Origin: Rhodoblastus acidophilus
GTDB taxonomy: Bacteria; Pseudomonadota; Alphaproteobacteria; Rhizobiales; Beijerinckiaceae
Length of the DNA: 43,526 nt
Assembly: GCF_025961575.1 (NCBI RefSeq)
Contig: NZ_JAOQNX010000038.1
Span: forward strand, 1 to 43,526
Direction of reading: 5' to 3'
Shown here: positions 1-43,526 of the stretch, piece by piece
Layout: every line of letters begins with the position of its first letter
Numbering within the stretch: position 1 is the stretch's first letter
Program-made: the position numbers and the translations under genes
Notes under the pieces: generated by a model
What the model saw: the letters and a program-made list of their open reading frames with translations, nothing else
Database searches by the model: none
Told to the model about the DNA's origin: nothing

Positions 1-384
1 GGTCTGGGGCGCGAACGCGCCGACGCCATGGTGCGCCTCGGCGACGTGGAGCGCGCCGGCGTGTCCTTCTCGCTCCATTCCGACATGCCGATGGCGCCGG
101 GGCAGCCGCTGTTCCTGATGCATTGCGCGGTCAACCGCACAACCGCGTCGGGACGCGTCGCCGCGCCGGAGCAGCGCGTCAGCCGGCTGGGCGCGCTGAA
201 GGGGGTTACGCTCGACGCCGCCCATTCCTTGCGCCTGGAAAACGAAATCGGCAGCATCGTTACGGGCAAACGCGCCAATCTCACCATCCTCGGCGACAAT
301 CCGCTGACGGTCGATGCGTCGGGGATCAAGGACATCGCCGTCTGGGGCACGGTGCAGGAGGGACGGGTGCTGCCGGTGAAATAG
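1..384 (+). CDS. Amidohydrolase, C-terminal part (5' end outside window)
   Basis: The reading frame is open from the first base, so this is the last 127 residues of a longer protein. The end looks like the metal-dependent amidohydrolase superfamily (YtcJ/imidazolonepropionase-like). A late HSDMPMAPGQP segment resembles the strand carrying the metal-binding Asp. It is followed by a helix with LGALKGVTLDAA and the characteristic closing sandwich strand GSIVTGKRANLTIL with DNPL. In this family these close the TIM barrel onto the small beta domain. The substrate cannot be told from the fragment. It ends 16 bases before the convergent DsbA-fold gene. Confidence 0.75.
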   Translation, partial: GLGRERADAMVRLGDVERAGVSFSLHSDMPMAPGQPLFLMHCAVNRTTASGRVAAPEQRVSRLGALKGVTLDAAHSLRLENEIGSIVTGKRANLTILGDNPLTVDASGIKDIAVWGTVQEGRVLPVK

Positions 385-400
385 AAGGGCGGCTTGAACT

Positions 401-1018
401 TCACGCCGGGACGGTGAACGGCGCGCGGCCGCTGGCGAGGGCGTCGTCGAGCAGGTCGAGACGGTCCTGTCCCCAGAAAATCTCGCCGTCGAGCAGATAG
501 CTCGGCGAGCCGAATACGCCGGCCGCCTGCGCGCTTGAAAAATTTGCGGCATAGAGCGCCGCGGCTTCCGGCGTTCCGGCGCGCAAAACCCAGGCGGGAT
601 CGTCGCCGCTTTCGCGCAGCGCGGCCGTGATTTCCTTGTCGTCGGCCATGTTGCGGTTCTGCTCGAAGATCGCGGCGAAGGCGCGGGCGATGAAGGCGCT
701 GGGGTCGACCTCTTGCGCCATGGCGCAGATCACGTGGTCGGCGCGCGTGGGATCGAACGGCCAGAAACGCGGCCGCAGGTGAAAATTCAGGCCGCGCTTG
801 TCACGCCAGCGTTGCAGCTCGACCATGCGATAGGCCTGGCGGAACGGATGGCGCTTGGGCAGGGGCAGGCCGCCGGTCTCCGGAAACAGCTCCATGAGAG
901 CCACTGGACGAAAATCCAGAGCGAGCGCGTGTTTGGCCGCGAGCCGCAGCAGTTCGGAATGGCCGATATAGGCCCAGGGCGACAGCAGCGAGAAATAGAC
1001 GGTCAGACGTCGTCCCAT
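401..1018 (-). CDS. DsbA-family oxidoreductase, 2-hydroxychromene-2-carboxylate isomerase-like
   Basis: A 205-residue thioredoxin-fold protein. It begins with a beta strand LTVYFSLLSPWAYIG, typical of HCCA isomerase/GST-kappa proteins. Ser takes the place of the CxxC cysteines in this position, so it is not a disulfide oxidase. The late GVFGSPSYLLDGEIFWGQDRLDLL segment is the family's cis-Pro and substrate/GSH-binding end. Known members isomerise hydroxychromene carboxylates in aromatic degradation or act as glutathione transferases; the substrate here is unknown. The start at 1018 is preferred because AAAGGGGA lies just upstream. An upstream start in the same frame (1093) would add 25 residues and run into the MerR terminator. 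Confidence 0.8.
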   Translation of the reverse strand: MGRRLTVYFSLLSPWAYIGHSELLRLAAKHALALDFRPVALMELFPETGGLPLPKRHPFRQAYRMVELQRWRDKRGLNFHLRPRFWPFDPTRADHVICAMAQEVDPSAFIARAFAAIFEQNRNMADDKEITAALRESGDDPAWVLRAGTPEAAALYAANFSSAQAAGVFGSPSYLLDGEIFWGQDRLDLLDDALASGRAPFTVPA

Positions 1019-1070
1019 CGCATCCCCTTTCGAGATGCGGCAGTCTATCACTTCACCCGATGGAGCGGAC

Positions 1071-1106
1071 AAGAAAAAGCCCGCTGGAGGCATGCCTCGA
1101 GCGGGC
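1071..1106 (-). terminator. Rho-independent terminator of the merR-like gene
   Basis: On the minus strand, GCCCGCT pairs with AGCGGGC around an inner GAGGC/GCCTC stem, followed by TTTTTCTT. It lies directly after the MerR gene and before the DsbA-fold gene, so the two are probably separate transcription units. Confidence 0.8.
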
Positions 1107-1133
1107 GCATTATGTTTGCATTCCAGTTGCCCT

Positions 1134-1553
1134 TCAGGCGGCGTTGGTCACCAGTTTCTGGTGGACGGCCCGCAGTTCCGCGATGGCCTGGTCGAGATCC
1201 GCGCGGCGCTCTTCGAGATGGCGCAGTTGCGACAGGACCATTTTCTCATCCAGCGCGAAATCGCCGGCCTTGGGTCCGCGTTCCTGTTCGGCTTCGAGCA
1301 GGTCGGCGATCTCGGTGAGGGTGAAGCCGAGATGCTTGCCCTTCAGAATCATCTGAAGACGCACTTTTTGGGCGCCGTCGTAGAAGCGCGCGCCGCCGCG
1401 GCGGATCGGCTTCAGCAGGCCGCGCTGTTCATAGAAGCGCAGGGCGCGAAGCGTGACGCCGTACAGGCGAGACACTTCTCCAATCGTGAGCATTTCCGGA
1501 CTGTTAGCGTCCGCCTCGAAGGCGGAGCTGTGGAGCAGGGCGCTTGCGTTCAT
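1134..1553 (-). CDS. MerR family transcriptional regulator
   Basis: 139 residues. A winged helix-turn-helix lies at about residues 22-90: LTIGEVSRLYGVTLRALRFY, then EQRGLLKP and the wing residues GARFYD. A C-terminal antiparallel coiled coil (LSQLRHLEERRADLDQAIAEL) is the dimer helix. MerR proteins bind between stretched -35/-10 elements and untwist the promoter when activated. The only cysteine-like metal-binding positions expected of metal sensors are absent, so the signal is probably organic or oxidative, not a metal. Its own promoter (1570-1599) has an 18-base spacer. The gene diverges from the podJ-like gene and is followed by a terminator. Confidence 0.85.
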   Translation of the reverse strand: MNASALLHSSAFEADANSPEMLTIGEVSRLYGVTLRALRFYEQRGLLKPIRRGGARFYDGAQKVRLQMILKGKHLGFTLTEIADLLEAEQERGPKAGDFALDEKMVLSQLRHLEERRADLDQAIAELRAVHQKLVTNAA

Positions 1554-1569
1554 GGACGTGATCCTCGTG

Positions 1570-1599
1570 GTTATCGAATCGGTACGCGCTACACGTCAA
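1570..1599 (-). promoter_or_regulatory. Candidate promoter of the merR-like gene
   Basis: Minus strand TTGACG (1599-1594), an 18-base spacer, then GATAAC (1575-1570). The expected transcription start would be only about 10 bases before the ATG at 1553, giving a very short leader. Assigned by eye. Confidence 0.45.
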
Positions 1600-1673
1600 G
1601 GTTGTACCGCAGGTTAATAGCGGTTGCAATCCCCTTTGGTAAGCATTTTCGCAAGGAGCCCGGAAATCCTGGG

Positions 1674-1689
1674 TTAACCGCTTGTTTAC
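1674..1689 (+). promoter_or_regulatory. Possible CtrA-type site upstream of the podJ-like gene
   Basis: TTAAC, then a spacing of seven bases between TTAA and TTTA, then C: close to the CtrA consensus TTAA-N7-TTAA. It lies 120 bases before the podJ-like start. podJ in Caulobacter is cell-cycle controlled, which makes the position meaningful, but one site found by eye is weak evidence. Confidence 0.35.
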
Positions 1690-1808
1690 CCTAAACAGAG
1701 AAAGTTGCGCTGTAGGTTCGTCGATTGGCGCCGCTGGGGAAACCGCGAAGCCGGCGCGAGTCTCAGGCGGCGCGCCGGATTCTGTCCGGAAAACCAGAGT
1801 TTTGGGCG

Positions 1809-4800
1809 ATGAGCAGAGCGGTACCCTGGAGCATAAAGGGCGTCGATTTCGACGCCCGCGAGGCGGCGAAGGAGGCGGCCCGCAGGGACGGGCTCTCGCT
1901 GGGCCAATGGATGAATCGCGCCATTGCGGAGCGCGCCGCCGAGACCGGAGCGGACGGTCAGGATTTCGACGCCGACGAGCGGCTGGAGGCGGTGGCGGCG
2001 CAGCTCGCGCGTCTGAGCCGGGAAGCCGAGTCAGGCGCGCGCGGGAAAAGCCAAGGCCGCGAGAGCCGCGACCCCGAAAGCCGCGAAACCGAAACGCGCG
2101 ACCCCGAAAGCCGCGACATCTGGCGCGCGCCGGAGCGCGCCGAACCGCAGTCGCGCGAAGACCAGCCTGAGGAGCGCGCGGAGCCGCGTCGGCGCGCGTC
2201 CGACGATTGGCGTGATTCGCTTGCCGAGCCCGAACCGCGCAAGCGCCGGGCGCGCGCAAAAACCCGCGGCGCCGTCCGCGAGGCCATCGACGCCGAGGCG
2301 CTGCTGGACAAGGCCGTCGCCGCCTTCGAGAGCCGCACCGAGCGCGCCGAAGCCCGCGCCGCCCGCGCCTTCGCGCAGGTCGCCGAGCGCATCGACAGCG
2401 CCGAGAGCGAGCGCGTCGAAATGCTGACGCAGGTCGACAACCGCCTGGCCGAGCTGGAGACGCATCTCCGCAGGAAGCCGGATGTCGAGCCGCTGCGCGG
2501 CGCCCTCGGCCGACTCGAAACCCGCATCGAGGAACTGGCGCGCCGCGAGCCTGAGCCGCGCGACGACGAAACCCTGCGCAAACTGGATCGTAAATTGTCC
2601 AATCTCCTGTCCCGCGTCGAACGCGCCGAAACCGCCCCCGCCCCCGAGCGCGACGAGCATTTCGCCCGGCTCGAAAAAAGGTTCGACGCGCTGCTGGCGC
2701 GTCTCGACCGGCCCACGCCCGTTCGCACGGAGGCTGCGCGCGCCAACAGCCGGCGGCCCGACATGGAGCAGGCGATCGCCGAGATTTCGGCGCACCAGCG
2801 CGCGCTCGACGCCGCGCCCCGCGCTCCGCGCCCGCAGCCCGCGCCCGAAAAGGCCAGCGCGCCCGCCCCTGTGTTCGACGAACGCTTCGACGTTCTCGCG
2901 CAAAAGCTCGAGCGCATCGTCCAGGCCAGCGCCGCGCCGCAGGAGGATCGCCGCATCGACCGGCTGCAAAGCGGCATCGAGGCCTTGTCCAAGCGCATCG
3001 AGGACATGCGCGGCGAATTTGCGACGCTCAAGGCCGGCGCGCGCGACCAGGTTTCGCCTCAAGTCGAAAAGGCGCTCCGCGAGCTCTCGGTGAAGGTCGA
3101 GGCGCTGGCGAGCGTCGCCGCCGCGCCGAGCGCGCTCAAGGATGTCGCGGGATTGCGCGGCGAATTGTCGGGCCTGAGCCGTTCGCTGGGCGATCTCGCC
3201 CCGCGCGGCGCCGTCGCCTCGCTGGAAAGCGCCATGCGCGAACTGGCGAATCGCGTCGAGACCACCCGCTCCACTGTCGAGCGGGTCGCACAGAGCCGCG
3301 GCGGTCCCGATCCGGAGGATCTCAGCCGTCAGCTCGCGGAAATCAGCCGGGGGTTGAGCGACGTCGCCCCGCGCGGCGCCGTCGCCGGCCTGGAAGAGGC
3401 GGTGCGCGATCTCGGCGCGCGCGTCGACACCGCCCGCGAGATCATGGCGACCGCCAGCGAGCGCCATCTCGACGCCGCGCCGGATTTCGACGCGCTGCAC
3501 CGGCGGCTGGCCGAAATCGCCAATGGACTGGGCGAGGTCGCGCCGCGCGACGCGGTGGTCGGGCTCGAGGAGGCGGTGCGCGACCTGAGCGGGCGCGTCG
3601 AATCGACCCGCGCCTTCATCGAGCGCGCCCCCGCCGGCGCCAGCGCCGCAGAAATCGAATCTCTGGGCCAGCAAGTCGCCGCGATGAGTCGTGCGCTAAC
3701 CGATGTCGCGCCGCGCAGCCAGATCGCCGCGCTTGATCTCGCCGTGCGCGAGCTCGGCGCCCGGCTCGAGCGATCGCGCGACGAGGGTCTGCGCGACGCC
3801 GTGCTCGCGCCCATCGAGACGCTGGCCGCCGACATGCGGCGCGCGGTCGCCGAGATCGGCGCCTCGGCCAATCTGGACGGCGTCGGCCGGCAGATCGCCC
3901 AGCTCGAGGAAAAGATCGAGGAGTTGCGCCGGAATGGCGCCGAGCGCAGCGAATTCCTCAACGCCTGCGACCAGTCGGACGCGCTGCGCGTCAGCATCGC
4001 CGCGGCGCTCGAGCGGATGGAGCCGCTGGAGCGCATGGAGCGGCAGGTCGCGAGCCTCACCGATCGCCTCGAGGCCTTGTCGCGCCAGTCGAACGAGGTC
4101 CGCAACGCCCAGGAAAACGGGCTGGCGCGCAACGAGGCCAATTGGCGCGAGATCGGCTCGCGCCTCGACGATCTCGCCGTGCGCATCGACCGCGCCGCCG
4201 ACCTGCGCCAGGACCCGCATCCGGGCGAGGAGCGGCGCTTCGACGAGATTTCGCGCCGGCTGGATTTCATGCATCAGGCGCTCGCCGAACGCATCGACGG
4301 CGCTTCGAGCGCCCCGCAGGGGCAGCCCGGCCTGGAGCCGCTGCTGCGCGCGCTCGCCGACCGCCTGGAAAACGCCATGGCGCCGCAGGCGGACGCGCGC
4401 GCCGTCGAGGCGCTGGAGCGCCAGATGGCGGAGGTCACCGAACGCCTCGAGCGCGGCGCCGCCCATGGCGCCATGCAATTGCAGCAGGCGCTCGCCGATC
4501 TGGCGGCGCGGTTGGAGGAGGGGCGCCAGAGCGACCGCGAGATCGCCCGCGACGTGGCGCGCGAAACCCTGCGCGAGGCGCTGGCCCATCTGCCGACCGC
4601 CGAAGGGCTCAGCGAGCAGGCCGCGCGGGAGATCGCCGACCTGCGCGAAAAGCACGAACATTCCGACCGGCGCGCCCAGCAGACGCTGTCGGCGGTGCAC
4701 GAGACCCTGGAAAAAGTCGTCGACCGGCTGGCCATGCTGGAGGAGGACGTTCAGGAGACGCGCGCGGCGGTTCCGGCCGCGCGGGGGGACGCCGACCAGG

Positions 4801-6161
4801 CGGCGCGCGCCGCCGCTCCGTCGCCGCGCGCCGCCGCCTATGACTTCGACGATCCCGATTCCCTGCTGGTCGAGCCCGGCGCCGGACGGCCCGCCGCGGC
4901 GGGCCGCGCCGCGGCCGACGCGCTGAGCCTGAAACCCTCGCGCGACGACGAGGACGCGCTGTCGTCCGGCGCGAAAGGCGCCGCCAATTATATCGAGGTG
5001 GCGCGCCGCGCGCTTGCCGCCCGCGCCGCCGCCGACGCCCAGGCGCAGGCCGAGGCCCAGGCGCAGCGCGGTCCGCGCGGCGTCGGCGCCGCCGCCGAAC
5101 GCGCCAAGGAAAAAATCGCGCGTCCGCTCCTGTCCGGCGAGAAGCGCGCCGGGGCGCGCCGGGGCATGCTGCTGGCCGCCGGCGCCTCCGTCCTCGCGCT
5201 CGGCGCGGTCCAACTCTACCGCATCGCCCTGGCGCCCGCCGACGTGCTGGCGCCGGTCGCGCCCGTGGCGGTCGACGTGGCGCCGGCCTCGCCGGCCGCG
5301 TCTTCGGCTCCCGCTCCGTCGTCTGTGGCCGCTCCGGCTGCGCCTGCCGCCCCGGCCGCCGCGCCGGCGCCCGACGCGTCCGCCCCCGCGTCGCCCCCGA
5401 CCTTCTCGCCGCTGGCCCCCGCCAAGGCGCCGGGCGCCCGCACCAGCCTGCCCGATCCGCTCGCGGTCGGCTCCATCGGGCCGCGCACGTCCAATATGGC
5501 GGCGATCCAGGCCGGCGCGCAGGCCGCCAGCCTGCAGGAGCAGGCGGACAAGGGCGACGCCGCCGCGCAATTCGACCTCGGCGCCCGCTACGCCGATGGC
5601 CGGGGCGTCGACCGCGATCCCGCCGCCGCGCTGCAATGGTTCGAAAAAGCCGCCGCGCAGGGCCAGGCCCAGGCCGAATATCGGCTGGGCGTGATCTATG
5701 AAAAGGGATTGGGCGTCACCCGCGATGCGGCGAAGGCGCGCGACTATTACGAGAAGGCCGCCACCCAGGGCCATGTGCGCGCCATGCACAATCTCGCGGT
5801 GATCCAGGCTGAGGGCGTCGACGGCAAGCCCGACTATGCCGGAGCCGCGCAATGGTTCCGTCGCGCCGCCGAATATGGGGTCCGCGACAGCCAGTTCAAT
5901 CTCGCCATTCTCTACGCGCGGGGCATGGGGCTGACCCAGAACATGACGCTGTCCTATGTCTGGTTCGCGGCCGCCGCGAATCAGGGCGACGCCGACGCGG
6001 CGAAAAAGCGCGACGAGGTCGGGGGGCGGCTGTCGGCCTCCGAATTGGCCGCGGCGAAGAAACAGGCCGCGGCGTTCAAGGCGCGCAGCGCCGATCCCGC
6101 GGTCAACGAGCCGCCGGTCGCCGCCGCGACGGGGCGCCCGCAGGCTTCGGCCAAGATTTAA
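1809..6161 (+). CDS. podJ: PodJ-like polar localization factor (coiled coil, one TM, Sel1 repeats)
   Basis: 1450 residues. The N-terminus has the conserved motif AVPWSIKGVDFDAREAAKEA and a GLSLGQWMN segment, which is why the ATG at 1809 is chosen over an in-frame ATG at 1725. Residues about 60-1080 are charged and helical, with long coiled-coil stretches. Inside are four repeats of 56-58 residues, each carrying AP-R---V--LE-AVREL--RVE-TR. One transmembrane helix (GMLLAAGASVLALGAVQLYRIAL) lies at about residues 1118-1141, followed by a Pro/Ala-rich linker and four to five Sel1 repeats at about 1240-1415 (for example GDAAAQFDLGARYADGRGV). Known PodJ has cytoplasmic coiled coils, a single membrane helix and periplasmic Sel1 repeats, and organises a cell pole; the same topology is inferred here. 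It ends at a strong convergent terminator. Confidence 0.8.
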   Translation: MSRAVPWSIKGVDFDAREAAKEAARRDGLSLGQWMNRAIAERAAETGADGQDFDADERLEAVAAQLARLSREAESGARGKSQGRESRDPESRETETRDPESRDIWRAPERAEPQSREDQPEERAEPRRRASDDWRDSLAEPEPRKRRARAKTRGAVREAIDAEALLDKAVAAFESRTERAEARAARAFAQVAERIDSAESERVEMLTQVDNRLAELETHLRRKPDVEPLRGALGRLETRIEELARREPEPRDDETLRKLDRKLSNLLSRVERAETAPAPERDEHFARLEKRFDALLARLDRPTPVRTEAARANSRRPDMEQAIAEISAHQRALDAAPRAPRPQPAPEKASAPAPVFDERFDVLAQKLERIVQASAAPQEDRRIDRLQSGIEALSKRIEDMRGEFATLKAGARDQVSPQVEKALRELSVKVEALASVAAAPSALKDVAGLRGELSGLSRSLGDLAPRGAVASLESAMRELANRVETTRSTVERVAQSRGGPDPEDLSRQLAEISRGLSDVAPRGAVAGLEEAVRDLGARVDTAREIMATASERHLDAAPDFDALHRRLAEIANGLGEVAPRDAVVGLEEAVRDLSGRVESTRAFIERAPAGASAAEIESLGQQVAAMSRALTDVAPRSQIAALDLAVRELGARLERSRDEGLRDAVLAPIETLAADMRRAVAEIGASANLDGVGRQIAQLEEKIEELRRNGAERSEFLNACDQSDALRVSIAAALERMEPLERMERQVASLTDRLEALSRQSNEVRNAQENGLARNEANWREIGSRLDDLAVRIDRAADLRQDPHPGEERRFDEISRRLDFMHQALAERIDGASSAPQGQPGLEPLLRALADRLENAMAPQADARAVEALERQMAEVTERLERGAAHGAMQLQQALADLAARLEEGRQSDREIARDVARETLREALAHLPTAEGLSEQAAREIADLREKHEHSDRRAQQTLSAVHETLEKVVDRLAMLEEDVQETRAAVPAARGDADQAARAAAPSPRAAAYDFDDPDSLLVEPGAGRPAAAGRAAADALSLKPSRDDEDALSSGAKGAANYIEVARRALAARAAADAQAQAEAQAQRGPRGVGAAAERAKEKIARPLLSGEKRAGARRGMLLAAGASVLALGAVQLYRIALAPADVLAPVAPVAVDVAPASPAASSAPAPSSVAAPAAPAAPAAAPAPDASAPASPPTFSPLAPAKAPGARTSLPDPLAVGSIGPRTSNMAAIQAGAQAASLQEQADKGDAAAQFDLGARYADGRGVDRDPAAALQWFEKAAAQGQAQAEYRLGVIYEKGLGVTRDAAKARDYYEKAATQGHVRAMHNLAVIQAEGVDGKPDYAGAAQWFRRAAEYGVRDSQFNLAILYARGMGLTQNMTLSYVWFAAAANQGDADAAKKRDEVGGRLSASELAAAKKQAAAFKARSADPAVNEPPVAAATGRPQASAKI

Positions 6162-6178
6162 GTCAGGTCAAAAATTTG

Positions 6179-6208
6179 GGGCCGCCTTTCCGAGGCGGCC
6201 CGTTTTTT
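6179..6208. terminator. Terminator between the podJ-like gene and sodB
   Basis: GGGCCGCC, an 7-base loop, GGCGGCCC, then G and six T on the plus strand. On the minus strand the hairpin is followed by CAAATTTTT. It sits between two convergent genes and can serve both. Confidence 0.85.
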
Positions 6209-6215
6209 CAAAAAC

Positions 6216-6815
6216 TCAGCCCACGGCTTTTTCGTACTGGGCTTCGACATAGTCCCAGTTCACCAGATTGCCGAGCACGGTCTTGATGAAGTCGGGGCGC
6301 CGGTTGCGGTAGTCGATGTAATAGGCGTGTTCCCAGACATCGACGGTGAGAATCGGCGTCGCGCCGTGAATCAGCGGGTTTTCCGCATTCGGGGTCTTTG
6401 ACACCGCGACCTTGCCGTCCTTGACCTCAAGCCACGCCCAGCCCGAGCCGAACTGCGTCACGCCGGCCTGCGCGAGATCGTCGAGCGCCTTCTCGACCGA
6501 GCCGAACGCTTCCACCAGGGCCTTTTCCACCTTGCCCGGGACCTTGCCGCCGCCGGCCGGCTTCAAATATTTCCAGAATTCGGCGTGGTTGTAGATTTGC
6601 GCGACATTGTTGAACACCGGCGCGCTCTTGCCGTGCGATCCCTTGATCACCTCCTCGATGGACTTGCCTTCCCACTCCGTGCCCTTGATGAGGTTGTTGG
6701 CGTTGGTGACATAGGCCGCATGGTGCTTGTCGTGGTGAAATTCCAGCGTTTCCGCGGACATGTACGGCGCCAGGGCGTCGTAGGCGTAGGGAAGGGGATC
6801 GAGCACAAAGGACAT
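6216..6815 (-). CDS. sodB: Superoxide dismutase [Fe]
   Basis: 199 residues, the normal length for Fe/Mn SOD. The start has AAGGAG six bases upstream. Metal ligands are visible: His in TLEFHHDKHHAAYV, His in the NNVAQIYNHAEFWKYL segment, and Asp/His in VDVWEHAYYIDYRNRR. The Gln of NNVAQ and the overall sequence favour the iron cytosolic type. It converts superoxide to oxygen and peroxide. No signal peptide is present. It is a single-gene unit, divergent from the membrane protein at 6984 and convergent with the podJ-like gene. Confidence 0.95.
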   Translation of the reverse strand: MSFVLDPLPYAYDALAPYMSAETLEFHHDKHHAAYVTNANNLIKGTEWEGKSIEEVIKGSHGKSAPVFNNVAQIYNHAEFWKYLKPAGGGKVPGKVEKALVEAFGSVEKALDDLAQAGVTQFGSGWAWLEVKDGKVAVSKTPNAENPLIHGATPILTVDVWEHAYYIDYRNRRPDFIKTVLGNLVNWDYVEAQYEKAVG

Positions 6816-6983
6816 GTATTGCTCCTTAACGAGAAAGCGGACGTCTCAAGGTAGGGAGCGGGCGCGATTGAGGCAAGAATGAGGGCGCCGAAAGAAGCGG
6901 CCTGATCGCGCGCCGAGCTTAACAAATTTGCGGCTTTGTGCTCAATACGTGGTGTTTGAGTTGTCAAGAGAGGCGTCGCGCCG

Positions 6984-7877
6984 GTGAAAGTGGAACGCAC
7001 GTTGGTCGCCCTGGGGCTCGTTCTGGCCGTCGCAGGGATCGTCGTCGCCGTCAACGGCTATGTTTACGTAAATGTCGATCGCGGGCCGCCCCTGATGATC
7101 TCGGGGACGTTGCTGCTCGGCATCGGCCTGACGCTCGCCGCGCTGGGCTTTATCTTGCGCGAGCTGCAAAAGATTTCCGCCGACGCGTCGAAGGCCGCCC
7201 TGCTGCTCGCCAAGGCCCGCAACGGCCTCGTCGCCGCCGAGCCGCCCGTGGCCGCCAAACCTTTGCCGCCGCTGTCGCCCTTCGAGCCGCCGGCCGCCGC
7301 GCCCGTCGCCGCGCCCTTGCCCAGCGAGCCGGAACCGGCGCCGGCCAAGATCGCGGAGCCCGAGCCCGCCCCGCCGAGCCCGGCGGACATGCTGCGGCGT
7401 CCGTCCTTTCCGCCGCCGCTCGCGCCGCGCCCGGAGCCGCCAAAGTCTTTGGCGTCTTCCCCCTTCTCCTGGATGCTCAAGCCCAATGCCGAAAAGCCCG
7501 CCGCCAAGGCGGAGGACGAGGATTGGCTCGACAAGGCGATCAGCGCGGAGGCCGAGACGGCGAACCGCCCCGGCAAGCAAGAGGAGACGCGCCAGGACGA
7601 GCCGGAGGCCTCGCCGGCGCGCGAGGTGCAGCAGGTGATCCGGCGGGAATTCGGGTTGAGCGCGGAAGAAGAAGCGCCCAAACCGCCAGCGCCCGAGCCG
7701 GCGCCGGAGCCGGAGCCCAAGCCGGAGGTCATCGGCAATTACGAGGCCCATGGCGCGCATTACACCATGTTCGCGGACGGCTCGATCGAAGCCGAGACGC
7801 AGCATGGCGTCTATCGCTTCGCCAGCATCGATGAGCTCAAGCGGTTCATCGAGGGCGAGGAAGAGGCGAAGGCCTGA
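6984..7877 (+). CDS. Membrane-anchored proline-rich protein of unknown function
   Basis: 297 residues from a GTG start. Two transmembrane helices lie at the N-terminus (about residues 6-28, LVALGLVLAVAGIVVAVNGY; and 36-58, MISGTLLLGIGLTLAALGFI), with a short outside loop. Then come about 160 residues very rich in Pro, Ala and Glu, and a conserved-looking C-terminal block (YEAHGAHYTMFADGSIEAET, then GVYRFASIDELKRFIEG). The last block resembles the small beta/alpha motif often found at the end of Rhizobiales inner-membrane hypotheticals. No enzyme motif was recognised. It is divergent from sodB. Confidence 0.75.
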   Translation: MKVERTLVALGLVLAVAGIVVAVNGYVYVNVDRGPPLMISGTLLLGIGLTLAALGFILRELQKISADASKAALLLAKARNGLVAAEPPVAAKPLPPLSPFEPPAAAPVAAPLPSEPEPAPAKIAEPEPAPPSPADMLRRPSFPPPLAPRPEPPKSLASSPFSWMLKPNAEKPAAKAEDEDWLDKAISAEAETANRPGKQEETRQDEPEASPAREVQQVIRREFGLSAEEEAPKPPAPEPAPEPEPKPEVIGNYEAHGAHYTMFADGSIEAETQHGVYRFASIDELKRFIEGEEEAKA

Positions 7878-7911
7878 GCGGTCCCGTCGCGCGAGGCGTT
7901 ATGCGGCGCCG

Positions 7912-7980
7912 CCCTCGTCCTTCGAGACAGCCGCCATAGGGCGTTATAGACGCCCTATGGCGGCTTCCTCAGGATGAGGG
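7912..7980. repeat. Intergenic palindromic repeat element
   Basis: A perfect 16-base stem (7929-7944 with 7950-7965, loop TATAG) is enclosed by a second arm, CCCTCGTCCT against AGGATGAGGG with one G:T pair. The outer arms, including CCTTCGAGAC and CCTCAGGATGAGG, resemble a dispersed palindromic repeat family that I associate with Bradyrhizobium-like genomes. It lies between the convergent genes ending at 7877 and 8024 and may also stop transcription. Confidence 0.7.
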
Positions 7981-8023
7981 CAATTTGTTGTGCCGTGTTT
8001 AAAACAGGCGGCGGTCAAGGCGG

Positions 8024-10102
8024 TCATTTGACCGCCTCTAGGGCGAAGGCGTAGCGCCAGGCGATGTCCTCGAGTTCGTCGAAGCGGCCGGACGCGCCGC
8101 CATGGCCTGCGTCCATGTTGGTCTTCAAAAGGATCGGGCCGCCGCCCGTCATGGTCGCCCGCAGCTTTTGCGCCCATTTGGCGGGCTCCCAATAGGTGAC
8201 CCTGGGGTCGGTGAGCCCGGCCTCGATCAGCATCGGCGGATAGGCCTGGGCGCGCACATTGTCATAGGGCGAATAGGCGCGGATCAGGTCGAAAATCGCG
8301 GGGTCGCGCAGAGGATCACCCCATTCCTGCCACTCGACCGGGGTGAGCGGCAGGGTGTCGTCGCAGATCGTGTTGAGCACGTCGACGAACGGCACTTCCG
8401 CCAGTATGCCGGCGAAAAGCTCGGGGGCGAGATTGGCGACCGCTCCCATCAGCATGCCGCCCGCCGAGCCGCCCTCGGCGACGATTTTACCCGGCGCGGT
8501 CAGGCCGAGCGCGCAAAGATGGCGGGCGCAGGCGAGATAGTCCGAAAAGGTGTTGGGCTTGTCCTTCAGCTTGCCCGCCTGTTTCCAGCGGTCGCCCAAC
8601 TCGCCGCCGCCGCGCACATGGGCGGTGGCGTGGATGAAACCGCGATCGATCAGGCTGAAAATGTTTTCGTCGAAGCGGTCCGGCAGGGCCACGCCATAGG
8701 CGCCATAGCCGTAGAGCAGCACAGGTCCGGGTTTTTGCGGACGATCCTTGCGCCAGACCAGGGCCAGCGGAATTTTTTCGCCGTCCGGCGCGGTCGCCCA
8801 GTCGAGCCGTGTTTCATAGCGCGAGGGATCGTGGCCGCTCGGAATGCGCATTTTTTTGACCAGTTTGCGTTCGCGGTCGCGCAGGTCGATATCGAAAATT
8901 TCGTCGGGATCGATCGGGGTCGAAAAGGTGATCCGCACGATCGGCTCGAAGAAATCGAAATTGCCTTCGAGCCGCAGATGGAACACGGGGGCGTCGAATT
9001 CGACCGCGAAGGCCGCGCCGCCCTCCGGCTTGGCCATCAGCCGGGGGCGGCAGGCCTCGCGCTCCAGCCAGGCCAGATGGTCGGCGAAGACGGTGGCGTT
9101 GAAAATCACTTTTCCGGGACGATGGGGGACCTCTTCACGCCAGTTGCCGCTGTCGAGTTCGTCGAGGCCGATGCTCAGGATTTTGAAGTCGAAGGCGCCG
9201 TCGGCGTTGGTGCGCATGTAGAGCCGGGTCAGGTTCGGCTCCACGTCATAGACGAGACCCGGACGGCGGGGCAGGACCTGTTTCGGCGGCGCTTCGGGGT
9301 TTTGCAGGTCGATCAGCCAGCTCTCGGAGCAATCGTGGTCGCTGAGGTTGACGATCGCATGCCGGCGCGAACGCGCGCCGCGCAGGTGAACGAACAGCGC
9401 CGGGTCGCTTTCCTCGAACAGGGTTCGGTCGTTGGCGGGGTCGTCGCCGATCCGGTGCAGGCAGATCGCGCTGGTGCGAAAATCGTCGTCGAGGCGGGTG
9501 TAGAGGAAGGTTTGCGAATCGCAGGCCCAGACCAATGTTCCGTCGGTGTTTTCAACGACGTCCGCGCCATCCGCGCCGGTGGCGAGGTCGCGCCAGGAAA
9601 TCTTGTGCAGTTCCGAACCGCGCTCGTCGCGGCTCCAGGCGAGGAAGCGATGGTCGGGTGAATGCGCGGTTGCGCCCAGGCTGAAATAATCCAGGCCCTC
9701 GGCCTGGAGATCGCCGTCGAGGAGGAGGATTTCCTCCTTGCCCTTGCGGCAGACCAGAGGATGTTGGCCGTCTTCGCGAAAACGATTGTAGTAGAACCAG
9801 TCGCCGTCGCGGGCGGGCGGGTCCGAATCGGTCTCGTCGATGCGTCCGGCGAGCTCCTCCTCCAGCGTTTCGGCGAGCGGCGCCAGGGGCTTCAGCACGG
9901 CCTCCGCATAGGCGTTCTCCGCCTCGAGCACAGCGCGGATGTCCTTGGGCAGCACGTCGGGGTCCTGGAGCGACTCGCGCCAATTCGTCGCACGCAACCA
10001 GGCGTAGTCGTCGGTGAGCGTCTTCCCGTGAAATTCCGTTGCAGCAGGACGTGTTTCCACGCGGGGCGGCGCGATGTTCCGGCTTTCGGCAAAGGACGGC
10101 AT
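8024..10102 (-). CDS. ptrB: Oligopeptidase B-type serine peptidase (family S9A)
   Basis: 692 residues. The N-terminal half is a seven-bladed beta-propeller, beginning after the conserved DDYAWLR segment. The C-terminal half is an alpha/beta hydrolase with the catalytic Ser in GGSAGGMLMG, Asp in EAGLTDPRVTYWEP and His in MDAGHGGASGR. Oligopeptidase B cleaves short peptides after Lys/Arg. No signal peptide is present, so it is cytosolic. The start MPSFAES at 10102 is chosen over an upstream in-frame start (10192), because the family's conserved N-terminus follows closely. The gene is alone on its strand. Confidence 0.9.
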   Translation of the reverse strand: MPSFAESRNIAPPRVETRPAATEFHGKTLTDDYAWLRATNWRESLQDPDVLPKDIRAVLEAENAYAEAVLKPLAPLAETLEEELAGRIDETDSDPPARDGDWFYYNRFREDGQHPLVCRKGKEEILLLDGDLQAEGLDYFSLGATAHSPDHRFLAWSRDERGSELHKISWRDLATGADGADVVENTDGTLVWACDSQTFLYTRLDDDFRTSAICLHRIGDDPANDRTLFEESDPALFVHLRGARSRRHAIVNLSDHDCSESWLIDLQNPEAPPKQVLPRRPGLVYDVEPNLTRLYMRTNADGAFDFKILSIGLDELDSGNWREEVPHRPGKVIFNATVFADHLAWLEREACRPRLMAKPEGGAAFAVEFDAPVFHLRLEGNFDFFEPIVRITFSTPIDPDEIFDIDLRDRERKLVKKMRIPSGHDPSRYETRLDWATAPDGEKIPLALVWRKDRPQKPGPVLLYGYGAYGVALPDRFDENIFSLIDRGFIHATAHVRGGGELGDRWKQAGKLKDKPNTFSDYLACARHLCALGLTAPGKIVAEGGSAGGMLMGAVANLAPELFAGILAEVPFVDVLNTICDDTLPLTPVEWQEWGDPLRDPAIFDLIRAYSPYDNVRAQAYPPMLIEAGLTDPRVTYWEPAKWAQKLRATMTGGGPILLKTNMDAGHGGASGRFDELEDIAWRYAFALEAVK

Positions 10103-10553
10103 TGTTTCGGTTCTCGACAGCGTTGAAGAAATGGCCGCGACAATGTCGCGATTCGGCTGATTCGCCAAAAGGCGCGCGCCGTGACGGCACAACTCGGCCG
10201 GCGAATATTTCGGCTCAGGTCATTCGCACGCAATAGCCGCGCGCCCAGGGCTTGACAGGACAGAAGATCGGGAAACCTTCCCGGCGTAGGCCTCATCATT
10301 CCTGTGGTTTATTTGCGAACCAGGCTGGAATTCTCTTGGTCTTCCGCGCCGCACAAACAACAACCGAAATAAATTCCCGAATGACCGAAAGAGAGATATT
10401 GCGCCTACCCTTTGCTTGCTCTATCTAGAAGAAGTTGGACGATATTCGCAGCAAGATCGAATCGTATTGGCGGCCTCGGGCGTCGCCATGGCCCCGTGCT
10501 GGGCGGTCTTCTCGAGAGAACTCTCGGTCCATCGCAAGGAAAGTTTACGACCA
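10103..10553. other. 451-base region between divergent ptrB and mucR
   Basis: No convincing gene. The half near mucR (10300-10450) is richer in A/T and holds the likely mucR promoter. MucR proteins are known to bind A/T-rich DNA and to repress their own genes. A TTGACA occurs at 10252-10257 but without a good -10 at the right distance. Confidence 0.5.
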
Positions 10554-10973
10554 ATGAGCGACGCACCCTCGAACAATTATATCGAACTGGCGGCGGACAT
10601 CGTTTCCGCCTATGTCAGCAATAATTCCGTTCCCGCATCCGATCTGCCGTCATTGATCAACGATGTTCATTCCGCCCTTTTGCGCGTCACCAGCGGCGCG
10701 GCGCCCGTCATTACCGAGGCGCCCAAGCCCGCCGTTCCCGTGAAGAAGTCGATCACCAACGACTACATCATCTGCCTCGAAGACGGTAAGCAGTTCAAGT
10801 CGTTGAAGCGCCATCTGCGCACGCAGTACAATATGTCGCCGGAAGACTATCGCGAGAAGTGGGGCCTCGGCGCGGATTACCCCATGGTGGCGCCCAACTA
10901 CGCCAAGGCGCGTTCGCATCTCGCCAAGCAGATGGGCCTGGGACAGCAGCGCCGCCGCGTCCGCTCCAAGTAA
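10554..10973 (+). CDS. mucR: MucR/Ros family zinc-finger transcriptional regulator
   Basis: 139 residues, the usual length. The N-terminal segment [17 protein letters not shown] is the family's oligomerisation region. The zinc-finger region contains [19 protein letters not shown], then [14 protein letters not shown] and [20 protein letters not shown]. The first zinc Cys is visible, but the usual second Cys is replaced (C-LEDG), as in the MucR variants in which the finger fold is held differently. MucR is an H-NS-like silencer of exopolysaccharide, motility and accessory genes. The start at 10554 has AAGGAAAG upstream; the in-frame start at 10416 would add 46 residues not seen in the family. 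A tandem repeat overlaps the stop codon and a terminator follows. Confidence 0.93.
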
Positions 10974-11008
10974 TGCGGTCCAAGTAATTCGGTCCAAGTC
11001 ATTCGGTC
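10963..11008 (+). repeat. 14-base tandem repeat over the mucR stop codon
   Basis: Three units of 14 bases (10963-10976, 10977-10990, 10991-11004) of the form GGTCCAAGTAATTC, then the first four bases of a fourth. The first unit contains the last Ser-Lys codons and the stop of mucR. Confidence 0.8.
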
Positions 11009-11035
11009 TGAATTTCGGACTGAAAGCCTGACGTC

Positions 11036-11066
11036 AAAATGGAGCGCGCTGCGCTCCATTTTTTTT
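11036..11066 (+). terminator. Rho-independent terminator of mucR
   Basis: GGAGCGC, loop GCT, GCGCTCC, flanked by AAAAT and ATTTTTTTT. The A and T tracts make it usable in both directions, which fits the convergent gene ending at 11083. Confidence 0.9.
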
Positions 11067-11082
11067 GCGCCGTCTCGTTGTT

Positions 11083-11391
11083 TTACGCGCCGTCCTTCTT
11101 GGCGCGGGGCGCGCGCCAGGCCGGCGCGCGGTCGCCGCCGCGCAAGGTGTCCGCCGGTTCTTCGACGGCGCGCGCCGGGGTCATCAAACTGCTGGCCTTC
11201 GCCGCGAGCGCCAGGCAGGCCTCGGTATTGTCGCGGCAGGAGGCGAACGCGCGGTCCTTCGCCTGTTCGGCTCCGGCGGCGAGGCTGTCCCGCGCCGGCT
11301 GGGTCAGGCTCGCCAGGCTGACGCCTTCGCGATCGGAAATCTGGCTGACCACCAGACCGAGCCAGAACAGGCAGCGCAACAGGAACGACAT
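11083..11391 (-). CDS. Small exported protein of unknown function
   Basis: 102 residues. The N-terminus MSFLLRCLFWLGLVVSQIS looks like an uncleaved membrane anchor or signal peptide. A helical segment follows with two cysteines (FASCRDNTEACLALAAKA) that could form a disulfide in the periplasm, then a basic Pro/Ala-rich tail. GGGGAGAG precedes the ATG. Rhizobiales commonly carry a protein of this type (DUF5330-like pattern), but I cannot assign a function. It diverges from the histidine kinase operon across 290 bases. Confidence 0.65.
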   Translation of the reverse strand: MSFLLRCLFWLGLVVSQISDREGVSLASLTQPARDSLAAGAEQAKDRAFASCRDNTEACLALAAKASSLMTPARAVEEPADTLRGGDRAPAWRAPRAKKDGA

Positions 11392-11681
11392 TTCGCTCTC
11401 CCCGGACGAAGCGCCCGAACTTCAGGATGACGCCAGTCTAGCGCCGATACCTCGATATGAATTCAAAGCTTTTGCTCAAATTGCCGTTGCGCCTTTCACC
11501 CGGGATTCACCATCTGGCCGCAACACTTGGTTAACCATGATGGGAGAATGGGCCGCGGGAGCGCCGCCGCTTCGTGCGCGCGTTTAGAGTTCCCTTAGAG
11601 CCAGGGCGCAGATTGGCGGGACGAGGATCCAAATCCGCGTTTGACATCAGAGCGATCCATGCCGGTTTCGAGGCGCCACCC

Positions 11682-12560
11682 ATGAGCGACCATCGCCATC
11701 CCCCCGCAACGGGCGGCCCTGCGCGCGTCGGAACGCGCGCCGCCGCGGAGGCCGCGGACTGGCGCCAGCGGCTGCTCGCCAATGTCAGCCACGAATTGCG
11801 CACGCCGCTCAACGCCATCATCGGCTTTTCCGAAATGCTGGCCAATGTCGACCTGTCGCCGCGGGACCCGGAGCAGCAGCGCGAATATGCGCGGATCATC
11901 AACGCCTCCGGCCAGCATCTGCTCAGCGTGGTCAACACCATCCTCGACATGTCCAAGATCGAGTCGGGGGTGTTCGCCATCGAGCCCGAACATTTCGACC
12001 TCGCCGCGCTGATCGATTTCTCCTGCGATTTGGTCAAGCTGAAGGCGCAGGAAAAGCGCATCGAGCTGCTGGCGGCCTGCGCGCCGCGAACCGGCGAGAT
12101 CGTCGCGGACAAGCGCGCCTGCAAGCAGATCCTGCTGAACCTTTTGTCAAACGCGGTGAAATTCACGCCCGAGGGCGGGCGCGTCACCGTCTCCTCGCGT
12201 CGCGAGGGGGAGAGCGTCGTCATCAATGTCGCCGACAATGGCATCGGCGTCACGCCGGCCGAATTGCAGCGGCTCGGCGATCCCTTCTATCAGGCGCGCG
12301 CCACCTATGACCGGCCCTATGAGGGCGCGGGGCTTGGCCTGTCCATTGTGCGCGGGCTCGTGGCGCTGCATGGCGGCGCCATCAGCTTCGCCAGCGCGCC
12401 CAACGAAGGCGCGAGCGTCACCGTGCGCCTGCCGTTCGATTGCCGCGAGGCCCAGCGCGCCGACGCGCTGTCGGCGCGCATCGAAACCGTCTCGCGCCCC
12501 GAGGGCGCACAAAAAACCCGTTCGCTTCATTCCCATCATCAGGTGAAGAAAATTGCGTGA
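11682..12560 (+). CDS. Soluble histidine kinase without a visible sensor domain
   Basis: 292 residues. The phospho-acceptor His37 sits in LLANVSHELRTPLNAIIGF. The ATP-binding domain shows the N box (LLNLLSNAVKFTP), the G1 box (VADNGIGVTP), an F-box-like FYQAR and the G2 box (EGAGLGLSIVRGLVALHGG). Only about 28 residues precede the DHp helix, and there are no transmembrane, PAS or GAF segments, so the kinase core is nearly bare. It resembles the C-terminal half of PdhS/PleC/DivJ-type kinases. The start at 11682 has GAGG eight bases upstream. Its stop overlaps the start of the next gene, a membrane-anchored peptidoglycan-binding protein that could be its sensing partner. No response regulator lies next to it. 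Confidence 0.88.
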   Translation: MSDHRHPPATGGPARVGTRAAAEAADWRQRLLANVSHELRTPLNAIIGFSEMLANVDLSPRDPEQQREYARIINASGQHLLSVVNTILDMSKIESGVFAIEPEHFDLAALIDFSCDLVKLKAQEKRIELLAACAPRTGEIVADKRACKQILLNLLSNAVKFTPEGGRVTVSSRREGESVVINVADNGIGVTPAELQRLGDPFYQARATYDRPYEGAGLGLSIVRGLVALHGGAISFASAPNEGASVTVRLPFDCREAQRADALSARIETVSRPEGAQKTRSLHSHHQVKKIA

Positions 12561-13356
12561 GATCGCCGCAGCCTCCGACTTCGATTTCGTCGCTTCCGAA
12601 CCCGCTCCCGCCAAGCCGGCGCGCGCCTCCAAGACATCGCGCGCGAAAAAGGCGGGCGCGCCGAACTGGCTGAGCCGGCTGTGGACCTGGCGCACGCCGC
12701 TGTTCGGCGGCATCGCCTTCGTCGGCCTGTTGGCGGCGATCGGGGTCAACGCCATGTTCCTCCAGCACGGGCGCCATCCCGCCCCGCTGATGGGCTCGGT
12801 GCTGCGCATCGAACCGCCCAAGGCCGAACCGGCCCCGGCGCCCGCGCCGGTCGTGCGCGCCGAAGCCAAGCCCGCGCCGTCCGCCCTCGACGAGGTGCTT
12901 TCCGCTCCCGCTCCGGCGCCGCTGCAGAAGCCCGCTGCGGTGAAGCCGGCCAAGCCGGCGCCCGTGATGGCGGCGCCGCTCCCCGCCGCCAAGCCGGCGC
13001 CGGTCCTGGCGGCGCCGCTTCCCGCCGCTAAGCCCACGCCCGCCAAAACCGTTCAGGCCGCGCCCGCTCCGTCCGCCAAAGCTGCGGCCAAGTCCGAGGT
13101 CAAGGCTGGCGGCAAGTCCGACGCGATCGGCGCGCTGATGGACAAGTCGGCGGCGCCGGTTCCCGCCAAAGCCGTGACCTCGGCGCAGAAGGCGTTGAAC
13201 AAGCTCGGCGCCCATGTTCCGGCGAGCGGCAAGTTCGACGACGCCACCCGCAAGGCCGTGGAAAAATTCCAGCGCGACAATGGCCTGCCGGTCACCGGCG
13301 AACTGACGCCCAAGCTGCGGCGCTTCCTCGCCTTGCAGGCGGGCCAGCCGGAATAG
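12553..13356 (+). CDS. Membrane-anchored peptidoglycan-binding protein
   Basis: 267 residues from a TTG start that overlaps the kinase stop by eight bases, so translation is probably coupled. A cytoplasmic N-terminus of about 47 residues is followed by one transmembrane helix (residues 48-70, TPLFGGIAFVGLLAAIGVNA), about 130 periplasmic residues rich in Ala, Pro and Lys, and a C-terminal PG_binding_1 domain (about 205-262). That domain has AQKALNKLGAHVPASGKFDD, then TRKAVEKFQRDNGLPVTGEL. The topology would let it report cell-wall state to the cytoplasmic kinase; this is inference from gene order. Confidence 0.85.
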   Translation: MREIAAASDFDFVASEPAPAKPARASKTSRAKKAGAPNWLSRLWTWRTPLFGGIAFVGLLAAIGVNAMFLQHGRHPAPLMGSVLRIEPPKAEPAPAPAPVVRAEAKPAPSALDEVLSAPAPAPLQKPAAVKPAKPAPVMAAPLPAAKPAPVLAAPLPAAKPTPAKTVQAAPAPSAKAAAKSEVKAGGKSDAIGALMDKSAAPVPAKAVTSAQKALNKLGAHVPASGKFDDATRKAVEKFQRDNGLPVTGELTPKLRRFLALQAGQPE

Positions 13357-13688
13357 TGCGGCTTCGTTCCGACATCTGGGTTTCGGCCTATTTGCGCCGC
13401 TGCGCCGTCGAGGGCGCGGCGGCCTATTTGCGCCGGCGCGGCGCCGAGGCGGCGGGCGCGATTTTCGTCAAGATCGACCGGCTCGACGGATTATGCGCGC
13501 TTTTCGGTCCCGCGCCGCAGAGCGAGGTGGAGCAGGGGGACCGCCTGTTCGCCCGGATGCACCGCGAGGACTGGATCGACCCCGCCGACGCCGAGGCGCG
13601 GCTGACGCGCGAACAGAAATTCGATTCGGACCTGTGGATCGTCGAGATCGAGGACCGGCAGGGCCGGCATTTCTTGGATCTCGCGTGA
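13356..13688 (+). CDS. DUF1491 family protein
   Basis: 110 residues. It matches the DUF1491 pattern: VSAYLRRC at the start, GAIFVKIDRLDG in the middle and RLTREQKFDSDLWIVEIEDR near the end. The family is small, cytosolic and restricted largely to alphaproteobacteria; its role is unknown. The GTG start shares its first base with the previous stop codon, so it is the third gene of the kinase operon. Confidence 0.85.
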   Translation: MRLRSDIWVSAYLRRCAVEGAAAYLRRRGAEAAGAIFVKIDRLDGLCALFGPAPQSEVEQGDRLFARMHREDWIDPADAEARLTREQKFDSDLWIVEIEDRQGRHFLDLA

Positions 13689-13692
13689 GGCT

Positions 13693-14124
13693 TTACCCGC
13701 AGATCCAGACGAAGCCGATCGGCGTCGCCCGCCAGCAGGCGCCGACGCCATAGGGCCACCACCGCCCGCCATACCAGCGCCGGCCCGTCCCGTACCAGAC
13801 GCCGCCGTAATAACGGCCGCCGACCCGATAGCGGCCGGCGACCGCGCCACGGCGAGCCACGGCGCCGCCACGGACCACCGTTCCACGGCGGACCACCGCG
13901 CCGCGGCCCGCATAGCGCATGCCGCCGCCGCCCCGATGGAAGCCGCCGCCGCGATACCCGCCAAAACCGCGTCCGCCGCCGCCGCGGCCGCGCGCCAAGA
14001 TGATGTCGGACTCCGGCGCCGCGGTCACGGGCTGCGCGAGAATCGGCGCGGCCAGGACGGGAGCGATGTCCGCCGTCGCCAGGGCGAAGGCGAAGGCGAA
14101 AGAGGCGAATTTACGGACAAGCAT
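13693..14124 (-). CDS. Exported glycine/arginine-rich protein
   Basis: 143 residues. A signal peptide (FAFAFALATADIAPVLAAP, cleavage after about residue 25) is followed by a low-complexity region of Gly, Arg and aromatic residues (GRGGGGRGFGGYRGGGF) and a C-terminus rich in Trp/Tyr with two Cys (GVGACWRATPIGFVWICG). Such proteins are common in Rhizobiales and are thought to be cell-surface or periplasmic; function unknown. It converges with the DUF1491 gene with only four bases between. Confidence 0.75.
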   Translation of the reverse strand: MLVRKFASFAFAFALATADIAPVLAAPILAQPVTAAPESDIILARGRGGGGRGFGGYRGGGFHRGGGGMRYAGRGAVVRRGTVVRGGAVARRGAVAGRYRVGGRYYGGVWYGTGRRWYGGRWWPYGVGACWRATPIGFVWICG

Positions 14125-14175
14125 GGCGCGACTCCGCTCGACAAGGATGCGGACGACGATACTGTAGGCGAGGGA

Positions 14176-15285
14176 TCAGGCGCGATCACTCTGTCGTGAG
14201 TCCGGATCCGGCTCCGCGGCGTCCATGTTGCTGATCCAGGCGGCGAGCAACTCCCAGATCACCGCCAGCACGATCGGGCCGAGGAACAGGCCGGTGATCC
14301 CGTGCGACAGCGTGCCGCCGATCACGCCGATCAGAATCACCAGCATCGGCGTGGTGAGACCGCGCGCCATGATCAGCGGCCGCAGCACATTGTCGATCAG
14401 ATTGACCGGGACCATGTAGGCCGTGAACAGCAGCGCCGTGCTCGTGTCCAGGGCCGACCAGGCCCACAGGATCGAGGGAATGATGATGACGCTCGGTCCG
14501 ATCTGCACGATCGCCAGGACGAGGCAGGCGGAGGTGAGCAGGCTCGCGCCGGGGAAGCCGGCCATGGAAAAGCCGGCGCCGGCGAGCAGGGCCTGAAGCG
14601 CCGCTATGCCGACGACGCCGCGCGACACCGTGCGAATCGTCGAGGCGGCGAGGGCGAGCAGGCGTTCGCCGCGATCCGCGGCGAGCCGGCGCGTGAATTT
14701 CTCCGCCGCCGCGACAAAGGCGGGGGCTGGCGCGAACAGGAAGCCGGCGACGATCACGGCGGCGAAGAATTTGAGCATGCCGACGCCGGCGCCGGTGGCC
14801 ATGTCCAGCAGGACCGAGCCGACCGGCTTGAGTTGCGGCGCGATCTTGGCGAAGGCCTCGCGCAGGTTGGTCGAGGCGAGGTCCCAGAACTGGTAGAGCG
14901 GTTCGCCGACGACCGGCCATTCCTTGACCCGCGGCGACGGCGAGGGGACCGTCCAGGTGTCGGAGCTGGAGGCGAGGGCGCGCAGGCTGTCGACCAGGTC
15001 GAGCGCCAGCCATGTGGCGGGGCCGATGATGACGATCAGGCACAGGAGCGTCAGCAGCGCCGCCGCCAGCCTGCGCCGGCCGCCCAGCGCGCGCACGATC
15101 CGTTCGTAGCCTGGATAGAGCGCCACGCACAGGATCACGCTCCAGATTCCGATGGTCAGGAACGGGCTGATCAGGACGTAGGTCCAATACAGCAGCAGGG
15201 CCAGCACGCCCAGCTTGGCGGCCAGTTCGGTTCCCGCGCGGGTCAGGCCGTCGAGGCCGGACGCATTTTGACCTTCAGCGCTCAT
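14176..15285 (-). CDS. AI-2E family (PerM/UPF0118) transporter
   Basis: 369 residues with about seven to eight hydrophobic helices, two near the N-terminus separated by the conserved turn and the rest in the C-terminal half. The latter include VPVNLIDNVLRPLIMARG and VILIGVIGGTLSHGITGLFL, the conserved signature of this superfamily. Members include the autoinducer-2 exporter TqsA and Na+/H+ antiporters; the substrate here is unknown. GAGGTGA lies just upstream of the ATG. It follows DUF2336 on the same strand after 41 bases, perhaps in one transcript. Confidence 0.88.
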   Translation of the reverse strand: MSAEGQNASGLDGLTRAGTELAAKLGVLALLLYWTYVLISPFLTIGIWSVILCVALYPGYERIVRALGGRRRLAAALLTLLCLIVIIGPATWLALDLVDSLRALASSSDTWTVPSPSPRVKEWPVVGEPLYQFWDLASTNLREAFAKIAPQLKPVGSVLLDMATGAGVGMLKFFAAVIVAGFLFAPAPAFVAAAEKFTRRLAADRGERLLALAASTIRTVSRGVVGIAALQALLAGAGFSMAGFPGASLLTSACLVLAIVQIGPSVIIIPSILWAWSALDTSTALLFTAYMVPVNLIDNVLRPLIMARGLTTPMLVILIGVIGGTLSHGITGLFLGPIVLAVIWELLAAWISNMDAAEPDPDSRQSDRA

Positions 15286-15326
15286 GCCCGATCACCTCAT
15301 GTCTGCGGATGGGCGGCAAGCCGCCC

Positions 15327-16454
15327 TCACGTTTTGGTCGCGCCGCGCGCGGCGAGATAATCGCGCAAATCCTTCGACGTGTCGGGCTCCGCCTGCGTGG
15401 CGCGCGGGGCTGGCGCGGCGCGGCGTCCCTGCTGGCGCGCCGCGCCGGCGGCCAGCCGGGCGTCGCCCGAGATCGCGCCGATCACGCGGGCGGCGTCGCG
15501 GCGCGGCAGGCTTTCAAACAGCTTCATGTTGCGGTCGAACGCCGCGCTCTCCATCGCCACTTTGGGGAAGGCGATGAGAAAAATGCGCGCCGCGATCTCG
15601 CGGGGCAGGCCCATGGCGATGAAGGCGATGGTCAGGGCGTCGCCGCTCTCCTCCTCGACCAGGCGGCGGGCGCAGAGCGGGTCGATGCCGATGATTTCCG
15701 AGAGCAGCAGCGCGAAGGCGCCGCGTTTTTGGCGCAGGGCCGCGCCTTCCAGCCGCGCGCAGGAGTCCGTGTCGAGCTCCGGCGTCGCGTCGGGGCGGCC
15801 GACCGCCGCGACGCCCGCCTGCCGGGCGCTGCGCAGCAGTTTTTCGCGCTGGGCGGAGTCGGCGGCCAAATAAAGCGGCAGGTGATCCACCCCCAGGTCG
15901 CCGCGCGCCAAAAGGGCGCGGGCGAGGTCGAGATCTTCGCGGCCTCGCGAAATCAGCAGACGCAGGTCCTCCATGGCGAGCGGCGCCGCCGCATTGGCGG
16001 CGAGCGCGCGCGCCACTTCGCGTTCGGGGCGTCCGGCGAGGAGGGCGGTGATCTCGCGGTCGAGATCGGCGCGCGCGGCGAGCGCGCAGGCCTGGTCGCA
16101 GGCGCCGCTAGCGGCGATCTGGCGCAATTCCGTCCAGGGGATCTGGCGGTTGTTGGTCAGCACCTCCTGGGCGGGCGCCCCGCCGCGCGCCTGGATGCGG
16201 CGCAGCACGTCCGGCGGCGCGTCGGGGCAGCGCGACAGCTTTTGCGCCACGATCCGGAGCGTGGCCTCGTCGGCGTCGTCGATCAGCCGGACGGCCATTT
16301 CCTGGAACAGCCGGATTTCCTGCGCGGTGTGGCTGGGATGCAGGACGAACAGGTCCGTGGTGACGCGCAGCAGCACCGGGCGCATTTCGGCCGGTTTGGT
16401 TTGTTCGGAGGCGGCGAGGTCGCGCAAGCGCGCGTAAATATCGGCGGGGGGCAT
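15327..16454 (-). CDS. DUF2336 domain protein
   Basis: 375 residues, all helical, without signal peptide or membrane segment. The pattern of repeated helical pairs (LRDLAASEQTKPAEMRPVLL near the start, then ARVIGAISGDARLAAG near the end) fits DUF2336, a HEAT-like family found in alphaproteobacteria. Some DUF2336 proteins lie beside motility or cell-cycle genes, but the biochemical role is not known. It diverges from the small protein at 16683; a TTGACA is present in the plus strand at 16504-16509. Confidence 0.75.
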   Translation of the reverse strand: MPPADIYARLRDLAASEQTKPAEMRPVLLRVTTDLFVLHPSHTAQEIRLFQEMAVRLIDDADEATLRIVAQKLSRCPDAPPDVLRRIQARGGAPAQEVLTNNRQIPWTELRQIAASGACDQACALAARADLDREITALLAGRPEREVARALAANAAAPLAMEDLRLLISRGREDLDLARALLARGDLGVDHLPLYLAADSAQREKLLRSARQAGVAAVGRPDATPELDTDSCARLEGAALRQKRGAFALLLSEIIGIDPLCARRLVEEESGDALTIAFIAMGLPREIAARIFLIAFPKVAMESAAFDRNMKLFESLPRRDAARVIGAISGDARLAAGAARQQGRRAAPAPRATQAEPDTSKDLRDYLAARGATKT

Positions 16455-16682
16455 GGCTCGATCCGCAAAATTCGGGATTCGTGGCGATGCTAGGCTGCGT
16501 TTATTGACACAACATTAACCATAAGCCTGTTTAATGAAGAAGTGTCTCAATTCGGGAACGAAGGGTTAACCCTTTCGGTTTTCGATGGATGCGCGCCGGA
16601 AAACGGCGCGGAATTTGCAATACCAACAATGAGCGGGGCGAATTCAACGACTGGCGCGCGCCGCATCAGCAGAGGAGCAGCG

Positions 16683-16898
16683 ATGGGCCAGATTATCCCT
16701 TTTCGATGCGCGAGGCGCCGCCGCGCGCCGCCCCCGGCCGAAACGGCCTCCGGCCCCGGCGCGGAAATCCTGTTCTTTCTCGGCGTGCGCTATTGCCGGG
16801 ATGAGAATGGCGGCAAACCTCAAAACGGCGGCAAGCCTCAAAACGGGGGCAAGCCGAACAGCCCGAATTCACGGACGCGCCGCAAGAAGCGGGCTTGA
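16683..16898 (+). CDS. Small basic protein with a hexapeptide repeat, function unknown
   Basis: 71 residues, starting at MGQIIPF with AGAGGAG five bases before the ATG. The longer in-frame reading from 16542 has no such site. Two parts are visible: GQIIPFRCARRRR at the N-terminus with the segment AEILFFLGVRYCR, then NGGKPQ repeated three times and a basic tail ending RTRRKKRA. The first part looks like short orphan proteins of methylotrophic Rhizobiales. No function can be assigned. Codon use matches the chromosome. Confidence 0.65.
   Translation: MGQIIPFRCARRRRAPPPAETASGPGAEILFFLGVRYCRDENGGKPQNGGKPQNGGKPNSPNSRTRRKKRA
16806..16859 (+). repeat. 18-base tandem repeat inside the 71-aa protein
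   Basis: Three units at 16806-16823, 16824-16841 and 16842-16859, coding NGGKPQ, NGGKPQ, NGGKPN. The frame is preserved, so copy number can change without breaking the gene. Confidence 0.85.
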
Positions 16899-16926
16899 AA
16901 ACTTCACAAATTCGCCTGTTGCGCCG

Positions 16927-17538
16927 TCATGAGGGCGGCTTTTCCTCTTTGCATTCGAATCCGGCGCGTTGCGCGCCAATCCCCTCCGCCTCGCCCTGGC
17001 GCAAGGCCAGCAGCCTGAACAGCGCAAATCCCTTTGGCGAGGGCGCCACCAGCCGCAATTCGTCCGCTTCCGCCGAAGCCCGCGCCGCCTCGTCGAGATC
17101 CTCGCGCGATTCGTCGATGGCGTCGGCCTGCGCCCGCGTGACGATCAGGATGTTGAAGCGCCCGTGCGGCGTCTGCGCGTCCGACCCCGAATAGATGATC
17201 GCGCCATTGTCGAGGCGCACCGACACCGACAGCGGATGATCGCCGTCGGCCTGGGCGCGCAGGCGCAGCGGGCCTTCGTTCAGATCGAACCGGCAGGCGG
17301 CGAGGAAGGCGAAGGGATCGGAAAACGGCGGCCCCGGATTGTCCGGCGTGGCGCGCGGCAGCAGTCGGACCTCGCCGAGCGGCAGGCTTTCGGCGAGGCG
17401 GCGATAGGCGGAATTGGGCGCGAGGCTCGGCGTCGCCAGCAGGGTGATCAGATGAACGGCGACCACGCCGAACACCAGCCCGAACCCCCAGGGGACCAGC
17501 GCGACCAGGCGATCGATGCGCTCCTCCCGCGTCTTCAC
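16927..17538 (-). CDS. DUF1254-type membrane-anchored protein
   Basis: 203 residues. One transmembrane helix lies near the N-terminus (LVPWGFGLVFGVVAVHLITLL), followed by a periplasmic beta-rich domain (ACRFDLNEGPLRLRAQADGD, then LSVSVRLDNGAIIYSG). The arrangement beside a DUF1214 protein is the standard Rhizobiales pair. In longer relatives the two domains are fused (DUF1254-DUF1214 proteins). The role is unknown; the pair is usually encoded next to envelope genes. Its ATG overlaps the stop of the upstream DUF1214 gene by four bases, which indicates translational coupling. Confidence 0.75.
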   Translation of the reverse strand: MKTREERIDRLVALVPWGFGLVFGVVAVHLITLLATPSLAPNSAYRRLAESLPLGEVRLLPRATPDNPGPPFSDPFAFLAACRFDLNEGPLRLRAQADGDHPLSVSVRLDNGAIIYSGSDAQTPHGRFNILIVTRAQADAIDESREDLDEAARASAEADELRLVAPSPKGFALFRLLALRQGEAEGIGAQRAGFECKEEKPPS

Positions 17539-18104
17539 GAGCAGGCCTCGCGGGAAATGGTCGGCAGGCTGAGGCCCTCATAGGCCTTGGACAGCGTGCT
17601 GGCGCCCGCCTGGTAGAGGCGCAGGGCCAGAAAGAAATTTGGGTCGTCGCCGAGCGGCAGCCAATTGCCCGGCCGCGCCTCGCGCGCCGCCTCGATGACG
17701 AAATCGCCGCTGCTCGACCGCAGCAGGCCGGCGGAGGTCAGGCCATAGCGATCCGCGACATTGGGCTGCGGCCGTCCATCGATCCGGTAGGCCGCGAGCG
17801 TCCACACCCGCGCCGGCAGGTCGGTTCCGGCGAGCCGGTAAGCGCAGCGCGAGTCGAGCGGGGCGCCCTGGTCGTCGGCGCGGGCGACGAACAGCAGGCC
17901 TTCGTTGACGCCCATCGGCGCCAGGCCTTCGGAGGCGATCGCCGCGCGCTCGTAGGGGTCGATGTCGGCGCCGCCGAGATGCGGCCAGGTGGTCCAGGGG
18001 CCGAGGCGCACGCTGTCGAACCCCGGCTCGCCGCGCAGGGCGTAGGCGGTGGCGGCGAGTCCCAGTCCCAAGGCCGCAAACACGACAATGATCAGCGCGC
18101 GCAA
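17535..18104 (-). CDS. DUF1214-type membrane-anchored protein
   Basis: 189 residues when started at the TTG at 18104, which gives an N-terminal membrane helix (ALIIVVFAALGLGLAATAYA) at the expected place, with GGGAA upstream. The open frame continues to 18437, but that extension is low-complexity Arg/Pro and looks non-coding. The domain has the DUF1214 signatures DIDPYERAAIASEG, LDSRCAYRLAGTDLPARVWT, NVADRYGLTSAGLL and ARPGNWLPLGDDPNF. The function is not known; the gene is in an operon with the DUF1254 partner. Confidence 0.82.
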   Translation of the reverse strand: MRALIIVVFAALGLGLAATAYALRGEPGFDSVRLGPWTTWPHLGGADIDPYERAAIASEGLAPMGVNEGLLFVARADDQGAPLDSRCAYRLAGTDLPARVWTLAAYRIDGRPQPNVADRYGLTSAGLLRSSSGDFVIEAAREARPGNWLPLGDDPNFFLALRLYQAGASTLSKAYEGLSLPTISREACS

Positions 18105-18183
18105 TGAATCGGATTCCCAAAACGACTGCCCGTTTCGAAATAGCCGTCCTCTGGAAAAAGTCGAGCGATTTCGGCGAGTGGGT

Positions 18184-18786
18184 TCAGTTTGTGCGCGCCG
18201 GGGGATTTGCGCTTGCAGGCGTCTTGAGTTCGGCGTCGGGCCCGCGCCACAGGCGGGAGACGCCGGCCATGGCCTTGTCCGGCAGGCTCGCCGCCGCCTC
18301 GCCCCAGCCGGCCGCCTTTTCGCGCAAGCCCTTTGTGTCCGGCCAGCTCGGCCGGGGGACGGCGAGGCCGAAGACTTTCCAGTCCTCGTTATGCGCAGGC
18401 TCGGCGGCGGGCGCGGCGGGCTGGGCCGGGCGCGCAACCGCGCGCGGCTCGGCGCGGCGCGTTTCGGCGGGACGGACCGGAGGACGCGCGGGGGGCGCCG
18501 CCGTCGGCCCCGGCGCCGGCGCCGCCGAGGCGGGCCGTCCGGGATCGGCGGCCGGGGCGAAACTGTTCAGGCTCGACAGCGCCGCGAGTTGCTCGGGATA
18601 ATAGGCGTAGGAGCGCGTTGCGCTTTCGCCATGGGCCGGTTCGGCATAGGCCAGGGGCGCCGTCGCGGCGGTCGTTTCCGGAGCTTGCGCCGGCGCGAAG
18701 AAAAAGACCAGTGGCGCGGCGAGCGCGACGGCGCCCGCCAGCAGCAGCGGCGTCCGGAAGGCGAGAGGATGGGCGCGGAGGAACAT
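18184..18786 (-). CDS. Alanine/proline-rich membrane-anchored hypothetical
   Basis: 200 residues. A hydrophobic N-terminal helix (TPLLLAGAVALAAPLVFFFA) would act as anchor or signal. The middle is low-complexity Ala/Pro/Arg. The C-terminal 60 residues (WKVFGLAVPRPSWPDTKG, then LREKAAGWGEAAASLPDKAM) look folded and helical. No family was recognised. It lies upstream of, and on the same strand as, the DUF1214/DUF1254 pair, 79 bases from the DUF1214 start, so it may be co-transcribed. The opposite strand is also open, but its product is a composition shadow. Confidence 0.55.
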   Translation of the reverse strand: MFLRAHPLAFRTPLLLAGAVALAAPLVFFFAPAQAPETTAATAPLAYAEPAHGESATRSYAYYPEQLAALSSLNSFAPAADPGRPASAAPAPGPTAAPPARPPVRPAETRRAEPRAVARPAQPAAPAAEPAHNEDWKVFGLAVPRPSWPDTKGLREKAAGWGEAAASLPDKAMAGVSRLWRGPDAELKTPASANPPARTN

Positions 18787-18902
18787 GGCGGCTCCGTGTC
18801 GTCGGGGCGGCGATCAAGCCCGAGCATTGCGGCGAAAGCGCGTCGGAAATAGGCTCTTGTCGAGAATGGAGGGTTCACGCGCCGTTCAGAGTCGCGTGGC
18901 CA

Positions 18903-19475
18903 ATGTGTGGCATGGGCGGAAAAACGGCGGGGATTGGCGGATTTCTGCTCGGCGGCTTGCTTGCGCTGGCGGCCGGGCCCGCTTGCGCGCAGGCCCATTT
19001 CGGCGGCGGCGGCTTTCCCGGCGTCCATTTCGGCGGGCCGCGCTTCGACGGGCCGCGCTTCGACGGGCCGCGCTTCGACGGGCCGCGGCCGCACGACCCC
19101 ATGGGCCGCGACGATGTCATGCCGCCGCCGCATCAGCCCGCCGGCCCGCCGCCTCCGGATGCGTCCTTCGAACCCGGCGGTCCGCCGCCGCCGGAGCCTC
19201 CGGGGCCGCCGCCGCCCGGACCCGCTCCGGCCCGCAAATGTTTCAGCCCCGCGGAATCCCGCGCGCGAGTGGCGCAGTACGATCTGCGTCCGCCCTTCGA
19301 AATGATGCGGCGCGCGGCGGTGCTCGCCGACGCCCAGGCGCTCGGCGGCAAGCTGTGCCGCTGGGCCGACCTCGACATCTACGATATCAGCCTGCTGCGC
19401 CCTGACGGACGGGTGGTTCATGTGTTTCTCGACGCATCGACCGGCCACGAAGTCAGCGCGCCCAAACCGCATTGA
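18903..19475 (+). CDS. Exported Pro/Gly-rich protein upstream of a two-component pair (possible FeuN analogue)
   Basis: 190 residues from ATG 18903 (a second ATG lies nine bases on). A signal peptide (GIGGFLLGGLLALAAGPACA) ends near residue 28. A low-complexity part follows with four FDGP units encoded by a 15-base tandem repeat near 19036-19085, then PPPP runs. The C-terminal 75 residues look folded: CFSPAESRARVAQYDLRPPF, a helix, a second Cys, then DLDIYDISLLRPDGRVVHVF and DASTGHEV. The last part resembles a PepSY fold. In Sinorhizobium the small periplasmic inhibitor FeuN precedes feuP-feuQ, and the order here is the same. The regulator starts 12 bases downstream. Confidence 0.7.
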   Translation: MCGMGGKTAGIGGFLLGGLLALAAGPACAQAHFGGGGFPGVHFGGPRFDGPRFDGPRFDGPRPHDPMGRDDVMPPPHQPAGPPPPDASFEPGGPPPPEPPGPPPPGPAPARKCFSPAESRARVAQYDLRPPFEMMRRAAVLADAQALGGKLCRWADLDIYDISLLRPDGRVVHVFLDASTGHEVSAPKPH

Positions 19476-19487
19476 AGGGACGCAGTC

Positions 19488-20168
19488 TTGCGCCTGCTCG
19501 TGATCGAAGACGACAAGGATCTCAACCGGCAGATCGTCGCCGCGCTCGAAGCCGCCGGCTATGCCGTCGATTCCGCCCGCGACGGCGAGGAAGGCCATTT
19601 TCTCGGCGACACCGAGCCTTACGACGCCATTGTGCTCGACCTCGGCCTGCCCAAGCTCGACGGCATTTCCGTGCTGTCGCGCTGGCGCGGGGCCGGGCGC
19701 GTCATGCCGGTCCTGATCCTCACCGCCCGCGACGGCTGGACGGAAAAGGTCCAGGGTTTTGATGCCGGCGCCGACGATTACGTCCCAAAACCGTTCCATA
19801 TGGAGGAGCTTTTGGCGCGGCTGCGGGCGCTGTTGCGGCGCTCCGCCGGCCACGCCAGCAACGAGCTGGTCTGCGGCCCGGTGCGGCTCGACACCCGCGC
19901 CAGCCGCGTGCTGGTCGACGGCCTGGCCATCAAGCTGACCTCGCACGAATTCCGGCTGTTGTCCTATCTGATGCACCATACCGGCCGGGTCGTGTCGCGC
20001 ACCGAGATCGTCGAGCATCTCTACGATCAGGATTTTGATCGCGACTCCAACACGATCGAAGTGTTCGTCGGCCGGCTGCGCAAAAAGCTCGGGGTCGACG
20101 TGCTGCATACGGTGCGCGGCCTCGGCTATGTGATGAACGCCGCCGGCCCCGACGCCGGAAAAAACTGA
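19488..20168 (+). CDS. OmpR-family response regulator, FeuP-like
   Basis: 226 residues from a TTG start with GAAGGGA upstream. Receiver domain: acidic pocket IEDDKD, phospho-acceptor Asp51 in IVLDLGLPKLDG, Thr in LILTARDG and Lys in YVPKPFHMEE. The DNA-binding winged helix occupies residues 130-222, with LTSHEFRLLSYLMHH and the recognition-helix region NTIEVFVGRLRKKLG. The text GEEGHFLGDTEPYDA is typical of the Rhizobiales FeuP group, which controls cyclic glucan export in Sinorhizobium. It could instead be a related PhoP/QseB-type regulator. It sits between its putative periplasmic modulator and its kinase, 13 bases before the latter. Confidence 0.9.
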   Translation: MRLLVIEDDKDLNRQIVAALEAAGYAVDSARDGEEGHFLGDTEPYDAIVLDLGLPKLDGISVLSRWRGAGRVMPVLILTARDGWTEKVQGFDAGADDYVPKPFHMEELLARLRALLRRSAGHASNELVCGPVRLDTRASRVLVDGLAIKLTSHEFRLLSYLMHHTGRVVSRTEIVEHLYDQDFDRDSNTIEVFVGRLRKKLGVDVLHTVRGLGYVMNAAGPDAGKN

Positions 20169-20181
20169 CGAAGGAGAGCGT

Positions 20182-21549
20182 TTGCGCGCCGGTTTCTCAC
20201 GCTCCATCGCCGCGCGGCTGTTCTGGTCGGCGGTGTTCGCCTGCGTGGTGGTGCTCACCCTCGCCGGCCTGGCGCTGACCGCGCTCTACCGGCAGACCGC
20301 TCAGGTCGCGCTGGACGAGCAGTTGAACATCTATCTGAGCGCGCTGGTCGCCGACCTCGTCAATCCGCGCGAGGACAACGAGCCCGGCCAGCTCGGCGCG
20401 CCGCAGTTCCAGCTCGCTCTGTCCGGCTGGTACTGGCAGATCACCAAGATCGGAAGCCTGCCGCCGGAGATTCGCACCTCGCGCTCTTTGTTCGCCGCTT
20501 ATCTCGCCCCTCTGCCGGATTCGGTTGCGCCGGATTCGACGGGGCGCCGGCGCGGCGAGATCGCCGGGCCGGAAAACAAGCCGCTGCGCATGCTGGAGCG
20601 CCGGATCGACGCCGGCGACCAGGGGCGCTACATCGTCCAGGTCGCCGCGACCACGGCGAGCATCGAGCGGCAGGTCAGCCAATTCGACTGGGCGCTGGGC
20701 GTCACCTTCTTCACGCTCGCTTTGCTGCTGGTCGCCGCCATGGCGGCGCAGGCGCGCTACGGCCTGCGCCCGCTGCTGGCGCTGCGCGGCGACGTGATGG
20801 CGGTGCGGCGCGGGCAGGCCGACCGGATCAGCGGGGAATTCCCCACCGAAATCGCGCCGCTCGCGGCGGAATTGAACCTGCTGATCGCCACCAACCGCGA
20901 GATCGTCGAGCGCGCCCGCACCCAGGTCGGCAATCTCGCCCATGCGCTGAAAACCCCGCTGTCGGTGATCGTCAACGAGGCGGAGGCGGAATCGTCGCCG
21001 CTGGCGGAGAAAGTGGCCGAGCAGGCGCTGGTGATGCGCCATCAGGTCGGCTTCTACCTCGACCGCGCCCGGGCGGCGGCGCGCGCCGGCGCCATCGGCG
21101 TCGCCACGTCGGCCGCGCCGGCGCTCGCGGCCATGGCGCGCGCCTTCGCCAAGATCTATGCGCGAATCGATCTTTGCGTCGAGTGTCCGGAGGATCTGCG
21201 TTTTCTCGGGGAGAAGCAGGATTTCGACGACATGCTCGGCAATCTCGTCGACAACGGCTGCAAATGGGCGCGCCGCGAGGTGCGGGTGGTGGTCGAGCCG
21301 CCGGAGGACGCCGGCGCGGAGCGGCTGTTCCTGCGCGCCGTCATCGACGACGACGGGCCCGGTCTTGCGTCGGAAGGCCGCGCCGAGGCTTTGCGACGGG
21401 GGCGCCGCCTCGATGAAAGCAAGCCCGGCTCGGGTCTTGGCCTGTCCATCGTCAAAGAGCTGGCCGAGGCCTATGGCGGCCGGCTGGAGCTGACGGACTC
21501 GCCGCTTGGCGGCTTGCGCGCGGTGCTGCTTTTGCCCGCGGCGGCGTGA
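20182..21549 (+). CDS. Membrane sensor histidine kinase, partner of the FeuP-like regulator
   Basis: 455 residues from TTG 20182, with GAAGGAGAG directly upstream. Transmembrane helix 1 lies at about residues 12-36 (LFWSAVFACVVVLTLAGLAL) and helix 2 at about 171-195 (WALGVTFFTLALLLVAAMAA). Between them is a periplasmic sensor of about 135 residues containing GWYWQITKIG. A HAMP-like linker follows, then His254 in NLAHALKTPLSVIVNEAE, the N box NLVDNGCKWA, DDDGPGL and SGLGLSIVKELAEAYGG. The family (PhoQ/FeuQ type) phosphorylates the regulator encoded just upstream. TTG is used as start by both genes of the pair, which may keep expression low. Confidence 0.9.
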   Translation: MRAGFSRSIAARLFWSAVFACVVVLTLAGLALTALYRQTAQVALDEQLNIYLSALVADLVNPREDNEPGQLGAPQFQLALSGWYWQITKIGSLPPEIRTSRSLFAAYLAPLPDSVAPDSTGRRRGEIAGPENKPLRMLERRIDAGDQGRYIVQVAATTASIERQVSQFDWALGVTFFTLALLLVAAMAAQARYGLRPLLALRGDVMAVRRGQADRISGEFPTEIAPLAAELNLLIATNREIVERARTQVGNLAHALKTPLSVIVNEAEAESSPLAEKVAEQALVMRHQVGFYLDRARAAARAGAIGVATSAAPALAAMARAFAKIYARIDLCVECPEDLRFLGEKQDFDDMLGNLVDNGCKWARREVRVVVEPPEDAGAERLFLRAVIDDDGPGLASEGRAEALRRGRRLDESKPGSGLGLSIVKELAEAYGGRLELTDSPLGGLRAVLLLPAAA

Positions 21550-21688
21550 CGGGCGAACGCCTCCGGCTGGCGCGGGCGCCACATCAGGGATTTTTCAACG
21601 CTCTTGCCGCAGAGTTTAACTTTCGCGTTGCGGCGCCGCTGACTATATTGCGGCGCCGAAGCCGCATTCGGTCTTAGGAGGTTTTATC

Positions 21689-22102
21689 GTGCATCGCCTG
21701 GCGCGCGCGGGTTTCGCGCTGATCGCTCTCGTCTCGCTGTCCGCTTGCAATTCGGGCTTGTCCGAAGGGCCGGCGGTCGCCGCCGTTTCCGCCCCCGCGC
21801 CCGCCGCCCAGCCTGCGGCGCCGCCCGCGCCGCCGCCCTATGTCGGCCTGGCCGACGGCTCGCTCGGGCAAAAACTCGACGCCGCCAGCCGGTCGGCCGC
21901 CAACAAGGCGGAGATCGCCGCGCTCGCGTCGGGCGACCGCAAGACCTGGCGTGGCGAGAACGGCGCCTATGGCTATGTCGCGCCCGGCGCCGCCAACGGC
22001 GATTGTCGCGATCTCACCCACACGATCTATGTCAACGGCCGCCCGAATGTCGGCAAGGGCACGGCCTGCAAGGCCGGCGACAGCTGGAAGCTCAACGGCT
22101 GA
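21689..22102 (+). CDS. Lipoprotein of the RT0821/Lpp0805 surface-antigen type
   Basis: 137 residues from a GTG start behind TAGGAGG. The signal peptide ends in the lipobox LSAC (residues about 17-20), so an N-terminal lipid is expected. An Ala/Pro linker follows, then a C-terminal domain with LGQKLDAASRSAANKAEIAA, TWRGENGAYGYVAPG, CRDLTHTIYVNGRP and CKAGDSWKLNG. That is the pattern of the 17-kDa rickettsial surface-antigen C-terminal domain. It probably lies on the periplasmic face of a membrane. TATATT at about 21643 is a likely -10 element. Confidence 0.8.
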   Translation: MHRLARAGFALIALVSLSACNSGLSEGPAVAAVSAPAPAAQPAAPPAPPPYVGLADGSLGQKLDAASRSAANKAEIAALASGDRKTWRGENGAYGYVAPGAANGDCRDLTHTIYVNGRPNVGKGTACKAGDSWKLNG

Positions 22103-22110
22103 ACACTTCT

Positions 22111-22137
22111 GGCGCCGCCGCGCGAGGCGGCGGCGCC
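22111..22137. terminator. Possible terminator hairpin between convergent genes
   Basis: GGCGCCGCC can pair with GGCGGCGCC around a short loop. There is no T run on either side, so it may stall transcription only in combination with Rho. Confidence 0.35.
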
Positions 22138-22143
22138 TTCCGA

Positions 22144-22650
22144 TCACCAACCGCTGTAATAGCCGCCGGGGCAGGTGCAGCCGCCGCCATAATAGCCGCC
22201 ATAGGCGGCGGGGGCGTAGCCGTAGCCTCCCCAGCCCCAATCCGAAGCCGCCGCCGCGGCCCCAAGTCCGATGCCCAGGCCGGCGAGGCCCAGGCCGACG
22301 CCCGGTCCCCAACCCCAGCCGCCGCCGCCCCAACGGCCGCCGCGCCAGCCCGCGCCGCGCCAGCCGCCATTCCAACCGGCGCGGTTCCAGCCTCCGCGGT
22401 TCCAGCCGCCGCCCGTCGCCCATCCGCCGCCTCGGAAGCCGCCGCCCTGGAAGGCCGCGCCCCGGAACCCGCCGCCGCCGAAGCCGCCGCCGTGGAAACC
22501 GCCGCCGTGGAAACCGCCGCCGTGGAAACCGCCCCCGTGGAATCCGCCGCCGCCCCGGAAGGCGAGGGCCGGTTCGCTGGCGACAAACGCGCCGGCTGCG
22601 GTGAGCGCTGTCGTGAACGCCAAAACTTTGATCGATGATTTTCCGCGCAT
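22144..22650 (-). CDS. Exported glycine-rich protein with GGGFH repeats
   Basis: 168 residues from ATG 22650 (GGGAGAG five bases upstream; an upstream in-frame start at 22686 lacks a site). The signal peptide is VLAFTTALTAAGAFVASEPALA. The mature part is Gly-rich, with five GGGFH(G) repeats (22480-22560), then Gly/Trp segments, a hydrophobic Gly/Ala stretch and a C-terminus rich in Tyr with two Cys (GGGCTCPGGYYSGW). It resembles the exported protein at 13693 in design but not in sequence. The function is unknown; such proteins may coat the cell surface. Confidence 0.75.
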   Translation of the reverse strand: MRGKSSIKVLAFTTALTAAGAFVASEPALAFRGGGGFHGGGFHGGGFHGGGFHGGGFGGGGFRGAAFQGGGFRGGGWATGGGWNRGGWNRAGWNGGWRGAGWRGGRWGGGGWGWGPGVGLGLAGLGIGLGAAAAASDWGWGGYGYAPAAYGGYYGGGCTCPGGYYSGW

Positions 22651-22726
22651 GAATGCTCTCCCGAGGTTTGTGCCTCGGCGCCGCAACGCGACGGCGCGCC
22701 CTATGGTTCCGAAGCGCGCCGGACGA

Positions 22727-23593
22727 TCATTGCAGTTGCGCGCGAATCCTCTGCAGCTCGGCCTTGCGCTGCTCGCTCACCTGCGGCCAGGACAATTTCA
22801 GTTTATCCATGGAGTCGAGGATGATCTGCGAGACGATCAGCCGCGCATTGGGCTTGTCGTCGGCGGGCACGACGAACCAGGGGGCGCTTTTCGTGCTGGT
22901 TTCGCTCAAGGCGCGCTCGTAGGCGCGGCGGTAGTCGCTCCAAAAACCGCGCTCGACCAGATCGGCCTGGGAGAATTTCCAGTTTTTCTGCGGCTCGTCG
23001 ATGCGGGCGAGAAAGCGCTTGCGCTGCTCCTCCTTGGACAGGTGCAGGAAAAACTTCAGCACATGGATGTTGTTGGCGCCCAGATGCCGCTCGAAGCCGC
23101 GGATCGAGCGGTAGCGCTCCTCCCAGAAGGCGTCGTCGGCTTGCGAGGGGTCGCGCCCCTCGGTGGCGAGCAGTTCGGGATGCACGCGGACGATGAGCAC
23201 GTCCTCGTAATGCGAGCGGTTGAAAATGCCGATGCGGCCGCGCTCCGGCAGGGCGCGATAGGCCCGCCACAAGAAATCATGCTCGAGTTCGGCGCCGCCC
23301 GGGTGCTTGAAGCTGGTGACCTCGCAGCCTTGCGGGTTGACGCCCGACATGACGTGCCGGATCACCCCGTCCTTGCCGGCGGCGTCCATCGCCTGGAAGA
23401 TGATGAGCAGGGCGTGGCGGTCGTCGGCGTAGAGCTTTTGCTGCTGGTCGCTCATCCGGGAAATGTGCCGGGCGAGCTGCGCCTGATAATCGTCTTTCGA
23501 ATCGTAAAAATCGTCGACGCGCGTCGGCCATTTCTTCAGCTCGACGGCATGGTCCGGCTTGACGCGAAAATCGTCGGGGTCGATGTCCTTCAT
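22727..23593 (-). CDS. ppk2: Polyphosphate kinase 2 family protein
   Basis: 288 residues, the one-domain PPK2 length. The P-loop reads [19 protein letters not shown] (Lys74). The following segments are [38 protein letters not shown], then [16 protein letters not shown] and the lid region with [21 protein letters not shown]2 enzymes transfer phosphate between polyphosphate and (d)NDP or NMP; the class cannot be fixed here. It starts seven bases after the alcohol dehydrogenase gene ends on the same strand, so the two form an operon. Confidence 0.93.
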
Positions 23594-23600
23594 ATCCGCC

Positions 23601-24596
23601 TCATGGAATCAGCACCGCGGCGCCTTCGAAGGCGCCGGCGCGAAGGTCGGCGAGCGCCCGATTGGCCTCGCGCAGCGGGTAACGCGTGATCTGCGTCCGC
23701 AAGCCCAATTCGGGGGCGAGTCGTAAAAATTCGACGCCGTCGCGGCGGGTGAGATTGGCCACCGAGACGAGCTGGCGCTCCTCCCACAGCAGGGCGTAGG
23801 GAAAGCTTGGAATGTCGCTCATGTGGATGCCGGCGCAGACCACCGCGCCGGCTTTTCGCACCGCTTTGAGCGCCAGAGGGACCAGCGCGCCGACGGGCGC
23901 GAAAATAATGGCGGCGTCGAGTTTTTCCGGGGGCGTTTCGCTCGCGCCGCCCGCCCAGACGGCGCCTAAACTTTTGGCAAAATCTTGGGCGCGCGCGTCG
24001 CCGTCCCTGGTGAAGGCGAAGACGGCATGGCCCTGTTTCGTTGCGGCTTGCGCCAGAATATGGGCGGCGGCGCCAAATCCATAGAGGCCCAAATTCTGCA
24101 CACGCCCGGCGCTGCGCAAGGCGATCTTGAAGGCGCGCCAGCCGATCAGCCCGGCGCAGAGCAGCGGCGCCAGTTCCGCCGAATCTCCCTTTTCGCCGAG
24201 CGGGAAGGAAAAGCGCGCGTCGGCGAGGCAATGGGTGGCGTAGCCGCCGTCGCGTGTGTGGCCGGTGAATTCGGGGGCGTCGCAGAGGTTTTCATGGCCG
24301 GATCGGCACGGGCCGCAGGTCTGGCAGGAATGGCCGAGCCAGGGGACGCCGACGCGTTCGCCGAGCGAAAAGCCGGTGACGCCTGGGCCCAAAAGATCGA
24401 CGCGGCCGACGATTTCATGGCCGGGGATGATCGGCAGATGCGGATCGGGCAGTTCGCCGTCATGGACGTGCAGGTCGGTGCGACAGACGCCGCAGGCCTC
24501 GATTTTCACGCGAATCTGGCCGGGGCCGGGCAGGGGATCGGGGCGCTCCTCCGCCTGCAGCGGTCCGCCGATTTTTTTCAGGACCATTGCGAACAT
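23601..24596 (-). CDS. Zinc-dependent alcohol dehydrogenase (AdhA-like, MDR family)
   Basis: 331 residues. Catalytic zinc ligands: Cys in [16 protein letters not shown] and His in PGHEIVGRV. Four structural-zinc cysteines lie in [15 protein letters not shown]. The nucleotide-binding fold has [16 protein letters not shown]; this GxGxxA variant is typical of the AdhA-like group. The group oxidises primary alcohols or reduces aldehydes with NAD(P). GGAAA lies upstream of ATG 24596; an ATG three codons later is possible. It is followed after seven bases by the polyphosphate kinase gene. A 10-bp hairpin stands in front of the start. Confidence 0.9.
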
Positions 24597-24614
24597 GGTC
24601 GATTTCCAAATGCA

Positions 24615-24640
24615 GACGGCGGGATTTCACTCCCGCCGTC
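24615..24640. other. Perfect 10-bp hairpin upstream of the alcohol dehydrogenase
   Basis: GACGGCGGGA, loop TTTCAC, TCCCGCCGTC. It lies between the DUF1772 stop (24666) and the dehydrogenase start (24596), both on the minus strand. No T run follows, so it is either a weak terminator for DUF1772 or a leader structure. Confidence 0.5.
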
Positions 24641-24665
24641 CAAAACTGTCAAACCGGGGCCGGGC

Positions 24666-25088
24666 TCAGGCGAGGATCCAGCCGAACACGGCGCTCGCGG
24701 CGAGGCCGATCACGACCAGGCCCCATTCGAGCCAGCCCCAGTCGCGCACCAGTTCGCGCGAGTCCGCTTGCGGCTGGGCCTGCGCCAGCAGGCGATTGTT
24801 GATCGGCACGACGATGAAATAGAAATAGGGCCAGCTCGTCGCCGCGATCAGCGCCCCGACCAGCCAGCGGATGTCCTGGCCCTGGCCGAACGCCGCCAAA
24901 GCCGCGACCGCGCCGATGAGGGCGAGGCCGCCGAGCAGGGCGAAGCCGCGCCGGTCGCTCGGCGCCCACTCGCGGATCATGGAGGAATCGTCCAGGGCCA
25001 GCCGCGCGGGCTGCTCCACCAAAGCGATGTAGAGGGCGGCGCCGGTGAAGGCGGCGGCGAAAGCGAAAGCGAGCAGTCCGGCGAGCAT
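24666..25088 (-). CDS. DUF1772-like four-helix membrane protein
   Basis: 140 residues from ATG 25088; the frame is open to 25532, but the first part has no coding look. Four hydrophobic helices are visible: LAGLLAFAFAAAFTGAALYI, FALLGGLALIGAVAALAAF, WLVGALIAATSWPYFYFIVV and WGLVVIGLAASAVFGWILA. Between the last two comes PINNRLLAQ, the conserved loop of DUF1772 (anthrone-oxygenase-like) proteins. It sits in the inner membrane; the function in bacteria is unknown. It diverges from the 59-aa gene. Confidence 0.8.
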   Translation of the reverse strand: MLAGLLAFAFAAAFTGAALYIALVEQPARLALDDSSMIREWAPSDRRGFALLGGLALIGAVAALAAFGQGQDIRWLVGALIAATSWPYFYFIVVPINNRLLAQAQPQADSRELVRDWGWLEWGLVVIGLAASAVFGWILA

Positions 25089-25210
25089 TTCGGGCTCCAA
25101 TGGTGCGCCGTTGGCGGCGACATATCCGCGTAGCTCATAGCTCGTTTGCGCAGAAGACGAAAGCCTCGCGCATATCCCGCGCGCTATTAAGGAAAGGTTA
25201 GCACTAACAC

Positions 25211-25226
25211 TGGCATGATTGGTGCT
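25211..25226 (+). promoter_or_regulatory. Candidate sigma-54 (-24/-12) promoter
   Basis: TGGCATG, four bases, GTGCT: close to TGGCACG-N4-TTGCA, with the invariant GG and GC exactly ten bases apart. It would drive the 59-residue gene at 25314 with a leader of about 75 bases. Confidence 0.55.
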
Positions 25227-25313
25227 TGGAAGAAGTGTCTCATCCGCTGGTCTGACCGGGCTGCGGAACAGCAGTCCGGCCGGCGCGTTCAACGTGACTT
25301 CAAGGAGTTGACG

Positions 25314-25493
25314 ATGCCGCTTACCCGTTGCGTCTACTGCGCTCTGCCGACACGCATCCACTTCGCCTGGTGTCAGGAGAGCGGCGCCAAGGGCAATATG
25401 CCGCCCGAGGCTCTGCGCCCCGGCGCCATCGTCGTCGAGGCCCGCGAGTTGCGATTCTGCAAGCCGGTGGCGGCGAGCAAGAGCCGTCGCTGA
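25314..25493 (+). CDS. 59-residue protein with a CxxC motif, function unknown
   Basis: It starts with MPLTRCVYCALPTRIHF, and CAAGGAG lies a few bases before the ATG, a strong site. The CVYC pair plus later cysteines (WCQES, RFCKP) could bind a metal. The C-terminus is basic (ASKSRR). No family was recognised. The codon choice is that of the chromosome, and the reading frame is open beyond chance for the region. It is a single gene behind a sigma-54 promoter match, just outside the low-G+C cassette that starts at 25555 on the other strand. Confidence 0.6.
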   Translation: MPLTRCVYCALPTRIHFAWCQESGAKGNMPPEALRPGAIVVEARELRFCKPVAASKSRR

Positions 25494-25554
25494 GAGGGTT
25501 AAGCAAGCGTCAGCCATCTGGTGCGGCGACAAGGCACAACCTCAGTCTCCGATC

Positions 25555-26373
25555 CTAATTGCTGATCCAGGCTTCCAACGTGCCTGGCCTCACCTTACCC
25601 CCGTAGCCAGGCACAAGCTTGGGGGTAATGTCTCCCGACGTGGATGCCGTTATCGAAGCTGCGGCTCGTATTGCAAGTTTCTCGTCTGCTTGAAAAAAGT
25701 ATCGGAGTTCAGACGTCTTGGGAGCCTTGTCGCCAACGACTTCGACTTGCGATACTACATTCAAGCCTGGAAGCGCCTTGCGCAAGTCCGCTCCTGCGCG
25801 TGAGATCGCGTCGATCTGTTCCTTTTTTTCGACTTGAAAAAACAGTCGTCCAGCGATTCTCGACGTATCCATGTCTGTGCAGACGAAAGCAGAAATATAA
25901 TTTGGCGTAAAGGCTTCGCCTTCATGCGGTTTTATAGTGACAGCGGCCGTCACTGCCAGCCAAGGCGAATGCACACTTTCCACGAAGATCTTCGATAGAG
26001 GATCTTTGGCATCGTAAGTCAACACAATTTTTGTGTTCGCCAGTGGTAGGGCCTGTGCATCGAGCCTCCTGACGATGTTTTCCTTGTCTATTGATCTTGT
26101 GCGGATCACAATGCTCTTCAACATTTTGGCAGCAGGACCGATTCTCGCCAGGACCGCGTACGCGGCTGCTAGTTCAGACGCCGTTTGTGCTCGGTTCTGT
26201 GCCTGATCGTCTCCTGTACACCAGAAAACGTCGGTCGTGAGCGTCGGCGCGCCGGGAGCGCTCGCGCTTGTATCAATCACCACACGGGCACCGGAACGGT
26301 CATCCGATTGAGCGTGTGAACCAGAGTTCGCTAGAGCGAACAGCAGGACTAAGAGCACGAATGTCCGAATCAT
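25555..26373 (-). CDS. Exported protein with two similar small domains, third gene of the caspase cassette
   Basis: 272 residues from ATG 26373, which overlaps the caspase stop as ATGA. Signal peptide: TFVLLVLLFALANSGSHAQ. Two segments seem to share a fold. Near residue 45, TTDVFWCTGDDQAQN is followed by a helix and a strand. Near the end, SELRYFFQADEKLAIRAA is followed by a helix and RPGTLEAWI. This strand-helix-strand plan, with the closing GTLE-W, recalls LytR C-terminal or SPOR-like domains; that is pattern reading only. It is periplasmic by prediction. Its base composition is far lower in G+C than the flanking genes. Confidence 0.7.
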   Translation of the reverse strand: MIRTFVLLVLLFALANSGSHAQSDDRSGARVVIDTSASAPGAPTLTTDVFWCTGDDQAQNRAQTASELAAAYAVLARIGPAAKMLKSIVIRTRSIDKENIVRRLDAQALPLANTKIVLTYDAKDPLSKIFVESVHSPWLAVTAAVTIKPHEGEAFTPNYISAFVCTDMDTSRIAGRLFFQVEKKEQIDAISRAGADLRKALPGLNVVSQVEVVGDKAPKTSELRYFFQADEKLAIRAAASITASTSGDITPKLVPGYGGKVRPGTLEAWISN

Positions 26374-27278
26374 TTCGTCTCCCCGCAACTCGTGAGGCAT
26401 CCCTCCGGCGGCGGCGGATTCAGTGAACCGGTCGTGTCGGGGAGTTGTTGAATTTTCGAGTTGATTGTTTTTTCCTTAACCGACCTGATGACTCGAGCGA
26501 CGAGAGGATCGATGCGTCCTTCCGCTTTGAGGTGCTCCTCGAACGCAAGCGCGAACGGGCTGCCGCCGCTTAATCCGTCACTTGCTAATTCGCCGTAGGC
26601 GGTAGAATAGAGAAGTTTAATGCCGAGGGCGGGTCTGGGGTACGCGCGGCTCGCATTGAAATATGCCTCCGCTATCTTGGGGTCGGCTTTGGCCAATTGA
26701 TCTACGGGAGTCTCTCGGCAGGCGTCGACGACAATAAAAATGCTTCCATCTCCGGCATCTCCAACCTGCGAGATCAAGTCCGAGAACAAGCGCACGCCAC
26801 CATGGAAGATGCTGCTTCCCGCGTTGACCGTAGCCACCCTGGCCGCTTTTTGCGGATCGAGGAACGAATCCACTCCGAACAAATATGTTTCATTCCGCAC
26901 CTGCACGCCATGGCCTGCGTAGTATATGAATCCCAGTGCGTGATCATCTGAGAGATAAATGTCCTTAAATTGTGCGATCGCGTCGCTCAATTGAGAGCGA
27001 GTCGCGTCACATATTTGAATCATCTCAGATTGCTGCCAATTAGCGCTTTCGAGGACTGCTGCGATCCTCGTGACATCGTTGCACGGATTTGTCAGTTTCT
27101 TAAAGGCCTTAAGGCCTTGCGTCGGAACTTCCTGTCTGTAGCCTGAGTTACCGATTAGCAATGCGATCCGGGTCGTAGATTTCGTCTCCTCTCGGACAGC
27201 CCGTTCCTGGGATGAAGCGGTATGGCCGAAAAGTAATGTGCAAGCACCGACCATTGCGACATGAGGCAAGAAGCGCAT
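26370..27278 (-). CDS. Exported caspase-fold peptidase (family C14)
   Basis: 302 residues from ATG 27278. A TTG at 27299 overlaps the previous stop as TTGA and would add seven residues; neither has a strong ribosome site. A signal peptide (FLPHVAMVGACTLLFGHTASS) is followed by the caspase p20 domain: TRIALLIGNSGY, LTNPCNDVTRIAAVLE, catalytic His123 in GFIYYAGHGVQV and catalytic Cys187 in FIVVDACRETP. The segment after that (LLYSTAYGELASDGLSGGSPFALAF) is the substrate-pocket strand of bacterial C14 proteins. The caspase dyad is complete. Export makes a role in cytoplasmic abortive infection unlikely. It is the second gene of three overlapping genes. Confidence 0.9.
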   Translation of the reverse strand: MRFLPHVAMVGACTLLFGHTASSQERAVREETKSTTRIALLIGNSGYRQEVPTQGLKAFKKLTNPCNDVTRIAAVLESANWQQSEMIQICDATRSQLSDAIAQFKDIYLSDDHALGFIYYAGHGVQVRNETYLFGVDSFLDPQKAARVATVNAGSSIFHGGVRLFSDLISQVGDAGDGSIFIVVDACRETPVDQLAKADPKIAEAYFNASRAYPRPALGIKLLYSTAYGELASDGLSGGSPFALAFEEHLKAEGRIDPLVARVIRSVKEKTINSKIQQLPDTTGSLNPPPPEGCLTSCGETK

Positions 27279-27295
27279 GAATGAAATCCGCGTGA

Positions 27296-28246
27296 TCAAT
27301 CTGTTTCGGTTGGATCGAACGCTCGCGACTGTTCATCCGTCCACTTGAGTTCCTTATTCAACTGCTGGTCGAGCAGTAGGTCAATTGTTCCTCGTTCCGC
27401 CTCTGGATTTTCATCCTCTAGTATTGAGCGGGTCTGCAACTTGATACGTTCGACGGCGTCCAGGTATGTCCAGCGATTTGGGGCCCACATTTGGCCCGCG
27501 TTCAGGAGAGCGCGATTGTCGGAACGAATGACGCCGCAGTCATGAGGAACGATCCTGCTTGCCGGGCAAAATTCATCGGTGCAGTTATTAGGTGCGTCCG
27601 CTGGGCAATATTCGCCGAAGAAAGCGTTCCGGAAGGCGAAGCCAGCATCGGGCTTGCCCTTGCCTTGCGCGGAAAAATAGCGGAAGCCCACTACGTCACT
27701 GGAAAACGCCTTGCTGCGTGTCAAGTCAGGTTTGAGAAACCCGAGAAAAACGACGGCATGGCCAGATTTTTTGCGATTGAGGTTTATGAAATCGCCCGGT
27801 TCCAAATCTCGGAAGCGTTTTTCTTCACCTAACCCAAATTTCGCAAGTGTATGCCCCGTTCCTCGCGATCCCGTTCCATCGAACATAAATATGTTTGCCC
27901 TGAGAGAGGTAACGTTGCCTCTGGTCCATGCTGTGAGCGGAATTTTTTTGTAAACCGTTTCGTCCTGATGAGTTTGTGCATATATATTAATAGCGTTCAC
28001 GATAACTTCTGTCACGCCGGCAACGCACATCGTCAAGGCTGGTCTGGTTGCCTTTATGATTCCATCATTGCTGTACTTGATGTTGTGCGTAAATGCGCTG
28101 TTTATGTCGTAGCCTCCGCCTCTGTTGTTTTTATAAGAATCCATTACTGATTTCACGATGTAATCGTTGAAAACTTCTGCGCATTGTGATTCGCTCGCGA
28201 AAAAAACAAAAGCAAAAGAGGCGGTCGTGATCTGTAGAAAATTCAT
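27296..28246 (-). CDS. Exported NlpC/P60- or CHAP-like cysteine hydrolase, first gene of the caspase cassette
   Basis: 316 residues from ATG 28246, chosen because AGGGGA lies nine bases upstream; an ATG at 28255 is too close to that site. Signal peptide: NFLQITTASFAFVFFASESQ. The papain-like core is read from Cys74 at the start of a helix (LTMCVAGVTEVIVNAI), then EPGDFINLNR and SGHAVVFLGF with His163, the arrangement of NlpC/P60 and CHAP amidases. A third polar residue may be in FRYFSAQGKG. The C-terminal third holds several Cys (EYCPADAPNNC, DEFCPAS, DCGV), likely disulfides. The substrate could be peptidoglycan. No close family was recognised. Confidence 0.75.
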   Translation of the reverse strand: MNFLQITTASFAFVFFASESQCAEVFNDYIVKSVMDSYKNNRGGGYDINSAFTHNIKYSNDGIIKATRPALTMCVAGVTEVIVNAINIYAQTHQDETVYKKIPLTAWTRGNVTSLRANIFMFDGTGSRGTGHTLAKFGLGEEKRFRDLEPGDFINLNRKKSGHAVVFLGFLKPDLTRSKAFSSDVVGFRYFSAQGKGKPDAGFAFRNAFFGEYCPADAPNNCTDEFCPASRIVPHDCGVIRSDNRALLNAGQMWAPNRWTYLDAVERIKLQTRSILEDENPEAERGTIDLLLDQQLNKELKWTDEQSRAFDPTETD

Positions 28247-28502
28247 CTTGATCATTCCCCTGAGGACGTAAAATTATTTCGATCATATTTCATCGAATAT
28301 GGTTCCTCAAGTTCCGCGGGTGATCAATTTAATTTGAGAGAGGAATTGGGTCTATTGGTAAATACCAGAAATAAAACAAAATTGTCTTTTTGAACGCCAG
28401 TGCCGCGTTGCGGGTACGGGTTTCATAAGCGTGCAAATGCTAGGCTCACCCCGCCGTTGCATTGCGCGTAAAATTCGGCCAGTTAGGGCTGCAATCCCAC
28501 AA

Positions 28503-30059
28503 ATGGTCGAGCCGATGAAACGCGCCCTTTCCGTCACCCGCGAAGACAATTTCCCCGAATGGTACCAGGCCGTGGTCGATCAGGCCGATCTCGCGGAGAC
28601 CTCGCCGGTGCGCGGCTGCATGATCATCAAGCCCTGGGGGTGGGGCGTGTGGGAGCTGGTGCAGCAGGCTTTGGACAAGCGCATCAAGGACACCGGCCAC
28701 GAGAATTGCTATTTTCCGCTGTTCATCCCCATGAGCTTCATCGCCCAGGAGGCGAGCCACGTCGAAGGGTTCGCCAAGGAAATGGCGGTGGTCACCCATC
28801 ATCGCCTGAAGGCGGTCGACGGCAAGCTGGTGGTCGATCCGTCCTCCGAACTGGAGGAGCCGCTGGTGGTGCGCCCGACCTCCGAGACGATTATCGGCGA
28901 CGCGTTCCGGCGCTGGATCGCCAGCTATCGCGACCTGCCGGTGCTGGTGAACCAATGGGCCAATGTCGTGCGCTGGGAAATGCGCACCCGCCTGTTCCTG
29001 CGCACCGCCGAATTCCTGTGGCAGGAGGGCCATACCGCCCACGCCAGCCGCGACGACGCGATGGAAGAGACGCTGAAAATGCTCGATATCTATCGCGAAC
29101 TGGCCGAAGAGATTTTGGCCATGCCGGTGGTGGTCGGCGAAAAGCCGGAGAACGAGCGGTTCCCGGGCGCCGACGCCACCTATTCCATCGAAGCCATGAT
29201 GCAGGACGGCAAGGCGCTGCAGGCGGGCACGTCGCATTATCTCGGCCAGAACTTTGCGAAAGCCCAGAACATTCGCTTCCAGTCCGCGACCGGCGAACTC
29301 GAATTTGCGCACACCACCTCCTGGGGCGTGTCGACGCGGCTGATCGGCGGCGTCATCATGACCCATGGCGATGACGACGGCCTGCGCCTGCCGCCGCGCA
29401 TCGCGCCCAAGCAGATCGTGATTGTCCCGATGTTGCGGGAAAAACCCGAGGACGCCGATCTGCTCGCCTATTGCGAAAAGCTGAAGGGCGAGTTGGACCA
29501 GCTTTCTGCGTTTGGCCTGCCGCTGCGCGCGCATCTCGACAAAAAACCGACCCGGTCCGCGAACAAGCGTTGGGACTGGCTGCGCCGCGGCGCGCCCATC
29601 CTGCTCGAAATCGGCCCGCGCGATATGGCCGGCGACAATGTCACCCTGATTCGCCGCGACCGTCTGCGCGACGGCGACAAGGTGATATCCACAGGTTTCG
29701 CGCGCGAAAAATTTCTGGCGGAGGCGTCGGGCCTGCTGGCGGAAATCCAGCAAAACCTGTTCGCCGAGGCCAAGGCGCGGCTCGAGGGCAATATCCGCGC
29801 CGACCTGAAAACGTTCGACGAGATCGCCGCCTTTTTCGGCGCGGCCGGCGAAGATGACGAGAAATCAGGCTTCAAGGGTTGGGTGCGCGCCCCCTGGGCG
29901 CGGCCGACCGGCGCCGAACTCGAGGCGGTGGAGGCGCGTCTCAAGGCGCTCAAACTCACGCTTCGCAATGTTCCGGTCGGTCAGGGCGCGCCCTCCGGCC
30001 CCTGCGTGTTCACGGGCAAGCCGGCGCTTGAAGAAATCATCATCGCCCGCGCTTATTGA
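28503..30059 (+). CDS. proS: Prolyl-tRNA synthetase, archaeal/eukaryal type
   Basis: 518 residues from ATG 28503 (ATG 28515 and an upstream ATG 28431 are alternatives; none has a clear site). It charges tRNA-Pro. Class II motifs: VRGCMIIKPWGWGVWELVQ near the start, VRPTSETIIGDAFRRWI, motif 2 QWANVVRWEMRTRLFLRTAE with FLWQEGHTAHA, and motif 3 in THGDDDGLRLPPRIAP. An anticodon-binding domain follows. This is the short form without the bacterial editing insertion, with the extra C-terminal domain ending in ARAY. Where relatives have zinc cysteines, only one Cys remains (GPCVFTGKPA), so the metal site is probably lost. It follows the accessory cassette on the other strand. Confidence 0.93.
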   Translation: MVEPMKRALSVTREDNFPEWYQAVVDQADLAETSPVRGCMIIKPWGWGVWELVQQALDKRIKDTGHENCYFPLFIPMSFIAQEASHVEGFAKEMAVVTHHRLKAVDGKLVVDPSSELEEPLVVRPTSETIIGDAFRRWIASYRDLPVLVNQWANVVRWEMRTRLFLRTAEFLWQEGHTAHASRDDAMEETLKMLDIYRELAEEILAMPVVVGEKPENERFPGADATYSIEAMMQDGKALQAGTSHYLGQNFAKAQNIRFQSATGELEFAHTTSWGVSTRLIGGVIMTHGDDDGLRLPPRIAPKQIVIVPMLREKPEDADLLAYCEKLKGELDQLSAFGLPLRAHLDKKPTRSANKRWDWLRRGAPILLEIGPRDMAGDNVTLIRRDRLRDGDKVISTGFAREKFLAEASGLLAEIQQNLFAEAKARLEGNIRADLKTFDEIAAFFGAAGEDDEKSGFKGWVRAPWARPTGAELEAVEARLKALKLTLRNVPVGQGAPSGPCVFTGKPALEEIIIARAY

Positions 30060-30097
30060 GGGCGATGTTTACAAATTTGCCATGGCGGCCTAGGGGT

Positions 30098-30115
30098 TTG
30101 TCATAAAACGGTCGT
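30098..30115 (+). promoter_or_regulatory. Pho box (PhoB site) upstream of the DUF47-pit operon
   Basis: TTGTCAT, AAAA, CGGTCGT, then AAAT. This is two 7-base half-sites at the correct 11-base period of the consensus CTGTCAT-N4-CTGTCAT, with one mismatch in the first and two in the second. It lies 27 bases before the DUF47 start. In Sinorhizobium the equivalent orfA-pit operon is repressed by PhoB when phosphate is scarce. Confidence 0.7.
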
Positions 30116-30141
30116 AAATCGTTAACTTGCGCGGGGACGCC

Positions 30142-30786
30142 ATGCTGGGCTGGATGAGGGCGCTGATGCCCAAGGAGGATCGATTCTTCGATCTGTTCGA
30201 GGCCCATTCGCGAATCGGCGTCGAGGCGGCCGAATGTTTTCGCCGCCTGCTCGACGGCGGAGATGGCGTGCCCGCTTTGTGCGAGCAGGTGACGCGATTT
30301 GAACATGACGCCGATGACGTCTCGCGCGACGTGCTGCTCGCGCTGCGGCGCAGTTTCATCACCCCGTTCGACCGCGGCGACATTCACGGCCTGATCAACG
30401 ATCTCGACGACGCCGTCGACCAGATGCGCCAGACCACCAAAGCGATTTCGCTGTTCGACGTCAAAACTTTTACGCCCGACATGGTGCGGATCGGCGACCT
30501 GATCGTCGACGCCGCCAAGATCGTGCGCGAGACCCTGCCGCTGCTGCGCTCGATGAACGCCAATGCCGCGCGGATCAACGCCGCCGCCGAAAGCATTGTG
30601 AAGATCGAGGAGGAGTCGGACCTGCTTTATCTCAACGGCCTCAAAGTGCTTTACCAGGCCAACAAGGATGGCCGCGCCATGGATTATATCGTCGGCTCGG
30701 AAATCTACTCGCATCTCGAGAAATGCGTCGATTGTTTCGAGGCCGTCGCGCACCGGATGAGCGGCATTCTGCTCGAACATTTGTGA
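30142..30786 (+). CDS. DUF47 (PhoU-like) phosphate transport regulator
   Basis: 214 residues from ATG 30142 (CGGGGA upstream); a TTG at 30127 is less likely. The protein is all helical: PKEDRFFDLFEAHSRIG at the start, FEHDADDVSRDVLLALRRSF, TPFDRGDIHGLINDLDDAVD in the centre and AHRMSGILLEHL at the end. DUF47 proteins are PhoU-like three-helix bundles that bind metal through acidic motifs such as E/DxxxD and work with PiT permeases. Here the pit gene starts eight bases after its stop, and a Pho box precedes the operon. It corresponds in order to Sinorhizobium orfA. Confidence 0.92.
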   Translation: MLGWMRALMPKEDRFFDLFEAHSRIGVEAAECFRRLLDGGDGVPALCEQVTRFEHDADDVSRDVLLALRRSFITPFDRGDIHGLINDLDDAVDQMRQTTKAISLFDVKTFTPDMVRIGDLIVDAAKIVRETLPLLRSMNANAARINAAAESIVKIEEESDLLYLNGLKVLYQANKDGRAMDYIVGSEIYSHLEKCVDCFEAVAHRMSGILLEHL

Positions 30787-30793
30787 GCCCGCC

Positions 30794-31792
30794 ATGGAAG
30801 GCGTCTCTTTCGCCCTGATCGCGCTGATCGGCGTCGCCCTGCTGTTCGATTTCCTCAACGGCCTGCACGACGCCGCCAATTCCATCTCCACCATCGTGTC
30901 GACGCGGGTGTTGCGGCCGCAATATGCGGTGGCCTGGGCGGCCTTCTTCAATTTCATCGCCTTCTTCTTCTTCGGCCTGCATGTCGCCAGCACGGTGGGC
31001 AGCGGCATCGTCGACCAGCATATTGTCGATGACCGCCTGATCTTCGCCGCTCTGTCCGGCGCGATCATCTGGAACATCGTCACCTGGCTCGTCGGCATTC
31101 CCTCCTCGTCCTCGCATGCGCTGATCGGCGGGCTGGTCGGCGCCGGCGTCGCCAAGGCGGGGACGGACTCCATCGTCTGGGCGGGCTTGAGCAAGACCGT
31201 GGCGGCAATCGTGATTTCGCCGATGACCGGCTTCTTCCTCGCCGCCTTCCTGGTGCTGCTGGTGACCTGGATTTGCGCGCGGCGCTCGCCTTTCGCCGTC
31301 GACAAGACGTTTCGCGGGCTGCAATTCGTCTCGGCCTCGCTCAATTCGCTCGGCCATGGCGGCAATGACGCGCAAAAAACCATGGGCGTCATTTCCGTGC
31401 TGCTGTTCGCCCATGGCATGAGCGGCCCCACTTTCACGGTGCCGTTCTGGGTCGTGCTGTGCTGCCAGGCGGCCATGGCGCTCGGAACTTTGTTCGGCGG
31501 CTGGCGAATCGTCCACACCATGGGGTCGAAAATCACCCGAATCACCCCGGTGCACGGGTTCTGCGCCGAAACCGGCGCGGCGCTCACCCTGTTCACCGCC
31601 ACTTCGCTCGGCGTGCCCGTCTCGACCACGCATACGATCGCCGGCGCCATTGTCGGCATCGGCGCGGTGCGGCGCACCTCCGCCGTGCGCTGGAGCGTGG
31701 CGCAGAACATTGTGGTCGCCTGGGTGTTGACCCTTCCAGCGGCAGGGACGACGGCGGCGCTCGTCTATTGGCTCGCGGGGGTGTTCGGATGA
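30794..31792 (+). CDS. pit: Low-affinity inorganic phosphate transporter (PiT family)
   Basis: 332 residues with about ten membrane helices. The two inverted signature repeats are present: FDFLNGLHDAANSISTIVST near the N-terminus and LNSLGHGGNDAQKTMGVIS in the second half. HGFCAETGAALTLF and GVPVSTTHTIAGAIVGIG complete the family signatures. PiT proteins move neutral metal-phosphate complexes with protons across the inner membrane. It is translated with the DUF47 gene before it and overlaps the Nudix gene after it by four bases (ATGA). Confidence 0.95.
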   Translation: MEGVSFALIALIGVALLFDFLNGLHDAANSISTIVSTRVLRPQYAVAWAAFFNFIAFFFFGLHVASTVGSGIVDQHIVDDRLIFAALSGAIIWNIVTWLVGIPSSSSHALIGGLVGAGVAKAGTDSIVWAGLSKTVAAIVISPMTGFFLAAFLVLLVTWICARRSPFAVDKTFRGLQFVSASLNSLGHGGNDAQKTMGVISVLLFAHGMSGPTFTVPFWVVLCCQAAMALGTLFGGWRIVHTMGSKITRITPVHGFCAETGAALTLFTATSLGVPVSTTHTIAGAIVGIGAVRRTSAVRWSVAQNIVVAWVLTLPAAGTTAALVYWLAGVFG

Positions 31793-32280
31793 CGACCACG
31801 AAGCCGGGCAAGCCAAACAAGGCGAAGAAAAAGTCCGGCGCGGTCGTGGATGGGGCGCCGGCCCGGCAGGTGGCGGCGCTGCCCTGGCGGTTGACGGAGC
31901 GGCTGGAGGTCATGCTGGTGTCGTCGCGGGAGACGCGGCGCTGGATCATCCCCAAGGGGTGGTTGATGGCGGGCCGCGGCGCTTCGACCGCCGCCGCCAT
32001 CGAGGCTTTGGAGGAGGCGGGCCTGCTCGGCGCCATCGACGAGGTCCCCTTCGGCCAGTTCACCTATGTGAAAAAAATGTCTCGCGGCGAATCGAGGCCT
32101 TGCGAGGTCGACGTGTTTCCGCTGCGGGTCACCCGCCAGCGCGCGGACTGGCCGGAGAAGGACCAGCGCGAAACCCGCTGGTTCCCGGCGGAAGAGGCGG
32201 GAACCATCGTTTCCGATCCCGAACTCGGCGCTTTGATCGCGCGATTCGCCGCGGCGCGGCGGGGCGATGGACAAGCGTGA
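31789..32280 (+). CDS. Nudix hydrolase, diphosphoinositol-polyphosphate-hydrolase-like
   Basis: 163 residues; the ATG overlaps the pit stop. About 25 basic residues come first, then the Nudix fold. The Nudix box runs from Gly57 to Leu79: PKGWLMAGRGAS, then TAAAIEALEEAGLLG. The catalytic glutamates 72, 75 and 76 are kept, but the first Glu is Arg63 and the box Arg is Ile71, a variation that recurs in this alphaproteobacterial group (PKGWPM type). Related proteins hydrolyse diphosphoinositol polyphosphates or dinucleoside polyphosphates. Linkage to pit suggests a role in phosphate metabolism; the substrate is unproved. Confidence 0.85.
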   Translation: MTTTKPGKPNKAKKKSGAVVDGAPARQVAALPWRLTERLEVMLVSSRETRRWIIPKGWLMAGRGASTAAAIEALEEAGLLGAIDEVPFGQFTYVKKMSRGESRPCEVDVFPLRVTRQRADWPEKDQRETRWFPAEEAGTIVSDPELGALIARFAAARRGDGQA

Positions 32281-32714
32281 GCGCGCCCGTTGAGGTAAGA
32301 CAAGCTTAACCACAACGGTCAATTGCTTCGGGTTCCGGTAAGGTTCGGGTAACCATTGCCCCATTAACTGCGCCTCGACAGGCGTGACCTTGCGTTGCGC
32401 AGAAATGAATGCAGGCGCTGGTTCGTTTCTATTCCTGGACAGGTGGCAGCGTCGAACTGGAGTGGATTCGCGTCGCGGCGTGGAATCCACAAGCAAGATG
32501 AAGTAGAGACCACAATCTTGTGGCTGCATTGCCTAACTTGGCCTTTCGGTCGCCGCAATTCAGCCGCATTCAACACGGGCGAGGCCCGAACTTGTTGCCG
32601 AACGGCCACAAGCCCCCATCGAATACCCAAAATCGTAACTTTTTCAGTTGCGGCCACGGGAAACCGGGGACATGTTGCCGCCGCGTTTCGCAAAAACAAA
32701 ACAAAGAGGCATCT
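32281..32714. other. 434-base region upstream of an outer-membrane protein gene
   Basis: No gene is supported; open frames on both strands are short and have no coding look. It holds two inverted repeats: GTGGATTC/GAATCCAC (32462-32469 with 32483-32490) and CCACA/TGTGG (32510-32523). The last 60 bases are rich in A and contain the ribosome site AAAGAGG. It may carry a long, structured leader or a small RNA. Confidence 0.5.
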
Positions 32715-33371
32715 ATGCGTAATGTTCTGCTTTCCACCGTCGCCCTGATGGCGCTGACCGGCTCGGCCCTCGCCGCCGACCTGCCGTCGCGCAAGGCGGC
32801 TCCGGTCTATGCTGCGCCGGTTCCGGCCTTCTCCTGGACCGGCTTCTACGTCGGTATCGAAGGCGGCGCGGACTTCCTGTCGACCAATGCTTCGGGCTTC
32901 GGCACGAACAACCAGAGCGCCGGCCTGATCGGCGGCTTGGTCGGCTACAACTATGAGTTCCCGAACCGCTTCGTGCTCGGCCTCGAAGGCGACGGCGGCG
33001 GCGTGCTCGGCGCCAAGAAGACCTACGCCAACCCGATCTTCACCACGGATTCCTCCTACTTCGCCGACATCCGTGGCCGCGTCGGCTACGCGATCGCTGA
33101 CCGCGCGCTGCTCTTCGCCGCCGGCGGCGTCGCTTTCGGCGACACCACCTTCAACAACGTCTCGCAGGGCCGCGTCGGCTACACCGTTGGCGGCGGCGTC
33201 GACTACGCCTTCACCAACAACCTGATCGGCCGCGTCGAATACCGCTACACCGATCTCGGCCGTCAGAGCATCAACAACGTCAGCATCCGCCAGGACTCCA
33301 ACGCTGTGCTCGTCGGCCTGATCTACAAGTTCGGCGCTCCGGACCTGGGCCCGGTCGTCGCCAAGTACTGA
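32715..33371 (+). CDS. Outer-membrane beta-barrel protein (Omp25/RopB type)
   Basis: 218 residues. Signal peptide LLSTVALMALTGSALAAD, then the family mature start ADLPSRKAAPVYAAPV with SWTGFYVGIEGGADF. Eight amphipathic strands are expected: for example SAGLIGGLVGYNYEF, FVLGLEGDGGGV, YFADIRGRVGYAIADRAL, FAAGGVAFGD and FTNNLIGRVEYRYTDLG. It ends in YKFGAPDLGPVVAKY, with aromatic Tyr as the terminal residue. Such porin-like barrels are among the most abundant outer-membrane proteins of Rhizobiales, and the strict codon choice here agrees with high expression. AAAGAGG lies before the ATG, and a terminator follows. Confidence 0.93.
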   Translation: MRNVLLSTVALMALTGSALAADLPSRKAAPVYAAPVPAFSWTGFYVGIEGGADFLSTNASGFGTNNQSAGLIGGLVGYNYEFPNRFVLGLEGDGGGVLGAKKTYANPIFTTDSSYFADIRGRVGYAIADRALLFAAGGVAFGDTTFNNVSQGRVGYTVGGGVDYAFTNNLIGRVEYRYTDLGRQSINNVSIRQDSNAVLVGLIYKFGAPDLGPVVAKY

Positions 33372-33432
33372 GCTTTTTCACACTGAAATGCGTCGCGCCG
33401 GTTGAATCCGGCGCGGCAGCGAAACGCACATC

Positions 33433-33467
33433 GCGCATCCTGGGGAACACCCGGATGCGCTTTTTTT
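33433..33467 (+). terminator. Rho-independent terminator of the first barrel gene
   Basis: GCGCATCC, a 12-base loop with an inner TGGG/CCC pairing, GGATGCGC, then seven T. A second perfect hairpin without T run (CGCGCCGG/CCGGCGCG, 33394-33415) lies between it and the stop. Confidence 0.9.
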
Positions 33468-33515
33468 CGCGGTTTTCGGTTTCCTCTTTTCCGGCGCATG
33501 CTCTAAACCCCCGGC

Positions 33516-34838
33516 ATGACCGAACCCGAAACCAAGCGCATTTCCTTCGTCTCCTTGGGCTGCCCGAAAGCCCTGGTCGATTCCGAGCGCATCCTCACGC
33601 GGCTGCGCGCCGAAGGCTATGCGATCTCTAGAAATCATCACGGGGCCGACGCCGTGATCGTCAACACCTGCGGCTTCCTCGACAGCGCCAAGGCTGAATC
33701 GCTCGCCGCCATCGGCGAGGCCCTGCGGGAAAATGGCCAGGTGATCGTCACCGGCTGCATGGGCGCCGATCCCGGCCCGATCCTCGAAGCCTATCCCAAT
33801 ATTTCCGCGATCACGGGTCCGCAGGATTATGAGAGCGTCATGGTGGCGGTGCATAAGGTCGCGCCGCCCGTTGCGAATCCCTTCGTCGATCTGCTGCCGG
33901 AGCAGGGGGTCAAGCTGACGCCGCGGCATTATGCATATCTCAAGATTTCCGAGGGTTGCGCGAACTCCTGCACCTTCTGCATCATCCCGAAATTGCGCGG
34001 CGATCTGGTTTCGCGCCCGGCCGCCGAAGTGTTGCGCGAAGCCGAAAAGCTGGTGAAGGCCGGGGTGAAGGAACTGCTGGTGGTCTCGCAGGACACCTCC
34101 GCTTACGGGCAGGATCTGCGCTACGCCTCGAGCGTGTTTCATGACCGGGAGGTCCGCGCGCGCTTCTTCGATCTCGCCCGCGAACTCGGCGATCTCGGGG
34201 CCTGGACGCGGCTGCACTATGTCTATCCCTATCCCCATGTGGACGAGGTGATTCCGCTCATGGCGGAGGGCAAGGTGCTGCCTTATCTGGATATTCCCTT
34301 CCAGCACGCCGCGCCCAATGTGTTGCGCGCGATGAAGCGGCCCGGCAATGTCGAGAAGACGTTGGATCGCATCAAGGCCTGGCGGGAGGTCTGCCCGGAT
34401 CTTGCGTTGCGCTCGACCTTCATCGTCGGCTTCCCCGGCGAGACCGACGCCGATTTCGAACTGCTGCTCGACTGGCTCGACGAAGCCAGGCTCGACCGCG
34501 TCGGCGCCTTCAAATATGAGGCCGTCGCCGGCGCCCCCGCCAATGATTTGGGACTGCCCGTCGTTCCTGAGGAGGTCAAGCAGGCGCGCTGGAAGCGCTT
34601 TATGGAGCGCCAGCAAAAGATTTCCGCGCGGCGGCAGTTGGCCAAGGTCGGAAAGCGCCTGCCGGTGATTGTGGACCGGGTTTTTGCCGGGGGCGGGGAG
34701 GGGCGCACCAAGGCCGATGCGCCCGAAATCGACGGAAAGGTGTTCTTGTCGTCGCGGCGGCCTTTGCGCGTCGGCGATATCGTCACCGCGAAGATTGAGC
34801 GCGCCGAAGCTTACGATTTGCACGCGGCGGTGGTCTGA
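33516..34838 (+). CDS. rimO: Ribosomal protein S12 methylthiotransferase RimO
   Basis: 440 residues. The N-terminal UPF0004 domain holds three cluster cysteines (Cys16 in [12 protein letters not shown], Cys52 in [11 protein letters not shown], Cys81 in VTGCMGADP). The radical-SAM CxxxCxxC is Cys148, Cys152 and Cys155 in [22 protein letters not shown] domain closes the protein. RimO adds a methylthio group to the Asp of ribosomal protein S12. The [14 protein letters not shown] text separates it from MiaB. It is a single gene; the convergent moxR gene ends 28 bases downstream. Confidence 0.97.
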
Positions 34839-34865
34839 ACCCCGCAGAGGCGGGAGAGGCGAAGC

Positions 34866-35711
34866 TCAGCGTTTCTCCCGCCGGTGCAAAAACGCCAGCC
34901 GCTCGAACATATGCACATCCTGCTCGTTCTTGAGCAGCGCGCCGTGCAGCGGCGGAATCAGCTTGGATTGGTCGGATTCGCGCAGCTGCTCCGGCGAAAT
35001 ATCCTCGGAAAGCAGCAGCTTCAGCCAGTCCAGCAGTTCGGAGGTCGACGGCTTCTTCTTCAGCCCGGGAACCTCGCGCATCTGGAAGAACAGCCGCAGC
35101 GCTTCTTCCACCAAAGCCTTCTTCAGATCCGGGAAATGCGCGGCGACGATGGCCTCCATCGTCTCGCGGTCGGGAAATTTGATGTAGTGGAAGAAGCAGC
35201 GACGCAGAAAAGCGTCGGGAAGCTCCTTCTCATTGTTCGAGGTGATGATCACCAGCGGCCGCTGTTTCGCCCGCACGGTCGCGCCGGTCTCGTAGACATG
35301 GAACTCCATGCGGTCGAGTTCGAGCAGCAGATCGTTGGGGAATTCGATATCGGCCTTGTCGATCTCGTCGATCAGCAGGACGGTCCGCTGCTCGGCGTCA
35401 AAAGCCTCCCAGAGCTTGCCGCGCTTGATATAGGCGCCGATGTCGGCGACGCGGGGGTCGCCCAGTTGCGAGTCGCGCAGGCGCGACACGGCGTCATATT
35501 CGTAAAGCCCCTGCTGCGCCTTGGTGGTCGACTTGATGTGCCAGGTCAGGAGAGGCGCCTTCAGCGCCGCCGCGACTTCCTCCGCCAGCACCGTCTTGCC
35601 CGTGCCCGGCTCGCCCTTGACCAACAGCGGCCGCTCCAGCGCGAGCGCGGCGTTGACCGCGACCTGGAGGTCGCGGGTGGCGATATAGCTGTCCGATCCA
35701 GTGAAGCGCAT
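34866..35711 (-). CDS. MoxR-family AAA+ ATPase
   Basis: 281 residues from ATG 35711, giving the family start MRFTGSDSYIATRDLQVAVN; the frame is open to 35819. Walker A is GEPGTGKT at residues 33-40 and Walker B is VLLIDEIDKAD. Sensor 1 is IITSNNEKELPDAFLRRCFF. The MoxR subgroup acts as a chaperone that matures enzyme complexes together with a VWA protein. The usual partner, a CoxE-like VWA protein, is at 37237 on the opposite strand, with a porin gene between them. Transcription is away from the porin. Confidence 0.93.
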   Translation of the reverse strand: MRFTGSDSYIATRDLQVAVNAALALERPLLVKGEPGTGKTVLAEEVAAALKAPLLTWHIKSTTKAQQGLYEYDAVSRLRDSQLGDPRVADIGAYIKRGKLWEAFDAEQRTVLLIDEIDKADIEFPNDLLLELDRMEFHVYETGATVRAKQRPLVIITSNNEKELPDAFLRRCFFHYIKFPDRETMEAIVAAHFPDLKKALVEEALRLFFQMREVPGLKKKPSTSELLDWLKLLLSEDISPEQLRESDQSKLIPPLHGALLKNEQDVHMFERLAFLHRREKR

Positions 35712-36103
35712 GGGGAGTTCCGCGGTGACGTCCCCGCGATTGTGGCGCCGCAGCATGCGGACGGCAAGCGCCGGAAGCGACGAATCCGAGGCCCCTCGCC
35801 TACGGTTAAACGTAAGCAAAGTCTTAAAAATTCTCCTCCCAAAGGAGGAGGGGGGCGGAACAAAGTGGCAAAAGCCCGGCGGGGGGCGGAAATTTCTGTG
35901 ACATTTCTACAACGGGCGGTCTCCGAATAGCATGTTTTGCCCCGTTTGCGCCTGGTTTGGAGTGGTTCCGTCTTCTTCGGGCAGGGGCGGTAGATTATTG
36001 TATGGCTCTCGGAAGCTCCCGGTCGCGCCACATGGCTAACCCGCGCTGCGACCGGGTGAAGAAATTCAAATCCGTCACTGAAGCCCTCGGGAGGGGTATT
36101 CAA
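35712..36103. other. 392-base region between moxR and the porin gene
   Basis: No gene is supported. A perfect hairpin CTCCTCC-CAAA-GGAGGAG (35833-35850) lies near the moxR side. On the minus strand it is followed by AATTTTTAAG, so it has terminator form, yet no minus-strand gene precedes it. The rest is the porin promoter and leader, ending in the strong site GGAGGGG before 36104. Confidence 0.5.
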
Positions 36104-37087
36104 ATGAAACTCACCGCCAAATTCGCCGGAGCTCTGCTCGGCGCAATGACCTTCTCGGGCGCCGCGCTCGCCAGCATCGCCGGCCCGACCACGCCTCCGG
36201 GCGAGCGCGCCGGTCTCGACCTCGCCTCGCCGCTGCCGGAAGGCGTCTATTTCGTCAACATCGCTTCGGTCGGCTCCTGGCGTTCGGTGAAGGCCGGCAG
36301 CAACGGCTTCGACTATAACGTGCCGATCGTCGCCTGGTCGACCCCCTGGACCATCGCGGGCGGCCGCATCCAGCTCCTCGGCGCCATGCCGGAAGTCACC
36401 GCCAACTCGCCCACCGGCGGCCTCGGCGGCTTCTCCATCCGCGGCCTGTACAACCCCTTCGTCGCGGGTCAGATCGCCTGGAACATCGGCAACGGCTTCT
36501 CCGTGTCCTATCTCGCCGGCGCCTATATCGGCATCACCGGCACCGACCTGTTCTCCGGCGGCTACAAGCTCGCTGCGAACCCGTTCAACCAGACCACCTT
36601 CCACCAGATGCTGTCTCTGGCCTGGCACGGCGATGGCTGGAACGCGACCGCCAACTTGATCTACAACCTCGTCGGCAACAGCAGCTCGGTCAACGCCGGC
36701 GCGCCGGTTCTGCCGGTTCCGACCCACAACGCCTCCTTCTTCAACTATGACCTCGGTCTGACCAAGACCATCGGCAAGTGGGAAGTCGGCATCATCGCTT
36801 ACGGTTCGGTCGCCAACACCGGCACGTACAATGACCCGAACTACGGCATCAACACCCCGATCGCCTGCTCCGGCTGCTCGCAGTTCGCGCTCGGCGGCTT
36901 GGTCGGCTACAACTTCGGCCCGGTGATCACCCAGGCGACCGTCGCGACCGACCTGTACGTCCACGACAACACCGCCGGCACCGTGCCGGGCTACGGCTGG
37001 CCGCAGAAGGAAACCCGTGGCGTTCTGCGCACGATCATCCCGCTGTGGAACCCGGAAGCTCCGAAGGCCGTCGTCGCCAAGTATTGA
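36104..37087 (+). CDS. Outer-membrane transporter of the phenol-degradation MetA/COG4313 type
   Basis: 327 residues. Signal peptide LTAKFAGALLGAMTFSGAALAS, then a barrel with the family's opening GLDLASPLPEGVYFVNIAS. Alternating strands follow, such as GGRIQLLGAMPEVTAN, FVAGQIAWNIGNGFSVSYLA, WEVGIIAYGSVANTG and QFALGGLVGYNFGPVITQAT. The family (PF13557) forms channels for hydrophobic compounds; a specific substrate cannot be inferred. It ends in VVAKY, as does the unrelated barrel at 32715, with 18 of 19 bases identical. Codon choice is extreme, typical of a very abundant protein. A strong ribosome site precedes it and a terminator follows. Confidence 0.9.
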   Translation: MKLTAKFAGALLGAMTFSGAALASIAGPTTPPGERAGLDLASPLPEGVYFVNIASVGSWRSVKAGSNGFDYNVPIVAWSTPWTIAGGRIQLLGAMPEVTANSPTGGLGGFSIRGLYNPFVAGQIAWNIGNGFSVSYLAGAYIGITGTDLFSGGYKLAANPFNQTTFHQMLSLAWHGDGWNATANLIYNLVGNSSSVNAGAPVLPVPTHNASFFNYDLGLTKTIGKWEVGIIAYGSVANTGTYNDPNYGINTPIACSGCSQFALGGLVGYNFGPVITQATVATDLYVHDNTAGTVPGYGWPQKETRGVLRTIIPLWNPEAPKAVVAKY

Positions 37088-37135
37088 GATTTGTCTCACG
37101 CGGTCGGGCCTCGCGCCTGACCGCCCCGCTCCTGA

Positions 37136-37170
37136 CCGCCGATGGCTTTCCATCGGCGGTTTTTGTTTGT
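37136..37170 (+). terminator. Rho-independent terminator of the porin gene
   Basis: CCGCCGATGG, loop CTTT, CCATCGGCGG, then TTTTTGTTTGT. Confidence 0.92.
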
Positions 37171-37236
37171 GACGGCGACCGCCCGCGACCTTCGCCGGCG
37201 GTTTTGTTTTGCGCTGTTACGGCGCATAATCGCGCC

Positions 37237-38412
37237 ATGCTGATCTCCTTCTTCACGGCGCTGCGCGAGGCGCAGGTTCCGGTGTCGCTGCGGGAATATC
37301 TCACCCTCTGCGACGCGCTCGCGCGCGACCTCGCGCAAAAGTCGGTCGAGGATTTTTATTATCTCGCCCGCGCCGCGCTGGTGAAGGACGAGCGCAATCT
37401 CGACAAGTTCGACCGCGTGTTCGGGACCGTGTTCAAGGGCCTCGAGCCCGGCGAAGACATTTCCCAAAAAGCCAACATTCCCGAGGACTGGCTGCGAAAG
37501 CTCGCGGAAAAATATCTTACCGACGAGGAAAAGAAGCAGATCGAGGCGCTGGGCTGGGACAAGCTCATGGAGACGCTGAAGCAGCGCCTGGAGGAGCAAA
37601 AGGGCCGCCACCAGGGCGGCAACAAATGGATCGGCACGGCGGGAACCTCGCCCTTCGGCGCCTATGGCTATCACCCCGAGGGCATTCGTATCGGCCAGGA
37701 CGGCAACCGCAATTTCCGCGCCGTAAAAGTGTGGGACAAGCGCGATTTTAGGGACCTCGATGGCGACGAGGAGCTGGGTCCGCGCAACATGAAGCTCGCC
37801 CTGCGCCGTCTTCGCAAACTGGCGCGCACCGGCGCCGCTGAGGAACTCGACCTCGACGGCACCATTTCCGCCACCGCCCGCCAAGGTTTTCTGGATCTAC
37901 GCCTGCGCCCCGAGCGCCGCAACGCCGTCAAGGTGCTGCTGCTCCTGGACATTGGCGGCTCCATGGACTGGCACGTCGCCCAGGTCGAACAGCTGTTTGC
38001 CGCCGCCCGCTGCGAGTTCAAGCACCTCGAACATTTTTATTTCCACAATTGCCTCTACGAGGGCGTGTGGAAGAGCAACACCCGCCGCCACGCGGAAAAA
38101 ACCTCGACCTGGGACCTGCTCCATACCTTTCCGCACGATTACAAGCTGATTTTCGTCGGCGACGCCGCGATGAGCCCCTATGAGATCGTGATGGAGGGCG
38201 GCTCGGTCGAGCACATGAACGAGGAGCCGGGAAAAGTCTGGCTGGAGCGGGCGCTCGCCTGCTGGCCGCAGGCGGTCTGGCTCAATCCCACGCCCGAGAC
38301 CCATTGGCCCTATACGCAGTCGATCGGCATGGTCCAGCGCATCATGGAAAACCGCATGTTCCCGCTGACGCTGGAAGGCCTGGAAGCGGCCATGCGCGAA
38401 CTGACGCGCTGA
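37237..38412 (+). CDS. CoxE-like VWA-domain protein (partner of MoxR)
   Basis: 391 residues from ATG 37237; the frame is open to 37045 but would read through the porin terminator. The N-terminal half is helical (SLREYLTLCDALARDLAQKS, LPEDW-type helices). A loop with GGNKWIGTAGTSPFGAYGYH is followed by the VWA domain from about residue 225, with VLLLLDIGGSMDWHV. This is the modified metal-site motif DxGGS used by the CoxE group. FYFHNCLYEGVW and LIFVGDAAMSPYE follow. CoxE/MoxR pairs mature metalloenzyme complexes; the client is unknown. The MoxR gene lies on the other side of the porin, in the opposite direction. Confidence 0.92.
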   Translation: MLISFFTALREAQVPVSLREYLTLCDALARDLAQKSVEDFYYLARAALVKDERNLDKFDRVFGTVFKGLEPGEDISQKANIPEDWLRKLAEKYLTDEEKKQIEALGWDKLMETLKQRLEEQKGRHQGGNKWIGTAGTSPFGAYGYHPEGIRIGQDGNRNFRAVKVWDKRDFRDLDGDEELGPRNMKLALRRLRKLARTGAAEELDLDGTISATARQGFLDLRLRPERRNAVKVLLLLDIGGSMDWHVAQVEQLFAAARCEFKHLEHFYFHNCLYEGVWKSNTRRHAEKTSTWDLLHTFPHDYKLIFVGDAAMSPYEIVMEGGSVEHMNEEPGKVWLERALACWPQAVWLNPTPETHWPYTQSIGMVQRIMENRMFPLTLEGLEAAMRELTR

Positions 38413-38735
38413 CCCGGACCTGACGAAGCGCCGCGCCAAAGCCCGAGCGACGCGCCAGCGCCAGCGCCAGCGTGCATATTTCCATCGCCGGAAAGAGTCT
38501 ATTAACCAGCTTTTTCAGCAGCTATACTCAGAATAAATACAAATTGCCTCAAAATCGTCCCATGATTAATTCCTAAAACTCAAATCGATACGCTTGTATT
38601 TGAGAAACACATTTTTGACTCTGTCTCGAACACACTCACTAATCTCCGTTCACCATTTATTTTTACACCGCAACAACCTTTACAGCGCTAAATCGCCCCA
38701 ACCCGGCCGCGCGGCTGGAAAATGGAGTGAGTGTG
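38413..38735. other. 323-base A/T-rich region upstream of the second Omp25-type gene
   Basis: No gene is supported. GCCAGC occurs four times in a row near 38454-38474. From about 38490 to 38700 the sequence is markedly A/T-rich, unlike everything around it apart from the caspase cassette. It contains an inverted repeat CTCAAAT/ATTTGAG (38580-38605). It probably holds a regulated promoter, possibly a silencer-binding region. Confidence 0.5.
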
Positions 38736-39413
38736 ATGAAAAAGGTCTTGGTCGCCGCCGCCGGTGCGATGGCGTACGCCTCCATGGCTCAGGCCGCCGA
38801 TTTGCCCTACCGGAAGGAAGCGCCCGCGGCTTATGATTACGCGCCCGCCTTCAGCTGGACCGGTTTTTATGCGGGCGGCACCGCCGGGATCGGTTTCGGC
38901 GGCTTCAACGGCGTCGAGCAATATTTCGGCACGAGCCCGATTGGCGGCCTCTACGGCTTCACCGCCGGCTACAATTACCAGTCGGGCAAACTGGTCGTCG
39001 GCGCCGAGGCCGATTTCGCCTTTGGCCATGTCGGCGACTCCGCCACGCCGCCCATGGGCGGCTCCTCGACGGGCGTCGCGCGCGATTTCTTCACCGCCCG
39101 GGCCCGCGTCGGCTACGCCATTGTCGACCGCGCCCTCATCTACGGCACCGGCGGCTACGCCGGCGCCGACATCCGCGCCATGATCTCGTCGCCCTATTCG
39201 AACCCGGTGCTGGGGCTCGACCAGTCCAGCATCGCCAATGGCTGGACCCTGGGCGGCGGCGTCGAATACGCGATCACGCCGCACTTTTCGCTCAAGGGCG
39301 AATATCTCTTCGCCTCCATGGGCAACAACACGTACTTCAGCGGCACGCGCGCCAGCATCAACGGCGGTCTCAACCTGAATGTGCTGCGCGCCGGCGTGAA
39401 CTACCACTTCTAA
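38736..39413 (+). CDS. Outer-membrane beta-barrel protein (Omp25/RopB type), second copy
   Basis: 225 residues from ATG 38736, eight bases after GGAG; a GTG at 38727 lies inside that site. Signal peptide VLVAAAGAMAYASMAQAAD, then ADLPYRKEAPAAYDYAPAFS and WTGFYAGGTAGIGFG, as in the barrel at 32715. Strand pairs include FTAGYNYQSGKLVVGAEADF, FFTARARVGYAIVDRALIYG and WTLGGGVEYAITPHFSLKGE, and it ends with the outer-membrane signal VLRAGVNYHF. Codon choice is ordinary for the genome, less biased than in the barrel at 32715, so expression may be conditional. Confidence 0.92.
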   Translation: MKKVLVAAAGAMAYASMAQAADLPYRKEAPAAYDYAPAFSWTGFYAGGTAGIGFGGFNGVEQYFGTSPIGGLYGFTAGYNYQSGKLVVGAEADFAFGHVGDSATPPMGGSSTGVARDFFTARARVGYAIVDRALIYGTGGYAGADIRAMISSPYSNPVLGLDQSSIANGWTLGGGVEYAITPHFSLKGEYLFASMGNNTYFSGTRASINGGLNLNVLRAGVNYHF

Positions 39414-39472
39414 CTGAAGCTTCGGGGCCAGGAACGCGTTGCGCGCAACGCGATCCAGTCCCCACATCCGAC

Positions 39473-39509
39473 AAACCGGCGCGATCCCAGGGATTTGCGC
39501 CGGTTTTTT
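39473..39509 (+). terminator. Rho-independent terminator of the second barrel gene
   Basis: AAACCGGCGC, inner GATCCC/GGGATT pairing, GCGCCGGTTT, then TTT. It stands between convergent genes; the minus-strand T run is short. Confidence 0.88.
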
Positions 39510-39522
39510 CATCTGCGGGGCG

Positions 39523-40269
39523 CTATTTCGCAGCCCCGAGGTAATCGTGGACGACCTTGCCGAGCCCAAGCGTGAGGTCGGCGAGAATATGCGTGGCGGA
39601 AACCACCTCCAGCACCGGCAGTTCCGCGAGCGGCGCCAGCGCGTGGGAGATCAGAGTCAATTGCCCCGGCCCGGTCCAGGCGCCCTTCAGCTCGATATCG
39701 GTCAGATAATATTCGACGATCTCGCAGATGCGCGGCGTTCCGTCGACATGCGGGATGATCTTGAGCAGGAAGTTGGGCGCTTCCAGCGAGGTTTTGACGG
39801 CGGCGAGATCGGCCTGTTTGTGCTTGTAGCCCATTGTGCCCACGGCGATGCGCAGCGGACCGAAATAGAGTTCGCCGATCAGCGTGTCGATCTGCGCGTG
39901 CAGTTTCGGCTCCGCCAGTTTCTTCGGAAAGCCCCAAAGCTCGCGGCCGCCGGCGATCGGCGGATGGTCGTTGAGGAACATGCAATGGGTGTAATTGCCC
40001 TTGCGTCCGTTGAAGGAGACCGGGATCACCTGCCCGCTCTCGGTGTAATCGCCGAAGCCGGTGGAATCCGGCATGCGGATGAACTCGTATTTGACCAGCG
40101 GCTCCTCGACCAGCAGCGGCTCGGGCACCAGCGCCCGCAGCTTTTCGAGATCGGTGCGATAGGTGATGACGAGATATTCGCGGTTGAAGAACCGATAGGG
40201 GCCAATGGGATAGGCGGGGTTCGTCAACGGCATCGCGAAGGCGCGGGCGAGAACTTCGGCTTCCTTCAT
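39523..40269 (-). CDS. adc: Acetoacetate decarboxylase family protein
   Basis: 248 residues from ATG 40269 (GGGAGG six bases upstream); the frame is open to 40341. The Schiff-base lysine is Lys116 (or 117) in [17 protein letters not shown], as in the clostridial enzyme. [20 protein letters not shown] and [17 protein letters not shown] carry the conserved acidic and aromatic residues. The classical enzyme converts acetoacetate to acetone and CO2; several relatives act on other keto acids, so the substrate is probable, not certain. No CoA-transferase gene is beside it. It diverges from the cytochrome gene. Confidence 0.9.
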
Positions 40270-40428
40270 GAACGCCTCCCAACTGAAGCAGCAGCATTTG
40301 GAGCGCGAATGCGGCTCCGCGTCCAGAGGGTTTTTGCGCAAGGCCCGCCGGACGCGCCTTTTGCGGGCGCGGGACGAGAATTGCGTTATGATCGCCGCTC
40401 AAGTCTGTGCCGATTCGAGGAGGCGAAC

Positions 40429-40734
40429 ATGACTCGCGCGATGATGTCCGTATTTTTGACCCTTGTCGCGGTGAGCCCGGCTCTTGCCGCCAGCGACCCG
40501 ATCGAGGGCAAGAAGATCGCCAAGCGCTGGTGCGCGACCTGCCATGTCATTTCGCCGGAGCAGCAGACCCGGGCGAGCGCCGACGTCCCGAGCTTTTGCG
40601 ACATCGCGCAGCGCAAGAGCGGCGAGCAGCTGAAAACCTTTCTCATCGATCCGCATCCGAAAATGCCGGACATGAGCCTGACGCGCCAGGAGATCGCCGA
40701 TATCGTCGCCTATATCGAAACGCTCAAGCCTTAA
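40429..40734 (+). CDS. Small periplasmic c-type cytochrome
   Basis: 101 residues with GAGGAGG before the ATG. The signal peptide MSVFLTLVAVSPALAASD directs it to the periplasm. One haem-binding CxxCH is present (WCATCHVIS), with the axial Met in PHPKMPDMSL and the terminal helix EIADIVAYIETLKP. This is a class I cytochrome c, close in plan to the one-haem cytochromes fed by periplasmic dehydrogenases. The partner is unknown. Its stop codon shares bases with that of the convergent aldo/keto reductase gene. Confidence 0.92.
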   Translation: MTRAMMSVFLTLVAVSPALAASDPIEGKKIAKRWCATCHVISPEQQTRASADVPSFCDIAQRKSGEQLKTFLIDPHPKMPDMSLTRQEIADIVAYIETLKP

Positions 40735-41771
40735 GGCGAGGGATTGCCGCGCAATTGGTGGATGGCGTCGATCTCCCGCAAAATCTCCGGCGGCAGGGCG
40801 TGCGGCGCATCGAGAATGATTTTTAGCTGCTCCAGCGTGGTCGCGCCGATAATGTTGGCGGTGACGAAGGGCCGCGAGGTCACAAAGGCGATCGCCAGAT
40901 GCACGGGGTGCAGCCCAAATCTCTTGGCCAGCGCCAGATAATCCTCGATGGCCGCGTCCACGCCCGGTTTCTGGTAGCGCTGGCCCCGATCGAACAAGGT
41001 GCTGCGCGCGCCCGGCGGCCGGGCGCCATGCAGATATTTGCCGGTGAGAAAACCCTGGGCGAGCGGCGAATAGGCCAGCAGCCCCACCTGTTCGCGGAAG
41101 GCGAATTCGGCGAGGCCGATTTCGAAGGTGCGGTTGAGCAGATGATAGGCGTTCTGGATGGACGCCGGACGCGGGCCGCCCTGCGCCGCCACGCGCAAGA
41201 ACTGCGACAGCCCCCAGGGCGTCTCGTTGGACAGGCCAAAATGGCGAATCTTTCCCTGGTCGACCAGGTCCTGCAGGGCGCCGGCGGTTTCCTCGAAGCT
41301 GACGCCATCGGGTCCGCCGCGATCCTCATAGGCGTTGGAAAGCCCGTCGAACAGCACCATGGGCCGGTCGGGCCAGTGCAGCTGATAGAGGTCGATATAA
41401 TCGGTCTGCAACCGCTTCAGCGAGCGCTCGACGGCATAAAAAATGTTCTTGCGGTCAAGCCGGGCCTCTTCGCCGCCGCGAAACCAGGGCATGGCGGTGC
41501 GGCCGACGATCTTGCTGGCGAGCACGATTTTTTCCCGCGCGCCCCTTTCGCGCAACCATTCGCCAATGATCGTTTCTGTCGCGCCATGCGTCTCCGCGCG
41601 GGGCGGGATGGAATACAATTCGGCTGTATCGAAGAAATTGACGCCATGGGCGACGGCGTAATCCATCTGGGCGAAGGCGTCGGCGCGGTCGGTCTGCTGG
41701 CCATAGGTCATCGTGCCCAGGCAGATTTCCGACACGTTGAGGCCGGTGCGGCCGAGCGGGCGGGTGTGCAT
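40731..41771 (-). CDS. Aldo/keto reductase (Tas/YajO type)
   Basis: 346 residues from ATG 41771; the frame continues upstream into the next gene without a start of the right kind. The family text is complete: MHTRPLGRTGLNVSEICLGT, catalytic Asp/Tyr in FFDTAELYSIPPRAETHGAT, Lys in VLASKIVGR and His in DLYQLHWPDRPM. The NADPH-binding end has IIGATTLEQLKIILDA. It reduces carbonyl compounds with NADPH; the substrate is unknown. Its start lies two bases after the stop of the deoxyribosyltransferase-like gene, so the two form an operon. Confidence 0.93.
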   Translation of the reverse strand: MHTRPLGRTGLNVSEICLGTMTYGQQTDRADAFAQMDYAVAHGVNFFDTAELYSIPPRAETHGATETIIGEWLRERGAREKIVLASKIVGRTAMPWFRGGEEARLDRKNIFYAVERSLKRLQTDYIDLYQLHWPDRPMVLFDGLSNAYEDRGGPDGVSFEETAGALQDLVDQGKIRHFGLSNETPWGLSQFLRVAAQGGPRPASIQNAYHLLNRTFEIGLAEFAFREQVGLLAYSPLAQGFLTGKYLHGARPPGARSTLFDRGQRYQKPGVDAAIEDYLALAKRFGLHPVHLAIAFVTSRPFVTANIIGATTLEQLKIILDAPHALPPEILREIDAIHQLRGNPSP

Positions 41772-41773
41772 GA

Positions 41774-42325
41774 TCAAAGTCCGAAGTGAATCACGGCCTG
41801 GCGCAGGCAGGCGGTGAACAGGGTGAGATCGCCGAGCGGCAGTTTGGTTTCCGCGCGCAGCACGGATCGGCCTTGGCTCTTGAGCGCGCAATCGAGCATG
41901 AGATTGTCGGCATTGCCGAAATTCTCGATCTCGAAGCCGTGGGCGTCGCACAGCCCGCCTTCCGGCGTGTGATGCGCGCCAAAGGCCGCGCTGGCCCGGC
42001 CGCAAAAATCGACGGGATCGCCGCTATAGGCGAACACCGGCTTTGCCTGCGCCACAAACACGCCAAGCTCGAAGGCCGTCCCCGCATCGGCGCCGATGCC
42101 GCGAAATGGCGACAGGTTGAAGATCGCGGCGTCGGCCTGCTCGATCAAGGCGAGATTGGCGGCATAGATGCGCGCGTCACGGTTTTCCCCTTCGACAATC
42201 TCGTTGTCGAGCGGGTAAAGCCCGATGAAGCCGAATTCCGCGCACAGGGCTTTCTTGCGCAAGCCGACCTCGATGGCGTCGGGGAGAAACACTTCGGGAC
42301 CGGCGAGATAGAGGGCGCGAGGCAT
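41774..42325 (-). CDS. Nucleoside 2-deoxyribosyltransferase family protein
   Basis: 183 residues. The start RALYLAGPEVFLPDA is the first strand and substrate loop of the family. YPLDNEIVEG and AANLALIEQADAAIFNLSPF follow, then the catalytic Glu in FRGIGADAGTAFELGVFVAQ and PVFAYSGDP. The usual family length is 140-190. Known members exchange bases between deoxynucleosides; more distant members hydrolyse 5-hydroxymethyl-dCMP or other nucleotides. The last 30 residues (ETKLPLGDLTLFTACLRQAV) are less usual. It is followed directly by the aldo/keto reductase. Confidence 0.88.
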   Translation of the reverse strand: MPRALYLAGPEVFLPDAIEVGLRKKALCAEFGFIGLYPLDNEIVEGENRDARIYAANLALIEQADAAIFNLSPFRGIGADAGTAFELGVFVAQAKPVFAYSGDPVDFCGRASAAFGAHHTPEGGLCDAHGFEIENFGNADNLMLDCALKSQGRSVLRAETKLPLGDLTLFTACLRQAVIHFGL

Positions 42326-42467
42326 GGACCGTCCTTGAATGACCGCGTCAGTCTAACCGATCTCAAGGCCCCGCTCACGCCAAAACCGCCGCAAACAGTC
42401 GCTTGCAGCGGGTCCGCATTGCCCGCGCGCGCCGCCGCGCCTAGATTCGCGCGAAAAGGAGATGCAC

Positions 42468-43436
42468 ATGGTCAAGGCGATCCGCATTCACGAAACCGGT
42501 GGCCCCGAAGTGCTGCGCTATGAAGAGGTGGAGCTGCCGCCGCCGGGCCCCGGCGAAGCGCAGGTGCGCCAGCATGCGGTGGGCGTGAATTTCATCGACG
42601 TCTATTTCCGGACCGGCCTTTATCCCGCGCCGACGCCGTTCACGCCGGGCAATGAAGGCGCCGGCGAGATCGTCGCGGTCGGCCCCGGCGTCGAAAATTT
42701 TAGAATCGGCGACCGCGTCGCTTATGCCGGCACGATCGGCGCCTATGCGCAGACGCGCAACATCGAAACCAAATTCCTGGCGCCCCTGCCGGCGGAAGTT
42801 TCCTATGAGACCGCCGCCGCCATGATGCTCAAGGGGCTGACCGCCGAATATCTGCTGTTCCGCTCCTACAAGGTGCAAAAGGGCGATGTGATTCTCGTCC
42901 ATGCGGCGGCGGGCGGCGTCGGCCTGATCCTGTGCCAATGGGCGAAAGCTTTGGGCGCCAGGGTCATCGGCACGGTGGGGAGCGAGGACAAGGCGAAGCT
43001 CGCCCGCGAAGCCGGCGCCGATGACGTCATCCTCTACCGCCACGAGGATTTTGCCGCGCGAGTGAAGGAAATGACCGGCGGCGCGCTGTGCCACGCGGTT
43101 TACGACGGCGTGGGCAAAGACACGTTCCCGGGATCGCTCGACTGCCTGCGTCCCTTCGGAACTTTTGTGAGTTTCGGCAATGCCTCCGGCCCGGTGCCGC
43201 CGTTCAACCTCGGCCTGCTCTCGCCAAAGGCCCTGTTTGTGACTCGCCCGTCCCTGTTCGCCTTCATCGCCGAGGAGACGCGGATGCGCGAGATGGCGGC
43301 GCGGCTGTTTGAGGTGGTGGCCTCCGGCGCCGTCAAAATCCCGGTCCATTCGGCGCGGCCGCTGTCGGAAGCGGCGGAGGTCCACCGCGCCCTGGAGGGT
43401 CGCGCCACCACCGGCGCGACCGTGCTGATCCCTTAG
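42468..43436 (+). CDS. NADPH:quinone oxidoreductase (zeta-crystallin type)
   Basis: 322 residues from ATG 42468, six bases after AAGGAG; the ATG at 42462 touches that site and is unlikely. MDR family without zinc ligands: KAIRIHETGGPEVLRYEEVE, VGVNFIDVYFRTGLYPAP, PGNEGAGEIVAVGPGV, the NADPH loop HAAAGGVGLILCQWAKALG and a closing ALEGRATTGATVLIP. QorA-type enzymes reduce quinones and protect against their toxicity. It is a single gene, divergent from the deoxyribosyltransferase operon. The 90 bases after it hold nothing recognisable. Confidence 0.94.
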   Translation: MVKAIRIHETGGPEVLRYEEVELPPPGPGEAQVRQHAVGVNFIDVYFRTGLYPAPTPFTPGNEGAGEIVAVGPGVENFRIGDRVAYAGTIGAYAQTRNIETKFLAPLPAEVSYETAAAMMLKGLTAEYLLFRSYKVQKGDVILVHAAAGGVGLILCQWAKALGARVIGTVGSEDKAKLAREAGADDVILYRHEDFAARVKEMTGGALCHAVYDGVGKDTFPGSLDCLRPFGTFVSFGNASGPVPPFNLGLLSPKALFVTRPSLFAFIAEETRMREMAARLFEVVASGAVKIPVHSARPLSEAAEVHRALEGRATTGATVLIP

Positions 43437-43526
43437 AGCGCGTTCGGCGGCTTCAGATTCAATGGGGGATTCCCAACTGGCTTGAACAATGCGATTCTTT
43501 CTTCGTGATTGCGAGGGAGGAATCCC

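Follow-up and report, generated by a model that had tools for sequence, protein, structure and literature searches.

A horizontally acquired three-gene caspase operon upstream of proS in Rhodoblastus acidophilus

Introduction

Apart from a few model cases, what caspases do in bacteria is still an open question, and a caspase gene of Rhodoblastus acidophilus that lies between two overlapping genes offers a three-gene test case. We asked whether these three genes form a functional unit, where in the cell their products would act and what they might do there. The window analyzed here is a stretch of 43,526 nucleotides (NZ_JAOQNX010000038.1), and its three genes are referred to as P1, P2 (the caspase) and P3.

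The cassette and its insertion site

The whole cassette lies in a segment at 25495..28452, to which no strand is assigned, and which is recognized by its low G+C (0.51 vs 0.66 for the rest of the window) and by its absence from congeners. The flanks are 45-827 nt apart in 10/10 congeneric genomes vs 2958 nt here, so that the congeners carry an empty site; the segment ends are approximate, because they were drawn by blastn against L068. All three genes are on the minus strand, as the initial annotation had read them: P1 (27296..28255, an ORF of 319 aa taken from the ORF list and the family alignment), P2 (26370..27299, a 309 aa ORF of the Peptidase C14 family, by PF00656) and P3 (25555..26400, a 281 aa ORF with a similar protein in genome G153). 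The P1 and P2 ORFs overlap by 4 nt, and those of P2 and P3 by 31 nt, or by 4 nt (ATGA) if P3 begins at Met10; a P3 start at 26373, the next Met (residue 10 of the ORF), is likely. The P2 ORF starts with TTG, its next Met being residue 8, and has an alternative ATG start at 27278.

On the left, outside the cassette, an Anthrone_oxy-like protein (24666..25133, minus strand; PF08592, E 2.3e-9) is present in 11/11 genomes of the genus, own included. On the right, proS, encoding proline-tRNA ligase (28431..30059, plus strand; Pfam and annotated proS hits), diverges from the cassette, and since proS of the congeners aligns only from residue 20-29 onward, its true start is probably about 28488-28515. 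A search for insertion-end repeats in 25000-28700 returned only short, imperfect repeats, and the window contains no tRNA. Among ten window proteins scanned against Pfam, seven had a match, none of them to a defence family by name. Its low G+C and the empty site of the congeners mark the cassette as an operon of three genes that was acquired horizontally and forms a discrete foreign segment on the upstream side of proS.

The caspase P2

P2 matches PF00656 with E 2.8e-20 (73.5 bits vs a gathering score of 21.4). The complete catalytic dyad that had been proposed as His123/Cys187 corresponds to His130 and Cys194 of the full ORF, and both residues are kept in P2, in the G153 caspase and in P0004 of R. 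lusitanum, to which P2 has no direct similarity. By sequence, P2 belongs to the caspase family of peptidases and has kept its catalytic residues intact. Its best PDB match is MALT1 (E 5e-05), and PADLOC recognizes it only with the generic caspase model (E 5.5e-11). Matches to P2 occur in 244 plasmid records, none of more than 32% identity among the 20 matches listed.

P1, a Cys-His protein family

The papain-like core assigned earlier to P1 as Cys74/His163, a count from Met4, is Cys77/His166 of the full ORF. Both residues are kept in 24/24 loci of the family alignment, which has 25 rows for these loci, the one row without Cys77 being the C-terminal part of a gene that is broken into two ORFs; GF.Y.S.QG and LN.G....P..W are further conserved motifs. 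P1 has no family match in Pfam, NCBIfam, PHROG or PDB, and its profile finds nothing in PDB at E up to 10. None of 24 family rows matches PF00877 or PF05257 (Pfam, E up to 1), the same scan returning six unrelated families in one row each at E 0.01-0.32. As judged from this alignment and these searches, P1 belongs to a family that is uncharacterised and in which one Cys and one His are invariant.

The order of the motifs Cys, PGD(F) and GH(A)V appears to be that of NlpC/P60 and CHAP (PF00877, PF05257), although the P1 family matches neither and has its two extra motifs. In hhalign, P1 aligns weakly with NlpC/P60 (P 0.018), its Cys and His falling on their counterparts there, on a scale where the known pair NlpC-CHAP gives P 0.0021 and negatives give 0.19-0.75; the NlpC/P60 profile was built from 13/20 fetched loci and the CHAP profile from 19/20. 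This is suggestive of a putative papain-like hydrolase of the NlpC/P60 type. CHAP was set aside as the P1 family, its alignment (P 0.15) catching the His motif and missing the Cys.

The distribution of P1 is rare and scattered over Elusimicrobiota, Myxococcota and Alphaproteobacteria. Relatives in Myxococcota lie within long proteins with lipoprotein-like starts, as read by eye, and thrombospondin type 3 repeats were confirmed in the one such relative scanned (L024). A YkuD gene lies just upstream of P1 in L027, the one Elusimicrobia neighbour scanned. P1 has no match in phage records; a search of viral contigs that started from an alignment of two rows gave 64 pattern matches, of which none was confirmed, a weak negative because the patterns lay in the variable N-terminus. 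The family spans three or more bacterial groups, is unmatched by the family libraries searched and merits both a structure and an assay.

P3 and the evidence for export

In P3, Cys61 and Cys174 are conserved, and the C-terminal part carries the motif region RYFF..D...LE.W, which recurs in the own-genome protein L008 and in L039. The two similar small domains attributed to it are suggested by an in-register alignment of its halves (P 0.055 vs 0.68 and 0.74 for reversed controls), a suggestive result only. Homologues are found in 1/60 relatives (the own genome), and matches in 5/385 genomes of the class, full-length only in the own genome and in G153. Pfam, searched at E up to 1, contains no match to P3, and a profile search of PDB sequences at E up to 10 returned none either; P3 also lacks a match in plasmid records and has no direct similarity to P0005 of R. 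lusitanum. A wall-binding domain of the LytR_C/SPOR type was considered for P3 and found no Pfam profile match at E up to 1.

A signal peptide had been assigned to each of the three proteins. In a hydropathy scan, P2 and P3 of the window fit signal peptides, whereas that of window P1 rests on reading by eye, because hydropathy peaks slightly lower in its N-terminus (1.94) than elsewhere in the protein (2.08). Of 15 proteins tested, 12 have an N-terminal hydrophobic maximum above that of the remaining sequence, the three failures being window P1, the Pararoseomonas P1 (clearly, 1.29) and the Pararoseomonas P2-P3 fusion described below (narrowly). P1, P2 and P3 are probably exported, as far as such hydropathy profiles indicate.

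Recurrence of the gene set

The initial annotation had asked whether the three genes co-occur in the same order across unrelated genomes and had suggested that the cassette moves between genomes. Both points found support: besides the empty site in the congeners, P1, P2 and P3 follow one another in the same order in G153, of the same class and another family, again in a low-G+C island. Identity between window and G153 is 62% over the core for P1, 48-51% for P2 and 35-36% for P3, and the P1 gene of G153 is split over two ORFs. In Pararoseomonas (L018), the gene after P1 overlaps it by 4 nt and is a single ORF that fuses P2 and P3, both matches (P2, E 2e-20; P3, E 8e-18) lying in one frame. The recurrence in G153 makes the arrangement more than a chance one, and the order kept despite divergence, together with this fusion, supports a functional linkage of the cassette genes.

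A different, larger caspase (type B) is paired with P1 in two Rhizobium loci and in G696; in the type-B loci (L009, L031 and L079) this PF00656 caspase lies 1-3 nt after P1. Among eight alphaproteobacterial P1 loci, all found through P1 searches, the next downstream gene is a caspase in six; only a caspase scrap is left in one (L035) and the locus of Afipia (L037) has P1 without a caspase. The P1-caspase locus of R. lusitanum is carried on a plasmid, and P1 matches one plasmid record. In Alphaproteobacteria, P1 therefore repeatedly has a caspase downstream, of at least two distinct types. The type-A caspases group together in a tree of 14 rows (96/98; L018 on a long branch), and the P1 proteins of type-A loci group with moderate support (91/82) in a tree in which G153 is represented by its C-terminal ORF piece only, L037 forms a long branch and G696 was left out. 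As caspases of type A and type B are not close kin, the pairing with P1 may be convergent or opportunistic; its recurrence in unrelated bacteria suggests that both proteins work together outside the cytoplasm.

Beside two type-B loci lie genes for GH25 and caspase-like-GH25 proteins, the caspase-like part of which matches weakly a home-made HMM (E 3e-05, 4e-06), built from nine sequences including P2, its relatives and P0004, and does not match PF00656. Gene calls around P1 relatives followed a rough ORF heuristic used only for choosing neighbours, and L022 and L031 were not placed.

Outside Alphaproteobacteria, a caspase ORF is found in 0/16 fetched stretches around P1 (the downstream side of L020 being unseen), from which it follows that P1 does not need a caspase. 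A PF00656 search of these 16 genomes gave no match in nine, and the same search missed the divergent fused caspase of the L018 genome. As to the refuting condition named in the initial annotation, caspase homologues regularly found without the two flanking genes, caspases in general do occur without these partners, plasmid records having 244 matches to P2, one to P1 and none to P3; the three type-A caspases are all accompanied by P1, which is no independent test because all were reached through P1 searches.

Discussion

We tentatively favor, at somewhat less than even chances, an interpretation in which a probably exported caspase controls or assists an envelope hydrolase by way of a small proteolytic module encoded in the three-gene operon. 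P1 would be a papain-like hydrolase whose substrate is peptidoglycan or some other polymer of the envelope, and the co-translated caspase would reach the same compartment, where it could activate or inactivate P1 through limited proteolysis, or could trim proteins that P1 exposes. P3 may serve the caspase as a module for binding or regulation, encoded as its own chain in the window and joined to it in cis in Pararoseomonas. Controlled wall opening or self-lysis would be the likely function, or else a surface-directed enzyme set. For this envelope interpretation, wall context was counted in favor (GH25 genes at two type-B loci, YkuD at L027); counted against it were the caspase-free P1 loci, the split G153 P1, the export-test failures, the lack of close kinship between type-A and type-B caspases, the weak HMM match of the caspase-like part of the GH25 proteins and the P value of 0.15 for P1 with CHAP. 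The protease cascade proposed at the outset is supported in part: a functional linkage finds support, the L018 fusion included, and the caspase-free P1 loci outside Alphaproteobacteria speak against a cascade that is obligatory. One cysteine enzyme may activate or restrain the other, and P3 may be an anchor or inhibitor, as that proposal had it, both roles being conjectural. The bolder version, in which P1 represents an undescribed exported Cys-His hydrolase family wired, perhaps twice, to an exported caspase in Alphaproteobacteria, so as to form a transferable cascade of proteolysis at the envelope by which wall cleavage is controlled, appears doubtful.

It is rather unlikely that P1 and the caspase are exoenzymes exported past the envelope to degrade the proteins or polymers of others, in nutrition, competition or host interaction, co-regulated for joint digestion and without a cascade. 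The resemblance of the Myxococcota relatives to surface or secreted enzymes, in their lipoprotein-like starts and the L024 repeats, would fit such a set, as would the 16/16 non-alphaproteobacterial loci without a caspase and the rare, scattered distribution of P1. The cassette, however, has no secretion-system gene, and its strictly coupled genes, like the joining of P3 with the caspase in one protein, indicate a tighter functional unit.

A module for conflict or programmed lysis seems unlikely. It would be the equivalent, at the envelope, of caspase defence modules in the cytoplasm; the caspase would sense envelope damage or an invader, activate a wall hydrolase (P1, GH25 proteins) and lyse the cell. 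The low-G+C islands of G153 and the window, the plasmid location in R. lusitanum, the caspase-like-GH25 genes nearby and the PADLOC caspase model are in keeping with it, and caspases are linked to amidase and wall-binding domains in the passages compared of PMC3501461; against this, no sensor or immunity gene is recognizable, the Pfam-matched window proteins include no defence family by name and phage records hold no match to P1. Loose hitch-hiking of three unrelated exported genes from one donor, with no joint function, is very improbable: P1 and caspases are each found without the other, and the split P1 of G153 implies that the set can decay, but hitch-hiking is largely contradicted by the P2-P3 fusion and by the separate pairing of P1 with caspases of a second type, and order was retained while the sequences diverged to 35-62% identity.

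Compact, transferable and probably exported, the caspase with its dedicated partner enzyme is a system whose substrate, activator and compartment can each be named and knocked out singly.

Comparison with known systems

No description of the P1-caspase-P3 set was recognized in the passages of open-licence literature compared, which is not proof of absence. The prokaryotic caspase homologs (metacaspases/orthocaspases, PF00656) treated there include some that carry Amidase_2 or peptidoglycan-binding domains; also reported are caspases that may have signal peptides, and caspase operons that have surface functions or encode a wall amidase, a Rhizobium caspase operon being figured (PMC3501461). P2 shares with these homologs a PF00656 peptidase with intact His and Cys; P1, in contrast, matches no known domain, Amidase_2 included, and the set is not mentioned in the passages compared (PMC3501461). 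The orthocaspase MaOC1 is likewise, in the part of the account compared, encoded with partners and flanked by repeats, but its partners are a toxin-antitoxin pair, of which none is recognized in the cassette (PMC7935541). The EACC1-caspase two-gene system was tried as an assignment and rejected, P2 scoring 28.4 bits against NF047832 (caspase_w_EACC1), below the cut-off of 140, and P1 not being of the EACC1 single-TM type. In the passages compared, the 5' gene of that system encodes a one-TM EACC1 protein, whereas P1 is a 319-aa Cys/His protein without a Pfam or NCBIfam match; what the two systems share is a two-gene core, a caspase in the 3' gene and a suspected function on the membrane side (PMC7159879).

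Cassette genes and insertion site

Three overlapping minus-strand genes of low G+C, as read in the initial annotation, were confirmed as open reading frames (ORFs): P1 (27296-28255), P2 (26370-27299) and P3 (25555-26400). The P1 and P2 frames share 4 nt and those of P2 and P3 share 31 nt; a P3 start at Met10 (26373), which would give a strongly hydrophobic N-terminus by hydropathy, would shorten the latter overlap to 4 nt. P2 is a caspase by Pfam (PF00656, E 2.8e-20) and has the full catalytic pair described earlier (His130 and Cys194; the earlier residue numbers agree once counted from later Met codons). Pfam and NCBIfam, searched at E up to 1, gave no match for P1, a Cys/His protein, or for P3.

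The segment 25495-28452 has a G+C of 0.51 versus 0.66 for the remainder of the window. Its left neighbor, an Anthrone_oxy-like gene, occurs in all 11 genomes of the genus, the source genome included, and in the ten others the left-side match (to about 25494) and the match on the side of proS (from about 28453) lie 45-827 nt apart, the shortest empty site (L068) measuring 45 nt against 2958 nt in the window. P1 and P3 were found in none of 59 other relatives searched, and P3 has one weak second match within its own genome. The alternative to gain is loss of the cassette in all ten congeners; because the composition of the segment is foreign, gain is favored over such a tenfold loss, and we regard 25495-28452 as an acquired segment. 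The Anthrone_oxy-like-to-proS spacing varies among the congeners (L066-L075), as at a possible insertion-prone site. The proS gene places the window in Alphaproteobacteria, its closest matches within the plasmid records searched being from Rhizobium (64%) and Sphingomonas (62%). Elsewhere in the window, a long proline-rich ORF (22271-23689, plus strand) is antisense to a PPK2 gene (22727-23593) and is probably no gene.

Recurrence of the set

The P1-caspase set is rare and scattered. A two-row profile search recovered P1 in 2 of 385 genomes of the class, the source genome and G153; searches at the level of the order and of the Pararoseomonas family gave 2 of 397 (source genome and G696) and 1 of 397 (the seed itself), respectively. 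A plasmid search for P1 returned one record, Rhizobium lusitanum p_4 (39% identity, E 4e-52), and a scan of genome contigs gave 20 loci.

The P1-P2-P3 order in which the initial annotation saw a cassette is kept in G153, a genome of another family, with an identity to the window of 62% in the P1 core, 48% in P2 (51% by tblastn) and 35-36% in P3. The P2-P3 overlap is again 31 nt, 10 nt separate P1 from P2, and P1 is broken into two overlapping ORFs in different frames. The cassette ORFs of G153 (G+C 0.45-0.50) fall far below the bordering genes (0.70 and 0.74), and the set therefore forms a low-G+C island in two high-G+C genomes. In Pararoseomonas baculiformis (L018) the gene after P1 is one 668-aa ORF, in which the matches to P2 (E 2e-20) and to P3 (E 8e-18) share a frame; this fusion (G+C 0.66, not low) barely exceeds the PF00656 cut-off (22.4 versus 21.4 bits), its His/Cys pair being read by eye.

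Two caspase types beside P1

Caspases lie next downstream of P1 in six of the eight alphaproteobacterial P1 loci and are of two types. Type A (window, G153 and L018) combines a P2-kind caspase with P3; its caspases form a group of three with support 96/98 in a 14-row tree where L018 has a long branch, and its P1 proteins cluster with moderate support (91/82). Type B (the R. lusitanum plasmid, L009; Rhizobium sp. ASV8, L031; G696, L079) has a larger caspase that begins 1-3 nt after P1 (PF00656, E 1.1e-14, 3.8e-13 and 7.4e-16); direct BLASTP comparison of the R. lusitanum representative with P2 shows no significant similarity. Both Rhizobium loci add a third protein dissimilar to P3, and G696 has no third gene on the strand of the pair. 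At L035 (Bradyrhizobium) P1 is followed by a mere 73-residue scrap of a type-B-like caspase start, and L037 (Afipia) has P1 with no caspase match within the locus.

On the opposite strand, both Rhizobium loci carry a probable lipoprotein (by eye), a caspase-like/GH25 protein and a second GH25 gene. The GH25 lysozyme part is clear (E 4.5e-27 and 1.3e-27); the caspase-like stretch matches a home-made HMM weakly (E 3e-05 and 4e-06) and had no PF00656 match in either protein. In both strains these genes (L009:12699-15757 and L031:14155-16985) are arranged alike next to the type-B cassette.

Outside the Alphaproteobacteria, 16 P1 loci were available (7 labelled Elusimicrobiota, 6 Myxococcota, 3 without phylum label), and the sequence fetched around them, which at L020 ends 26 nt past P1, contained no caspase ORF. 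A PF00656 search gave no match in 9 of these 16 genomes, a search that divergent caspases can escape, since it was blank for the Pararoseomonas genome too. The occurrence of P1 without a caspase in other groups says that the caspase is an added partner of P1 and no requirement.

Further caspase genes were seen elsewhere. The source genome holds three more PF00656 genes in one stretch (L016, C30:28000-44000), one with TPRs and one with a sub-threshold PG_binding_1 match, near OmpA-like and RND efflux-like genes (by eye); on a Ruegeria conchae plasmid (L010), three annotated caspase genes adjoin OmpA-family and filamentous-hemagglutinin-type genes.

P1 as a candidate enzyme

All 24 P1 loci (alignment of 25 rows) retain Cys77 and His166. 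Arg161, Gly190, Phe191, Tyr193, Asn252, Gly254, Pro259 and Trp262 are among the residues invariant where covered, and Gln197 is kept in 23 of 24, the exception being L035, which also looks decayed. Across the 24 rows, stray Pfam matches were to six families, each in a single row (E 0.01-0.32) and one of them PF00656 (E 0.17), and NCBIfam gave three (E 0.033-0.14); the P1 of G696 drew a stray PF15890 match (E 0.053). PHROGs had no match for three P1 proteins tried, and a PDB search with the family profile found nothing at E up to 10.

Profile comparison with NlpC/P60 (13 domains) aligned the Cys residues of the two families with each other, and likewise the His residues (P 0.018; reversed control P 0.75), with an HH probability of just 2.5%, and comparison with CHAP (19 domains) gave P 0.15. 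In the same set-up the known pair NlpC-CHAP scored P 0.0021 and an HH probability of 13.5%, and negatives P 0.19 to 0.75. Given these scores, a papain-like fold for P1 is plausible, not proven.

The P1 contexts, though few, point to the cell wall. In Myxococcota, P1 is the C-terminal part of longer proteins whose starts resemble those of lipoproteins by eye, TSP_3 repeats being confirmed in the single protein scanned (L024). A YkuD transpeptidase gene lies immediately upstream of P1 in L027 (Elusimicrobia), and P1 neighbors of similar look occur in L032 and L036 (rough ORF calls). In Elusimicrobiota (e.g., L019, L027, L032, L033 and L036) an oligoendopeptidase F-like gene (by eye) is also nearby, as if in a conserved chromosomal place.

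The third protein

The two similar small domains ascribed to P3 may be repeats (half versus half P 0.055; controls 0.68 and 0.74). The C-terminal region with the motif RYFF..D...LE.W, to which Pfam assigns nothing at E up to 0.1, recurs in a source-genome protein with an apparent membrane segment by eye (L008, C30:7789-7953, E 1.8e-7) and in one of G405 (L039, E 3.5e-5). This region closes both of these proteins. Cys61 and Cys174 are conserved in all three type-A members (window, G153 and L018); any disulphide or binding function of P3 is a guess.

Export, working model and known systems

In 12 of the 15 proteins tested the N-terminal hydropathy maximum exceeds that of the rest of the protein, the exceptions being the P1 proteins of the window and of L018 and, by a small margin, the L018 fusion. 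The cassette proteins are probably exported; of the signal peptides initially assigned to all three, those of P2 and P3 agree with the hydropathy scan, and that of P1 is a reading by eye.

Because of the tight coupling, the P2-P3 fusion and the fact that P1 is also paired with a caspase of a second kind, we argue that the caspase acts together with P1. The favored model is that of an envelope hydrolase which would be placed under proteolytic control by the caspase. Joint digestion by P1 and the caspase, without a cascade, is a live rival, and so is a lysis or defense device.

In the literature searched, no publication was recognizable as an account of the P1-caspase-P3 set. Type B may overlap a published Rhizobium caspase operon (PMC3501461). 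The EACC1-caspase two-gene system (PMC7159879) differs from the cassette in the 5' gene, and P2 fails the caspase model of that system (28.4 versus 140 bits).
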